Part shown: piece by piece, positions 1 to 46,761 of the stretch | Layout of the letters: each line of letters begins with the position of its first letter | Numbering within the stretch: the stretch's first letter is position 1 | From: Candidatus Cloacimonadota bacterium | Lineage (GTDB): Bacteria > Cloacimonadota > Cloacimonadia > Cloacimonadales > WRIO01 | DNA: 46,761 bases | Reading direction: 5' to 3' | NCBI GenBank assembly: GCA_029553545.1 | Contig: JAKPKU010000209.1 | Span: 1 to 46,761 of the forward strand | Made by a program: the position numbers and the translations under genes | The notes under the pieces: model-generated | What the model was told of the DNA's origin: nothing | Databases searched by the model: none | Seen by the model: only the letters and a program-made list of their open reading frames with translations

Positions 1-33
1 GTCTATTTCTGAATCGATAAAGCTACCTGACAT
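1..33 (-). CDS. 5' end of an unidentified gene (partial)
   Basis: Only the first 11 codons lie inside the window, reading MSGSFIDSEID. The ATG at 31-33 is preceded by a good ribosome binding site (AGAGGTG, about 4 bases upstream) and by a promoter with consensus -35 and -10 boxes at 65-92. The gene is therefore probably real and starts its own transcript. Eleven residues are too few for any functional call. Confidence 0.6.
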   Translation of the reverse strand, partial: MSGSFIDSEID

Positions 34-64
34 TGAACACCTCTTTTATTCTTTAATTAATGCC

Positions 65-92
65 ATTATATAATACCCTATATTATTGTCAA
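65..92 (-). promoter_or_regulatory. Sigma-70 type promoter of the partial gene
   Basis: On the minus strand TTGACA (87-92) and TATAAT (65-70) are separated by 16 bases and lie about 32 bases upstream of the ATG at 31-33. Both hexamers match the consensus exactly. Confidence 0.7.
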
Positions 93-197
93 GTAATATT
101 TTAACTATATTTTTTGTCTGCTTTCTAATTCAAAGCTCTCAAAATTCTTTGTTCATTCTTGTATATGACTATTTATCAGCTATATGTCAATATGATT

Positions 198-269
198 CCC
201 TTTACATTCCCCTTGCTATCTTGGAGAATGAACGGTGGTCTTATAGGAATCTAAAGAGAATGTAAAGGA
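198..269. repeat. Short dispersed repeat with inverted ends (copy 1)
   Basis: The ends read CCTTTACATTC and GAATGTAAAGG, a near-perfect terminal inverted repeat. The interior contains TTCTCCAAGATAGCAAGGGG on the minus strand, which recurs with one mismatch at 15477-15496 on the plus strand. The shared stretch also contains CATTCTCTTTA and CTATAAG in the same order. This copy has 11 extra bases between CTATAAG and TTCTCC. The size and ends suggest a miniature non-autonomous element or a repeated structured RNA. It lies just beyond the terminator of the ABC operon. The rest of 34-275 shows nothing else I can support apart from the promoter. Confidence 0.6.
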
Positions 270-275
270 GATTTT

Positions 276-314
276 AGAGAAAAAAAACGAGCTTAAATAA
301 TTAAGCTCGTTTTA
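276..314 (-). terminator. Rho-independent terminator of the ABC exporter operon
   Basis: On the minus strand, a 13-bp stem (AAAACGAGCTTAA / TTAAGCTCGTTTT, 284-313) with a 4-base loop is followed by a run of T. It begins only about 8 bases after the stop codon at 321-323. Confidence 0.85.
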
Positions 315-320
315 AAAATA

Positions 321-2453
321 TTAGGTATATTGCAATCGATAGAGATCGTAATACAAGCCTTCTTTTTGTAGCAATTCTTGGTGTGAGCCTTCTTCAACGA
401 TTTCGCCTTTATGCAATACCAAAATCCTGTCCACGTGTTGAACGGTTGATAAACGATGGGCGATAATCATAGATGTGCGATTCTCCATTAATTTCTGTAA
501 TGCATCCTGAATAAGCATCTCTGTTTCTGTATCGATATTTGCTGTAGCCTCATCAAGAATAAAGATTGAAGGATTGTATGCAAGCACGCGTGCAAAGGAA
601 ATGAGCTGTCTTTGCCCAACCGACAAAGTGGAGCCTCTCTCCATCACAGGCTCATCAAAGCCATTTTCCATCTTTTCAATAAAGGGCATGACATTGACAT
701 ATTTACTTATTCTTTCCAAGTCTGCTTCTGATAAATCAGGATTATTTAAAGCTATATTGTCTCTAATTGTACCAGAAAAGAGGAAGACATCTTGCTGAAC
801 CATGCCGATTCTTGACCTTAAGTCTCCAAGTCTAAAACTCTCTAATGGCTTATTATCTATAAGTATCTCGCCTTTCTGATAGGGGTACATGCCAAGTATC
901 AGATTGACAATTGAGGTTTTACCTGAGCCAGTATGCCCGACAAGAGCGATTTTCTCTCCAGCTTTTACTTTAAATGAAACATTCTTTAAAACAAAATCTT
1001 CATCTTTATAATCTGCCTCATTTTCTTTTAGTGTATAAGATAAAGATAAGTTTTTGAACTCAATATCGCCTTTAATATCGTCGATTGCAAGCTCATTTTC
1101 ACGATAATCTGCTTGCTCATTGTCCATTAAGTCGAAAATTCTTTCAGCACCAGCCATTGCACCTTGCAAGATATTAAACTTTTCTGAGAACTCACTTATA
1201 GGCGCATAAAGCCTCTCAATATAGGTTACAAAAGCCATGAAAGCACCGATTGTGAGAGCATTTTGCAATATCTGACCACCAGCATACCAAAGCATAATTG
1301 CCACAGCTATTTGGCTACTGACTCTAATGGTTGGTCTAAACATAGCAAAGAGTTTTAATTGACGCATAGATTCAAGAAAATATGATTGATTGATCTCTTC
1401 AAACTGCCCTCTTTTGCTATGTGATTGATTGAATAATTGGATAATTTTCATACCTGAAATATGCTCAGAGAGCATTGAGTTGACGGCAGCAAGTCTTTTT
1501 CTCACTTCACGATAAGTGACACGTGTTTTATCTTTAAAAACCTTTATCAATAGAATAACAAATGGCAGCAAAATAAAGCTGATTAAAGCGAGTTCCCAAT
1601 TGATAATTAACATAATTACGATGATAGCGGCGATCATAGCCACATTTTGGATAATAGTTAAGACGCCATCACTGAGCATTTCATCGATAGCCCGCACGTC
1701 GTTGGTGGCACGTGTAACCAAGCGACCAACAGGGTTCTTATCAAAAAATGACACGGGTAATCTTTGGATATGATTGAAAAGCTGAGAGCGTAAATCATTA
1801 GTTGCCTTTTGCGAAAAAGTGGTTGTAATAACTAATTGAAAGAATTGTATAACTGATTTGATGATAGTAAATAACAGAAAAGCTATACCATACCAAATGA
1901 TTATTTTGAGAGAGTCTTTTCGAACAATAATCTTTTCTTTGATATCCAGCTTCGATAAAACATTAGAAGGGACAGCTAAGCTACCGTCTTGCATGTTAAC
2001 AATATCAGTTTCATAAGGTTGTAATATGGCATTAATCTCGTCATTAGCCTTAATAAACACATATTTATCTGCACTTATAAGGTCTTTTTGGTTATAATAT
2101 GCCATATCTTCTTTAGAAATATATTTACTATTCTTGGTCGTTACAATAATATAATTCATTTCGGACACTTGGAATCTTTTGAACCTACCTTCTTTATGCA
2201 CTGATTCAAAATGAGCATAGTCTGTGCCCTCAAGTTTTAATAATCTTTTGTCAGACATAATGTGATTATCCACGGCGCTTTTAGTCAAGAGAGGCATTAA
2301 TAGTTCAAAACCTGCAGTGGCAGCGAGTAATAGCATCGCTACTACTACCCATTTGAGATAAGGTTTTAAATAACTTAATAGTCTGCTATATAGTTTTTTA
2401 TCATATATTTTGCCAAGAATTTCATCTGCTTGCATTTCAAAATGTTGACTCAT
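321..2453 (-). CDS. ABC exporter half-transporter with extracytoplasmic insertion (BmrD/YheH-like)
   Basis: This is a fused permease/ATPase half-transporter of 710 residues, longer than the usual 580. A soluble insertion of about 115 residues (roughly 66-180) lies between the first and second membrane helices, as in the BmrD/YheH subunit of the Bacillus BmrCD drug exporter. The nucleotide-binding domain has Walker A GHTGSGKT (507-514), Walker B with catalytic Glu (ILDEAT, E636) and the H-loop AHRLS. Its signature is LSVGQ (611-615) instead of LSGGQ. The partner gene upstream has a canonical signature but Asp for the catalytic Glu, so one composite ATP site is consensus and one degenerate. The start overlaps the partner's stop (ATGA), implying translational coupling. 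Multidrug or lipid export is likely; the substrate is not readable. Confidence 0.9.
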   Translation of the reverse strand: MSQHFEMQADEILGKIYDKKLYSRLLSYLKPYLKWVVVAMLLLAATAGFELLMPLLTKSAVDNHIMSDKRLLKLEGTDYAHFESVHKEGRFKRFQVSEMNYIIVTTKNSKYISKEDMAYYNQKDLISADKYVFIKANDEINAILQPYETDIVNMQDGSLAVPSNVLSKLDIKEKIIVRKDSLKIIIWYGIAFLLFTIIKSVIQFFQLVITTTFSQKATNDLRSQLFNHIQRLPVSFFDKNPVGRLVTRATNDVRAIDEMLSDGVLTIIQNVAMIAAIIVIMLIINWELALISFILLPFVILLIKVFKDKTRVTYREVRKRLAAVNSMLSEHISGMKIIQLFNQSHSKRGQFEEINQSYFLESMRQLKLFAMFRPTIRVSSQIAVAIMLWYAGGQILQNALTIGAFMAFVTYIERLYAPISEFSEKFNILQGAMAGAERIFDLMDNEQADYRENELAIDDIKGDIEFKNLSLSYTLKENEADYKDEDFVLKNVSFKVKAGEKIALVGHTGSGKTSIVNLILGMYPYQKGEILIDNKPLESFRLGDLRSRIGMVQQDVFLFSGTIRDNIALNNPDLSEADLERISKYVNVMPFIEKMENGFDEPVMERGSTLSVGQRQLISFARVLAYNPSIFILDEATANIDTETEMLIQDALQKLMENRTSMIIAHRLSTVQHVDRILVLHKGEIVEEGSHQELLQKEGLYYDLYRLQYT

Positions 2454-4201
2454 TCTTTACCCTCTAATCTTTCTTGGATTTTTTGCTTTTCATATAAGTC
2501 ATGATAAGCGCCATTTAAAGCTAATAACTCATCATGTGAGCCCGACTCAACAATGGTTTGCTTTTGCAATACCAATATCTTGTCAGCTTGATGCAATGCA
2601 GATATACGATGCGCAATAATAATCGTGGTCTTGCCAGAGCGCACATTGATCAAGTGATTCAAGATTTGATTTTCTGTCTTTGTATCGACAGCAGATAATG
2701 CATCGTCAAGAATCAATATTTCGGGATCTGTAACGAGAGAACGAGCAATAGCCACACGCTGTTTTTGTCCACCAGAAAGCGTCACGCCACGTTCGCCGAC
2801 AATAGTATCAAAGCCTTGATTAAACTCCAGTATTTCATCATAAATAGCGGCATATTTGGCAGCATTATGTATCTCTTCGAGAGATGCATTTGGTTTGCCC
2901 AAGGCGATATTATTAGCTATTGTATCAGAAAAGAGAAAAACATCTTGTGGAACCATGACAATAGACTTTCTGAGCAATTCTAAAGGTATATTGTAAATCT
3001 CTTGACCATCGATAAATATAGCACCTTTGGGCGGGTTATACACTCTGACAAGCAAGTCAACAATAGAGCTTTTACCGCTGGCAGTACGCCCGCAAATAGC
3101 TAAAGTCTTGCCCTTTTCTATCTCAAAATTTATATCTCTGAGAATAATAGGACCCTTTTCATTATACTGAAAATTAAGCCCTTTAACTTCAATACTACCA
3201 GCTAATTCTTTTAATGAAAAGTCTGCCGTTTCTTCATCATATATCTCAGGTTGTGTTTCCCAAATCTCATTTAAACGGTTTAAAGATGCAGTACCTCTTT
3301 GATACATGCTCACAATAAAACCTGTCGCTATCATGGGCCAAACAAGCATACCGAGATAAGAGAAGAAAGCAATAAACTCACCAATTGTTATCTCGCCTTT
3401 AATCGCTGCATGACCACCAAGAATCAGCACTAAAACCATAGAAAAGCTGATTATCAAGTCGATCATTGGATGAAACACACCTGAGACTTTTGCAGCAGTG
3501 ATATTTGCTTTAACATACTGTTTTGAAAAGCTTTCCATCTTGTCTAGTTCAGGTTTTTCTTGTGCAAATGCTTTAATAACTCTCACGCCAGAAATACTCT
3601 CTTGAATCATTCCGCTCAATTTGGCAAATGTTTCTTGTACACGATGAAAACTCTTGCGTAAAAGAGGACCCACAAAGACCATAATGATAGTGATTAATGG
3701 CAATGGAATAACTGCATAGAGTGTCAATTTGAGATTGATTGTTGCCATAAACACGAAAGAAGCAGTTGCCATCAGAATTATGTCGGCACCAGCAATAAAA
3801 CCCATGCCGAAGAGCATTCTCACTGCATTTAGGTCATTAGTTGCCAATGCCATTAAGTCTCCAATTTTTGACTTATTGAAAAAATTACGAGACAAAAGTA
3901 GCAGATGATCGTAGTATTTTTGTCTTAACCCTCGTTCAATTACCCATGAGTTTCCGACGATAAGCATACGCCAGATGTATCTCATTACGACCATACCCGC
4001 TGCTAAAGCCACGATAATCAATGATGATTTGAGTATGTCTGATTGAGTATAGCCCTCTAAACCTATGCTATCAATCGTTTTTTGGATAACCTTTGGGATA
4101 ATCACCTGCAAACCATCAACAATAACTAAAACGAATAAACCAACAGATATTTGTTTCCAGCTACTTTTCAAGTAAGGAATTACCGCATCAAATGTACGCA
4201 T
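2450..4201 (-). CDS. ABC exporter half-transporter with degenerate catalytic site (BmrC/YheI-like)
   Basis: A 583-residue ABC half-transporter with six predicted membrane helices in the first 300 residues, then an ATPase domain. Walker A is GRTASGKSS (371-379), the Q-loop VPQD (417-420), the signature LSGGQ (475-479) and the H-loop AHRIS. Walker B reads ILDDAL, so the catalytic Glu is Asp at 500. That substitution is the hallmark of the degenerate-site subunit of heterodimeric exporters (BmrC, TM287). It complements the LSVGQ signature of the downstream partner. The ATG has a strong AAAGGAGA site, and a promoter lies at 4274-4301, so this is the first gene of a two-gene operon ending at the terminator at 276-314. 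Confidence 0.9.
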   Translation of the reverse strand: MRTFDAVIPYLKSSWKQISVGLFVLVIVDGLQVIIPKVIQKTIDSIGLEGYTQSDILKSSLIIVALAAGMVVMRYIWRMLIVGNSWVIERGLRQKYYDHLLLLSRNFFNKSKIGDLMALATNDLNAVRMLFGMGFIAGADIILMATASFVFMATINLKLTLYAVIPLPLITIIMVFVGPLLRKSFHRVQETFAKLSGMIQESISGVRVIKAFAQEKPELDKMESFSKQYVKANITAAKVSGVFHPMIDLIISFSMVLVLILGGHAAIKGEITIGEFIAFFSYLGMLVWPMIATGFIVSMYQRGTASLNRLNEIWETQPEIYDEETADFSLKELAGSIEVKGLNFQYNEKGPIILRDINFEIEKGKTLAICGRTASGKSSIVDLLVRVYNPPKGAIFIDGQEIYNIPLELLRKSIVMVPQDVFLFSDTIANNIALGKPNASLEEIHNAAKYAAIYDEILEFNQGFDTIVGERGVTLSGGQKQRVAIARSLVTDPEILILDDALSAVDTKTENQILNHLINVRSGKTTIIIAHRISALHQADKILVLQKQTIVESGSHDELLALNGAYHDLYEKQKIQERLEGKE

Positions 4202-4273
4202 GATTCTCCTTTATTATTCTTTTTTTTAAATATATACAATGCAAAACTTATGCCACACTATTTTCACTTGTAT

Positions 4274-4301
4274 TAAATATATATGAGGCTTATTTTGTCA
4301 A
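4274..4301 (-). promoter_or_regulatory. Promoter of the ABC exporter operon, at the edge of a repeat
   Basis: Minus-strand TTGACA (4296-4301) and TATTTA (4274-4279) have a 16-base spacer, about 73 bases upstream of the ATG. The -35 box sits just beyond the right-hand edge of dispersed repeat copy A and is followed by AAATAA. The same TTGACAAAATAA string occurs at the same side of copy B at 37193-37204. Confidence 0.55.
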
Positions 4302-4317
4302 ATGATTTATTCTGAAG

Positions 4318-4593
4318 ATATTGATTAATGTATAAATCAGGTTTACAGACTTGAATAATACTGAAAGCTGAGATTGAGAGATGAAGTGCAATTGAGCTGA
4401 GCCAACTAAGAATAGTTATTGGTAGAAAAAAAAATCATCTCTAAACCCGCTCGTAGTAGGCATCTGGTGATTTAGGTGAAAATAGTTTTTGAAAAACTCC
4501 ACTTTGTCCTGCCAATATATATAGAGGGTGTTGTTTTTTTTATGATTAAGCTTTATTCTTTTATAATTTATTTTGGGCACTGTGCAAATAGCC
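4318..4593 (-). repeat. Dispersed intergenic repeat, copy A (about 276 bp)
   Basis: Read on the minus strand, this begins near AGGCTATTTGCACAGTGCCC and runs through AACAACACCCTCTAT, GATGCCTACTACGAGCGGGT, TTAGAG and CAAGTCTGTAAACCTGA to ATTAATCAATATC. The same blocks occur in the same order at 36858-37167 (B) and, in part, at 44619-45021 (D) and 39005-39121 (C). The ends have an imperfect inverted similarity (GGCTGTTG..CATAATAAA in B/D against GGTGTTGATTAATGCATAATTTA from C). It fills most of the 466-base gap between the ABC operon and groEL. A small open frame through it is similar in three copies (HFV.PIYIEGVV) but lacks a consistent start codon. Confidence 0.75.
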
Positions 4594-4615
4594 TCATTCT
4601 GTTTTATTTTAACAA

Positions 4616-4646
4616 AAACAAAAAAGCACAGGACAAGCCTGTGCTT
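4616..4646 (-). terminator. Rho-independent terminator of groEL
   Basis: On the minus strand, AAAGCACAGG / CCTGTGCTTT form a 10-bp stem with a 5-base loop followed by TTTTTG. It starts about 22 bases after the groEL stop codon at 4668-4670. Confidence 0.85.
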
Positions 4647-4667
4647 TATATTTATCTAAAGGGTTAA

Positions 4668-6302
<1,635 letters not shown>

Positions 6303-6335
6303 TTAAATATCCTCCATTATTATTTATTCTTTAAT

Positions 6336-6362
6336 TTAGCAATTAACATTACTGAGTGCTAA
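6336..6362 (-). promoter_or_regulatory. CIRCE-like HrcA operator
   Basis: The 27-base element has the right arm GAGTGCTAA matching the CIRCE consensus exactly. The left arm is TTAGCAATT against consensus TTAGCACTC, and the spacer is exactly 9 bases. It lies 34 bases upstream of the groEL ATG, and the predicted transcription start falls inside it. The arms are asymmetric, so HrcA binding may be weaker than normal. Confidence 0.8.
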
Positions 6363-6388
6363 TTATAATATAATACAAAAACTGTCAA
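6362..6388 (-). promoter_or_regulatory. groEL promoter
   Basis: Minus-strand TTGACA (6383-6388) and TATAAT (6362-6367) are both exact consensus hexamers, with a rather short 15-base spacer. The -10 box touches the CIRCE element, the usual arrangement for repression. Confidence 0.65.
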
Positions 6389-6444
6389 ATGAAAAATTCT
6401 TTTTTTGACTTTTTTCTTTTTTATCTAAAAAACAGTGATATCGC

Positions 6445-7584
6445 TTATAAAAATAGCTTTGCAACTAAGGATTTTTTGATACTGACTGCGTGTATTGGGC
6501 AAAGCTCGTGGCAACACATACATTTTATACATTTTGCTTTGTCCAGAACAGGCTTTTGGTCATCCTTATCAAGTCTCAACGCTTTAACTGGGCAGCTTTG
6601 CACACAAACGCCGCATCTAATACAAGCATCACCAAAGCTTGGATAGTAATCAAAAAAGCGGTTAAAGAACTTTTTAAGAGCTGCTGGAAGCGAATCAAGA
6701 AAACGTTTTCTAAAGATAACTTCTTTGATTGCAACGTCAGTCAGAATCTCGTCTTTGAATGCTTCCTCTATCTGGATATCTTCAATCTTCAAGTCTAAGC
6801 TATTTAAGAGATGCTTTATATATTCGATCTGCTCGATTTTAAAGCCCATCATTCTGCTGGCAGCATAGTCATTTACAGGAGCTATTTCTGAGATAAAAAG
6901 TCGATTAAATGCGCGTGGTTTACCTGCAGAAGGTCCTTCGCCTTCCATGCCCACGATGCCATCCAAAACGTTAAATAGAACTTTGTCTTTGATGTGCAGA
7001 TAAACATTGGTAATAACCTGCGCAAAGTCTTTTGGTTGAGGGAATTGACGGTGCAACTCTGATTTATAAAGACCAGGGATCAAGCCATAGAAGTTTTTTA
7101 CACAGCCTGTATAAAGCATTAGACTATGAGTTTTCATTTTAGCGAGATTAATGATGCCATCGACTTCGTATATCAGCTTTTCAAAGTGGTATTCAGTGCC
7201 ATTTATTTGTTTTGTGATAATGCCGTTTTTACCAAAGTTGACAAGCTCTACTTTATGTCTTTTACATACTTCACCAAATCCAGTTGCTTTCCAGACAGAT
7301 TCAGCGGTAACAATACCGCCAGGGCTATCACCCACGACAACTTTTTTATCAAGTTCTTTCAAATAGATAATCATTGCCTCGAGAATAGCGGGATGAGTTG
7401 TCACAGCCTTATTAGGGTGATGTGCACCGAGCATATTTGGTTTTAAAAGAATGTATTGTGTCTTTTCTAACTTCGTTTTAAAGGGTTCGAGCTCGAATAT
7501 TTCTCTATAATACTCGAGAATTTGCTCGACATTATACTCATTAATAGCTTTTATATATACTTTAGAATTTATAGGGGTATTCAT
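6445..7584 (-). CDS. DUF362 domain protein with C-terminal 2x[4Fe-4S] ferredoxin domain
   Basis: The N-terminal 280 residues match the DUF362 type, with QYILLKPNMLG, the following HPNKAVTTHP and VVGDSPGG. The C-terminus has two CxxCxxCxxxCP clusters (CIRCGVCVQSCP near 318 and CIKCMCCHELCP near 349), the pattern of a bacterial-type dicluster ferredoxin. It is presumably a cytoplasmic iron-sulfur electron-transfer protein; the biological role of DUF362 proteins is not settled. The start overlaps the mtnA reading frame by 23 bases, so it is probably the last gene of the long rho-mutS run. Confidence 0.85.
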   Translation of the reverse strand: MNTPINSKVYIKAINEYNVEQILEYYREIFELEPFKTKLEKTQYILLKPNMLGAHHPNKAVTTHPAILEAMIIYLKELDKKVVVGDSPGGIVTAESVWKATGFGEVCKRHKVELVNFGKNGIITKQINGTEYHFEKLIYEVDGIINLAKMKTHSLMLYTGCVKNFYGLIPGLYKSELHRQFPQPKDFAQVITNVYLHIKDKVLFNVLDGIVGMEGEGPSAGKPRAFNRLFISEIAPVNDYAASRMMGFKIEQIEYIKHLLNSLDLKIEDIQIEEAFKDEILTDVAIKEVIFRKRFLDSLPAALKKFFNRFFDYYPSFGDACIRCGVCVQSCPVKALRLDKDDQKPVLDKAKCIKCMCCHELCPIHAVSIKKSLVAKLFL

Positions 7585-8563
7585 AGACTTTTTTCTCAGT
7601 AATTATTGCCTTGATAAGATGTGCAGGGCTCACATCGAAGGCTGGATTGAAGACATCGCATTCTACAGGCGCAGTTTGTTGCCCTCCAAACTGTCTAACT
7701 TCTGCTTTATTTCTCTCTTCGATTTTGATCAAAGAGCCATTATCTAATTCTCTATCAATTGTACTTTCAGGTGCCGCTATATAAAAGGGGATCTTGAAAT
7801 AGTCTGCCAGAATAGCGAGGTTCATTGTACCAATCTTATTGGCGGTATCTCCATTTTTACATATCCTGTCAGCGCCTGCGATAATGCAATCTATCTTATG
7901 CTCTTTGATAGTGTGAGCCGCCATATTATCACTTATCAAAACTGCAGGTATGCCCATCTTTTGTAGTTCCCACATCGTCAATCTTGCGCCTTGTAAAAGC
8001 GGTCGTGTTTCATCGGCATAGACTTTTATTTGTCTTTCCTCAGCAATTCTGCCAATCACGCCCAAAGCTGTACCAAAGCCATAAGTAGCGAGAGCGCCTG
8101 TATTGCAATGAGTCAAAAAGCGTGTGTACTCTTTTGGTATATAGTCAAAGCCGTTCTGTGCCATAGCCTTGCTTGAATCATACTCATAATGAAAAAGTGA
8201 ATCGAGGTACTCATAAATAGCAAAGACAAGTTCTTCTTCTTTTGTCTTGGCAATGATCTCTTTTACCCCATTTAAGGCATGAAAGAGATTGACCGCGGTA
8301 GGTCGCGAGAGCTCAATTTCAGCTATTGCTTGGAGTAGCTTTTCTTTAAAATTACTATCTTTTTCAAACTCCATACTTGCCAACCAAGCCGCACCAGCTG
8401 CAGCCAGTCCTATAGCGGGTGCGCCCCTTATTCTAAGCGCTTTAATTGCCTCTATCATCTGTCTATAGTCTTTTATTTCAATACGTTTTTCTTGTAAAGG
8501 TAAAAGCGTTTGATCAATTATCATCATTGCAGTTTTTGATCTTAAAATACTGTAAATCTTCAT
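7562..8563 (-). CDS. mtnA: S-methyl-5-thioribose-1-phosphate isomerase family (aIF2B-like)
   Basis: 333 residues with the family motifs RGAPAIGLAAA, RPTAVNLFHAL, THCNTGALATYGFGTALGV (with the catalytic Cys), YADETRPLLQGARLT and GADRICKNGDTANKIGT (with the catalytic Asp). The end, DVFNPAFDVSPAHLI, is also typical. The family converts methylthioribose-1-phosphate to the ribulose form in methionine salvage. Some members act on ribose-1,5-bisphosphate or 5-deoxyribose-1-phosphate, and no other salvage gene is nearby to decide. The ATG has GGAGAAGTAG just upstream and lies 14 bases after mutS. Confidence 0.9.
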   Translation of the reverse strand: MKIYSILRSKTAMMIIDQTLLPLQEKRIEIKDYRQMIEAIKALRIRGAPAIGLAAAGAAWLASMEFEKDSNFKEKLLQAIAEIELSRPTAVNLFHALNGVKEIIAKTKEEELVFAIYEYLDSLFHYEYDSSKAMAQNGFDYIPKEYTRFLTHCNTGALATYGFGTALGVIGRIAEERQIKVYADETRPLLQGARLTMWELQKMGIPAVLISDNMAAHTIKEHKIDCIIAGADRICKNGDTANKIGTMNLAILADYFKIPFYIAAPESTIDRELDNGSLIKIEERNKAEVRQFGGQQTAPVECDVFNPAFDVSPAHLIKAIITEKKVYEYPYKF

Positions 8564-8577
8564 CTACTTCTCCAATA

Positions 8578-11226
8578 CTATTCTTCTTCGAGTAAAAGAT
8601 TTTTCAGGTCATTTAGTCTTTGTAAAGCTTGTAAAGGCGAAAGCTCTTCGATATCCATGTCTAAGATGATATCTTTCAAATCTTGAAGCTTTTTATCTTT
8701 TTCTTCTGTCTCTTCAACTATTAGATCAAAGAGATTAAGTTGGTCATTCTGATTGAGCGATTTCTTGATTCTGGCAGTCAACCCTTGAGGGCTGAGCTCG
8801 ATAGCTTCGAGGTTTTTCAAGATTTGTCTTGCTCTATTAATTACTTTTTGAGGAACACCAGCCAGCCTTGCTACTTGTATTCCATAGCTTTGATCAGCCC
8901 CACCACGTTCGACTTTTCTTAAGAAGATAAGCTGGTCATTCCATTCACGTATGGTGATATTAAAATTCTTTACTCCTGGTAAGATGTTTTCCAGTTCAGT
9001 CAGCTCATGATAATGCGTCGCAAATAGTGTCTTCGCATTTATCTTTGGGTTATTATGAATATATTCAACGATAGACCAGGCGAGAGAAAGGCCATCAAAA
9101 GTGCTGGTTCCTCTGCCAATTTCATCAAGTAGAATTAGAGAATTTGGCGTTGCAGACTGCAGAATATTGGCAGTCTCAATCATTTCTACTAAAAATGTTG
9201 ATTGTCCTTGAGCAAGATTATCAGAGGCACCGACTCTGGTAAAAAGCTTGTCAAAAATAGGGATATTAGCGCTTGTACAAGGCACATATGAGCCCATTTG
9301 AGCCATGATAGCAATCAAGCCTATTTGCCTCAAATAAGTTGACTTTCCAGCCATATTAGGACCTGTAATCAGTGCTATTTTATAATTGTCATCATCCAAT
9401 TTCACATCATTTGGAATAAACTGTTCGTCTTTGAGTAGCTTTTCTATGACGGGATGGCGGCAATCCTGTAGATCTAAGAGCCCTTCATCATTAAAATGGG
9501 GTCGATTATATCTATTTTGATGAGCGATAAAGGCAAAGTTCGACAAGACATCAAGCTTGGCAACCACAGTGATAAAACTCTGTATCAAGGGGACCTTTTC
9601 AGACAATTCAGCACGCAGCTTTACAAAAATCTCATGCTCAAGGTTCTTAATCCTCTCTTCAGCGCCAAGCACACGCGATTCATGCTCTTTTAATTGTGGC
9701 GAAATATAACGCTCCGCATTTACCAGGGTTTGCTTAGCAATATAGTATTCAGGGACTTTTTCTTTATGTTGTTTGGTAATCTCGATATAATAACCAAAAA
9801 CCTTATTGAAACCGACTTTTAGGGTTGGGATGCCTGTTTTATGTTTTTCAGATTCTTCAAGCCTTGCAATCCATCCTTTACCATCACGACTGATCATTCT
9901 TAACTCATCAAGTTCATCATGAATACTGCTATTTATAATATTCCCCTCTGTAATAGTCAGAGGCGGGCTTTCCACAATAAATCTATTGATCTTTTCAACA
10001 ATATCAGAGTAGTTTTGAATACTTTGCTGAAGCTCTTTTATCAGCTCACTATCAAACTGATCTAATAGTTGATAAATCACGGGAGCTGTTTGCAAGTAAG
10101 CAGCCAAAACATTTAGGTCACGTGCATTTGCTCTCTGAGTAGAGAGGCGCGTGATAATACGACTCAAGTCTCCAATCTCACACAAGATATCTCTTAAATC
10201 TCTGGTATAAGCGATATTGTTTTTAAAAGACTCAACTGCATCGAGACGCATACCAATTAAGACTTTATCCATCAATGGGTACTGCAAATAATTAGTCAGT
10301 AATCTAGCACCCATTGGCGTTTTTGTTTCATCTATAACCGACATGAGACTTGCTTCGCGGTCATTTGTCCTCATGGAGCGGAATAGTTCAAGGTTTCTTC
10401 TTGTCACCTCATCAATTTGCATGTAAATATCTAAAGAGTAATATTGAATTGTATTAATATAAGATAAATCCTCAGTTCTCAGTGATTTAATATAACTCAA
10501 AGCAACGGCAACAGCTATTGCCCCGCTCTTTTTATCTTGCATACCAAGGCTTTCCAGGGTGTAAACATTAAAATGTTCTTTGATCAATTTCTTTGCTTCA
10601 TTGTACTCATAATGCCAAGTATCGTAGATAGTTATAGCAGGATGATGGTCAAGTGCAAGTTCTTCAATTATCTTTTTATAGTCTTCATTTTTGACGATTA
10701 TTTCTTTAGGACCTGTTTTTAAAACTTCATCTCTGAGCATCTCATGGCTAAATTCTGTATATCTAAAATCAGCAGTGGACACATCCAGACAAGCATAGCC
10801 GATTTTATTTTTATTCTTATCCCAATGAACACAAGCCAAAAAGAGATTGTCCTTATGCTGAATGAATTTCTCATCTAAAATGGCGCCAGGAGTAATAATC
10901 TCAACGATTTCTCGCTTAACTAAACCTTTGGCAAATTTTGGGTCTTCGACTTGATCAACGATGACGACTTTTCTCCCACTTTGGACTAATTTATCTAAAT
11001 AATTATCGAGTGCATGATGAGGAAAGCCTGCCAAGCAAGGCGAGTTTTCATCGCTTTTATTTCTTTTAGTAAGAGTGATACCCAATATCTTAGAGGCAGT
11101 TTTAGCATCCTCATCAAAAGTCTCAAAAAAATCACCCATTCTAAAGAGGATTATTTTATCTTGATGCTTCTCTTTTATTTGGTTGTACTGTTGCATTAAT
11201 GGGGTAACTTTTTGTGTGTTTGACAT
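8578..11226 (-). CDS. mutS: DNA mismatch repair protein MutS
   Basis: 882 residues, a normal MutS length. The mismatch-reading Phe-x-Glu motif is F33-F-E35 in MGDFFETF (Phe for the usual Tyr in the middle). The ATPase domain has Walker A GPNMAGKST, TRVGASDNLAQGQSTF and Walker B LLDEIGRGTSTFDG, with FATHYHEL after it. The clamp-lever and connector regions are complete. MutS scans DNA for mismatches and passes the signal to MutL, which is not encoded here. The start codon has AGGATTAATCTAT before it and lies 21 bases after the SPOR gene. Confidence 0.98.
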   Translation of the reverse strand: MSNTQKVTPLMQQYNQIKEKHQDKIILFRMGDFFETFDEDAKTASKILGITLTKRNKSDENSPCLAGFPHHALDNYLDKLVQSGRKVVIVDQVEDPKFAKGLVKREIVEIITPGAILDEKFIQHKDNLFLACVHWDKNKNKIGYACLDVSTADFRYTEFSHEMLRDEVLKTGPKEIIVKNEDYKKIIEELALDHHPAITIYDTWHYEYNEAKKLIKEHFNVYTLESLGMQDKKSGAIAVAVALSYIKSLRTEDLSYINTIQYYSLDIYMQIDEVTRRNLELFRSMRTNDREASLMSVIDETKTPMGARLLTNYLQYPLMDKVLIGMRLDAVESFKNNIAYTRDLRDILCEIGDLSRIITRLSTQRANARDLNVLAAYLQTAPVIYQLLDQFDSELIKELQQSIQNYSDIVEKINRFIVESPPLTITEGNIINSSIHDELDELRMISRDGKGWIARLEESEKHKTGIPTLKVGFNKVFGYYIEITKQHKEKVPEYYIAKQTLVNAERYISPQLKEHESRVLGAEERIKNLEHEIFVKLRAELSEKVPLIQSFITVVAKLDVLSNFAFIAHQNRYNRPHFNDEGLLDLQDCRHPVIEKLLKDEQFIPNDVKLDDDNYKIALITGPNMAGKSTYLRQIGLIAIMAQMGSYVPCTSANIPIFDKLFTRVGASDNLAQGQSTFLVEMIETANILQSATPNSLILLDEIGRGTSTFDGLSLAWSIVEYIHNNPKINAKTLFATHYHELTELENILPGVKNFNITIREWNDQLIFLRKVERGGADQSYGIQVARLAGVPQKVINRARQILKNLEAIELSPQGLTARIKKSLNQNDQLNLFDLIVEETEEKDKKLQDLKDIILDMDIEELSPLQALQRLNDLKNLLLEEE

Positions 11227-11247
11227 ATAGATTAATCCTAAAAAAGG

Positions 11248-12309
11248 CTATGGGAAAAACAAGAAGGCACTAATATTGTTGTTTTTAACATCGGTTAAGA
11301 AAGAGTTTGCTGATTCTCTTGAAGTAAATGGTCCCTGAATCACAGCAAAATGCTCTTTATTATTAACTATTTTTGTGATAACAAAAGCCTTTATACCGCG
11401 TGTATCAAGCTGTTTTTGATAATTATCTGCCGCCACTTTGGTACTAAATAGTCCATATTGAATATATGGTTTCCCTTTCTCAAGGCTCGCAACGCTAAGA
11501 GTCCCCTTGTCACTTGCTTTAGGGACAACTGGCTGACTAACAACTTGAGTATCGTCATAAGTTTTTGCATTATCTTGGCTTTGTATTTTTTTATTATAAG
11601 TGAGCACGAGATCGTCAGCATAGACTCTGTATTGGCTTTTGGGATACTTTTGCGACAGAGTTTTCATGCATTGCATAGCTTTCACCAAGTCATTTGCCTG
11701 TTCATACAGCAATCCTTCTTTATATAGGGTATAAGCCTCTATGTCAGGGTAATTCTTTAGCTTTTCCATTCTTTGTTTTACTGACAGGAATTCTGATGGT
11801 TTATTTTGTTTTAAATAAACATCAAGTAGTAAAGCATTTAACTCTAATGCAAACTCACCATTAGGCTCTATATCCAAATAGTTCTCTACGCAGACAATGG
11901 TTTGCAAGTATTTATTTTGCAGAAAGTATGTACGAGCTTGCCAATAAAAGCGCTCATTAAGCTCATCGAGATCTTTTAGTTTTACTAAGGTAGCGTCAAA
12001 CTTCCTTTCAAAAAAGTCCATCTTTGCAAGTTCCAGGTACGCCATTTGCCCATATTTAGTTTGTTTGCCTTTTGTGTAAGCTTGATTATAAATTGACTTT
12101 GAACTGGTGATATTTGTGTGAATCTTTGCTGTATAAAACAACTTACAAGCAGAAAGATTGTTTGCATCATTGGCATTCACAAGCAGCAAATTGCTATTTA
12201 ACTGTAAAGTCCCCTTTTGATATGCATTTTCTATTTCTTGAATAGTTGCCCCAAATATAAAAGAGAATAAAGAAAAACAGAATAGAAGGGCAATTATTTT
12301 TCTGTTCAT
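11248..12309 (-). CDS. Secreted SPOR-domain protein with TPR-like repeats
   Basis: 353 residues. A signal peptide (about 1-20, ending SFIFGA) is followed by helical, TPR-like repeats (about 80-235, e.g. YWQARTYFLQNKYLQTIVCV and the YPKSQYRVYADDLV motif of outer-membrane lipoprotein BamD-like repeats). A C-terminal SPOR fold covers about 275-350 (KPYIQYGLFSTKVAADNYQ, FAVIQGPFTSRESANSFL). SPOR domains bind denuded glycan strands of peptidoglycan, often at the division site, so this is likely a periplasmic cell-wall-binding protein. It sits between bacteriohemerythrin and mutS with gaps of 13 and 21 bases. The partner is unknown. Confidence 0.85.
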   Translation of the reverse strand: MNRKIIALLFCFSLFSFIFGATIQEIENAYQKGTLQLNSNLLLVNANDANNLSACKLFYTAKIHTNITSSKSIYNQAYTKGKQTKYGQMAYLELAKMDFFERKFDATLVKLKDLDELNERFYWQARTYFLQNKYLQTIVCVENYLDIEPNGEFALELNALLLDVYLKQNKPSEFLSVKQRMEKLKNYPDIEAYTLYKEGLLYEQANDLVKAMQCMKTLSQKYPKSQYRVYADDLVLTYNKKIQSQDNAKTYDDTQVVSQPVVPKASDKGTLSVASLEKGKPYIQYGLFSTKVAADNYQKQLDTRGIKAFVITKIVNNKEHFAVIQGPFTSRESANSFLTDVKNNNISAFLFFP

Positions 12310-12322
12310 TGGTAATCCTCTG

Positions 12323-12730
12323 TTATTTTACCCCTTTAGCTACAAGGAAAGCTGAATAATTCTGGTCTGTACCCATGATATGATTAGTCAACCAATCTTT
12401 TAAGAAATTCATTATTTCTATAGATATCAGAAACTTACCTTCCTCATAAGCCTGACGGTATTCTGACACCTTTTTCACAAAACTTGCATGAGTATTCTTG
12501 TGATTATCTAAATCAACATAATGATGATCTGACATATATTTTTCTTCTAAGGTAAAATGTTCAACAGTATAGTTTGCGAGTTTTGCAAGAATATCTCCCA
12601 TTACTTGCTTGCTTTTGCCTTGGCTCATAGCCTCATGTAGTTCGTTGATATATGCAATTAATTGTTTGTGTTGCTGATCGATAGAATTAATTTTAACTGA
12701 GTAAGAGTCATTCCATTCTAAATATGCCAT
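12323..12730 (-). CDS. Bacteriohemerythrin (non-heme diiron O2-binding protein)
   Basis: With the start at 12730 the protein is 135 residues, MAYLEWNDSYSV... All seven diiron ligands sit at the canonical places: H21, H58, E62, H77, H81, H117 and D122. This four-helix protein binds O2 reversibly and may serve as an oxygen carrier, sensor or detoxifier. An in-frame ATG four codons upstream (12742) exists, but it has no ribosome site. The bases between the two ATGs supply GGAG six bases before the second ATG, so the later start is preferred. The gene follows the U32 gene closely in the rho run. An oxygen-handling protein suits an anaerobe or microaerophile. Confidence 0.93.
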   Translation of the reverse strand: MAYLEWNDSYSVKINSIDQQHKQLIAYINELHEAMSQGKSKQVMGDILAKLANYTVEHFTLEEKYMSDHHYVDLDNHKNTHASFVKKVSEYRQAYEEGKFLISIEIMNFLKDWLTNHIMGTDQNYSAFLVAKGVK

Positions 12731-12745
12731 TTCCTTCTCCATTTT

Positions 12746-13948
12746 CTAATCTAATGTTTGTTTTCTAAGTATTCCAAAATCAGGGATAGTCCTATTAATT
12801 GGGATCTTAACGATTGTATTAGGCTTTGTAAAATCAATCTGATGATCAGTTTCATCAAATAGTTCTTCAATTTTTAAGGTAAAATCTGTATTAAGATCTG
12901 GAAAGATAAAAGATATCTCTTCAGCTAACGAAAATTTACTGAGTACCGCTACCCAAGCGTATTGGTTGTCATGCTTAATGATATTTCCCAAATACTGCCA
13001 ATCTCGTGTATATGCAGAGCTGGAATAATGCTGCGTTGTATTTGAGTCAAAACCAGCAAAAAAGCCTTCTGCATAAACTCGATGGCTAATCTTGTCGAGT
13101 TCTTCTTCCCAAGTGGGATTCACTGTCTTGCCTTCTTTAATTGCAGTCAAAGCATTTTTGTATGTACGAACGACATTTGCCACATAATACGCACTTTTCA
13201 TGCGACCTTCAATTTTGATGCTATCGATACCTAAATCATATATCTCTTTTAGTCTATTCCAGAGGCATAAGTCTTTTGAATTAAAGAAATAAGTACCATG
13301 TTCATCTTCTTCAACAGGGAAGTATTCACCAGGTCTACTCTCTTCGACCAAAGAATAATTCCAACGGCATGGATGTGTACACTCACCGAGGTTTGCATGT
13401 CTATTATTAAAAAAAGCGCTTATTAAGCACCTACCAGAATATGATATACACATTGCTCCGTGCACAAATATTTCAAGCTCAATATCAGGGCATTTTTCTC
13501 TGATTTCTTTTATTTCAGCAAATGTTAATTCTCTTGCCAAAATCACTCTTTTGGCGCCGAGCTCTTGCCAAAATTTTACTGTTTGCCAGTTGGTGATATT
13601 CGCTTGTGTACTAATGTGAATAGGCAGATGCGGTGCGTATTTTTTTACAAGATTAAAGATGGATGGATCAGCTAAAATAATCCCGTCAAAATTGAGAGCA
13701 GAGAGGTATTTGATATATTCTTCAAGCCCATCGAGATGAGAATTATGGGCATAGATATTTACTGTAATAAATATTTTCTTTTTTAGCGAGTGGGTGTATT
13801 CTATCAGATGTATAAGCTGTTCATCGTCAAGGTTATCTGCCTTTGCTCTGAGGCTATACTGCTTTCCTCCGATATAAATAGCATCAGCACCATATTGCAG
13901 TGCATATTTTGCTTTTTCAAAGTTACCAGCAGGGGCAAGTAATTCCAT
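12746..13948 (-). CDS. U32 peptidase-family protein, probably tRNA hydroxylation protein (TrhP-like)
   Basis: 400 residues starting MELLAPAG, with the U32 signature EIFVHGAMCISYSGRC near 160-176, a second Cys pair in GECTHPCRW and the SIKIEGRMKS segment. This is the YegQ/TrhP type, which in Escherichia coli is needed with TrhO for 5-hydroxyuridine at tRNA position 34. Other U32 members act on rRNA or in ubiquinone synthesis, so the exact substrate is inferred. Peptidase activity is historical for collagenase-like members and is not evident here. The start codon overlaps the rho stop by one base (TAATG), indicating coupling to rho. Confidence 0.85.
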   Translation of the reverse strand: MELLAPAGNFEKAKYALQYGADAIYIGGKQYSLRAKADNLDDEQLIHLIEYTHSLKKKIFITVNIYAHNSHLDGLEEYIKYLSALNFDGIILADPSIFNLVKKYAPHLPIHISTQANITNWQTVKFWQELGAKRVILARELTFAEIKEIREKCPDIELEIFVHGAMCISYSGRCLISAFFNNRHANLGECTHPCRWNYSLVEESRPGEYFPVEEDEHGTYFFNSKDLCLWNRLKEIYDLGIDSIKIEGRMKSAYYVANVVRTYKNALTAIKEGKTVNPTWEEELDKISHRVYAEGFFAGFDSNTTQHYSSSAYTRDWQYLGNIIKHDNQYAWVAVLSKFSLAEEISFIFPDLNTDFTLKIEELFDETDHQIDFTKPNTIVKIPINRTIPDFGILRKQTLD

Positions 13949-15240
13949 TACGAACTCATTGATTTCAGCATTTCGCTATTGTTTTTTGATTCTGCCACTT
14001 TCTGTTTAAGTGTTTCCATCCCTTGTATAGGGTTCATGGATTTTAGATATTTTCTCAGTACATACATGCGGTTTAGTTCACTTTGTGTCAATAATAATTC
14101 TTCACGGCGTGTACCAGAGCGAATCAAGTCTATTGCAGGGAAAACTCTCATATCGCTAATAGAGCGGTCTAAAACAATTTCCATATTACCAGTACCCTTA
14201 AACTCTTCAAATATCACCTGATCCATTCTACTACCTGTATCCACTAAGGCGGTAGCGATAATAGTCAAGCTGCCTGCATCTTGTATATTTCGTGCCGCGC
14301 CAAAGAATCTCTTCGGTCTGTGCATGGCATTAGCGTCAATACCACCAGACATGATCTTCCCACTTGATGGCGAATTATTGTTATAGGCACGTGCAAGACG
14401 TGTGATACTATCCAAAACAATAACAACATGTCTGTTTAATTCAACCATTCGCTTAGCCTTTTCTATCACGATTTCAGCGACCATGGTATGATTCTTTGCA
14501 GTTTCGTCGAAAGTTGAGCTTACCACTTCAGAGTTGTTTGCAAAAATAGTCTTTTTCATTTCAGTCACTTCTTCAGGGCGCTCATCTACCAACAAGACAA
14601 TCACATGGACATCAGGGTTATTTACGAGAATAGCATTTGTGATATTTTGCATTAAAACTGTTTTACCCGTTCTTGGTGCGGCAACTATCAAGCCACGCTG
14701 TCCTTTTCCAATAGGAGAAAAGAGGTTTACAATTCGAGTAGAAATGCAGTCACTTACAACGCTTGCATTGGGGTTTGTTTCAGCGATTACTTCAAGGTTT
14801 AGCTTTTCAGTTGGGTAATAAGGTGTAAGCGATTCAAAAGGAGATAATTCGAGTATTTTCATAGGTTCAATACCATTTACGGAGTCAACTCGAGTGAGAG
14901 TAAAATACTTTTCACCTTCTTTCGGAGATCGAACAGCTCCAGAAATCATATGTCCTTTTTTCAGATTAAATTTCTTAATTTGATTTTGAGAAACAAGCAC
15001 ATCATCTCGACTTGGTAGGTAATTATTATTTTGATATCTTAAAAAACCTGTACCATCGTCATTTGTATCAAGACATCCTGTGGTATACGCAAGACCTTCT
15101 TGCTCTGCGCTGACTTCAAATATCTTTGAAATAAGATCTACCTTTTTGTAATCTTTTATGTTTTTAATATCTAATTTTTTCGCCACATTATATAATTGTT
15201 GAAAATTCATTGCAAATATTTCTTCACTATTGTACTCCAT
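13948..15240 (-). CDS. rho: Transcription termination factor Rho
   Basis: 430 residues with the complete Rho architecture. An N-terminal Rho_N helix bundle (10-45) precedes the cold-shock-like primary RNA site ([19 protein letters not shown], 63-81). The ATPase has Walker A APRTGKT (188-194), [13 protein letters not shown], the [11 protein letters not shown] Walker B region and the secondary-site [13 protein letters not shown]. The arginine-finger region is LDRSIS...[17 protein letters not shown]. It acts as a hexameric RNA helicase terminating transcription. The ATG has AAGGAG 8 bases upstream, and a later ATG at codon 11 is less likely. It leads a seven-gene run ending with DUF362. Confidence 0.98.
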
Positions 15241-15285
15241 TGAATGGTCTCCTTAGGTTTTGTTTGCTTGTGTTCATATATTTAA

Positions 15286-15311
15286 TTTATAATTCTTTCT
15301 CAAACTGTCAA
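15286..15311 (-). promoter_or_regulatory. Candidate rho promoter
   Basis: Minus-strand TTGACA (15306-15311) is followed after 14 bases by TATAAA. The spacer is short, so the -10 could instead lie a few bases further. It lies about 70 bases upstream of the rho ATG. The rest of the 308-base gap 15241-15548 holds the short repeat at 15455-15511 and nothing else I can support. Confidence 0.45.
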
Positions 15312-15454
15312 GTAAAAAGTTGTTTTTATTTAAAAAAAGATCATTTATTTTGCAAGGATCATTGGAAAGTGCAGTTTGATTTATTTTGTGATAGATTTAT
15401 TCACCTAAATCTCTTTGCTTATTACTGACTAAAAGCCCTATTAGATTCTCTCTC

Positions 15455-15511
15455 CATTCTCTTTACTTTTCTATAAGTTCTCCAAGATAGCGAGGGGAAT
15501 GTAAGCGGAAT
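15455..15511. repeat. Short dispersed repeat (copy 2)
   Basis: Contains CATTCTCTTTA, CTATAAG and TTCTCCAAGATAGCGAGGGG in the same order as the element at 198-269, in the opposite orientation. It is 11 bases shorter inside. It lies between the macB permease stop and the rho promoter, so both copies sit in gaps at the ends of transcription units. Confidence 0.6.
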
Positions 15512-15548
15512 GAAGAGAGAAATATATGAGTTTTTTTACGATTTATTA

Positions 15549-16763
15549 CTATTCATACCTCAAAGCATCGATAAGATTTAGGCTTGCTGCTTTTTTTGCT
15601 GGATACCAACCAAAAAATATACCGATAGCACAAGAAAAAGTGACTGATAAAACAATAGACCAGGTTGAAATGGAGATCGACCATTTCATCATATGCTCAA
15701 GTGTTTTTGATAAACCTGCACCTAATAAAATGCCCAAAAGTCCACCTAAGAGGCTAATCATGACTGCTTCGATAATGAATTGCATAAGAACGTCTTTCTT
15801 TTTTGCGCCCACAGCCATACGAATACCGATCTCTTTAATTCGCTCTGTAACAGAGACTAACATAATATTCATAATACCAATACCGCCAACTAACAGTGAA
15901 ATACTGGCAATGCTGGCAAGTAACAAAGTCATGGTATTGGAAACACGATTTGATGTCTCAGCAATATCTGTTTGAGAGTTGACAACAAAGTCTTCTTCAG
16001 TAGCTGCACGATTTGTTTCCAAGAGATAATTCATTATATCTGTTTGTAGTTTTGGGATCTTTTCTTTAGACACAGCAGACACAAAAATGTTTAGGTTTGG
16101 TCTCCATCTACCAGTTAGTCGCCCTAAAACCATTGAATACGGTGCTATTACCATATCATCTTGGTCGCCACCCGCTACGCTTTGCCCTTTTGATTTATAA
16201 ACACCGACAATTCTCACTGGAACATTTCTTAAGCGAATCATTTTATCAATTGGAGATTCATCTGGAAAAAGATTAGTGGCAACTGTAGTGCCAATGACAA
16301 TCACTTTATTGCCAGAACGCACATCATTATCAGTGAAGAATTCGCCCTCTTCCATCTCATAATTTCTGATAAATTGAAAATCGGTATCGACGCCCATTAC
16401 AGGTGAATACCAGTTTAGAGATTTATACTTTAGTCGTCCAAAAGAGCTCACCAAAACAGATGCATAAAGCACATCATTAAACCTATCTTTGATATTCTCA
16501 ACATCCTCAAGAGTTAATCCGCTACTTGACCCAGATTCTGAGCGAACAGCAGAGCGATTAAACATATTTGACATAACGGTTATAACATTTGTACCCATCG
16601 AATTTATCTGATCATCAACTATTGTTTTGGCACCTTGCCCAATTGCAAGCATGGTGATGACAGCTGCAACACCGATAATAATACCGAGCATAGTGAGAAA
16701 AGTACGTGTTTTATTTCTTAATAATGATTTTAAAGCAATTTGAAAAATAGCATATAATGGCAT
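15549..16763 (-). CDS. MacB-type ABC efflux permease subunit
   Basis: 404 residues. One N-terminal membrane helix (SLLRNKTRTFLTMLGIIIGVAAV) is followed by a periplasmic MacB_PCD domain of about 230 residues. Three C-terminal FtsX-type helices follow (from near 280, with the GGIGIMNIMLVSVTERIKEIGIRMA motif, to the end ..LIDALRYE). Unlike Escherichia coli MacB, the ATPase is encoded separately by the gene three bases upstream. MacB is a mechanotransmitter that drives periplasmic substrates such as toxins or macrolides out through a MacA-TolC conduit. It is the last gene of a tolC-macA-ATPase-permease operon. Confidence 0.93.
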   Translation of the reverse strand: MPLYAIFQIALKSLLRNKTRTFLTMLGIIIGVAAVITMLAIGQGAKTIVDDQINSMGTNVITVMSNMFNRSAVRSESGSSSGLTLEDVENIKDRFNDVLYASVLVSSFGRLKYKSLNWYSPVMGVDTDFQFIRNYEMEEGEFFTDNDVRSGNKVIVIGTTVATNLFPDESPIDKMIRLRNVPVRIVGVYKSKGQSVAGGDQDDMVIAPYSMVLGRLTGRWRPNLNIFVSAVSKEKIPKLQTDIMNYLLETNRAATEEDFVVNSQTDIAETSNRVSNTMTLLLASIASISLLVGGIGIMNIMLVSVTERIKEIGIRMAVGAKKKDVLMQFIIEAVMISLLGGLLGILLGAGLSKTLEHMMKWSISISTWSIVLSVTFSCAIGIFFGWYPAKKAASLNLIDALRYE

Positions 16764-16766
16764 AGA

Positions 16767-17513
16767 TTAATCCTCTTCTTCTTTGGGTAAATTCTTTAAA
16801 TCTTCTGCTGCATTGCGCTGATTATTATTAATCTGATCACTGATAATCCGCCCATCTTTAAAGATAATTAGCCGCTTTGCATACATAGCTATTTCTTTTT
16901 CGTGAGTTACCAAAATTACTGTAATTCCATTTCTATGAAGCTCTTGAAAGACAGACAGCACTTCAACGCTCGTTCTACTATCAAGATTACCTGTTGGCTC
17001 ATCGGCAAGCATGATTAAAGCTTGATTGACAATCGCCCTTGCAATTGCCACTCTTTGTTGCTGCCCACCAGAAAGTTGATTGGGAAAGTGATGTGAGCGT
17101 TCTGCAATTTTCACAGTTTCTAATGCTTGTAGAACCTTTTCTCTGCGTTGATGTAAATTTAAATTTGTGCTGTAAAGCAGCGGGAGCTCAACATTTTCAA
17201 AGGCAGTAGTTCTTGGCAAAAGATAAAAAGATTGAAAGACAAAGCCTATCTTTTCATTTCTAATATCCGACAATTCATTATCATTGAGAGAGTGAATATC
17301 AATGCCATCAAGTATATATGAACCTGCACTTGGCTTATCAAGGCAGCCAATAAGGTTCATTAGGGTGGTTTTACCAGATCCACTGGCACCCATTATGGCT
17401 ACAAATTCGCCCTTATTTATTGTCAAATCCACATTTCTAAGGGCATGAACAACAGATTCACCCATCTGATATGTTTTAGACATATTCTCTATTTTTATTA
17501 ATGTATTTGGCAT
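16767..17513 (-). CDS. MacB/LolD-type ABC transporter ATP-binding subunit
   Basis: 248 residues with Walker A GASGSGKTT, Q-loop VFQSF, signature LSGGQQQR, Walker B LADEPTGNLD and H-loop VTHE. The ADEPTGNLD string is typical of the MacB/LolD/FtsE family. It powers the permease encoded three bases downstream. A weakly conserved acidic tail (NLPKEEED) ends the protein. Start at ATG 17513 with AAAGGGGT upstream. Confidence 0.95.
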   Translation of the reverse strand: MPNTLIKIENMSKTYQMGESVVHALRNVDLTINKGEFVAIMGASGSGKTTLMNLIGCLDKPSAGSYILDGIDIHSLNDNELSDIRNEKIGFVFQSFYLLPRTTAFENVELPLLYSTNLNLHQRREKVLQALETVKIAERSHHFPNQLSGGQQQRVAIARAIVNQALIMLADEPTGNLDSRTSVEVLSVFQELHRNGITVILVTHEKEIAMYAKRLIIFKDGRIISDQINNNQRNAAEDLKNLPKEEED

Positions 17514-17548
17514 GAAAACCCCTTTCTTAAAATACTGTCAAGAATGCT

Positions 17549-18925
17549 TTACATTCTCATGCCCATACGCATCATGTTGTTTTGATTATTCTTTTTTGTG
17601 TCTTTTGTTGTAACTCCAACGATAACAGACTGTCCTTCTTCCAAGCCTGAGACAATCTCTACAGTATTTCCATCGCTCATGCTTGTCACGACGGGAATAG
17701 ACTTTGGTACTTTATTTTCAATTACCCAGACAAAGCCGTTTTGTATCTTTGTTGCATTGTATGCATTTCTTAATTTGAATACATCAACAGCGCCTTTTGA
17801 CTCTACATGATCTTTTCTTTGAGCTGTATTGTTCATATCTCTACCTTTAGATCTATCTCTTTGCATGCCTTGCTTTTGCTGACCTTTGCTCTTTGTACTA
17901 TCTTGGGCAATATTACCTCTATTTTGCTGTCCTCTCATCTGACCAGGCATTCCACCTCTTTGTCTAACCAAAAGACTGTCATTCCAAGTAAGACCAAAGC
18001 TTTCCCAAACTTCTTTTGAAGGCTTAAATTGTAAAGCACGCGAGGGGACAGTTAAAATATCGCTTTTTTGATTGACAATAATGGTAACATTGGCAGTCAT
18101 ACCAGGCAATAAGAGCATATCTGGGTTATCAACGTCAATAATAACAGAATATGTTACAACGTTCGATTCACTCTTTGGGAAAAGTCTAACTTGCTTTACC
18201 GTACCAGAAAATCTTTCATCCATAAAGGCATCAGCATTAAAGATCACAGGCATACCAAGGCTAATTCTTCCGACATCTGCCTCATCAACGCTGGCTTCAA
18301 TTTGCATTTTAGTAAGATCGTTTGCGATGACAAAAAGAGTAGGTGCATTAAGGCTCGCAGCGACAGTTTGCCCTTCATCAACAGCACGAGAGATAATCAC
18401 ACCATCAATTGGTGAGTAAATATGTGCATTTTGTAAATTCTTTTGAGCTTTTTGAAAAGACAATTGGGCTCTTGTTACTGCTTGTTGAGCCTGTTCCAGC
18501 TTAATTTGTGCTTTTTGCAATTCATATTCAGCAGCCATATTCTTGCCTACTAATTCAGTAAGAAGGTCAACATCGATTTGTGCATCACGTGCTGAAGACC
18601 TTGCCGCTAAAAGGCTTGACTCTATTTCTTGCAGATTAAGTTCTAAAGTTTCTGTATCAATCTTGGCAAGCAAATCGCCTTTCCTCACTGATTGATTATA
18701 ATCTTTATAAATCTTTTCTATCTTTCCAGAGACTTCGGTTCCGACTTCGACTTTTGTCACTGGATTAATCGTACCAGATGCTGTCACAACTTCTCTAATG
18801 GTTGAATATCTTGCTTCTTCGAGCTTCCATTCTGGTTTGTTCTTTTGTTTTTTCCAATATTTATAGCCTACAAATCCAGAGACTAAAACAATGATAATTA
18901 GTGTAATTTTCCAAAACTTTTTCAT
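17549..18925 (-). CDS. MacA-like periplasmic adaptor (membrane fusion protein)
   Basis: 458 residues. An N-terminal membrane anchor (1-22) is followed by a beta-barrel/lipoyl half (about 50-85), an alpha-hairpin coiled coil (about 95-168), the second lipoyl half (HIYSPIDGVIISRAVDEGQTV, 168-188) and the barrel and membrane-proximal domains. Residues about 325-378 form a polar low-complexity insert rich in Gln, Gly, Met and Arg, and the tail is NNMMRMGMRM. Neither is usual for MacA. The protein bridges the MacB permease to the TolC-like channel. It lies between tolC and the ATPase gene in one operon. Confidence 0.93.
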   Translation of the reverse strand: MKKFWKITLIIIVLVSGFVGYKYWKKQKNKPEWKLEEARYSTIREVVTASGTINPVTKVEVGTEVSGKIEKIYKDYNQSVRKGDLLAKIDTETLELNLQEIESSLLAARSSARDAQIDVDLLTELVGKNMAAEYELQKAQIKLEQAQQAVTRAQLSFQKAQKNLQNAHIYSPIDGVIISRAVDEGQTVAASLNAPTLFVIANDLTKMQIEASVDEADVGRISLGMPVIFNADAFMDERFSGTVKQVRLFPKSESNVVTYSVIIDVDNPDMLLLPGMTANVTIIVNQKSDILTVPSRALQFKPSKEVWESFGLTWNDSLLVRQRGGMPGQMRGQQNRGNIAQDSTKSKGQQKQGMQRDRSKGRDMNNTAQRKDHVESKGAVDVFKLRNAYNATKIQNGFVWVIENKVPKSIPVVTSMSDGNTVEIVSGLEEGQSVIVGVTTKDTKKNNQNNMMRMGMRM

Positions 18926-18942
18926 AAGAATATCCTACTTCT

Positions 18943-20178
18943 TTAATATTTATTTAATAGTTTTTTTGAAAGCAAATAGTTAATTGATTCATAAAGCTCG
19001 ATCAGCTTGTATTTGTTTGTTTCTGCATTAATCGAAGCATCCAAGAACTCGTAAATCGCCTTGTCTAATTCAATCTGTTGAATCATACCGAGCTCATGCT
19101 TTTGTTCTGCAATGTTTAGATTATCTTGAGTGTTTTCCTTTTTTAATTGATATAGTTCATCCATCTCTTTTAAATAATCTAATTGAGTTTGATACTGACT
19201 ATACTGGCTTTCGAGTGTTAGTTTACTGTTTTCATAATTCAGTTTTTTAATTTTTTGTGATAGCTTTGTTTGACTATGCTCTTGTCCATGTTTAAATAAG
19301 TTCCAAAAAGAATAGCTTGCGTCAAGGGCAAGGGTATGTCCTGTACGATTATTATCAAATTCAAAGTCATAGCCGCTCTTTGTTTTTGAATATTGATAAC
19401 TCATAGTCAAGTCGGGGACAAAAGAGACTTTTGATTGAGTCAGAGCGATTTCATCGCGTTCAATATCTCTTTTTAAGACGACTAATTCAGGGACTTGACT
19501 GACATCAAATTCAGGTAGATTATCAAAGTCAGGGACAGTAATTTCAGAGAAAGCGAAGAATTCATCAGGTATATTTAGCATATTAAATAAGTTTCTACGG
19601 CTGTTTTTGATATCATTTTCAAGGCTTTTTATAGCAATTTGGACGTTCAAGACGTTTATTTCGCTTTGCTTCACATCGAACTCAGTATTCTTCTTTTGTA
19701 CAAGCAGCATACGGCTTTGGGTGAGAATACTTTGTTGAATCTCGAGGTTTTTATTTTGTAGTTCAAGTTGTTTTTGTTTATTGAGCACATCAATATAGGC
19801 TTTCAAGACTTTGAAGACGAAGTCTTTTTTATCATTATCCAATTTAATCTCAGCAGTTTCTAAGTCATATTTTGCATATTTATTCTGGTAATAGCTTTGA
19901 TCATTTAAACTTATTTTCTTTGCTAATCTAAGAGAAAGCGCATTAGAGTTTGGATCTTGAGCAGCCTCAAAATCGTGTGTATAGTTAAGATTTGCACTAA
20001 GTTCAGGCAGGATATCCCATCTGGCGATATTTAATTTTGCTTTGCTAACTTGATAGCTTGCCTCTGATTGTTGTATACCATAATTATTTTGTAAGCCTAT
20101 ATCTATTAATTGCTCAGCGGTATAAGCTTGAGCAAAAATTAAAGTAGGCAAGATAAGTAAAAGTATTAAGTATTTCAT
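18943..20178 (-). CDS. TolC-family outer-membrane efflux protein
   Basis: 411 residues with a signal peptide (about 1-16, ..LPTLIFAQA) and the two-fold TolC repeat of long helices with short barrel strands. The first repeat starts AYTAEQLIDIGLQNNYGIQQSEA, and the second contains LDASYSFWNLFKHGQEHSQT and the coiled stretch after it. It forms the outer-membrane exit duct for the MacAB-like pump in the same operon. The start has AGAGGGAG directly upstream. Length is slightly short for TolC (about 430-490). Confidence 0.9.
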   Translation of the reverse strand: MKYLILLLILPTLIFAQAYTAEQLIDIGLQNNYGIQQSEASYQVSKAKLNIARWDILPELSANLNYTHDFEAAQDPNSNALSLRLAKKISLNDQSYYQNKYAKYDLETAEIKLDNDKKDFVFKVLKAYIDVLNKQKQLELQNKNLEIQQSILTQSRMLLVQKKNTEFDVKQSEINVLNVQIAIKSLENDIKNSRRNLFNMLNIPDEFFAFSEITVPDFDNLPEFDVSQVPELVVLKRDIERDEIALTQSKVSFVPDLTMSYQYSKTKSGYDFEFDNNRTGHTLALDASYSFWNLFKHGQEHSQTKLSQKIKKLNYENSKLTLESQYSQYQTQLDYLKEMDELYQLKKENTQDNLNIAEQKHELGMIQQIELDKAIYEFLDASINAETNKYKLIELYESINYLLSKKLLNKY

Positions 20179-20254
20179 TCTCCCTCTTTCTAATGATCAT
20201 TTAAATATATAACAATTTGCGATGCGAAATCCTGCAAAAAACTTTCTTTTTAGG

Positions 20255-20282
20255 CAAAAAAAAAGCCACTCAAAAGAGTGGC
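20255..20282 (-). terminator. Rho-independent terminator after rpmA
   Basis: Minus-strand GCCACTC / GAGTGGC stem (20265-20282) with a TTTT loop is followed by nine T. It lies 16 bases after the L27 stop and ends the rng-rplU-rpmA transcript. It also insulates tolC, whose ATG is at 20178. Confidence 0.9.
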
Positions 20283-20297
20283 AAGAAAACTTACGAT

Positions 20298-20552
20298 TTA
20301 GTTAGGCAGTACGGAAATAAACTTTTTCCCAGCTCTTTTTGTTTGAAACTGTACAGTACCTTCAATTAAACTAAAGATAGTAAAATCTCTTCCGATTCCA
20401 ACGTTTTCACCAACGTGAAATTTCGTGCCACGTTGACGAACAATAATATTGCCAGGGAGTACTTGTTCTCCACCGTATTTTTTTACGCCTAAGTATTTTG
20501 GATTACTATCGCGTCCATTTTTACTACTACCAACACCTTTTTTGTGTGCCAT
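20298..20552 (-). CDS. rpmA: 50S ribosomal protein L27
   Basis: 84 residues starting [19 protein letters not shown], with the family core [20 protein letters not shown] and [11 protein letters not shown]. It lacks the cleavable N-terminal extension seen in Firmicutes, so the mature N-terminus is made directly. L27 reaches the peptidyl-transferase centre of the large subunit. It follows rplU by 19 bases, the standard pairing. Confidence 0.98.
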
Positions 20553-20571
20553 TTCTATCCTCTTTTTCTAA

Positions 20572-20886
20572 TTAAAATTTAATGTCTGTGATTTTTAATT
20601 GGGTGAAATACTGACGATGACCTTGAGTTTTTCTATAGCCTTTTCTTCTTTTCTTTTTGAAAACTAAGACTTTTTTATCTCTACCATGACCGATTACTTC
20701 TGCGGTAATCATTGCTGATTCGACTGTTGGTGTACCTACAGTGACTTTATCATTATCTTGAATCAATAAGATATTTGGCATTTCAACAGCTGAGCCAATT
20801 TCTTTGTCTGCTAAATATGATACTTTTATAGTAGCGTCTTTTTCTATACGATACTGAAAGCCTTTAAAATCGACGATCGCGAACAT
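20572..20886 (-). CDS. rplU: 50S ribosomal protein L21
   Basis: 104 residues with start MFAIVDFKGFQYRIEKDATI and the basic C-terminal signature KVLVFKKKRRKGYRKTQGHRQYFT. It binds 23S rRNA in the large subunit. The ATG has AAAAGGAGAATAAATT upstream. It lies 68 bases after rng, and no L21 leader of note fits in that gap. Confidence 0.98.
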   Translation of the reverse strand: MFAIVDFKGFQYRIEKDATIKVSYLADKEIGSAVEMPNILLIQDNDKVTVGTPTVESAMITAEVIGHGRDKKVLVFKKKRRKGYRKTQGHRQYFTQLKITDIKF

Positions 20887-20954
20887 AATTTATTCTCCTT
20901 TTTTATTAAACAATTTCAGTTATTTAAACAATATTTTTAATCAAGCAAATTATG

Positions 20955-22457
20955 TCAAGGATTATATTTAGTTGTAATGTCTTTTTTTTCATCTGCTAAG
21001 ATAATACGAAACATATCTTGATCTAAATCGAATTGTTCAAATATATTGACTTTATTATTCCAGCAAGAAATCAACTCTGGATGAGAGTCATAAGCCTGCT
21101 TTACTGCAGGGTGAACATAGATATCGAGAGGTCGATTTGAGATAAAGTACTCTGCTCTTGCCAGCCAGCGATTAATTTTAATCAAAACTGACTCTCTTGA
21201 TAACACTCTACCAGTGCCATTACAATGCGGGCAATGCTCTAAATAAGTGTTCATCAAGCTTGTACGAGTACGTTTTCGTGTTATTTCAACCAAGCCTAAT
21301 TGTCCAAACGGGAAGACTTTATTCTTAGCTCGATCACGTCTAAAAGCCTTTCTAAGCGTATCTAATACTTCTTGCCTACTCTTTACTTCTTGCATATCGA
21401 TGAAGTCAACAATTACAATGCCAGAGAGATTTCTAAGTCTAATCTGTCTAACAATTTCCACTGCAGCTTCAAGGTTTGTATGTTTTATTGTTGCTTCATA
21501 ATTCTTTGAGCCGGTATATGAACCGGTATTGATATCTATTGCAGTCAATGCTTCGGTGCTTTCGATCACAATATTCCCGCCTGAGGGTAGGTATATTCTG
21601 GAATAGAAGAGTTTTTCTATCTCTTTTTCAATACCAAAAGCATCGAATATTTGTGTCTCCTCAGCATAATGCTCGACTCTATCGCAAAGTGTTGGATTAT
21701 AATCTTTTATACGTAATATTACCTTCTGATAAAAATCTTTATCATCGATTACCAAGCGATCGACATTAGAACTAAATAAGTCGCGTATAAGGATACTTGC
21801 AGGATCAGACTCTTCAAAAATACAGCAGGGCGCTTTGCTATTATTGATCTTCTTTTCAAGGAATTTCCATGTCTTCGCCAAAGATCTGTATTCCTCTACA
21901 AATTCTTCTTCTGAGCAATGCTCGCCTTCGGTTCTAACGATAATACCTGTATTTGGGTCTTTAATCTCACTCAAAATACTTCTAATTCTCTGCTTTTCAA
22001 TTGGGGAGTTTATCTTTCTGGAAATGAATATTTTGCTCTTATTAGGGAAATAGACCAAGATCTTTCCTGGTATTGATATCTGTCCTGTCAAACGTGCACC
22101 TTTAGCACCGATAGGTCCCTTTTGAATTTGTACGAGGATTTCTTGTCCAGGCTTTAAGATCTCTGCAATTCTGTGAGATTCTTCTGGCACAATTTTTTCA
22201 TGCTCTTCTCCTTCAAAGTCATCTATAAAATCGGTGGCAATATTGGAGTAATGCAAAAAAGCAGTCCGCTCTAAGCCAATATCTATGAAAGCCGCTCCCA
22301 TACCTGGTAAAACGTCTTTTACGATGCCCTTATAAAGGTTGCCTACAATATTATTGCTATTCTCTTTTTCCACAAACAATTCTACTAATTGATTGTCTTC
22401 GAGCACAGCAATCCTATTTTCCATTGAATGTACATTAACGATTAATTCAGTAAACAT
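20955..22457 (-). CDS. rng: Ribonuclease G (RNase E/G family)
   Basis: 500 residues, RNase G size. The N-terminal S1 domain (about 36-125, GNLYKGIVKDVLPGMGAAFIDIG) is followed by an RNase H-like part and the DNase I-like catalytic domain. Metal-binding Asp residues appear in TAIDINTGSYTG and IVIVDFIDM. The zinc-link motif is CPHCNGTG. RNase G cuts single-stranded AU-rich RNA, maturing 16S rRNA 5' ends and starting mRNA decay. The long C-terminal degradosome scaffold of RNase E is absent. Its position before rplU-rpmA is common in many bacteria. Confidence 0.95.
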   Translation of the reverse strand: MFTELIVNVHSMENRIAVLEDNQLVELFVEKENSNNIVGNLYKGIVKDVLPGMGAAFIDIGLERTAFLHYSNIATDFIDDFEGEEHEKIVPEESHRIAEILKPGQEILVQIQKGPIGAKGARLTGQISIPGKILVYFPNKSKIFISRKINSPIEKQRIRSILSEIKDPNTGIIVRTEGEHCSEEEFVEEYRSLAKTWKFLEKKINNSKAPCCIFEESDPASILIRDLFSSNVDRLVIDDKDFYQKVILRIKDYNPTLCDRVEHYAEETQIFDAFGIEKEIEKLFYSRIYLPSGGNIVIESTEALTAIDINTGSYTGSKNYEATIKHTNLEAAVEIVRQIRLRNLSGIVIVDFIDMQEVKSRQEVLDTLRKAFRRDRAKNKVFPFGQLGLVEITRKRTRTSLMNTYLEHCPHCNGTGRVLSRESVLIKINRWLARAEYFISNRPLDIYVHPAVKQAYDSHPELISCWNNKVNIFEQFDLDQDMFRIILADEKKDITTKYNP

Positions 22458-22524
22458 AATAATCCTAAATATTTATTTATTATCATTTGATAAAAGCATA
22501 TTAACTAAATACAAAGAAAATTTG

Positions 22525-22547
22525 AATCACTTAAAAGTCAAGTGATT
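22525..22547 (-). terminator. Possible terminator hairpin after the Omp85-type gene
   Basis: AATCACTT / AAGTGATT form an 8-bp stem with a 7-base loop, 27 bases downstream of the stop at 22574. The following minus-strand bases are only moderately T-rich (CAAATTTTC), so termination may be weak. On the plus strand the hairpin is followed by TTTATTG. Confidence 0.4.
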
Positions 22548-22573
22548 TTTATTGTTTTAAAACTGTTTCTTTG

Positions 22574-23677
22574 TTAAAAAGACTCGCCGACTTTAAAATA
22601 AATTGTGTGCCCCTCTTTTGAAAAAGCAATATCGCCTCTGATATTCAGCATATTTGCCTTTGAAATATTCAATCTTATGCCAGTGCCATATGTAAAGTGT
22701 GTATTAGAAAGGTCAAAATCCCTAAAGTTCTTGTAAGAATTGCCAAGTGAGGCAAAAGCAGCAAAGCCTAATTTCATCCAAAACGGGCTTCGATATTCCA
22801 TTTGCGTTGCCAAGAACTGTTTATCAATAAATCGCCCATTTGCATAGCCGCGCATAATGAAGGGTCCCCCTTGTTTTGGCATTAGCTGGAAAGGCGGTGT
22901 ATCACTGGTATTTTGACTAAGTATTTGCCCACAAATTACATGATTTTCAAATAGAGGATAATATGCCCTCAAATCAAGGCTACCAGAGTAAAAATGATAG
23001 TTTGACTCATCTACTGACAAATATAAAACATTCTCATTAATAAGTCTATAACCTTTACGTGGATAGTTTCTTGAATCTGTTTTATTATAATCAAAAACAA
23101 AGCCTGTACCGACTAAGGATAAGCTGTTTTCACTACCTGGGATATCTCCCTGAGCCAGCATTAATGAGTCTTTTTTCTCTAAAAACTTATATCGATAATA
23201 GCTCAATATTGGTCCAAGTGACAGACTTTCAGAATAATTCTTTTGCAGAGTTAAAGCTATTACTTGTTTGTCTTGTTTATAACTCTCTTTATTCTGTTCA
23301 GGTGTATCAGCGCCAATGCCCCAAAAATCAGAAGGCATAATCTTATATTCAAGATGAGTAAAAAAAACCCATTGTTGCGCTGAATAATCTTTTCTGTAGT
23401 CTAGCTCAAACTTCTTTTCACCTTCTGTAGTGAAAGACATATCAAACTGCAAATTAAAAGGATTATTAACACTCTCTTCATTAGTAGCATCAAATAAAAT
23501 AAATTGTAATCCTGCTCCAGCTCCGCTATCAGAGCTATAAGCAGGGTATGGTGTTCCTGTTAGTCCAATTGTTTTGCCGCTATCTGTATGAAGATATAAG
23601 GCAAGATCTTGCTCCAAAAATGCATTCATAAACACTGGAATAAAGATAAAAAGGGCAAAAAAGAGTTTCCTTGTCAT
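22574..23677 (-). CDS. Omp85/BamA-superfamily outer-membrane barrel without POTRA domains
   Basis: 367 residues from ATG 23677 (signal peptide TRKLFFALFIFIPVFMNAF). The C-terminal half has the surface-antigen (D15) signature, including GGPFIMRGYANGRFIDKQ, the VRGF/Y-type loop motif. Alternating strands continue to a final Phe (KVGESF), the outer-membrane insertion signal. It is too short to hold POTRA domains, so it resembles short TamA/patatin-barrel-like members rather than BamA itself. An upstream in-frame TTG at 23716 lies inside the ABC-F gene, and AAAGGA before the ATG supports the later start. It is five bases from uup and likely cotranscribed. Substrate unknown. Confidence 0.85.
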   Translation of the reverse strand: MTRKLFFALFIFIPVFMNAFLEQDLALYLHTDSGKTIGLTGTPYPAYSSDSGAGAGLQFILFDATNEESVNNPFNLQFDMSFTTEGEKKFELDYRKDYSAQQWVFFTHLEYKIMPSDFWGIGADTPEQNKESYKQDKQVIALTLQKNYSESLSLGPILSYYRYKFLEKKDSLMLAQGDIPGSENSLSLVGTGFVFDYNKTDSRNYPRKGYRLINENVLYLSVDESNYHFYSGSLDLRAYYPLFENHVICGQILSQNTSDTPPFQLMPKQGGPFIMRGYANGRFIDKQFLATQMEYRSPFWMKLGFAAFASLGNSYKNFRDFDLSNTHFTYGTGIRLNISKANMLNIRGDIAFSKEGHTIYFKVGESF

Positions 23678-23682
23678 TCCAA

Positions 23683-25578
23683 TCAGTCCTTTCTTTTTGT
23701 TTCTAATGCCTCCCAACGTTCTAAAAGCACTAGCACTTCATTTTCAATATAGTCTAATTCTTTTGATAGTTTAGCATAGTCTTCATGATTCAAGCTATTG
23801 GCGTCATTTTGCATTCTATTATTGATAGCAGCTTTTTCCTGTTCCAAACCGTCTATCTTTTCTTCAATCTGTTCTAATTCACGTTCTTCTTTATAGCTCA
23901 GCTTTTTGGTTGTTTTTGGTTTTATCACTTGTTTTTTATTGGCATTACTCTTTTTCTCTTCAGCCTCTTCAGCTTCGTATTTTTTTACCAAAAGGTAATC
24001 TGAATAATTGCCTGGAAACATTCTAATACTATTGTCTTCTTGAAAGATAAACAGATAATCAACGATTCTGTCTAAGATATAGCGGTCATGCGAGATAAGT
24101 ACAATACAGCCTTCGTAGTTGTCTAAATAGTCCTCTAATATCTCCAGAGTTCTGATATCGAGATCATTAGTTGGTTCATCTAAAACGAGGAAATTTGAGC
24201 CAAAAAGGAGTGATTGTAAAAGATAAAGCCTCTTCTTTTCGCCACCAGAAAGGGAAGAAATAGGTGCCTGCTGCATTTTTCTATCGAATAAAAACCGTTC
24301 CAATATCTGTTCAGAAGAGCGTAATACACCATCTTGAGTTCGTATATTCTCAGTGCTATCTTTGATATAATCAACCACTTTCAGCCTTGGATTGAGCATG
24401 GGCTCTTCTTGGTCAAGGCGTGCTACTTTTGTATTTAGCCCAAACTTAACAGAACCTGAAATGATTGGGATATCGCCTAATATTGCCTTGATCAGAGAGG
24501 ACTTACCGCAGCCATTGGGACCTATGATGCCAATCCTATCATTCTTTTGAAAAAAGTAAGTAAACCCTGTCAACAAAGCCTTTTCATAGCCAAAAGACAG
24601 ATCATTTATTTCAAGTATAGTCTTGCCTAATCTTGCGGTTTGAAAAGACATAGACAACTCTTTTTGCGAGCTCAAATACGATTTATCAATGAGCTCTTTC
24701 ACTCTTTCAACATGGTCTTTAGGCTTTGTTGCCCTTGCTCTTGCGCCTCTATTGAGCCATTTTAGTTCTTTTTTTAACTGTGCTTGTCTTCGTGTTTCTT
24801 TTCTCTCTTGATCGACCAATTCAAGCTGCTTTCTCTCTACATAGGCTGAGTATGAACCAGGATAAAACCTGATCTTCTCTTGATCGATTTCCAATATCTT
24901 GGTGCTGACAGCATCTAAAAAGTATCTATCATGTGTTACAAATAGAATTGTTGCTTTACTATTTATCATCCATTCTTGAATATACTCAATAATATCGGTA
25001 TCGAGATGGTTAGTAGGCTCATCCATAAGAATAATGTCGGGCTCATCTAATAGCACTCTAACCAGATCGACCTTTCTCTTTTGCCCCCCAGAAAGCTCAC
25101 CAATCCTCTTTTGCCAATCATTTAAGCCAAACTTGGTCAGAGTTGCTTTTGCTTTGTAATCGATTGACCAGGCATCATTTCTTTCAATCTCTGCTAATAC
25201 TTTGTTTTGTTTTTCGAAGATATCCTCTTGATAGTCAAATTCAAGCGCTTCTGAATAACGATAATACTTATTTAACAATTGAAAATGGGGATGATCAGTC
25301 ATATAAATCTGTTGAATAACAGACAAATTTTCGTCGAGGTTTGGTGATTGTGGCAAATACCCAATTCTAATATTTGATTGAAAGGTAATCTGTCCACTAT
25401 CTTGATGCTCAATACCTGCCAACATCTTTAATAAAGTGGATTTACCGCTTCCATTTATACCTAAAACACCGATCTTTTCAGACTTATTAATCCCAAAACT
25501 AATGGGGTCAAAAAGGAGCTTTTCGCCATAGCGTTTGGTTATATTTTCTACAGAGATCACGTTTTCTACAATGGACAT
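23683..25578 (-). CDS. uup: ABC-F family ATPase, Uup-like
   Basis: 631 residues with two ATPase domains and no membrane helices. Domain 1 has Walker A GINGSGKST, signature LSGGQKRKV and MDEPTNHLD. Domain 2 has GPNGCGKSS, LSGGEKKRL and LDEPTNDLD. The linker (WLNRGARARATKPKDHVERV) and the C-terminal coiled coil (from about 555, EERELEQIEEKIDGLEQEK) match Uup, which binds DNA and ribosomes and affects transposon excision and ribosome work. EttA or an antibiotic-protection ABC-F is less likely because those differ in the linker and C-terminus. It follows the M23 gene by 20 bases. Confidence 0.88.
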   Translation of the reverse strand: MSIVENVISVENITKRYGEKLLFDPISFGINKSEKIGVLGINGSGKSTLLKMLAGIEHQDSGQITFQSNIRIGYLPQSPNLDENLSVIQQIYMTDHPHFQLLNKYYRYSEALEFDYQEDIFEKQNKVLAEIERNDAWSIDYKAKATLTKFGLNDWQKRIGELSGGQKRKVDLVRVLLDEPDIILMDEPTNHLDTDIIEYIQEWMINSKATILFVTHDRYFLDAVSTKILEIDQEKIRFYPGSYSAYVERKQLELVDQERKETRRQAQLKKELKWLNRGARARATKPKDHVERVKELIDKSYLSSQKELSMSFQTARLGKTILEINDLSFGYEKALLTGFTYFFQKNDRIGIIGPNGCGKSSLIKAILGDIPIISGSVKFGLNTKVARLDQEEPMLNPRLKVVDYIKDSTENIRTQDGVLRSSEQILERFLFDRKMQQAPISSLSGGEKKRLYLLQSLLFGSNFLVLDEPTNDLDIRTLEILEDYLDNYEGCIVLISHDRYILDRIVDYLFIFQEDNSIRMFPGNYSDYLLVKKYEAEEAEEKKSNANKKQVIKPKTTKKLSYKEERELEQIEEKIDGLEQEKAAINNRMQNDANSLNHEDYAKLSKELDYIENEVLVLLERWEALETKRKD

Positions 25579-25598
25579 AGCATCACATAAGCCTTATT

Positions 25599-26870
25599 CT
25601 AATTTCTCTTTTTACTATTTTCTCGACGGTATCTTTCGAGTGTCGTCATTTCTAATGGATCTGAGTCGTCAGTTGGCAAGCTATCGATTTTTTGTTTTAT
25701 CTCTTCAATCTGCTTTTTAAACGCCTGCATGCGCGCTTTTTCAAGCTTTGTTGCAGAGGTCATTTTATAGTTTTGAGGGTTAACCCATTTATTATTCTGC
25801 CTTATTCCAAAGTGCAAGTGTGGACCTGTTGAATAGCCTGTCGAGCCCACAGCCCCCACAATTGTACCTGCTTTGACGCTCTGTCCATGTCTTACATTAA
25901 TTCTATCTAAGTGTGCATATTGCGAGATTATTCCATCTGGATGTCTGACTTCGACAGATTTTCCAAACCCACCATTCCAACTTGCACGCACGACAATTCC
26001 TTGTGCAATAGCATAAACAGGCGTGCCGCGTTTTGCACGATAATCAATGCCTGTATGTAGTTTTTTTCGTCTGGAAATAGGATGAATACGATAACCGAAT
26101 CGAGAGGTTATCTGTACACGGTCTAGAGGCAAACGCAGAGCAGAAGAAAGCATTGCTGTACCATTTTCTAAATACATGCCATTATAAGCAGATTTTGAAT
26201 CCGTTTCTTGATAACGATACCCCTCAACTTTCCCAGCTGCCTTGCCACTATAATACACGTATAAGAGCTTAGTGCCTGGCATTTTATCATTCAGGTAGTA
26301 TTGTTCTTCTGCGATAATCTTAAAGTAATCTCCTTTTTGAGCTTGCCGATTAAAATTAATCTTGCTACTCAGGGCATGATTAACCTGATTTCGTATAGCA
26401 AGCTCGACACCTTTATCAGAAAGAGCTTGGCTAAGTGTTCCATATAAAAAACCTTCTATAATTCTAACCCGCTTTTCTGTTTCCAGTTCAACAAATTCAT
26501 AATGAAACTCGCCATGCTCATACCGTACTTGATGGCTTACAATTGGGCTTTCTACGTATGAAATCTTTTTGAATTCATTTGTATTAGCCTCTAAATATAC
26601 CTCAAATAAGCTATTAGGCTTAATACTTGCCACATCGACATCATTTGATAAGGCTGTAATCAATTCAACTATAAATGGCACTGTTAAACCAATTCCTTCA
26701 AGCTCTGAATAAAGGCTTGAGCCTGCGGGAATACGTATTTCTTTTTTGATTAATTCTTCTTGTTCTTTGTCTTTTGCTGTGGATTCCTTATCACTACAAG
26801 ATCCAAGCAATAAAAGCAACGATAATAATACAATATTTATATATTTTTTAAAATTCATAATCAATAACAA
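25599..26870 (-). CDS. Lipoprotein M23 family zinc endopeptidase
   Basis: 423 residues. The N-terminus is a lipoprotein signal with lipobox LLGSC (Cys near 25). A middle LysM-free domain similar to those of periplasmic M23 proteins (about 45-240) leads to the LytM/M23 domain (about 250-350). Zinc-site motifs are HTGIDYRAKRGTPVYA and GPHLHFGIR. It should cut or bind peptide cross-links of peptidoglycan from the inner face of an envelope membrane. Two starts are possible: TTG at 26870, 12 bases after AGGAG, or ATG at 26858 without a ribosome site but giving the same signal peptide. It is probably cotranscribed with uup. Confidence 0.88.
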   Translation of the reverse strand: MLLIMNFKKYINIVLLSLLLLLGSCSDKESTAKDKEQEELIKKEIRIPAGSSLYSELEGIGLTVPFIVELITALSNDVDVASIKPNSLFEVYLEANTNEFKKISYVESPIVSHQVRYEHGEFHYEFVELETEKRVRIIEGFLYGTLSQALSDKGVELAIRNQVNHALSSKINFNRQAQKGDYFKIIAEEQYYLNDKMPGTKLLYVYYSGKAAGKVEGYRYQETDSKSAYNGMYLENGTAMLSSALRLPLDRVQITSRFGYRIHPISRRKKLHTGIDYRAKRGTPVYAIAQGIVVRASWNGGFGKSVEVRHPDGIISQYAHLDRINVRHGQSVKAGTIVGAVGSTGYSTGPHLHFGIRQNNKWVNPQNYKMTSATKLEKARMQAFKKQIEEIKQKIDSLPTDDSDPLEMTTLERYRRENSKKRN

Positions 26871-26946
26871 GACTGTGTCTCTCTCCTTAAACTACATAAA
26901 ATAAAATCATAGTATATTATAAACATAATTAAGAAATACATAATTG

Positions 26947-28629
26947 TTACACTTTTTTTACCCATTTAAAAGTTTTATTATCATCGATAATAATCAAACC
27001 CTCTATAGGAGATGAATTGATGCCTATATAATCATAGAAGCTTTCATCAACAGCTTTAAAAAACCTTGATCGCCTTAGTTCAGATAAAGAGAGTTTGTTG
27101 CCCTCATGTAGGTAATAATCATGTTCTCTATTCTCTTTGATAATAGCCCAAGTCTCCTGTCTAAATGATTCACAAATATCACTATTGAGTTTCTCTGGGA
27201 AAAAGTGTGCTTGACTAATAATAGCCCAATCAAGCCGCAATGCATCTAAATAATACAATCTTTCAATCTCTTTCAAACCCATTGCTTGCACGGCTTCGGC
27301 AAGGATATTAAATAGTTTTTGATAATTCTTTTCATTCTTTTTTACCTTATGCTTTTGAAAAAACATATTAATCAGCAAAAAAGACTGATATATATCGGTA
27401 GATTGTTTAAAGAGCACAGTTAAAAAGTATGTAAAATGCCCAGAATTATAGAGTGTATCTACTATCTGATCGACGCCAATATACTCAGTTAACTCTTCAT
27501 ACTTCAACCACTTTGTGGAGTACACTTGATATGGAGGCTTGCTTGAATAAACCAAGTCATATTCTTTTTGTTTATCATACATTTCTGTGCCAAAAAGCAC
27601 TTTTAAAATGCCTGTTTGATAATGGTCTGGTTTTAGACCGATAATCGAATTAAAGCTATTATGTAGGCTCTTATAGTCTTCATACGGTAAGCCAGCGATT
27701 TGATCCAAATGGAAATGAATATTATCAAGCTTTAGTATATTTTGCAATGCAAGGCGGTCTGAGTCCCAATTAGTATCTCGATTAATTGCTTGCAATGTGA
27801 GGGGGTTTGTTGATTGCACGCCTATTTCGAACTGGAACAATTGTTTACGAGCTTTAGTTAAGAGTTCAAGCATCTCTTGATCAATAAAAGAAGGGTGAAT
27901 CTCAAAATGAAATGTACATGCTGGATTTAAGTCTATCAAATAAGTCCAAACCGCTTTGGCAAAGCTTTGGTTAACATTAAATGAACGATCGATGAACTTG
28001 ATAATTGTTGGTTCAAATGCAATCAATCTTTGCAATTCATCTTTAACTGTGTCTATATCTTTGTATTCAAGTCTCTGTTCTTCACGTGATGAGAGGCAAT
28101 ACGAGCATTTAAAGGGGCATCCACGTGAGCTTTCATAGTAAACATACTTATGTTTCAGCTGTTCTTTATCTTGATTCTGATAGGGAAAAGCTACTTCATT
28201 AAACGAATAATTAGGCTTTGAAATCAAGCGTTGGGGACTCTTAAAGCCCTCTTGTGCCAGTTCATAAAAAGCCTTCTCGCCTGCACCTTTAATCAAGAAA
28301 TCAATATTATAATTATTTAAATAATACTCTGCATTATAAGAAGCTTCTGGACCACCGACAACGACGATCAGATTAGGCAAAACTTTTTTTATATCTGATA
28401 GCAAATACTCGACGATATCCCTATTCCAGATATAAATAGGCAAGACTAATATATCAGGTTTCTCTACAAAAATATTATTACAAATATCAAGATACTGGTC
28501 ATTTATGCTATTTTCAACAATCTTATAGTCATATCCACAGTCAGCAATTGTTGTTCGAAAATAAAACAGAGCGAGGCAAGAGTGAGTATAACGCGAATTA
28601 ATAGCAAAAAAGAGTATTTTTTTATTCAA
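26947..28629 (-). CDS. B12-binding-domain radical SAM protein (DUF4080 type)
   Basis: About 560 residues. The first 130 resemble a Rossmann cobalamin-binding domain (INSRYTHSCLALFYFR, VVVGGPEASYNAEYYL), and the radical SAM domain has CxxxCxxC in SSRGCPFKCSYCL near 182. The remainder follows the DUF4080 type common in anaerobes. Substrate unknown; methylation or other radical chemistry on a metabolite is plausible. There is no ATG near the start. The frame opens with TTG at 28635, one base after AGGG, and another TTG at 28629, seven bases after it, so 28629 is chosen. The gap to the nucleotidyltransferase is only a few bases, so the two may share a pathway. Confidence 0.8.
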   Translation of the reverse strand: MNKKILFFAINSRYTHSCLALFYFRTTIADCGYDYKIVENSINDQYLDICNNIFVEKPDILVLPIYIWNRDIVEYLLSDIKKVLPNLIVVVGGPEASYNAEYYLNNYNIDFLIKGAGEKAFYELAQEGFKSPQRLISKPNYSFNEVAFPYQNQDKEQLKHKYVYYESSRGCPFKCSYCLSSREEQRLEYKDIDTVKDELQRLIAFEPTIIKFIDRSFNVNQSFAKAVWTYLIDLNPACTFHFEIHPSFIDQEMLELLTKARKQLFQFEIGVQSTNPLTLQAINRDTNWDSDRLALQNILKLDNIHFHLDQIAGLPYEDYKSLHNSFNSIIGLKPDHYQTGILKVLFGTEMYDKQKEYDLVYSSKPPYQVYSTKWLKYEELTEYIGVDQIVDTLYNSGHFTYFLTVLFKQSTDIYQSFLLINMFFQKHKVKKNEKNYQKLFNILAEAVQAMGLKEIERLYYLDALRLDWAIISQAHFFPEKLNSDICESFRQETWAIIKENREHDYYLHEGNKLSLSELRRSRFFKAVDESFYDYIGINSSPIEGLIIIDDNKTFKWVKKV

Positions 28630-28638
28630 AAGCAAACC

Positions 28639-29379
28639 CTATTTTTGCATATCAAGATATGACTGAACCTGTGGGTATACAACTTCACGTGCACGTTTCA
28701 AATCTTCTTGAAAGTCTATTTCTATGCAAGGCAAATCATCTGTAAAAACTGGATGCAAGTCACAAAAAGCACTGATCATATTTACTGCATACTCAAAATA
28801 GTTATTCCCTTGTCCAGTATTCGCACCGAGTTCCAAAGCTTCAAAGAGAGCATATTGGTCTTTTCTGGCAAATTTGCCAATACCAATAAATTCACCAACA
28901 GCCTTATTCATATCAACTTGTTTATGTATTTCCACGATTCGGTCATTTTCAATTGCCACTTTAACTTCTTCTTCACCGCACTCTTTCTTTTCGATCAAGA
29001 GTTCTGTTTTACCATTATCATTGACGATTTTTTCTAATAAGAGTGGATGAAAGTAAACATCTGCATTAAAATAGATAAAGTCTTCTGAAAAGTACTTTCC
29101 TGTTAAGTAAAGAGAATAGAGTGTGTTTGTTTCTGCAAAGTATTGATTTTCAATAAAGTGAACTTGGGAGCTGTTTACTTTTTTCAAGACATGCTCAGTC
29201 AGCATCACCTTTTCATAACCGACAACTACGACAAACTTCTTTATCCCAAGCTTCAGACATTGCTCAATTTGATAATGAATAATACTCTGATCGCCGATTT
29301 TTTCCATTGATTTAGGTATGCTTGAGCGCCCCTCATTGAGTCTCATCCCCCTACCTGCTGCAAGAATAATCGCTTTCAT
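28639..29379 (-). CDS. NTP-transferase of the LicC/phosphocholine cytidylyltransferase type
   Basis: 246 residues with the nucleotidyltransferase signature LAAGRGMRL near 7, followed by PKSMEKIG, NTLYSLYLT, the metal-binding NADVYFH and CIEIDFQEDLKRA. The pattern resembles LicC and CTP-dependent transferases for phosphocholine or aminoethylphosphonate more than RmlA. It would activate a small head group for envelope lipid or glycan decoration. Good ribosome site AGAAGGTATT. Cotranscribed with the radical SAM gene, whose substrate may be linked. The exact nucleotide and acceptor are not readable. Confidence 0.8.
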   Translation of the reverse strand: MKAIILAAGRGMRLNEGRSSIPKSMEKIGDQSIIHYQIEQCLKLGIKKFVVVVGYEKVMLTEHVLKKVNSSQVHFIENQYFAETNTLYSLYLTGKYFSEDFIYFNADVYFHPLLLEKIVNDNGKTELLIEKKECGEEEVKVAIENDRIVEIHKQVDMNKAVGEFIGIGKFARKDQYALFEALELGANTGQGNNYFEYAVNMISAFCDLHPVFTDDLPCIEIDFQEDLKRAREVVYPQVQSYLDMQK

Positions 29380-29413
29380 AATACCTTCTTTTTAAAAATA
29401 ATATACTAAACAG

Positions 29414-29441
29414 ATTATTTATATACCTTATAATAAGTCAA
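29414..29441 (-). promoter_or_regulatory. Candidate promoter of the NTP-transferase/radical SAM unit
   Basis: Minus-strand TTGACT (29436-29441) and AATAAT (29414-29419) have a 16-base spacer and lie about 35 bases upstream of the ATG at 29379. Confidence 0.5.
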
Positions 29442-29452
29442 GCAAAAAGTGA

Positions 29453-32227
29453 CTATTCTTTAATCTTTACCTTACCACCATCTATAAATGACTCAAATTT
29501 CATCACTTTAGGCATCAATTCGAATTCGAGAGAATAAGATTCATCATCAACTACTTCAATTTCTTTTATATCATCCACAAACTCATAGGTCTGAGCATCT
29601 GCAGACTTTAAAGGGAAAACTTGCCAAGTGCCTGCATGTAATTGATTAAAGATTATCTGCCCATTTTGATCTGTCTTTTTGATTATCTTGGTGTCTTTAT
29701 TCTGCAAAACAAAATAAATATCTTTAAGCTTTATCTTCCCATTATTCGCCAAAAATACGCCTTCGCCAGCTGTTGGTGAGACTTCTCTCTGGCTTACTTT
29801 TATATGAATACTTGCGGGGTTGATTAAATTGTACTTTTTAGTGATCTTCTCTTTTTTCTCTACTCGAACTGTATCAGGCAGCTGAGGATAAAGGAGCTGT
29901 TCTCTACCATTATTAATTGCTGTTAAAAGGTAATCTCCTTGATTGATATTCAAAAACTCTGCTCGCCCATTTTTATTAGTTAAACCATACATCCCATTTG
30001 CGTGAATTAATAGATTATTAACAGGATTATTTGTATATGGATCAAAGACTTCAACAATCAGATCTGAGTGATGGCTCTTAGCTGCCACTGGCATATTCAA
30101 AGGCATTGTATATTCCAAAGAAACAGAGTATCGGTTTAGCTCATGATTATTCAAATATTCATAGTGCTTTGCAGAGAGGGTCAAAGTATGCTTATGATAA
30201 AAGGCATAACTGAGATTCCCTTCCCCAATAATCATATCCTGCCATGCATTCCCCTGATAATGGTAATTCTGCAATGATGCGGACATTCTTAGTTTTTGAT
30301 AAATCTTGGTTTCTGCAGAAATAAACTGGCTTTGATTAGTTTTGTTTTCCATACGAGTTGTTTTTGAGTCTGCGACAAAGATAAACCAGTCTCGATAGAA
30401 ATACCGCATATTAACATGTAAAACATCTTCTATTTTCTTGCTGTGATTGTAGTTATAGTCATGTTTACCTGCCAAAGCCTCTGCATAGAAATTATTTAAA
30501 TCAAATGCGATACCTGACAGCAGCAGTTTATCTTCAACATTATAGGTTTGTTGGCTACTTTCATACCAATAATAGCTATAATTAGCAATAGCATACAACG
30601 ATTTCCAGATCTTGACTTTTGGCTTTAGATAGTGAGAGTTGTATACTTGATTATAGGGGTATGACCAAGTGTAATTAGATTTTTCATTGCTGTATCTAAA
30701 CCCAGCCAGGAAGGCAAAATCATTTTCAAATCTATTAGATAAGTTTGCTTCAAATGTTTTTCGGAAATCATATTCTCCATCAATTTTCTTTGCCTGATAA
30801 AAATGCTTTAATTCTACAAAAGTACTTGGCAAAGAATAGGTCAATCGATTATAAATCAAGGGCTCAGCAAAATTAAACTCATCATTAGTATTATTATTTT
30901 TATACCACAAGAGCTCATTATTAATCTTTAAAGACGGTGTCAAAGCAAGACATAAATTTGTTGACAGTTTATCATTGTCATTAGGGCTATTAGTGTCTTT
31001 GCCGATTATAGAATTAGTGCTAAAATCTTTTCTTTTAGCCTGAAAGTGTAAAGAAAAGAGGCTATTATTCTCACTCAAAATATAATCCTTATCTCTAAGA
31101 AAAGTATAAGAGATAGTAGAATATGTCGCCTTTTCGCGGTAATAATCTTTCACCAGTTGGTATGAGAACATTGATCTATTTGGAAAAACATTAATATCAA
31201 AGCCCTGCCCATAAAGGTTTCCTAATAAAACATTCTTTTGAAAGTTTGCCTTACCAGATGTGCTGGCAATCAAATTATTACTAAAACTCACTGCATATTC
31301 ATCATGATCTGTCCAAGAATTTAAAAATCTACCATTCTGTTTCTTAAAATACCAAGAGACAAATGTATCAGGTTTTTTATCTCTATCATAAAGGTATCCA
31401 TAGCCCCAGAAACTCAACCAATGCTCCCATTCATCCTCTTCGGGGTAATTATTAAGCTTCACTTTATTAGATACATAAGCAGGGATCTTATGAAATCTTT
31501 GCAAGTCTGGTTGATAAAGTGAATAATAAGGCAAATATCTGTCAATATTGAGTTTATGTGAGCTTAAAGAGTCAGGATATATATACTTATAATCAATATC
31601 AATCTTGGCATTAATAAACTTGTCCATCAGCATAAAAGAGTCTGTTTTAAACTGCAGAGTATCTGCCTCTCCTGCCTTCAAATAAAACTGTTTTGTTTGT
31701 ATTTTTGCCCCATTAATAAGCAAAATATCACCAATACACGGGATATTACTATCATTATCAAGCACGAGCGCCAAAGTGCTATTACCGTCGTCATACAATG
31801 GCGAATTACCTGTATTAAGCCAGGCTTGAAAGTTGGTATATGGCTTAATATTTATTTTAATAAACTCACGAAATACTTCTTCTCCTTGGCTATCTCTCAA
31901 AATAAAAGGTAAAAGAAATGACTGTAATTGCTGAGTATTTTCAACTAAGAAAGTGTAATATAAGAGCTTTTCTTCATTTGCCTTAAAATCAAGATCTTGC
32001 AGTGGACTAATAACTGTGAATGATTCGCTGGGTATAAAGTCAGGTACAGCAGATACTTGATAATCTTTTAGATTTTGAATTTTAAGTGCTAAAACGCTTA
32101 CCTTATTGATATCAAAAAATACATCATCAGCAACGGATAGTTTAAAATCTGCAGCAAAAGCATTCCCCGCTAATAATAGCGTTATTAAAGCTAATAGCTT
32201 AATTTTGAATATTAAATTGGGAGCCAA
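29453..32227 (-). CDS. Large outer-membrane beta-barrel, usher-like
   Basis: About 924 residues from TTG 32227, with a signal peptide LLALITLLLAGNAFA. Two Ig-like periplasmic regions come first (about 30-230), then about 500 residues of alternating amphipathic strands rich in Tyr, Asn and aromatic girdle residues, e.g. LKPKVKIWKSLYAIANYSYY. Two small carboxypeptidase-regulatory-like domains end it (DLIVEVFDPYTNNPVNNLLI with GLTNKNGRAEFLNINQGDYLL, then NQNGQIIFNQL style). The layout of barrel plus C-terminal domains downstream of a chaperone and a secreted subunit resembles a fimbrial usher, although no FimD signature is clear. The TTG start is uncertain: AAGG is three bases away, and an ATG at 32266 lies deeper inside the chaperone gene. 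Confidence 0.65.
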   Translation of the reverse strand: MAPNLIFKIKLLALITLLLAGNAFAADFKLSVADDVFFDINKVSVLALKIQNLKDYQVSAVPDFIPSESFTVISPLQDLDFKANEEKLLYYTFLVENTQQLQSFLLPFILRDSQGEEVFREFIKINIKPYTNFQAWLNTGNSPLYDDGNSTLALVLDNDSNIPCIGDILLINGAKIQTKQFYLKAGEADTLQFKTDSFMLMDKFINAKIDIDYKYIYPDSLSSHKLNIDRYLPYYSLYQPDLQRFHKIPAYVSNKVKLNNYPEEDEWEHWLSFWGYGYLYDRDKKPDTFVSWYFKKQNGRFLNSWTDHDEYAVSFSNNLIASTSGKANFQKNVLLGNLYGQGFDINVFPNRSMFSYQLVKDYYREKATYSTISYTFLRDKDYILSENNSLFSLHFQAKRKDFSTNSIIGKDTNSPNDNDKLSTNLCLALTPSLKINNELLWYKNNNTNDEFNFAEPLIYNRLTYSLPSTFVELKHFYQAKKIDGEYDFRKTFEANLSNRFENDFAFLAGFRYSNEKSNYTWSYPYNQVYNSHYLKPKVKIWKSLYAIANYSYYWYESSQQTYNVEDKLLLSGIAFDLNNFYAEALAGKHDYNYNHSKKIEDVLHVNMRYFYRDWFIFVADSKTTRMENKTNQSQFISAETKIYQKLRMSASLQNYHYQGNAWQDMIIGEGNLSYAFYHKHTLTLSAKHYEYLNNHELNRYSVSLEYTMPLNMPVAAKSHHSDLIVEVFDPYTNNPVNNLLIHANGMYGLTNKNGRAEFLNINQGDYLLTAINNGREQLLYPQLPDTVRVEKKEKITKKYNLINPASIHIKVSQREVSPTAGEGVFLANNGKIKLKDIYFVLQNKDTKIIKKTDQNGQIIFNQLHAGTWQVFPLKSADAQTYEFVDDIKEIEVVDDESYSLEFELMPKVMKFESFIDGGKVKIKE

Positions 32228-32972
32228 ACACCTTGTTTTCTCCACAATCCACAACGCCAACAACATAGTAATTCTTTTTATTTAGGGAGACAAGCGGTAT
32301 TTTGTATGCATGAGAGGTCTGTGGGTACAGCTTATGTTTATTTGCATTAAACACACCTACTTTTGTACCATCAGAGTCATATAATTCAACCCATACATTT
32401 GGGTTAGCCCATCGTTCTCCAGTGTTTTTTATGTTTAATATCAGCTCATTTGTGCTTTTCTTAAATTCTGCCCCTTCGAATAGAATATTATACTGTCCAG
32501 TATCTCCTATTTGAGTGATAGACTGTATTGCATAGCGTTGATTAACTTGCAATTTCAGCTCATTATTTTTGGCAACTTCATAACCGAGCCCCCCTTCTTC
32601 AATAAAGAGAATTGACCAATAAGATCCGATCAAGTCTTCATTTTCAGGTACTTTGACGCTATATGAAAAGTTTACTTTGCTCTTTGCTGCAATATTTATT
32701 TCTTGTGTGGCAAAGCTTATCCAATTGGCATTTGATCGGGACAATTTTCCAGGCTCAATAAACCAGATATTTCCTTCCGCATTATAGGCATAGTCAGCTT
32801 GTTTGATATTTAGGGTGAGTTTTTCATTTCCATGATTAGTAATAAGAATTTCTCTGGTAATTCTATCTCCACGATTCATCACATTATAGTGAGTCAGGTC
32901 GCCAGTTACAGACCAATCAGCAAAGAGAGAAAAGCTTAATACAGAAATTAAGACAAAAACAAATAATCTCAT
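32199..32972 (-). CDS. PapD-like/DUF916-like periplasmic chaperone
   Basis: 257 residues with a signal peptide (MRLFVFVLISVLSFSLFA). The first Ig-like domain carries the chaperone pattern: RITREILITNHGNEKLTLNI, WISFATQEINIAAKSKVNF and SYSVKVPENEDLIGSYWSI. A second Ig domain contains EFKKSTNELILNIKNTGERW. This matches the donor-strand chaperone style of PapD relatives and of DUF916 proteins, although at low similarity. It would hold the secreted subunit encoded four bases upstream and pass it to the barrel protein, whose reading frame overlaps its 3' end by about 30 bases. Confidence 0.65.
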   Translation of the reverse strand: MRLFVFVLISVLSFSLFADWSVTGDLTHYNVMNRGDRITREILITNHGNEKLTLNIKQADYAYNAEGNIWFIEPGKLSRSNANWISFATQEINIAAKSKVNFSYSVKVPENEDLIGSYWSILFIEEGGLGYEVAKNNELKLQVNQRYAIQSITQIGDTGQYNILFEGAEFKKSTNELILNIKNTGERWANPNVWVELYDSDGTKVGVFNANKHKLYPQTSHAYKIPLVSLNKKNYYVVGVVDCGENKVFGSQFNIQN

Positions 32973-32975
32973 CTT

Positions 32976-33446
32976 TTAATCCATGATTGTAAAAGTAACA
33001 ACTCTATTTTCATTAACAGAAACAGGCGCACCGATATTTGCATTTAAGCGATAGTAAAGCAATAAGTTCTTCTGATTAACATTACTAATATTTGTGATTA
33101 TTGGGCTTGGCGCAACAGAAAGAGGCACGTACCCTAAACTAATTGCATTTGCAGGTGCATCGGCTTTTACTTCTAAGGTCGTATGTTCAGGCATATTTTG
33201 ATTCAATTGAGCTACCAACTGTTTGAAGTTGCCTGTGGACACAATGCTATACGTACTATTGAGCACAACAGGGTCATACAACCTTTGTGTATTACCAGAA
33301 TAAGCCAGATTCATTGACAGATTAGCTTCTTCTAACACAATATGTTGGATATCAGGCACATTAAAATGCACTATTGTACTGGCGCTTCTATTTGCCAGCA
33401 ATAATACAGCATGCAAGCACAAAATAATAATAATAATTCTTTTCAT
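32976..33446 (-). CDS. Secreted all-beta subunit, candidate pilus-like protein
   Basis: 156 residues with a signal peptide (MKRIIIIILCLHAVLLLANR). The rest is predicted beta: a STYSIVSTGNFKQLVAQLN strand pair, a MPEHTTLEVKADAPANAISLG segment and a final strand VSVNENRVVTFTIMD. The pattern of short repeated strands and the T-I-x-D end resembles single-domain structural subunits that need a chaperone. Strong ribosome site AGGAGGATAAG, first gene of the subunit-chaperone-barrel set, with a terminator (33504-33537) separating it from cheW. It is not a recognised family to me; the call rests on context and on fold-like features. Confidence 0.5.
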   Translation of the reverse strand: MKRIIIIILCLHAVLLLANRSASTIVHFNVPDIQHIVLEEANLSMNLAYSGNTQRLYDPVVLNSTYSIVSTGNFKQLVAQLNQNMPEHTTLEVKADAPANAISLGYVPLSVAPSPIITNISNVNQKNLLLYYRLNANIGAPVSVNENRVVTFTIMD

Positions 33447-33503
33447 CTTATCCTCCTTATAATTAAAATCGAATTAAAACAATAAAACCTTAGATTTATT
33501 TAC

Positions 33504-33537
33504 AAAAATTGCTTCGCTAATTAATGTAGCGAAGCAA
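33504..33537 (-). terminator. Rho-independent terminator of the chemotaxis-like operon
   Basis: An 11-bp stem TTGCTTCGCTA / TAGCGAAGCAA (33509-33537) with a 7-base loop and five T on the minus strand, 22 bases after the cheW stop codon. Confidence 0.9.
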
Positions 33538-33559
33538 TAAAACATTTATCACTCAGAAA

Positions 33560-34024
33560 TCAGAATTTAATTATTTCTTGCACATTCAAGATAATCAATA
33601 AATCGTCTTTTAATTCTACTACGCCTTTGATAAATTCCTTTGAAATATCGCCAACATTTGCAGGTGCAGATTGGATATCAGTATCTTCAACTTCTATTAC
33701 GTCACCAATTCTATCGATAATAAAGCCAACAGCATCATGACCTATTTCTTCAATCTTATTACTGCTACGAATCAAAGCTGTTTCTACATCTGTTTTTAGA
33801 ATAAGATTTCTTGTTTTGTCTTGAATATCGGTATCATTTCTACCCAATCTTTTTGCCAAATCAAATATTGTAATAATCTGACCACGTAGGTTAAACAGTC
33901 CTTTTATAAAATCAGCTGAATCTGGTACTGGTGTGTATTTCATCTGATTATTAATCTCTTTAACTTGTAGGATATTCACCCCAAAAAGTGTTTTCCCAAC
34001 ATAAAATGTAGTAAATTGCATCAT
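33560..34024 (-). CDS. cheW: CheW-like chemotaxis coupling protein
   Basis: 154 residues, the usual CheW size, with paired SH3-like folds. Motifs are FGVNILQVKEIN, PDSADFIKGLFNLRGQIITIFDLAKRLG and GFIIDRIGDVIEVEDTDI. CheW normally joins chemoreceptors to CheA in membrane arrays. AAGGAGGATAGA precedes the ATG, and the gene follows the CheA-like gene by 10 bases. No receptor, CheR, CheB or CheY gene is in the window. Confidence 0.93.
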   Translation of the reverse strand: MMQFTTFYVGKTLFGVNILQVKEINNQMKYTPVPDSADFIKGLFNLRGQIITIFDLAKRLGRNDTDIQDKTRNLILKTDVETALIRSSNKIEEIGHDAVGFIIDRIGDVIEVEDTDIQSAPANVGDISKEFIKGVVELKDDLLIILNVQEIIKF

Positions 34025-34034
34025 TCTATCCTCC

Positions 34035-36134
34035 TTATTTATTCAGTAGTGATTCTACAGTTTCGAGCAATTTTTCTTTATGTACTTTTATTTCATATGC
34101 ATCAAAACCCGCATTAAAAGCCTTTGTCTTACTTTCTTCACTGCTGAGTGTAGTAAGCGCAAGTGTTGGTATCTTTTGCAATTCTGGGTTTCTTTTGATA
34201 GCTTCAACAAATTGATAGCCGTCCATGCGTGGCATGATGATATCGACTATAAACAAGTCATATTTATGCTGCCCAGCTTTTTTAAACCCATCCATACCAT
34301 CAATTGCTATATCTACGCTGTATCCAGCAGATTCCAGATAATTCTTTTCTAATGATCTAAAAAATGGTGTATCTTCAATCAATAGTATTTTTTGCTTTTT
34401 TTTATCTTTAGCTCTATATTTTTGTACTTTTTCTGGTTCAGACATTTCGATCAGCTCAAAAATATCAGGGAATAAGACCAAGTCATCTTTAATTAATGCA
34501 GAACCTATTAGCCCTTTTGCCATAATGCTATCTGAATCTATTTCTGTATTAACAGATATAGAATCAACTATTCTGTGTACGATAATGCCAATAGGGTTTT
34601 CGACAGATTTGGGTATTATTACATACAAGTCAGAATCTTCATGATCTGGTGCCTGAACGGGCAAATATTGTTCTAATCTAATGACATGTAAACTCTTACC
34701 TTCATGTTCAATATATTCTTTTTCTCCAACCAAATCAATATCTGCTTTAGCTATTTTTTCAATACGTTTGATTAAATCAAGGTTAAGTGCAAAGAATTGA
34801 TCTTTTGCATTTTCAAAGAGGAGCAAGTTCTGCATATCATCGTGCATACGTCTATCTATATCATCACTTGATCCTGCTTGTTCTTTAAGCCCTGTAAAGT
34901 TCAGCTTACCTTTAGCACCTATACCGCCAATATCCAAGATAAGCGCCACAGAGCCGTCACCCATGATCGTAGTTCCTGTATAACATAATGAGTTTTTAAA
35001 GAATCTGGGAATATTCTTCACGACTATTTCTTCGTGATCAAATATCTCATCTACCACCAAGCCAAACTCATTGTCATCATGTTTCATTACCATAATTCTA
35101 ACAGTTTCATCATTTTGCTCTTCTTTTTTCATGCCCAAAACTTTATGTAAATACAAGATTGGCAAAAGCTTATTTCTTAATCGTAATACAGGTGCATCAT
35201 TAACTTGCTCGATTTTATGTTCTACATCACCTACTTTTAATCGGACAATTTCTTGTAAAGACACTTGAGGCACAGCAAAATTTTGTTCATTAACTGTAAT
35301 AATAATAGAAGGAATTATCACCAGTGTAAGGGGCAATTTGACATTAATAATAGTATTATTTGCTAAGCCAGTATCCACACTTATAGAGCCGCCAATTTTT
35401 TCCAGCATTACTCTCGCATCAACAAGTCCAACTTCTTCTTCACCATGATCGAGTTTCATGTGGTTTTTGAAAAAGTTATGTGAAAAAAGTAAATCAAAGA
35501 TATCTTTTTTGCCATATCTTTCTGCGTCATTTGCGCTTACCAGCCCTTCTTCGATGGCTTTATTGAGCAGTAGCTGCGTATCAATGCCTGCACCGTCTGA
35601 AATAATATCAACATTGACTTTTCCGCCCTCTTGGTATGCCTTTAAGTAAATATTGGCTGTCTCGTCTTTATTAGCTCTAATACGCTCTTCTGGGCTCTCA
35701 ATATCTTTTTCTACCAAATAATACATCACAATAGCCAGCGGGTCATAAAGACTCTCTACAACTGACTTATCTAAATCCACACTATCTCCGCTGGTTTCGA
35801 GATGTATCTTCTTTTTATTCTTCATTGTCATATCACGTATAAGGCGTGGAAAACGACTGAACACAAGTGAAATAGGCTGCATACGTGTGTTCATAATGCG
35901 TTCTTGTATGGTTGATGTTGTCATATCAATGTCTTGCAATACATTAGACAAACCTGGAATTGTCTTTGATAATTCTGTGGTAAGCCTCATAAGCTGATTT
36001 CTTGCCAATACGAGTTCACCAGCATATATCATCAATTCGTCTAAGAGAGTCAAACTCACTCTTATAGTTTCATTCTTATTTTCGCTATTCTTGTCCTCAA
36101 GATGAGCTAAGTTTTCATTATGTATTGTTTTCAT
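34035..36134 (-). CDS. CheA-like pseudokinase with two CheW-like domains and a receiver domain
   Basis: 699 residues. The first 23 are a short linker, so the P1 phosphotransfer (His) and P2 domains of CheA are missing. P3 dimerisation begins at 24 (IRVSLTLLDELMIYAGELVL). The P4 kinase region keeps the DGAG of the G1 box (180-183). The N-box HLVRNSLDHGIE-type segment has become IVMYYLVEKDIE (135-146) with no Asn, and the G2 box SGRGVGMD-type segment is GEEEVGLVD (231-239), so ATP catalysis looks lost. Two CheW-like domains follow (about 275-415 and 435-565), then a receiver domain (580-699) with D588, phospho-acceptor D631 (VDIIMPRMDGY), T661 and K683. It resembles an enlarged CheV. Start with GAGGAGAT upstream. 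Confidence 0.88.
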   Translation of the reverse strand: MKTIHNENLAHLEDKNSENKNETIRVSLTLLDELMIYAGELVLARNQLMRLTTELSKTIPGLSNVLQDIDMTTSTIQERIMNTRMQPISLVFSRFPRLIRDMTMKNKKKIHLETSGDSVDLDKSVVESLYDPLAIVMYYLVEKDIESPEERIRANKDETANIYLKAYQEGGKVNVDIISDGAGIDTQLLLNKAIEEGLVSANDAERYGKKDIFDLLFSHNFFKNHMKLDHGEEEVGLVDARVMLEKIGGSISVDTGLANNTIINVKLPLTLVIIPSIIITVNEQNFAVPQVSLQEIVRLKVGDVEHKIEQVNDAPVLRLRNKLLPILYLHKVLGMKKEEQNDETVRIMVMKHDDNEFGLVVDEIFDHEEIVVKNIPRFFKNSLCYTGTTIMGDGSVALILDIGGIGAKGKLNFTGLKEQAGSSDDIDRRMHDDMQNLLLFENAKDQFFALNLDLIKRIEKIAKADIDLVGEKEYIEHEGKSLHVIRLEQYLPVQAPDHEDSDLYVIIPKSVENPIGIIVHRIVDSISVNTEIDSDSIMAKGLIGSALIKDDLVLFPDIFELIEMSEPEKVQKYRAKDKKKQKILLIEDTPFFRSLEKNYLESAGYSVDIAIDGMDGFKKAGQHKYDLFIVDIIMPRMDGYQFVEAIKRNPELQKIPTLALTTLSSEESKTKAFNAGFDAYEIKVHKEKLLETVESLLNK

Positions 36135-36247
36135 ATCTCCTCACTTTTCTATCATACACTATTACACTGTTATTTACAAGTTAATTAAATACACAACATT
36201 TGGCAAGCTTTTTTATTATTTTTCATTACTTTCTAAAGCAAGAATCT

Positions 36248-36694
36248 CTAATATAATTTTACCAGAAAATTATTGATTATTGCTGTATGATCTTCTGTAT
36301 CAAATTCAAAAGCTCTTGCATTCTCAACTTTCTCAATCGACACAGCATATGATTCACGAAAATGATTATTTAAGATATTTAGTTCGACAAGCTTTTCATA
36401 GTGATTAATCTCATTCATTGCCACCCAAATTGTTTCGATATTAAACTCAATATTATCTGAACAAATTATCTTTGAACCAGATTGCAACTTTAACAAATAC
36501 AAATCTTCCTGTTTGCTATACTCACATTTGGTTATTTGCACATCATTATGAGTATTCGACACAGTAAATATCTTTTTTTTCTCTTTGATTAATTTATTTA
36601 TCTTGATAGGAGTCATCCAAGAAAAATACTTCTGTTCATTAGTTTTTGCCCACACTAAAGCTTTTTCATGAACAAGACTTTTTTCATCCGCCAT
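36248..36694 (-). CDS. Small soluble protein with possible Hint (hedgehog/intein) fold
   Basis: 148 residues, not clearly recognised. Internal patterns resemble a Hint domain: PIKINKLI then IFTV, LLKLQSGSKIICSD near the block-B position followed by IWVAMNEI, and AFEFDTEDHTAIINNFLVKLY at the C-terminus, similar to the intein 'H.F..N...V' ending. The nucleophilic Cys, the TxxH and the final His-Asn are absent, so no splicing is expected. It starts a unit with a promoter at 36731-36759, GGAGGATATAA before the ATG, and lies 113 bases before the CheA-like gene. No signal peptide or membrane segment. A wholly unrelated all-beta protein is possible. Confidence 0.6.
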   Translation of the reverse strand: MADEKSLVHEKALVWAKTNEQKYFSWMTPIKINKLIKEKKKIFTVSNTHNDVQITKCEYSKQEDLYLLKLQSGSKIICSDNIEFNIETIWVAMNEINHYEKLVELNILNNHFRESYAVSIEKVENARAFEFDTEDHTAIINNFLVKLY

Positions 36695-36730
36695 TTATAT
36701 CCTCCTTTCTAAAATAATCAAATTAAATCT

Positions 36731-36759
36731 AATTTAACATAATGCCAGTTTATAGTCAA
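36731..36759 (-). promoter_or_regulatory. Promoter of the Hint-like/CheA-like/CheW unit
   Basis: Minus-strand TTGACT (36754-36759) and TAAATT (36731-36736) with the ideal 17-base spacer, about 40 bases upstream of the ATG at 36694. Confidence 0.6.
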
Positions 36760-36857
36760 GCGTTTTTTTTATATTTTTAAAAATGCACAAGAATCACACA
36801 TCACTAAGTGAAGCCTATACCTCACAAACCTTTAATCTATGAGCTTATAAACTTATT

Positions 36858-37167
36858 GAGGCTGTTGCATAATAAACCAAGACAACTTATAAAAGAATAA
36901 AAAAGGTTATAAAATAAAACAACACCCTCTATATATATAGGGCTTACAAAATGAGGTTTTTCCAAAACTATTTTCAACCAAACCAGCAGATGCCTACTAC
37001 GAGCGGGTTTAGAGACAACTTTTTTTCACCTTACCAACAACTATCCTTAGTTGTTCCAGATCCATCATCCTATTTCACGAAGTGATATTACCCGTCAATT
37101 CAGCTCTCAGCTCTAATTACCCAGTATTCTTCAAGTCTGTAAACCTGAATTATGTATTAATCAACAT
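36858..37167 (+). repeat. Dispersed intergenic repeat, copy B (about 310 bp)
   Basis: Starts GAGGCTGTTGCATAATAAAC and contains AACAACACCCTCTATATATA, GATGCCTACTACGAGCGGGT, TTTCACGAAGTGATATTA (imperfect hairpin), CAGCTCTCAGCTCT and CAAGTCTGTAAACCTGAATT. It ends near ATTAATCAACATC. All blocks are collinear with copies A and D. It takes up most of the 558-base gap between the divergent Hint-like gene and the MATE gene. The string CAAACCTTTAATC at 36826-36838, just outside, also recurs at 39132-39144. Confidence 0.75.
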
Positions 37168-37192
37168 CCTCTTATAATATTATTTTTGTCAC

Positions 37193-37220
37193 TTGACAAA
37201 ATAACAAATTAAAATAAATA
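37193..37220 (+). promoter_or_regulatory. Candidate promoter of the MATE gene beside repeat copy B
   Basis: TTGACA (37193-37198) and TAAATA (37215-37220) with a 16-base spacer, 33 bases upstream of the ATG. The context TTGACAAAATAA is the same as at copy A, where it drives the ABC operon. Confidence 0.55.
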
Positions 37221-37252
37221 GCTATGATAAAGAAAAAAGAAAAGGCAATATA

Positions 37253-38572
37253 ATGAATTTAATACAAGGCTCAGTGCCACGTCATTTTGTAAAATACCTC
37301 ATACCCTCAATAGCATCGATGCTCGGCTTATCTCTGTATATACTTGTCGACACGATGTTTATCGGCAGAGGTATAGGTATAGATGGACTCACTGCTTTGA
37401 ATATCTCTTTACCAGTTTTCTCTGCCTTTTTATGTCTTGGCCATTTGCTAAATATGGGAGGTTCCACCGCTTACGCAGTAAGCATCGGGCGGCAAGATAA
37501 GCGCCAAGCGCAAGAGATATTTACTCTTTGTCTCATTATGGCTATCATCTTTGGCTTTTTATTTACCAGCATAACCATCTACTTTTTAGACGAAATATGC
37601 CTCTTTCTTGGTGCTTCAGAGAGCATATTAGGAATGGTAAAGGACTATACCCGCGTTCTGATTTTGTTTAGTTCAGTTTTTATTGTCAATTCAGTCTTTT
37701 TTGGCTTTATCAGAAATGATCATTCGCCACGTCTTTGCATGGTAGCGGGGTTGACAGGCAATATAATCAATATCATTTTAGATTATATCTTTATCTTTAA
37801 GTTTGGTTGGGGTATGCTCGGTGCTGTTTATGCGACTGTTATCAGTCCGATTTGCTCAATTTTGATCATGTCTACTCACTTTTTAAAAGAGGATAACAAC
37901 TTAAAGATTGTTTTCCCTACAATGGTCATGCAAAAACTCACAAGAGTCTTCAAAAATGGTTTACCAAGTATGCTTGACTCAATTGCCCCAGGCGTAATAG
38001 TTTATTTCTTTAATATCACTCTTCTTAAACTCAGCGGCAATGGTGGTGTGGCAGCATACAGTGTAATTGCCAATATTGCTTTTGTAGGCAATGTCTTATT
38101 TATGGGAACAGCACAGGCTATGCAGCCAATTTCCAGTCAAAACTATGGTGCTGAAAAGCATGTGAGAGTGAAAAAAGCATTCAAACTGGCTATCACAACA
38201 GCTTTAATCTTTGGTTTTTTGAAAAGCATCGTGATATTGTCATTTCCTGAGTCCATCGTTAAAGCTTTCAATTCTGAAAGTCTCGATTTTATCAAAGTTG
38301 CCAGTAAAGGCTTGATGATCTATTATTCAGCCATGCCCTTTGTTGCTCTTAATATAGTTAGTGTAATCTTTTTACAATCTGTAGAAAAGTCATTTTCCGC
38401 AATCTTCATCTCTCTGAGCAGGACAATTGTTCTCATTTTACTGGGTTTAGCAATATTCCCACGTTTCTTTGGCGTGACAGGTGTGTGGATGATTGTGCCC
38501 TTTGCAGAAGTCATTACTATGATCATTGCGATAAGCTACATACACTATTCTCGCATTTTATCAACCAAGTAG
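37253..38572 (+). CDS. MATE family multidrug/organic cation antiporter
   Basis: 439 residues with about 12 membrane helices in two six-helix halves. Diagnostic stretches are IPSIASMLGLSLYILVDTMFIGRGIG near the start, GGSTAYAVSIGRQ, and in the second half GNGGVAAYSVIANIAFVG and MQPISSQNYGAEK. It uses a Na+ or H+ gradient to expel cationic compounds; the closest style is the DinF/MepA-like branch, judged by the GxxxxAYAVSIGR motif. Start at ATG with AAAAGG upstream. It is one of the few plus-strand genes and is flanked on both sides by repeat-bearing gaps, which suggests an independent transcription unit, possibly a later insertion. Confidence 0.93.
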   Translation: MNLIQGSVPRHFVKYLIPSIASMLGLSLYILVDTMFIGRGIGIDGLTALNISLPVFSAFLCLGHLLNMGGSTAYAVSIGRQDKRQAQEIFTLCLIMAIIFGFLFTSITIYFLDEICLFLGASESILGMVKDYTRVLILFSSVFIVNSVFFGFIRNDHSPRLCMVAGLTGNIINIILDYIFIFKFGWGMLGAVYATVISPICSILIMSTHFLKEDNNLKIVFPTMVMQKLTRVFKNGLPSMLDSIAPGVIVYFFNITLLKLSGNGGVAAYSVIANIAFVGNVLFMGTAQAMQPISSQNYGAEKHVRVKKAFKLAITTALIFGFLKSIVILSFPESIVKAFNSESLDFIKVASKGLMIYYSAMPFVALNIVSVIFLQSVEKSFSAIFISLSRTIVLILLGLAIFPRFFGVTGVWMIVPFAEVITMIIAISYIHYSRILSTK

Positions 38573-38608
38573 TAAACCGCTCACCCTTTTCAGGGCTTTA
38601 AATCTTTA

Positions 38609-38704
38609 TTATTTGCGTTTGACTCTATAGTCTTTAATCTTTGCTTTTGCCTTCTCTTTTTGTTGAAATTCTTCAAAATAGGCATCTTGAGAGCTTTGAA
38701 TTAG
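38609..38704 (-). pseudogene. Possible C-terminal remnant of a degraded gene
   Basis: A 29-codon open stretch without a start codon reads QSSQDAYFEEFQQKEKAKAK and then ends DYRVKRK before TAA at 38609-38611. The composition (charged, helical, lysine-rich) looks protein-like, unlike the AT-rich noise around it. An upstream in-frame TGA closes it. It may be a relic of a gene removed when repeats moved in; the parent is not recognised. Confidence 0.3.
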
Positions 38705-38729
38705 TCATTAATGTCTTATTCAAAACATA

Positions 38730-38756
38730 AAACAGACGAAGTTAAAGTCTGTTTTT
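38730..38756 (+). terminator. Hairpin with T-run downstream of the MATE gene
   Basis: AAACAGAC / GTCTGTTT form an 8-bp stem with a 9-base loop, followed by TT on the plus strand after the stem's own TTT. It lies about 160 bases past the MATE stop, so it may serve as a late terminator or belong to another small element. Confidence 0.45.
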
Positions 38757-38891
38757 AAAAAAGCCTTCGTTATTATACCTTTTTTGGAGCTGGCTCAAAA
38801 CATAAAATCCTTAAAATCAGCGTAATCCGCGTCTATAAATCTTTTCCTTTCTAATTCAAAGATCTCAATTTCTAAATCAAAAGTCTCCACA

Positions 38892-39121
38892 CTGTAACAC
38901 ACTTAGGTTTAAAGCCTTTGACAAACAGTTCCATGGCACACAGTTGCTGCCAATGCATACAACAACCGCTGACTGCCTGCAACAAGTTAAATAGAATAAA
39001 TAGGTTAATTTCACGCAGTGAAATTACCTCACCCGCAGCACAGCGAGGACAAATTCAGCTATCAGTTCTTATAATCCATTGATCTTCAAGTATGTGAACC
39101 TAAATTATGCATTAATCAACA
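38892..39121 (+). repeat. Dispersed repeat, partial copy C
   Basis: Two parts. First, CTGTAACACACTTAGGTTTA through AAACAGTTCCATG (38892-38945) matches 44888-44942 with few changes. Second, AATTTCACGCAGTGAAATTA (a perfect-arm hairpin), then CAGCTATCAGTTCT and CTTCAAGTATGTGAACC up to ATTAATCAACACC (39008-39122) matches the right half of copies A and B. The left end, with the TACTACGAGCGGG block, is missing. The rest of the gap 38573-39160 holds the gene remnant and hairpin above, plus a frame reading DADYADFKDFMF near 38795-38835. Confidence 0.65.
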
Positions 39122-39160
39122 CCATCACTTTGCAAACCTTTAATCAAAGAGCTTGCAAAC

Positions 39161-41701
39161 TTATTTTATTAAAGTGACTTTCTTGATATCAACTACCTTG
39201 TTCTTATATTTTATTTGCATTGTATAAATACCTGAAGAAGCTTTTTTGCCTTTATCATCATAACCATCCCAAACAATGTGGTAGTAAGCATTCTCACTAT
39301 GCCTATCCATTAATTTTCTAACTCTTTGCCCTTTAACATTATAAACGGTTATATTAACCATACCAGGGTCATTTACTTGAAAGTCCATCAATGTTTTGCC
39401 TCTAAATGGATTAGGATATGGATTTGAAATAGCAGAAATTGGAGGCAAACAAATATCGTCTAAAGAAGTCTGTTCAACTTCAATATAGTTTTCTTTAACG
39501 ATTGATTTCTCTCCATTATTAATAATCAGCTTCACTGAGTATGTACCAGGCAATGTGTAAGTATATACTGGGTTTTGCTCATAACTATCTATTGTGCCAT
39601 CGAGATCAAAATCCCATGCCCAGCTAAATATTTCACCGATTGATTGATCCATAAATTGAACTTCCAAAGGAACTTTGCCATAAAGAGGGCTTGCCGAAAA
39701 GTTTACATTCATCCCTTGAAACTCATAAGCTCCCATATCAATACTGGAACCGACAATACGTGGGTTGCCCATAATATCAAACTCAGAAAAAACAAAATTT
39801 GGAATATCTAATGTGCCAGCATCAATACAGGGAGAACCTTCGCCTATTTGATAAGGATTGTCAAAATCATCTACAAAAAGTGGAGGGCTATCAATATTAC
39901 CATCTCCCCATTCAACAATATTACTATAACCAGTACTTGGATATTTCTCCCGAATTGCTTCCTGCCCATATTCAATATTACTATAAAAAACACCCAAGCG
40001 GTTGGGCTCAGTTGGAGATGGAACCTTTTCAAAGAAAATATAACAAGGAGTATTATCATAGATGATGCTATTATAAATATCTAAACTTGTTTTGTAACTG
40101 TTAAGTAATATAGGCCCACCCCGATGGCTCACAAAATTTTCACTTAGTGTAGAATTAATAAGGCGTACCTCTGCATTGTTTCGTATCTCAATGCAAGATG
40201 AGGCTATACGATTTGGCCACTGAGGACTCAAATAACCTTCATTATCATAAAACAATCCTTGGTAAATATCGTGGTAGAATCTATATGGGACATTCAGTAT
40301 TTCCCCACCCAGTGCAAATGGCGATGGTCCTACGAAAAAATTATCTGAACCAAGGTAAGGTCTATTCCCCTTGATTACTATATTTGAAATATAATTATAC
40401 CTTGCCCAACAACTGAGCATATGACCACTTCCATTTTGAAAGATTAAATCTTTTGCTTTGAAAACTGAATTGGGGTTAAAGTATCTATTTCTTGTTAAAT
40501 AGGTCATCATACCTTGCCTTAAATTATCAAACTTGATTTGTTGAAGTTCAATACCCTCAGAACTATACACATAGATTGCTGCTGTTGGTCCAGGAGTATT
40601 ACACATCGTTAAATCAGAAATTTTATAATTATTACAATTATATGCAGACATAATCAGATTAAATTCATTTTCGCCATCGATCACGCTCAAATCCATTCCA
40701 GCACCTTTTAAATGAACGTAACTACGCATATTAATAAAGAATTGCTGATTATTTAGTGATTTGCTATAAACTCCAGGAGCAAGATGAATTGTCTTGGGGT
40801 TTAATGAGTCTGCAGCAATACGATAGGCAGCCCAATGTATAGTCTGAAAAGGACTTGATGGGCTCAGTCCATCATTAGAGTCACTGCCATCAGGAGAAAC
40901 ATAAACATCTTGATTGATAAACGAATCGTAAAATGCATGATCACACTCAAAGTTAAGGGTACTTTCAAATGAAATAAAAGCGGGATCTGGCGTTGCAACT
41001 GTAAATGTGTCCAAAACTACATTGTATTCGTAACCAACAGCAAGGCCAAAGATATCATGTCCCATACCAGCGCTATTGCAAAAAACGCTATTCTTATTTA
41101 TAGGATCAAACTCAACCATTGGCAGATAAGTTATAGCGATTCCTCCCCCCTCTTTCATACATTTATTGTTTTTGATTATATTACCAGATAAAAGTGGGTG
41201 AGCAATGATATTCTGATATGACTCTATACTAATTCCACCTCCGCTTTTACTTGTATTATTCTGAATAATACAATTACTGATGGTAGGACTGGAGTCCCTG
41301 ATAACAATACCTCCGCCTATTACCCACGTTGCCGTAATAAAACCAGACCCCTTTTCAATTGTAAAACCATTAATGATAGCATCTCGAGTTTCTCCATTCA
41401 TAAAAATAATGCAGGAGCCCTGCTGATTTCCATCAATTATTGTATTATATATATCTTCACGATTATTAGTGTAACGATAGAGACTCGTCACAGTAATATT
41501 TTTTCCCAAATAGTCCAAATTCTCTTGGTATCTACCAGGATAAACTATTATTGTATCTCCGTTAGTTGAGGCATTTAAAATTGCTGCTTGAATACTGTTA
41601 AAATCACCACCTCCCTCTAACTTCACCAAATAGTTACTTGCTTCTAAAAGACAAATTGCTAATATGGTGATGAGTAAAATTAAAAATATTTTGAGCTTCA
41701 T
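39161..41701 (-). CDS. Secreted right-handed beta-helix protein with PKD and C-terminal sorting domain
   Basis: 846 residues with a signal peptide (MKLKIFLILLITILAICLLEAS). Parallel beta-helix coils cover about 30-640 (DFNSIQAAILNASTNGDTII, the pectate-lyase-like opening, plus many NCIIQNNTSKSGGGI-type turns and a DUF1565 stretch VYVSPDGSDSNDGLSPSSPF). A PKD domain is near 670-750 (WAWDFDLDGTIDSYEQNPVY). The C-terminal FlgD-like sorting domain (NPYPNPFRGKT ... VYNVKGQRVRKL ... ASSGIYTMQIKYKN) is about 80 residues. This domain marks type IX-like cargo at the cell surface. Binding or cleaving glycans is possible; no catalytic triad is obvious. It follows the sister gene by 10 bases, with AAGGAG before the ATG. 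Confidence 0.88.
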   Translation of the reverse strand: MKLKIFLILLITILAICLLEASNYLVKLEGGGDFNSIQAAILNASTNGDTIIVYPGRYQENLDYLGKNITVTSLYRYTNNREDIYNTIIDGNQQGSCIIFMNGETRDAIINGFTIEKGSGFITATWVIGGGIVIRDSSPTISNCIIQNNTSKSGGGISIESYQNIIAHPLLSGNIIKNNKCMKEGGGIAITYLPMVEFDPINKNSVFCNSAGMGHDIFGLAVGYEYNVVLDTFTVATPDPAFISFESTLNFECDHAFYDSFINQDVYVSPDGSDSNDGLSPSSPFQTIHWAAYRIAADSLNPKTIHLAPGVYSKSLNNQQFFINMRSYVHLKGAGMDLSVIDGENEFNLIMSAYNCNNYKISDLTMCNTPGPTAAIYVYSSEGIELQQIKFDNLRQGMMTYLTRNRYFNPNSVFKAKDLIFQNGSGHMLSCWARYNYISNIVIKGNRPYLGSDNFFVGPSPFALGGEILNVPYRFYHDIYQGLFYDNEGYLSPQWPNRIASSCIEIRNNAEVRLINSTLSENFVSHRGGPILLNSYKTSLDIYNSIIYDNTPCYIFFEKVPSPTEPNRLGVFYSNIEYGQEAIREKYPSTGYSNIVEWGDGNIDSPPLFVDDFDNPYQIGEGSPCIDAGTLDIPNFVFSEFDIMGNPRIVGSSIDMGAYEFQGMNVNFSASPLYGKVPLEVQFMDQSIGEIFSWAWDFDLDGTIDSYEQNPVYTYTLPGTYSVKLIINNGEKSIVKENYIEVEQTSLDDICLPPISAISNPYPNPFRGKTLMDFQVNDPGMVNITVYNVKGQRVRKLMDRHSENAYYHIVWDGYDDKGKKASSGIYTMQIKYKNKVVDIKKVTLIK

Positions 41702-41711
41702 TTCATACTCC

Positions 41712-44483
41712 TTACTTGATCAGTGTCATTTTCTTTTGAACAACGCATGTTTTTGTTTCAACTTTATAAAAATATACACCGCTTTTTACCTCTTTTTGGT
41801 TGCTATCTTTACCATCCCACTCAAATACATGAGTACCTGCTGTTTTCATACCATTAAATAGTTCTTTGACTTTTTGCCCTTTAATATTGTAAATAGCTAA
41901 TCGAACATGATCATCTTTTGATAAATAAAAACTAATATTTGTTGTCGGATTAAAGGGATTGGGGTAGTTTTGATTTAGTTGTAAATATGTTTTTTCATTT
42001 GCAAGGTCTTGATCTTTTGTAAATTTAATATGATAATATCTTTTACCTGCTTGTGCAATAAAGGGGATATTCTCCTCTTGCATATTGTTAGGGTTGACAA
42101 TAAGATAATTATCTGGTTTTAAAGCGGGTGCTTTTGCACCATATGCAAAATCAAAATAAACCTCTTGTCCACTATCCTCGGGCAAAAGATAGGCTTGAAT
42201 TTCTGTCATTCTTCCGTCATATACTGCTGCACCGCGGCATTCACCATTAACAAATAACCCAATTTCCAGAGGAGGAGTATCTGTATCCATCTCTATATAA
42301 ACAGGAATATAATCTGCCTGCTCTTGAAAGCTAAACAACTGAGCGCATGGTATTGCAGAAACTATTGGTGGCACTCCATTTTGCCATGTAAAATTCATTT
42401 CTTGCCCTAAGTTTGTAACTAATATAACCATGTCACCAAAACTAATTGTCTTTGGAACTGAGTTCTGTAGCCACTCATTTCCTTGCCTTTTCATACTCCA
42501 TTTTTGTGTTTTAATCTCTGATAAGTATTGCAATGTTTGAGGTCCTAATGCATCTTCGATCAGCATTGTCCTTGGGATAAAATATCCTATCCAATTTTCT
42601 TGATTTGGATAGAGCGTAATGATAGTGTTAGGGTTTAAGGTTGTTCCAGTAGTTGTAATATTTGTTGCACAACTGGTTTTGATTTTATAACCAAGAGAAC
42701 TACGAATATCAGATAAAGCATCATTTGTTGACCAGAAGTATTCAAAATAGATAGATTCTCTTTCATGTTGTATTTCCACTCCGTTGAGATCAAGCAAGTT
42801 AGTAATAGTTAAAATATCTACAGGAGAATCATTGTCTTCATCACGCTCCAGAATTGGAAATGAAAGCCATGTCCAGCCATTATATAGGTCTCTGGAATAA
42901 TAGGATATCGAATACTCTTCTGTATATGGGTAAACGCCAATAAAAGAACCAATTGCCATACTCGTTTCATCTACAGGACCTCCATGCATCAATTGACTTA
43001 CTGGATTAGACAAATGCCAGTTAAATGAATATTTGTCAACAAAATCTGGTTCAACATCAATTAGATTATCATAAGTATAATCTGTAGTTATTCTGCCTAA
43101 AATACCTTGTGTTGTTCCTTCAATATTGCAATAGCTAAAATGTGAAGTAAGAGTGTTGTTTTGGTAGTAAGTTTGAAATCTAACTTGATAACCAGTATTA
43201 CTCCAAATATTAGTATTAAAAACTGTCATACTGCATCCCCCATCAGTGCCGTCTGTAACACAAACTCCATCGCCTTCATTATAAACAATATTATTATTGT
43301 ATATAGCTAAACCAGAGCATTCTTTGAGGTAAATCCCAGCACCAGAGGGTGACTCATTAAAAGTTATTTGGTTACCAATTAAATATGAGGTAGAGAATTC
43401 ACCTCCTAAACCTTTTAAGTACATCCCTCCACTGTTCACACTTGCTTTATTCTGACAAATATCATTATATTTAAAAGTAGCACAGCCTGATCCTTTACCT
43501 TCAACATATACCCCTCCACCATAAGAAGCATTATTTTCATATATCATATTGTTTTCAAATAAATTTAAAGAAGCATACCCTGTGCCTTGATAATCAAAGT
43601 AAATTCCCCCGCCAGAGTTAGCTCTATTATTCAATATTTTATTATCTTTAACACAAAATCCATTGCCTATCAACATTAATGCTCCACCTACACCAATATG
43701 ATTTGCATTTTTCTCAATTAAGTTATCACTAATTTGCATAACATTTCCTGTACGATTTGTAATTCTTATAATAGAGGATGACATGTCAGAAAATGATTGA
43801 GACTCATTATTAGAAATAGTATTATTACAAAAGAAAGAGTTGTTTTCTGCTGGCGAAAAGTTTAAAGCGACTAACTCCAAAAAATTCTGGTTGTCAAAAA
43901 TATGATTAGACTCAAAAGTTATACTGTTTGATTCTGCAATATTTATTAGTTTTGTATATTGCCCATCACCTCTATTATTGCTAAACACATTAGACAAGAT
44001 CTCTACACCAGATGAATTATAAATATATAACAAACAAAAATTATCTATAGAGTGGCTCTCTAAGTTAGTGAATGTGCAATTAGAAAGATTAAAGTCTTCA
44101 CAACTATCAACACTTAAAGCAGTTTCATTAGAGATATTCTCAAATTTTGCATATTCTATAGAAGAGCCTGATGAATTGTCAAAATATAAACCTTTCCAAC
44201 CTCTTGTACTGTTATTATTGGCTGTAAAAACCACATGGTTATTCTCAGATCCTGTAACAAGTAACTTACCATAAACAGTTAGGTTATTATGACCTGTAAA
44301 AATAACTTCGACACCATCTCTAATATGTAGTGTATTGCCTATTTCCACACAAATATCACCTTCAACAATATAAGGACTATTCCCAAGATCCCAAACACCG
44401 CTTACTGAGCCTTGAGGAACTACAGTAGCTAACAAATGATGTGCAATAATAGTAAATATTATTGTTAAAATAAAATTTTTCAT
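41712..44483 (-). CDS. Secreted right-handed beta-helix protein with C-terminal sorting domain
   Basis: 923 residues with signal peptide MKNFILTIIFTIIAHHLLAT. Beta-helix coils run from about 30 to 490 (NLTVYGKLLVTGSENNHVVF; many NNRANSGGGIYFDYQGTGYA turns with G-G-G). A domain of unknown type follows, with YNGWTWLSFPI-like motifs (about 510-750). The sorting domain (LNQNYPNPFNPTTNISFYLS, then IYNIKGQKVKELFNGMKTAG, then SGVYFYKVET) ends it. It is cotranscribed with the downstream beta-helix gene. The promoter at 44513-44541 is strong. The two proteins share the general plan but differ in sequence and middle domains, so they are probably partners or divergent copies. Confidence 0.88.
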   Translation of the reverse strand: MKNFILTIIFTIIAHHLLATVVPQGSVSGVWDLGNSPYIVEGDICVEIGNTLHIRDGVEVIFTGHNNLTVYGKLLVTGSENNHVVFTANNNSTRGWKGLYFDNSSGSSIEYAKFENISNETALSVDSCEDFNLSNCTFTNLESHSIDNFCLLYIYNSSGVEILSNVFSNNRGDGQYTKLINIAESNSITFESNHIFDNQNFLELVALNFSPAENNSFFCNNTISNNESQSFSDMSSSIIRITNRTGNVMQISDNLIEKNANHIGVGGALMLIGNGFCVKDNKILNNRANSGGGIYFDYQGTGYASLNLFENNMIYENNASYGGGVYVEGKGSGCATFKYNDICQNKASVNSGGMYLKGLGGEFSTSYLIGNQITFNESPSGAGIYLKECSGLAIYNNNIVYNEGDGVCVTDGTDGGCSMTVFNTNIWSNTGYQVRFQTYYQNNTLTSHFSYCNIEGTTQGILGRITTDYTYDNLIDVEPDFVDKYSFNWHLSNPVSQLMHGGPVDETSMAIGSFIGVYPYTEEYSISYYSRDLYNGWTWLSFPILERDEDNDSPVDILTITNLLDLNGVEIQHERESIYFEYFWSTNDALSDIRSSLGYKIKTSCATNITTTGTTLNPNTIITLYPNQENWIGYFIPRTMLIEDALGPQTLQYLSEIKTQKWSMKRQGNEWLQNSVPKTISFGDMVILVTNLGQEMNFTWQNGVPPIVSAIPCAQLFSFQEQADYIPVYIEMDTDTPPLEIGLFVNGECRGAAVYDGRMTEIQAYLLPEDSGQEVYFDFAYGAKAPALKPDNYLIVNPNNMQEENIPFIAQAGKRYYHIKFTKDQDLANEKTYLQLNQNYPNPFNPTTNISFYLSKDDHVRLAIYNIKGQKVKELFNGMKTAGTHVFEWDGKDSNQKEVKSGVYFYKVETKTCVVQKKMTLIK

Positions 44484-44512
44484 TTAATACTCCTTTGTAT
44501 TTTATTTGATAA

Positions 44513-44541
44513 TTATTAGAATAAAAAGAAATATATGTCAA
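44513..44541 (-). promoter_or_regulatory. Promoter of the beta-helix operon
   Basis: Minus-strand TTGACA (44536-44541) and TAATAA (44513-44518) with the ideal 17-base spacer, 30 bases upstream of the ATG at 44483, which has AAAGGAG before it. Confidence 0.65.
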
Positions 44542-44618
44542 GAAATATTTTTGCTTTTTTTAAAAATAATCAAATAGTCTGAATTGCATAATTCCTGAGT
44601 AATTTGCCTTATAAAAAA

Positions 44619-45021
44619 AGGCTGTTGCATGATAAACCAAGACAACTTATAAAAGAATAAAGAAGATTTATAAAATAAAACAACACCCTCTATATATATT
44701 GGCAGGACAAAATGGGGGTTTTTCAAAACTATTTTCATCTAAATCAGCAGATGCCTACTACGAGCGGGTTTAGAGGTGATTTTTTATTTTACAACACACG
44801 ACAACACACTGTAACAAAACACAAACAGTTCCATGCCACACAGAACAAGACAATCAGCTCTTTTATTAAACAACACACGACAACACATTGTAACACACTT
44901 AAGTTTAAAGCCTTTGACAAACAGTTCCATGCAACACACAGAGCAAATAATCAATTTCACGCAGTGAAATTACCAACCAACTCAGCTCTCAGTTCACAGT
45001 TCTCAGCTCTCAGTTCTAATT
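44619..45021 (+). repeat. Dispersed repeat, copy D with internal expansion
   Basis: Left half AGGCTGTTGCATGATAAACC through TACTACGAGCGGGTTTAGAG (44619-44775) is close to copy B. The middle is replaced by a CA-rich direct repeat (44791-44941). The right part has the AATTTCACGCAGTGAAATTA hairpin (44953-44972) and two CAGCTCTCAGTTC units. The CAAGTCTGTAAACC end is absent. It fills most of the 725-base gap 44484-45208, which otherwise holds two promoters. A 129-codon plus-strand frame crosses it, but its translation is just the repeat. Confidence 0.7.
44791..44941 (+). repeat. CA-rich direct repeat inside copy D
   Basis: Two units begin ACAACACACGACAACACAYT then GTAACAMAAC and end AAACAGTTCCATGC-ACACA (44791-44842 and 44870-44940). 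The second unit has a 21-base extension and matches 38892-38945 better than the first does. Confidence 0.6.
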
Positions 45022-45153
45022 ATACAACACCATCTATTAATTCTAAATCTATTATTCCATTCATAGGATATTTACTTAGCTCACTATTGATGAACTTGTA
45101 AAAAAGAAATATTCTGGCTTATAGAAAAATAATGCAGTTTCGGAAATTAGATC

Positions 45154-45182
45154 TTGACATTTTTCATCATTTATTTTAATTA
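45154..45182 (+). promoter_or_regulatory. Promoter of the small ORF and PorV-like gene
   Basis: TTGACA (45154-45159) and TAATTA (45177-45182) with a 17-base spacer, 26 bases upstream of the ATG at 45209. Confidence 0.6.
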
Positions 45183-45208
45183 AATTTATATAAGGTGAGG
45201 AGATAAAA

Positions 45209-45346
45209 ATGAATGACATTAACCAGATGCAAATTCCAGGAATGCTAGAATTCAAAAACCATTTTTCTTTAGTTAAAGATCAAAATAAATTCATTGTCTC
45301 ACAGGCTTTCTTCAGATATTTATGCAAGCCAATCAGAAAGAAATAA
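45209..45346 (+). CDS. Small ORF of 45 residues, possibly the N-terminus of a disrupted IS5-type transposase
   Basis: Reads MNDINQMQIPGMLEFKNHFS and onward to LCKPIRKK, with an excellent ribosome site (GTGAGGAG, eight bases upstream) and a promoter at 45154-45182. The opening (about 30 residues ending QNKFI) is the length and style of IS5-type transposase starts. The matching later part of such a transposase appears at 46406-46573 on the same strand. The inference is that the gene was split by the sequence carrying the PorV-like gene. It could also be a genuine short leader peptide; its stop lies just before the ribosome site of the next gene. Confidence 0.5.
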   Translation: MNDINQMQIPGMLEFKNHFSLVKDQNKFIVSQAFFRYLCKPIRKK

Positions 45347-46406
45347 AAATTTAAGGAGAGAAAAAATAAAAAAAAACATTTTACTTGTAATTCTGTTCAT
45401 CACTTTTAAACTATATTCCATAGGATATTGGGATTATAGTCCTGAGTTCTTTAATCCTTCTGCAATTTCGAGAAGTATGGGTATCGTAAACATTGCAGAT
45501 GCATGGTCTGATAATTACAACATGAGTCAAAATCCGGCGAAAATATTTCATCAAGACTTTATAGGGATAAGTTCTTCAACAAGCAGCACTTATCCATTTT
45601 TTGTAGATAATTTATATGATACAAAACAAGCATCTTCAAATTTGTTCTTATCCAAAAATGGAGTTCATGTTCTTTTACCCTCAGTTAATTCTTCAGGTAA
45701 ATGGGGAGAAACAACAAAGCTAACAAAGGGTATTCGCGGATATTCAAGCGTTCAGGAGTATGCTTTGTCAGGTCAGTTGAATCTAAAGAAAATATTACAA
45801 TCTGTGCCAAATGACTTCTATCTAAGTGTGGGAATGAACCTAAAGGATCATCATTCGGTGCTGGATTTTTACCACTACCCCGTAAATGGATCGATTGTAA
45901 GAGAAAAAACACACAATCTATCAGCAGATTTTGGTGTTTTAACGAAATATCGCATCTCTGATGATTTTCTCTTTGGTCGATCGACAGAATTGTCATTGGG
46001 TTTTAAGCAACTTCATGCTATTAGAGAGAAAAACTCTGATAATCTTAAAGGCTATCTTAAAGACTATCATGTAGGGATGGGGATCAAACAGACACTAAAA
46101 GAAAAAGAAGATGGCTCAGATATAATTGGTTTAGTGATGACTGCTAATTATTCAAAGGGTAAAGATGCTGCTAAAGCATCTGCCTTTTCTTCAGGTCTTA
46201 GATTAAATCTTTACAATCTGATCTATGTAAGTACTGGATATGTTGATACTTCACAGGACTTTAACAAGTTTCCAACATTTGGCTTAGGGCTGAATTATGA
46301 ATATCAAAGAATTGGCTTCCAATGTAATTATGCTCATACTGAGACGATGAATGACATAAAAAAATCGATTAATGTAATCGATTTATCAATCAAATACAAA
46401 TTATAA
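45294..46406 (+). CDS. PorV/PorQ-like outer-membrane barrel protein
   Basis: 370 codons are open from TTG 45294. A better-placed start is AUA at 45366: it is seven bases after AGGAG (45354-45358), in frame, and begins a typical signal peptide, KKNILLVILFITFKLYS. From there the protein is 346 residues. Motifs are SRSMGIVNIADAW, then QNPAKIF, the 'RxMG..NPA' opening of the PorV/PorQ group, and it ends on a barrel strand NVIDLSIKYKL. PorV collects type IX cargo at the outer membrane, and two sorting-domain proteins are encoded next door. It starts inside the 3' part of the small ORF region and ends inside a transposase fragment. If AUA is not used, the gene may be silent. Confidence 0.7.
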   Translation: MSHRLSSDIYASQSERNKNLRREKIKKNILLVILFITFKLYSIGYWDYSPEFFNPSAISRSMGIVNIADAWSDNYNMSQNPAKIFHQDFIGISSSTSSTYPFFVDNLYDTKQASSNLFLSKNGVHVLLPSVNSSGKWGETTKLTKGIRGYSSVQEYALSGQLNLKKILQSVPNDFYLSVGMNLKDHHSVLDFYHYPVNGSIVREKTHNLSADFGVLTKYRISDDFLFGRSTELSLGFKQLHAIREKNSDNLKGYLKDYHVGMGIKQTLKEKEDGSDIIGLVMTANYSKGKDAAKASAFSSGLRLNLYNLIYVSTGYVDTSQDFNKFPTFGLGLNYEYQRIGFQCNYAHTETMNDIKKSINVIDLSIKYKL

Positions 46407-46573
46407 TTAAAGAGAATATTCATGATAAGCTTTTTAATGGGATCAATAGACAATTCGAGGAATTAGGACTCATTATGAAAAATGGGTCTGTAATAGATCT
46501 AACTATAATTTCAAGTTAAGCGCACCCAAGAAGAAAGCAATTGGTTATCAATGTACCGAATATGCTTAAGTAA
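46406..46573 (+). pseudogene. IS5-family transposase fragment, N-terminal part
   Basis: Translates as IKENIHDKLFNGINRQFEEL then GLIMKNGSVIDLTIISS, the conserved segment of IS5-type (DDE) transposases including the first catalytic Asp of 'ivDatiI'. An in-frame TAA at 46517-46519 interrupts it. The frame then continues AHPRRKQLVINVPNMLK to 46573, which also resembles the family. It has no start codon, and the region before it belongs to the PorV-like gene. Confidence 0.75.
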
Positions 46574-46578
46574 GGGAA

Positions 46579-46761
46579 TTATACTCTTACTTTTTTGTAA
46601 ATTTCTAAATCAAAGCTCTCACCTTTAAGTAGATCCCTATTACTCGCAGAAGCATAGCCCTTATCTGCAAAAACAAATGAATCTTTTTCCAAATCTACCT
46701 TTTTCAAGATACCCTCGAGTAGCTTACAATCAGGAATATTTGCTGCTGTTGTCATAACTGC
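46579..46761 (-). pseudogene. IS5-family transposase fragment, central part (partial at window end)
   Basis: Reads AVMTTAANIPDCKLLEGILK then DSFVFADKGYASASNRDLL and stops at YKKVRV. TTAANIPD and ADKGYAS are the second catalytic-Asp region of IS5-type transposases. It lies in the opposite direction to the fragment at 46406-46573, so the two pieces converge within 6 bases. The stop at 46579-46581 cuts off the DDE-closing Glu region. The fragment continues beyond the window end, so whether the upstream part is intact cannot be seen. Confidence 0.8.

Follow-up and report, generated by a model that had tools for sequence, protein, structure and literature searches.

The three-gene cassette described here probably encodes a divergent chaperone-usher-like pathway that builds a surface fibre by strand complementation and whose usher has no plug. 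The fold of the barrel and the co-conservation of the genes are well supported computationally; what we infer is that the chaperone acts as one, that strands are exchanged, that the pore is gated in some way other than by a plug, and that a fibre is made. The cassette lies in a window of 46,761 nucleotides (the whole stretch of DNA analysed, from a Candidatus Cloacimonadota bacterium), where the three consecutive minus-strand genes of the preliminary description are indeed present, with the following layout:

33508..33538, minus strand: terminator-like hairpin, 12-bp stem and T-rich tail (pattern match only)
32976..33446, minus strand: P0003, small secreted subunit of family A, 156 aa, with signal peptide, N-terminal segment, core and C-terminal strand
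32199..32972, minus strand: P0002, candidate periplasmic chaperone, 257 aa, with signal peptide and two Ig-type domains of the WxLIP (DUF916-DUF3324) family
29453..32266, minus strand: P0001, usher-like outer-membrane protein, open frame of 937 aa
31532..32149, minus strand: predicted N-terminal Ig-like pair of P0001, residues ~40-245 (models of the window protein and a homologue)
30080..31495, minus strand: predicted barrel of P0001, residues ~258-729, 26 strand segments without a plug insertion (strands of the L054 model mapped onto P0001)
29498..30067, minus strand: two predicted prealbumin-like C-terminal domains of P0001, residues ~734-923 (Pfam, relatives and model)

All three proteins have signal-peptide-like starts when read by eye (MKRIIIIILCLHAVLLLA; MRLFVFVLISVLSFSLFA; IKLLALITLLLAGNAFA). 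The open frame of P0001 overlaps the 3' end of the chaperone gene, and its true start is uncertain, the candidates being an ATG at 32266 and an in-frame TTG at ~32227. The terminator-like hairpin lies between cheW and the subunit gene, which suggests that the trio is a transcription unit of its own, separate from cheW.

The trio is real, and is neither a chance arrangement nor a local oddity, as the same gene order recurs across about ten phyla. The window chaperone alone, used as a query against the genome contigs, retrieved no relatives, and the family search was seeded with an alignment of five chaperone relatives; an earlier, more diverse alignment was unusable as a query. Searching with the chaperone only led to 41 loci in about ten phyla, in 39 of which an usher-like gene directly follows the chaperone gene on the same strand; the same holds for all 15 of the further strong or close relatives. 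Gene order in related genomes, proposed at the outset as a check, is conserved. Small secreted subunits adjoin the chaperone-usher pair in almost all loci. Other Cloacimonadota keep the same order, with chaperone identities of 22-68%, and in this phylum the chaperone and a full-length large protein co-occur in the same genomes. Contrary to what had been supposed, the cassette is not peculiar to Cloacimonadota. Weaker chaperone matches in Bacteroidales (E 1e-17 to 1e-37) were left out of the locus counts because none of the seven loci inspected (0/7) had a directly adjacent usher. Our search of the open-access literature found no description of the cassette, and by sequence it matches no described pilus family: Pfam Usher (PF00577) does not match P0001, as expected from the initial impression that clear FimD signatures were missing, and a search that detected the E. 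coli positive control found it in none of the phylum's 125 genomes.

The large protein is nevertheless usher-like in its predicted fold. An AlphaFold2 model of P0001 itself, built from an 8-row alignment, was weak (pLDDT 57) and gave a poor barrel, so we modelled L054, a central member of the family, with a 52-row alignment. The resulting model (pLDDT 90) shows a pair of Ig domains, a barrel of 26 strands and, at the C-terminus, two prealbumin-like domains, and P0001 has aligned counterparts for all 26 barrel strands, in agreement with the plan first read from the sequence (Ig-like region, barrel, two small C-terminal domains). When the L054 model is compared with the PDB, FimD/PapC ushers take all of the first ten places, at E 1e-14 to 1e-12, with other barrels at about 1e-7, although the TM-scores to FimD/PapC are low (0.27-0.30 / 0.32-0.38); the weak model of P0001 also places FimD/PapC first. 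A profile comparison of the barrel and C-terminal region with Pfam-Usher proteins gave P 4e-9, as against 1e-3 for an LptD control, which was drawn from Pseudomonadota because LptD was undetected in 31 Cloacimonadota relatives.

Ushers of the chaperone-usher pathway consist of a 24-strand outer-membrane barrel, a plug domain, an N-terminal domain and two C-terminal periplasmic domains. In the cassette, the Ig-like pair stands where an usher has its N-terminal domain, to which the N-terminal region of the P0001 family shows no detectable likeness (hhalign 0.2% against Pfam-Usher proteins), and the two prealbumin-like domains stand where CTD1 and CTD2 would be. NPCBM/FixG_C-type matches occur, in relatives of the large protein, in the N-terminal Ig region, which is also similar to the chaperone family; at the other end, the C-terminal region of P0001 matches Pfam SpaA (E=2.4e-6) and 38 of 40 relatives carry CarboxypepD_reg. 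The barrel of the model contains no plug, its longest loop being ~15 residues, and none of the 52 aligned members has a barrel insertion of more than 35 residues. The model thus agrees with the pore-size barrel envisaged at the outset, and the plug expected within it is missing. That the large protein is an usher-like, plug-less, pore-size barrel is well supported by the modelling, the exact number of strands being approximate.

The label 'DUF916-like' first given to the chaperone proved to be the correct lead, and the two Ig domains read from its sequence are both accounted for. Searched against the PDB, the chaperone profile finds Enterococcus faecium WxLIP (9i25/9i1y) with E=3e-8 and coverage of both domains, and by this profile evidence we regard the chaperone as a homologue of WxLIP (DUF916-DUF3324) over both. 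Pfam matches to WxLIP_PGBD in 26 of 45 members and to WxLIP_HBD in seven of 45 point the same way, at E values of up to 1 that make them weak singly. The link to PapD-type chaperones appears weaker than that to WxLIP: the chaperone profile found no PapD-type chain in the PDB, and no Pfam PapD match is listed for the members, but a comparison of the families gave P=9e-6 (subunit controls 0.3 or worse), and the G1-like strand shares an R-Y-x-I pattern with PapD-type chaperones. The Ig pair of the large protein resembles the chaperone family as closely as PapD-type chaperones do, or more so, and part of the PapD signal therefore reflects general Ig ancestry. A proposed equivalence of chaperone R79 with CsuC Arg89 was dropped, as real archaic chaperones suggest a different position.

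The subunits have no Pfam or PDB relative. The sequence pattern of P0003 suggests an all-beta protein, with alternating hydrophobic residues near its N-terminus and a C-terminal strand ending RVVTFTIMD; in the subunits generally, the final beta-strand lies within 3-6 residues after a conserved Thr of the C-terminus. The window's locus has only one subunit, as had been remarked, but relatives carry several, which fall into two families: A, with 82 members beside the chaperone-usher pair, and B, with about one per locus in most relatives. An apparent tie to archaic pilins (hhalign 92%) was rejected, as comparison with archaic and classical pilins after removal of the signal peptides gave 2.7%. 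With pilin homology of the subunits unproven and a pore-size barrel that has no plug, one might picture instead a dedicated export channel from which the subunits emerge one by one, as beta-proteins that are soluble or attached to the surface, the Ig protein being an export chaperone. We consider this quite improbable, as the best folds are polymerising ushers rather than export barrels and the subunits, present in sets, are pilin-like in build, with an N-terminal extension and a terminal strand.

As a fibre-assembly pathway, the cassette could operate as follows. Sec would export the subunit, and the two-Ig chaperone would capture it in the periplasm and donate a beta-strand to it. Two parts of the chaperone are candidates for this donor: the conserved RSNAxW hairpin, comparable to the predicted hairpin donor in WxLIP-WxL, and the G1-like RYxIQ strand, comparable to the donor of PapD-type chaperones. 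The chaperone-subunit complex would then dock on the large protein, probably at the N-terminal Ig pair and the C-terminal prealbumin domains, the next subunit would displace the chaperone strand with its own N-terminal extension, and the growing fibre would reach the surface by way of the wide barrel. A family B subunit, in most relatives, could cap or tip the fibre.

Much of this scheme is familiar from the chaperone-usher pathway (FimC/FimD, PapD/PapC; archaic Csu; alternative ECP and CFA/I), which has the same genes in the same order (subunit, two-Ig chaperone, barrel), a barrel of about 24-26 strands (predicted for the cassette) and two C-terminal beta-domains, a likeness that extends to the best PDB folds and the Pfam-Usher profile match. 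The cassette differs in its plug-less usher, in the Ig pair that replaces the usher N-terminal domain, in a chaperone nearer to WxLIP than to PapD, and in subunits unrelated by sequence. It also occurs in phyla outside those listed for archaic systems (Proteobacteria, Cyanobacteria and Deinococcus-Thermus; PMC4654587). The significant usher profile match, the R-Y-x-I pattern common to the G1 strands and weak CooC_C matches in five of 40 large-protein relatives might suggest a strongly diverged but otherwise ordinary archaic or alternative operon belonging to the known family. Given the missing plug, the different N-terminal domains, the lack of a Pfam-Usher match across the 125 genomes and subunits without demonstrable pilin homology, this is very hard to credit. 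The original view of an unusual chaperone-usher-like operon therefore holds as regards gene order, co-occurrence, the usher-like barrel model and the FimD/PapC best folds, but not as regards restriction to one phylum or the presence of a plug.

The second known relative is the WxL gene cluster of Firmicutes (WxLIP and WxL proteins), which shares the chaperone homology (E 3e-8, both domains) and a small secreted beta-rich partner. Published AF2 models predict strand complementation there: a hairpin strand of WxLIP, in parallel orientation, completes the beta-sandwich of WxL (PMC10599100). WxLIP also carries a C-terminal membrane helix (PMC10599100), whereas in the listed alignment members of the chaperone family little or nothing follows the second Ig domain; the cassette likewise differs in having an outer-membrane barrel gene and no WxL domain match (Pfam; 30 subunits of family A and 26 of family B). 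The homology, the single subunit in the window's operon and the peptidoglycan-binding domains on some large proteins (SPOR in six of 40 relatives, OmpA in one distant relative) would suit a diderm WxL surface complex, in which the WxLIP-like protein stays with the subunit permanently, the barrel serves as an anchor in the outer membrane or as a platform for display, and no polymer is made. The missing helix and WxL match speak against such a complex, and multiple subunits of two families per locus together with an usher-like barrel better fit fibre export; we judge it unlikely.

A further locus from the same order, G009 (L028), has five small secreted proteins, a distant chaperone relative (E=1.6e-10) and an 888-aa large protein that has a C-terminal CarboxypepD_reg domain like the cassette usher. 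It differs in its DUF4402-like subunits (one above the Pfam cut-off), and the 888-aa protein lies outside the usher-profile matches.

It is tempting to see in the cassette another branch of chaperone-usher-like fibre assembly, one that extends across about ten diderm phyla and combines a plug-less usher with a WxLIP-family chaperone, such that the Gram-positive WxL complex and the Gram-negative chaperone-usher pili are related strand-complementation systems; we offer this broader view tentatively, as a real possibility for which the chances fall somewhat short of even. If it is true, many mostly uncultured phyla would carry an adhesive-fibre pathway unrecognised by the family models tested (Pfam, NCBIfam), and so would cultured members of the Bacteroidota, among them Tangfeifania and Mariniphaga. 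It would mean that an usher can function without a plug and that Ig domains can serve subunit docking instead of the usual usher N-terminal domain. Finally, the WxLIP/WxL complex of lactobacilli and enterococci, which is poorly understood, would gain a mechanistic frame, that of a chaperone-like partner and its strand-complemented client.

The three genes of this Cloacimonadota genome occupy positions 29453-33446, as the preliminary description had it, and all lie on the minus strand, the subunit first, then the chaperone and the large protein. They are flanked by cheA-cheW on one side and a nucleotidyltransferase-like gene on the other, a neighbourhood that is kept in the same-genus relative G001; a 12-bp hairpin between cheW and the subunit gene is terminator-like by pattern match only, and the large gene, whose start is uncertain, overlaps the 3' end of the chaperone gene. 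The suggestion that these genes form one system is supported by their order in relatives: in 39 of 41 loci from a search with chaperones as the sole seed, the large protein lies directly after the chaperone on the same strand, although in a few of these a contig end truncates it or a frame break splits it. At L088 it is convergent and in two pieces, and at L092 (genome G003) there is none. When 125 Cloacimonadota genomes were searched with a chaperone profile and a large-protein profile, the chaperone gave strong matches in eight, and the full-length large protein was found in seven of these and in no others, the exception again being G003, a 64%-complete genome in which the chaperone is followed by a different gene on a 4.4-kb contig.

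The hosts of the 41 loci, assigned from record titles of mostly metagenome-assembled genomes so that single ones may be wrong, are Cloacimonadota, Ignavibacteria, Bacteroidota, KSB1, Spirochaetes, Planctomycetota, Verrucomicrobia, Armatimonadetes, Ozemobacter, and Delta- and Gammaproteobacteria. Further strong relatives, from the order of locus L075 and the phylum of L054 (a central homologue of the usher-like protein), have the large protein in 15 of 15 cases. Prevalence is low, with a strong match in about 14 of 393 sampled genomes of the former and 4 of 345 of the latter. A genome usually carries a single copy. The window's own genome also carries a diverged second gene set (L050, G000:C241:6000-24000, locus positions 5117-10136), which comprises:
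a 189-aa subunit
a 244-aa two-Ig protein
a 344-aa protein with a FlgD_ig/Por_Secre_tail end
an 880-aa usher-like protein
The phylum of L054 also has more distantly related sets (L168, L169, L170) in which the order of small secreted proteins, two-Ig protein and usher-like protein is preserved; their small proteins end in GNYTxTxTYTLTAP, and at L170 the usher-like protein has an OmpA domain at its end. A large secreted protein of about 1650-1730 aa, repeat-rich and TPR-like by eye, directly follows the usher-like gene in the Cloacimonadota G023 and G117 (L012 10097-15043, L027 10917-16004) and is possibly an extra component. L028 (G009:C128, 615-7327) encodes five small secreted proteins, of which one clearly belongs to DUF4402, together with a remote relative of the chaperone and a protein of 888 aa that has a CarboxypepD_reg domain; this is perhaps a further fibre system within the same order.

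That the chaperone is a two-Ig protein of the WxLIP family is well supported. A 45-member profile matched Enterococcus faecium WxLIP (9i25, 9i1y) over both domains at E=3e-8, and no PapD-type chain in the PDB at E up to 10. Compared with chaperones from genuine Pfam-Usher loci (alignment A11), signal peptides removed, it gave P=9e-6, with subunit controls at probabilities of 0.1-0.2%; some of the signal reflects common Ig ancestry, since the usher-like protein's own Ig pair reaches 94%. Conservation is strongest in the hairpin region (D60, G67, G75, R79-S-N-A, W84) and in a strand, R-Y-[AG]-[IV]-Q, that aligns with a strand reading R-x-S-I-P in archaic chaperones. In published AF2 models of WxLIP with WxL, a hairpin strand of WxLIP completes the WxL sandwich, in parallel (PMC10599100). 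The Bacteroidales have a second, commoner class of two-Ig proteins resembling WxLIP (L163, L164, L165, L166, L167, L171; E 1e-17 to 1e-37); its members often adjoin a secreted protein of some 370-395 aa, with no usher-like gene adjacent.

Also well supported is the large protein as a plug-less usher-like barrel. Modelled alone, the window protein gave a weak model (pLDDT 57) whose best PDB matches were already FimD and PapC. The L054 homologue (932 aa) was modelled from a 52-row alignment at pLDDT 90.1: a pair of Ig domains leads into 26 strand segments (residues 249-704), whose loops do not exceed about 15 residues, and these are followed by a pair of prealbumin-like domains. FimD and PapC structures fill the first ten places among the PDB matches of this model (E 1e-14 to 1e-12, about 760-820 columns), albeit at low TM-scores (about 0.3/0.35); LptD, AlgE and porins come next at about 1e-7. 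In profile comparison, Pfam-Usher proteins matched the usher-like family at P=4e-9 across the barrel and the C-terminal region, with an LptD control at 1e-3; no Pfam-Usher protein was detected in the 125 phylum genomes. Known ushers include a plug in their five-domain plan (PMC8410936). Of the barrel with plug and perhaps 24 strands envisaged initially, the barrel holds and the plug does not: because all 26 strands have counterparts in the window protein and no aligned family member (n=52) has a barrel insertion longer than 35 residues, the family is taken to be plug-less. A SPOR domain was matched in 6 of 40 usher-like proteins of alignment A7 (best E 2e-15); SPOR binds peptidoglycan and is not known in ushers. 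Separately, the Pfam LptD barrel model (PF04453) found no match in 31 Cloacimonadota genomes, with E. coli and Caulobacter controls positive, so that LptD there is either absent or too diverged for detection.

Two families make up the small secreted proteins beside the pair, A (n=82) and B (n=26, a single member per locus), related to each other in profile comparison (81%); the window subunit joins A through its G001 counterpart. Family A proteins open with an N-terminal segment in which hydrophobic residues alternate, continue with a core and close with a final strand (consensus TVTxTxTD) that ends 3-6 residues past a conserved Thr. No meaningful match to either family came from Pfam or the PDB, and a similarity of A to archaic and classical pilins disappeared once signal peptides were removed; for these reasons we read the subunits as pilins by position and form, and not by demonstrated homology.

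Three co-conserved secreted components are well supported. The two-Ig protein would hold the subunit through strand complementation; docking, which in FimD falls to the N- and C-terminal domains, may be taken on in the barrel protein by its N-terminal Ig pair and its C-terminal domains; and strand exchange would polymerise subunits that exit through the pore, for whose closure without a plug the Ig pair is a candidate. We found no earlier description of the cassette in open-access papers, and one may exist elsewhere. The family differs from the chaperone-usher pathway in having no Pfam Usher match, plug, usher N-terminal domain or demonstrated pilin homology, and from the WxL system in having no membrane helix or WxL domain match. 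As it falls short on several defining tests of each, it should be filed under neither, and its mode of working is most likely like that of the chaperone-usher pathway.
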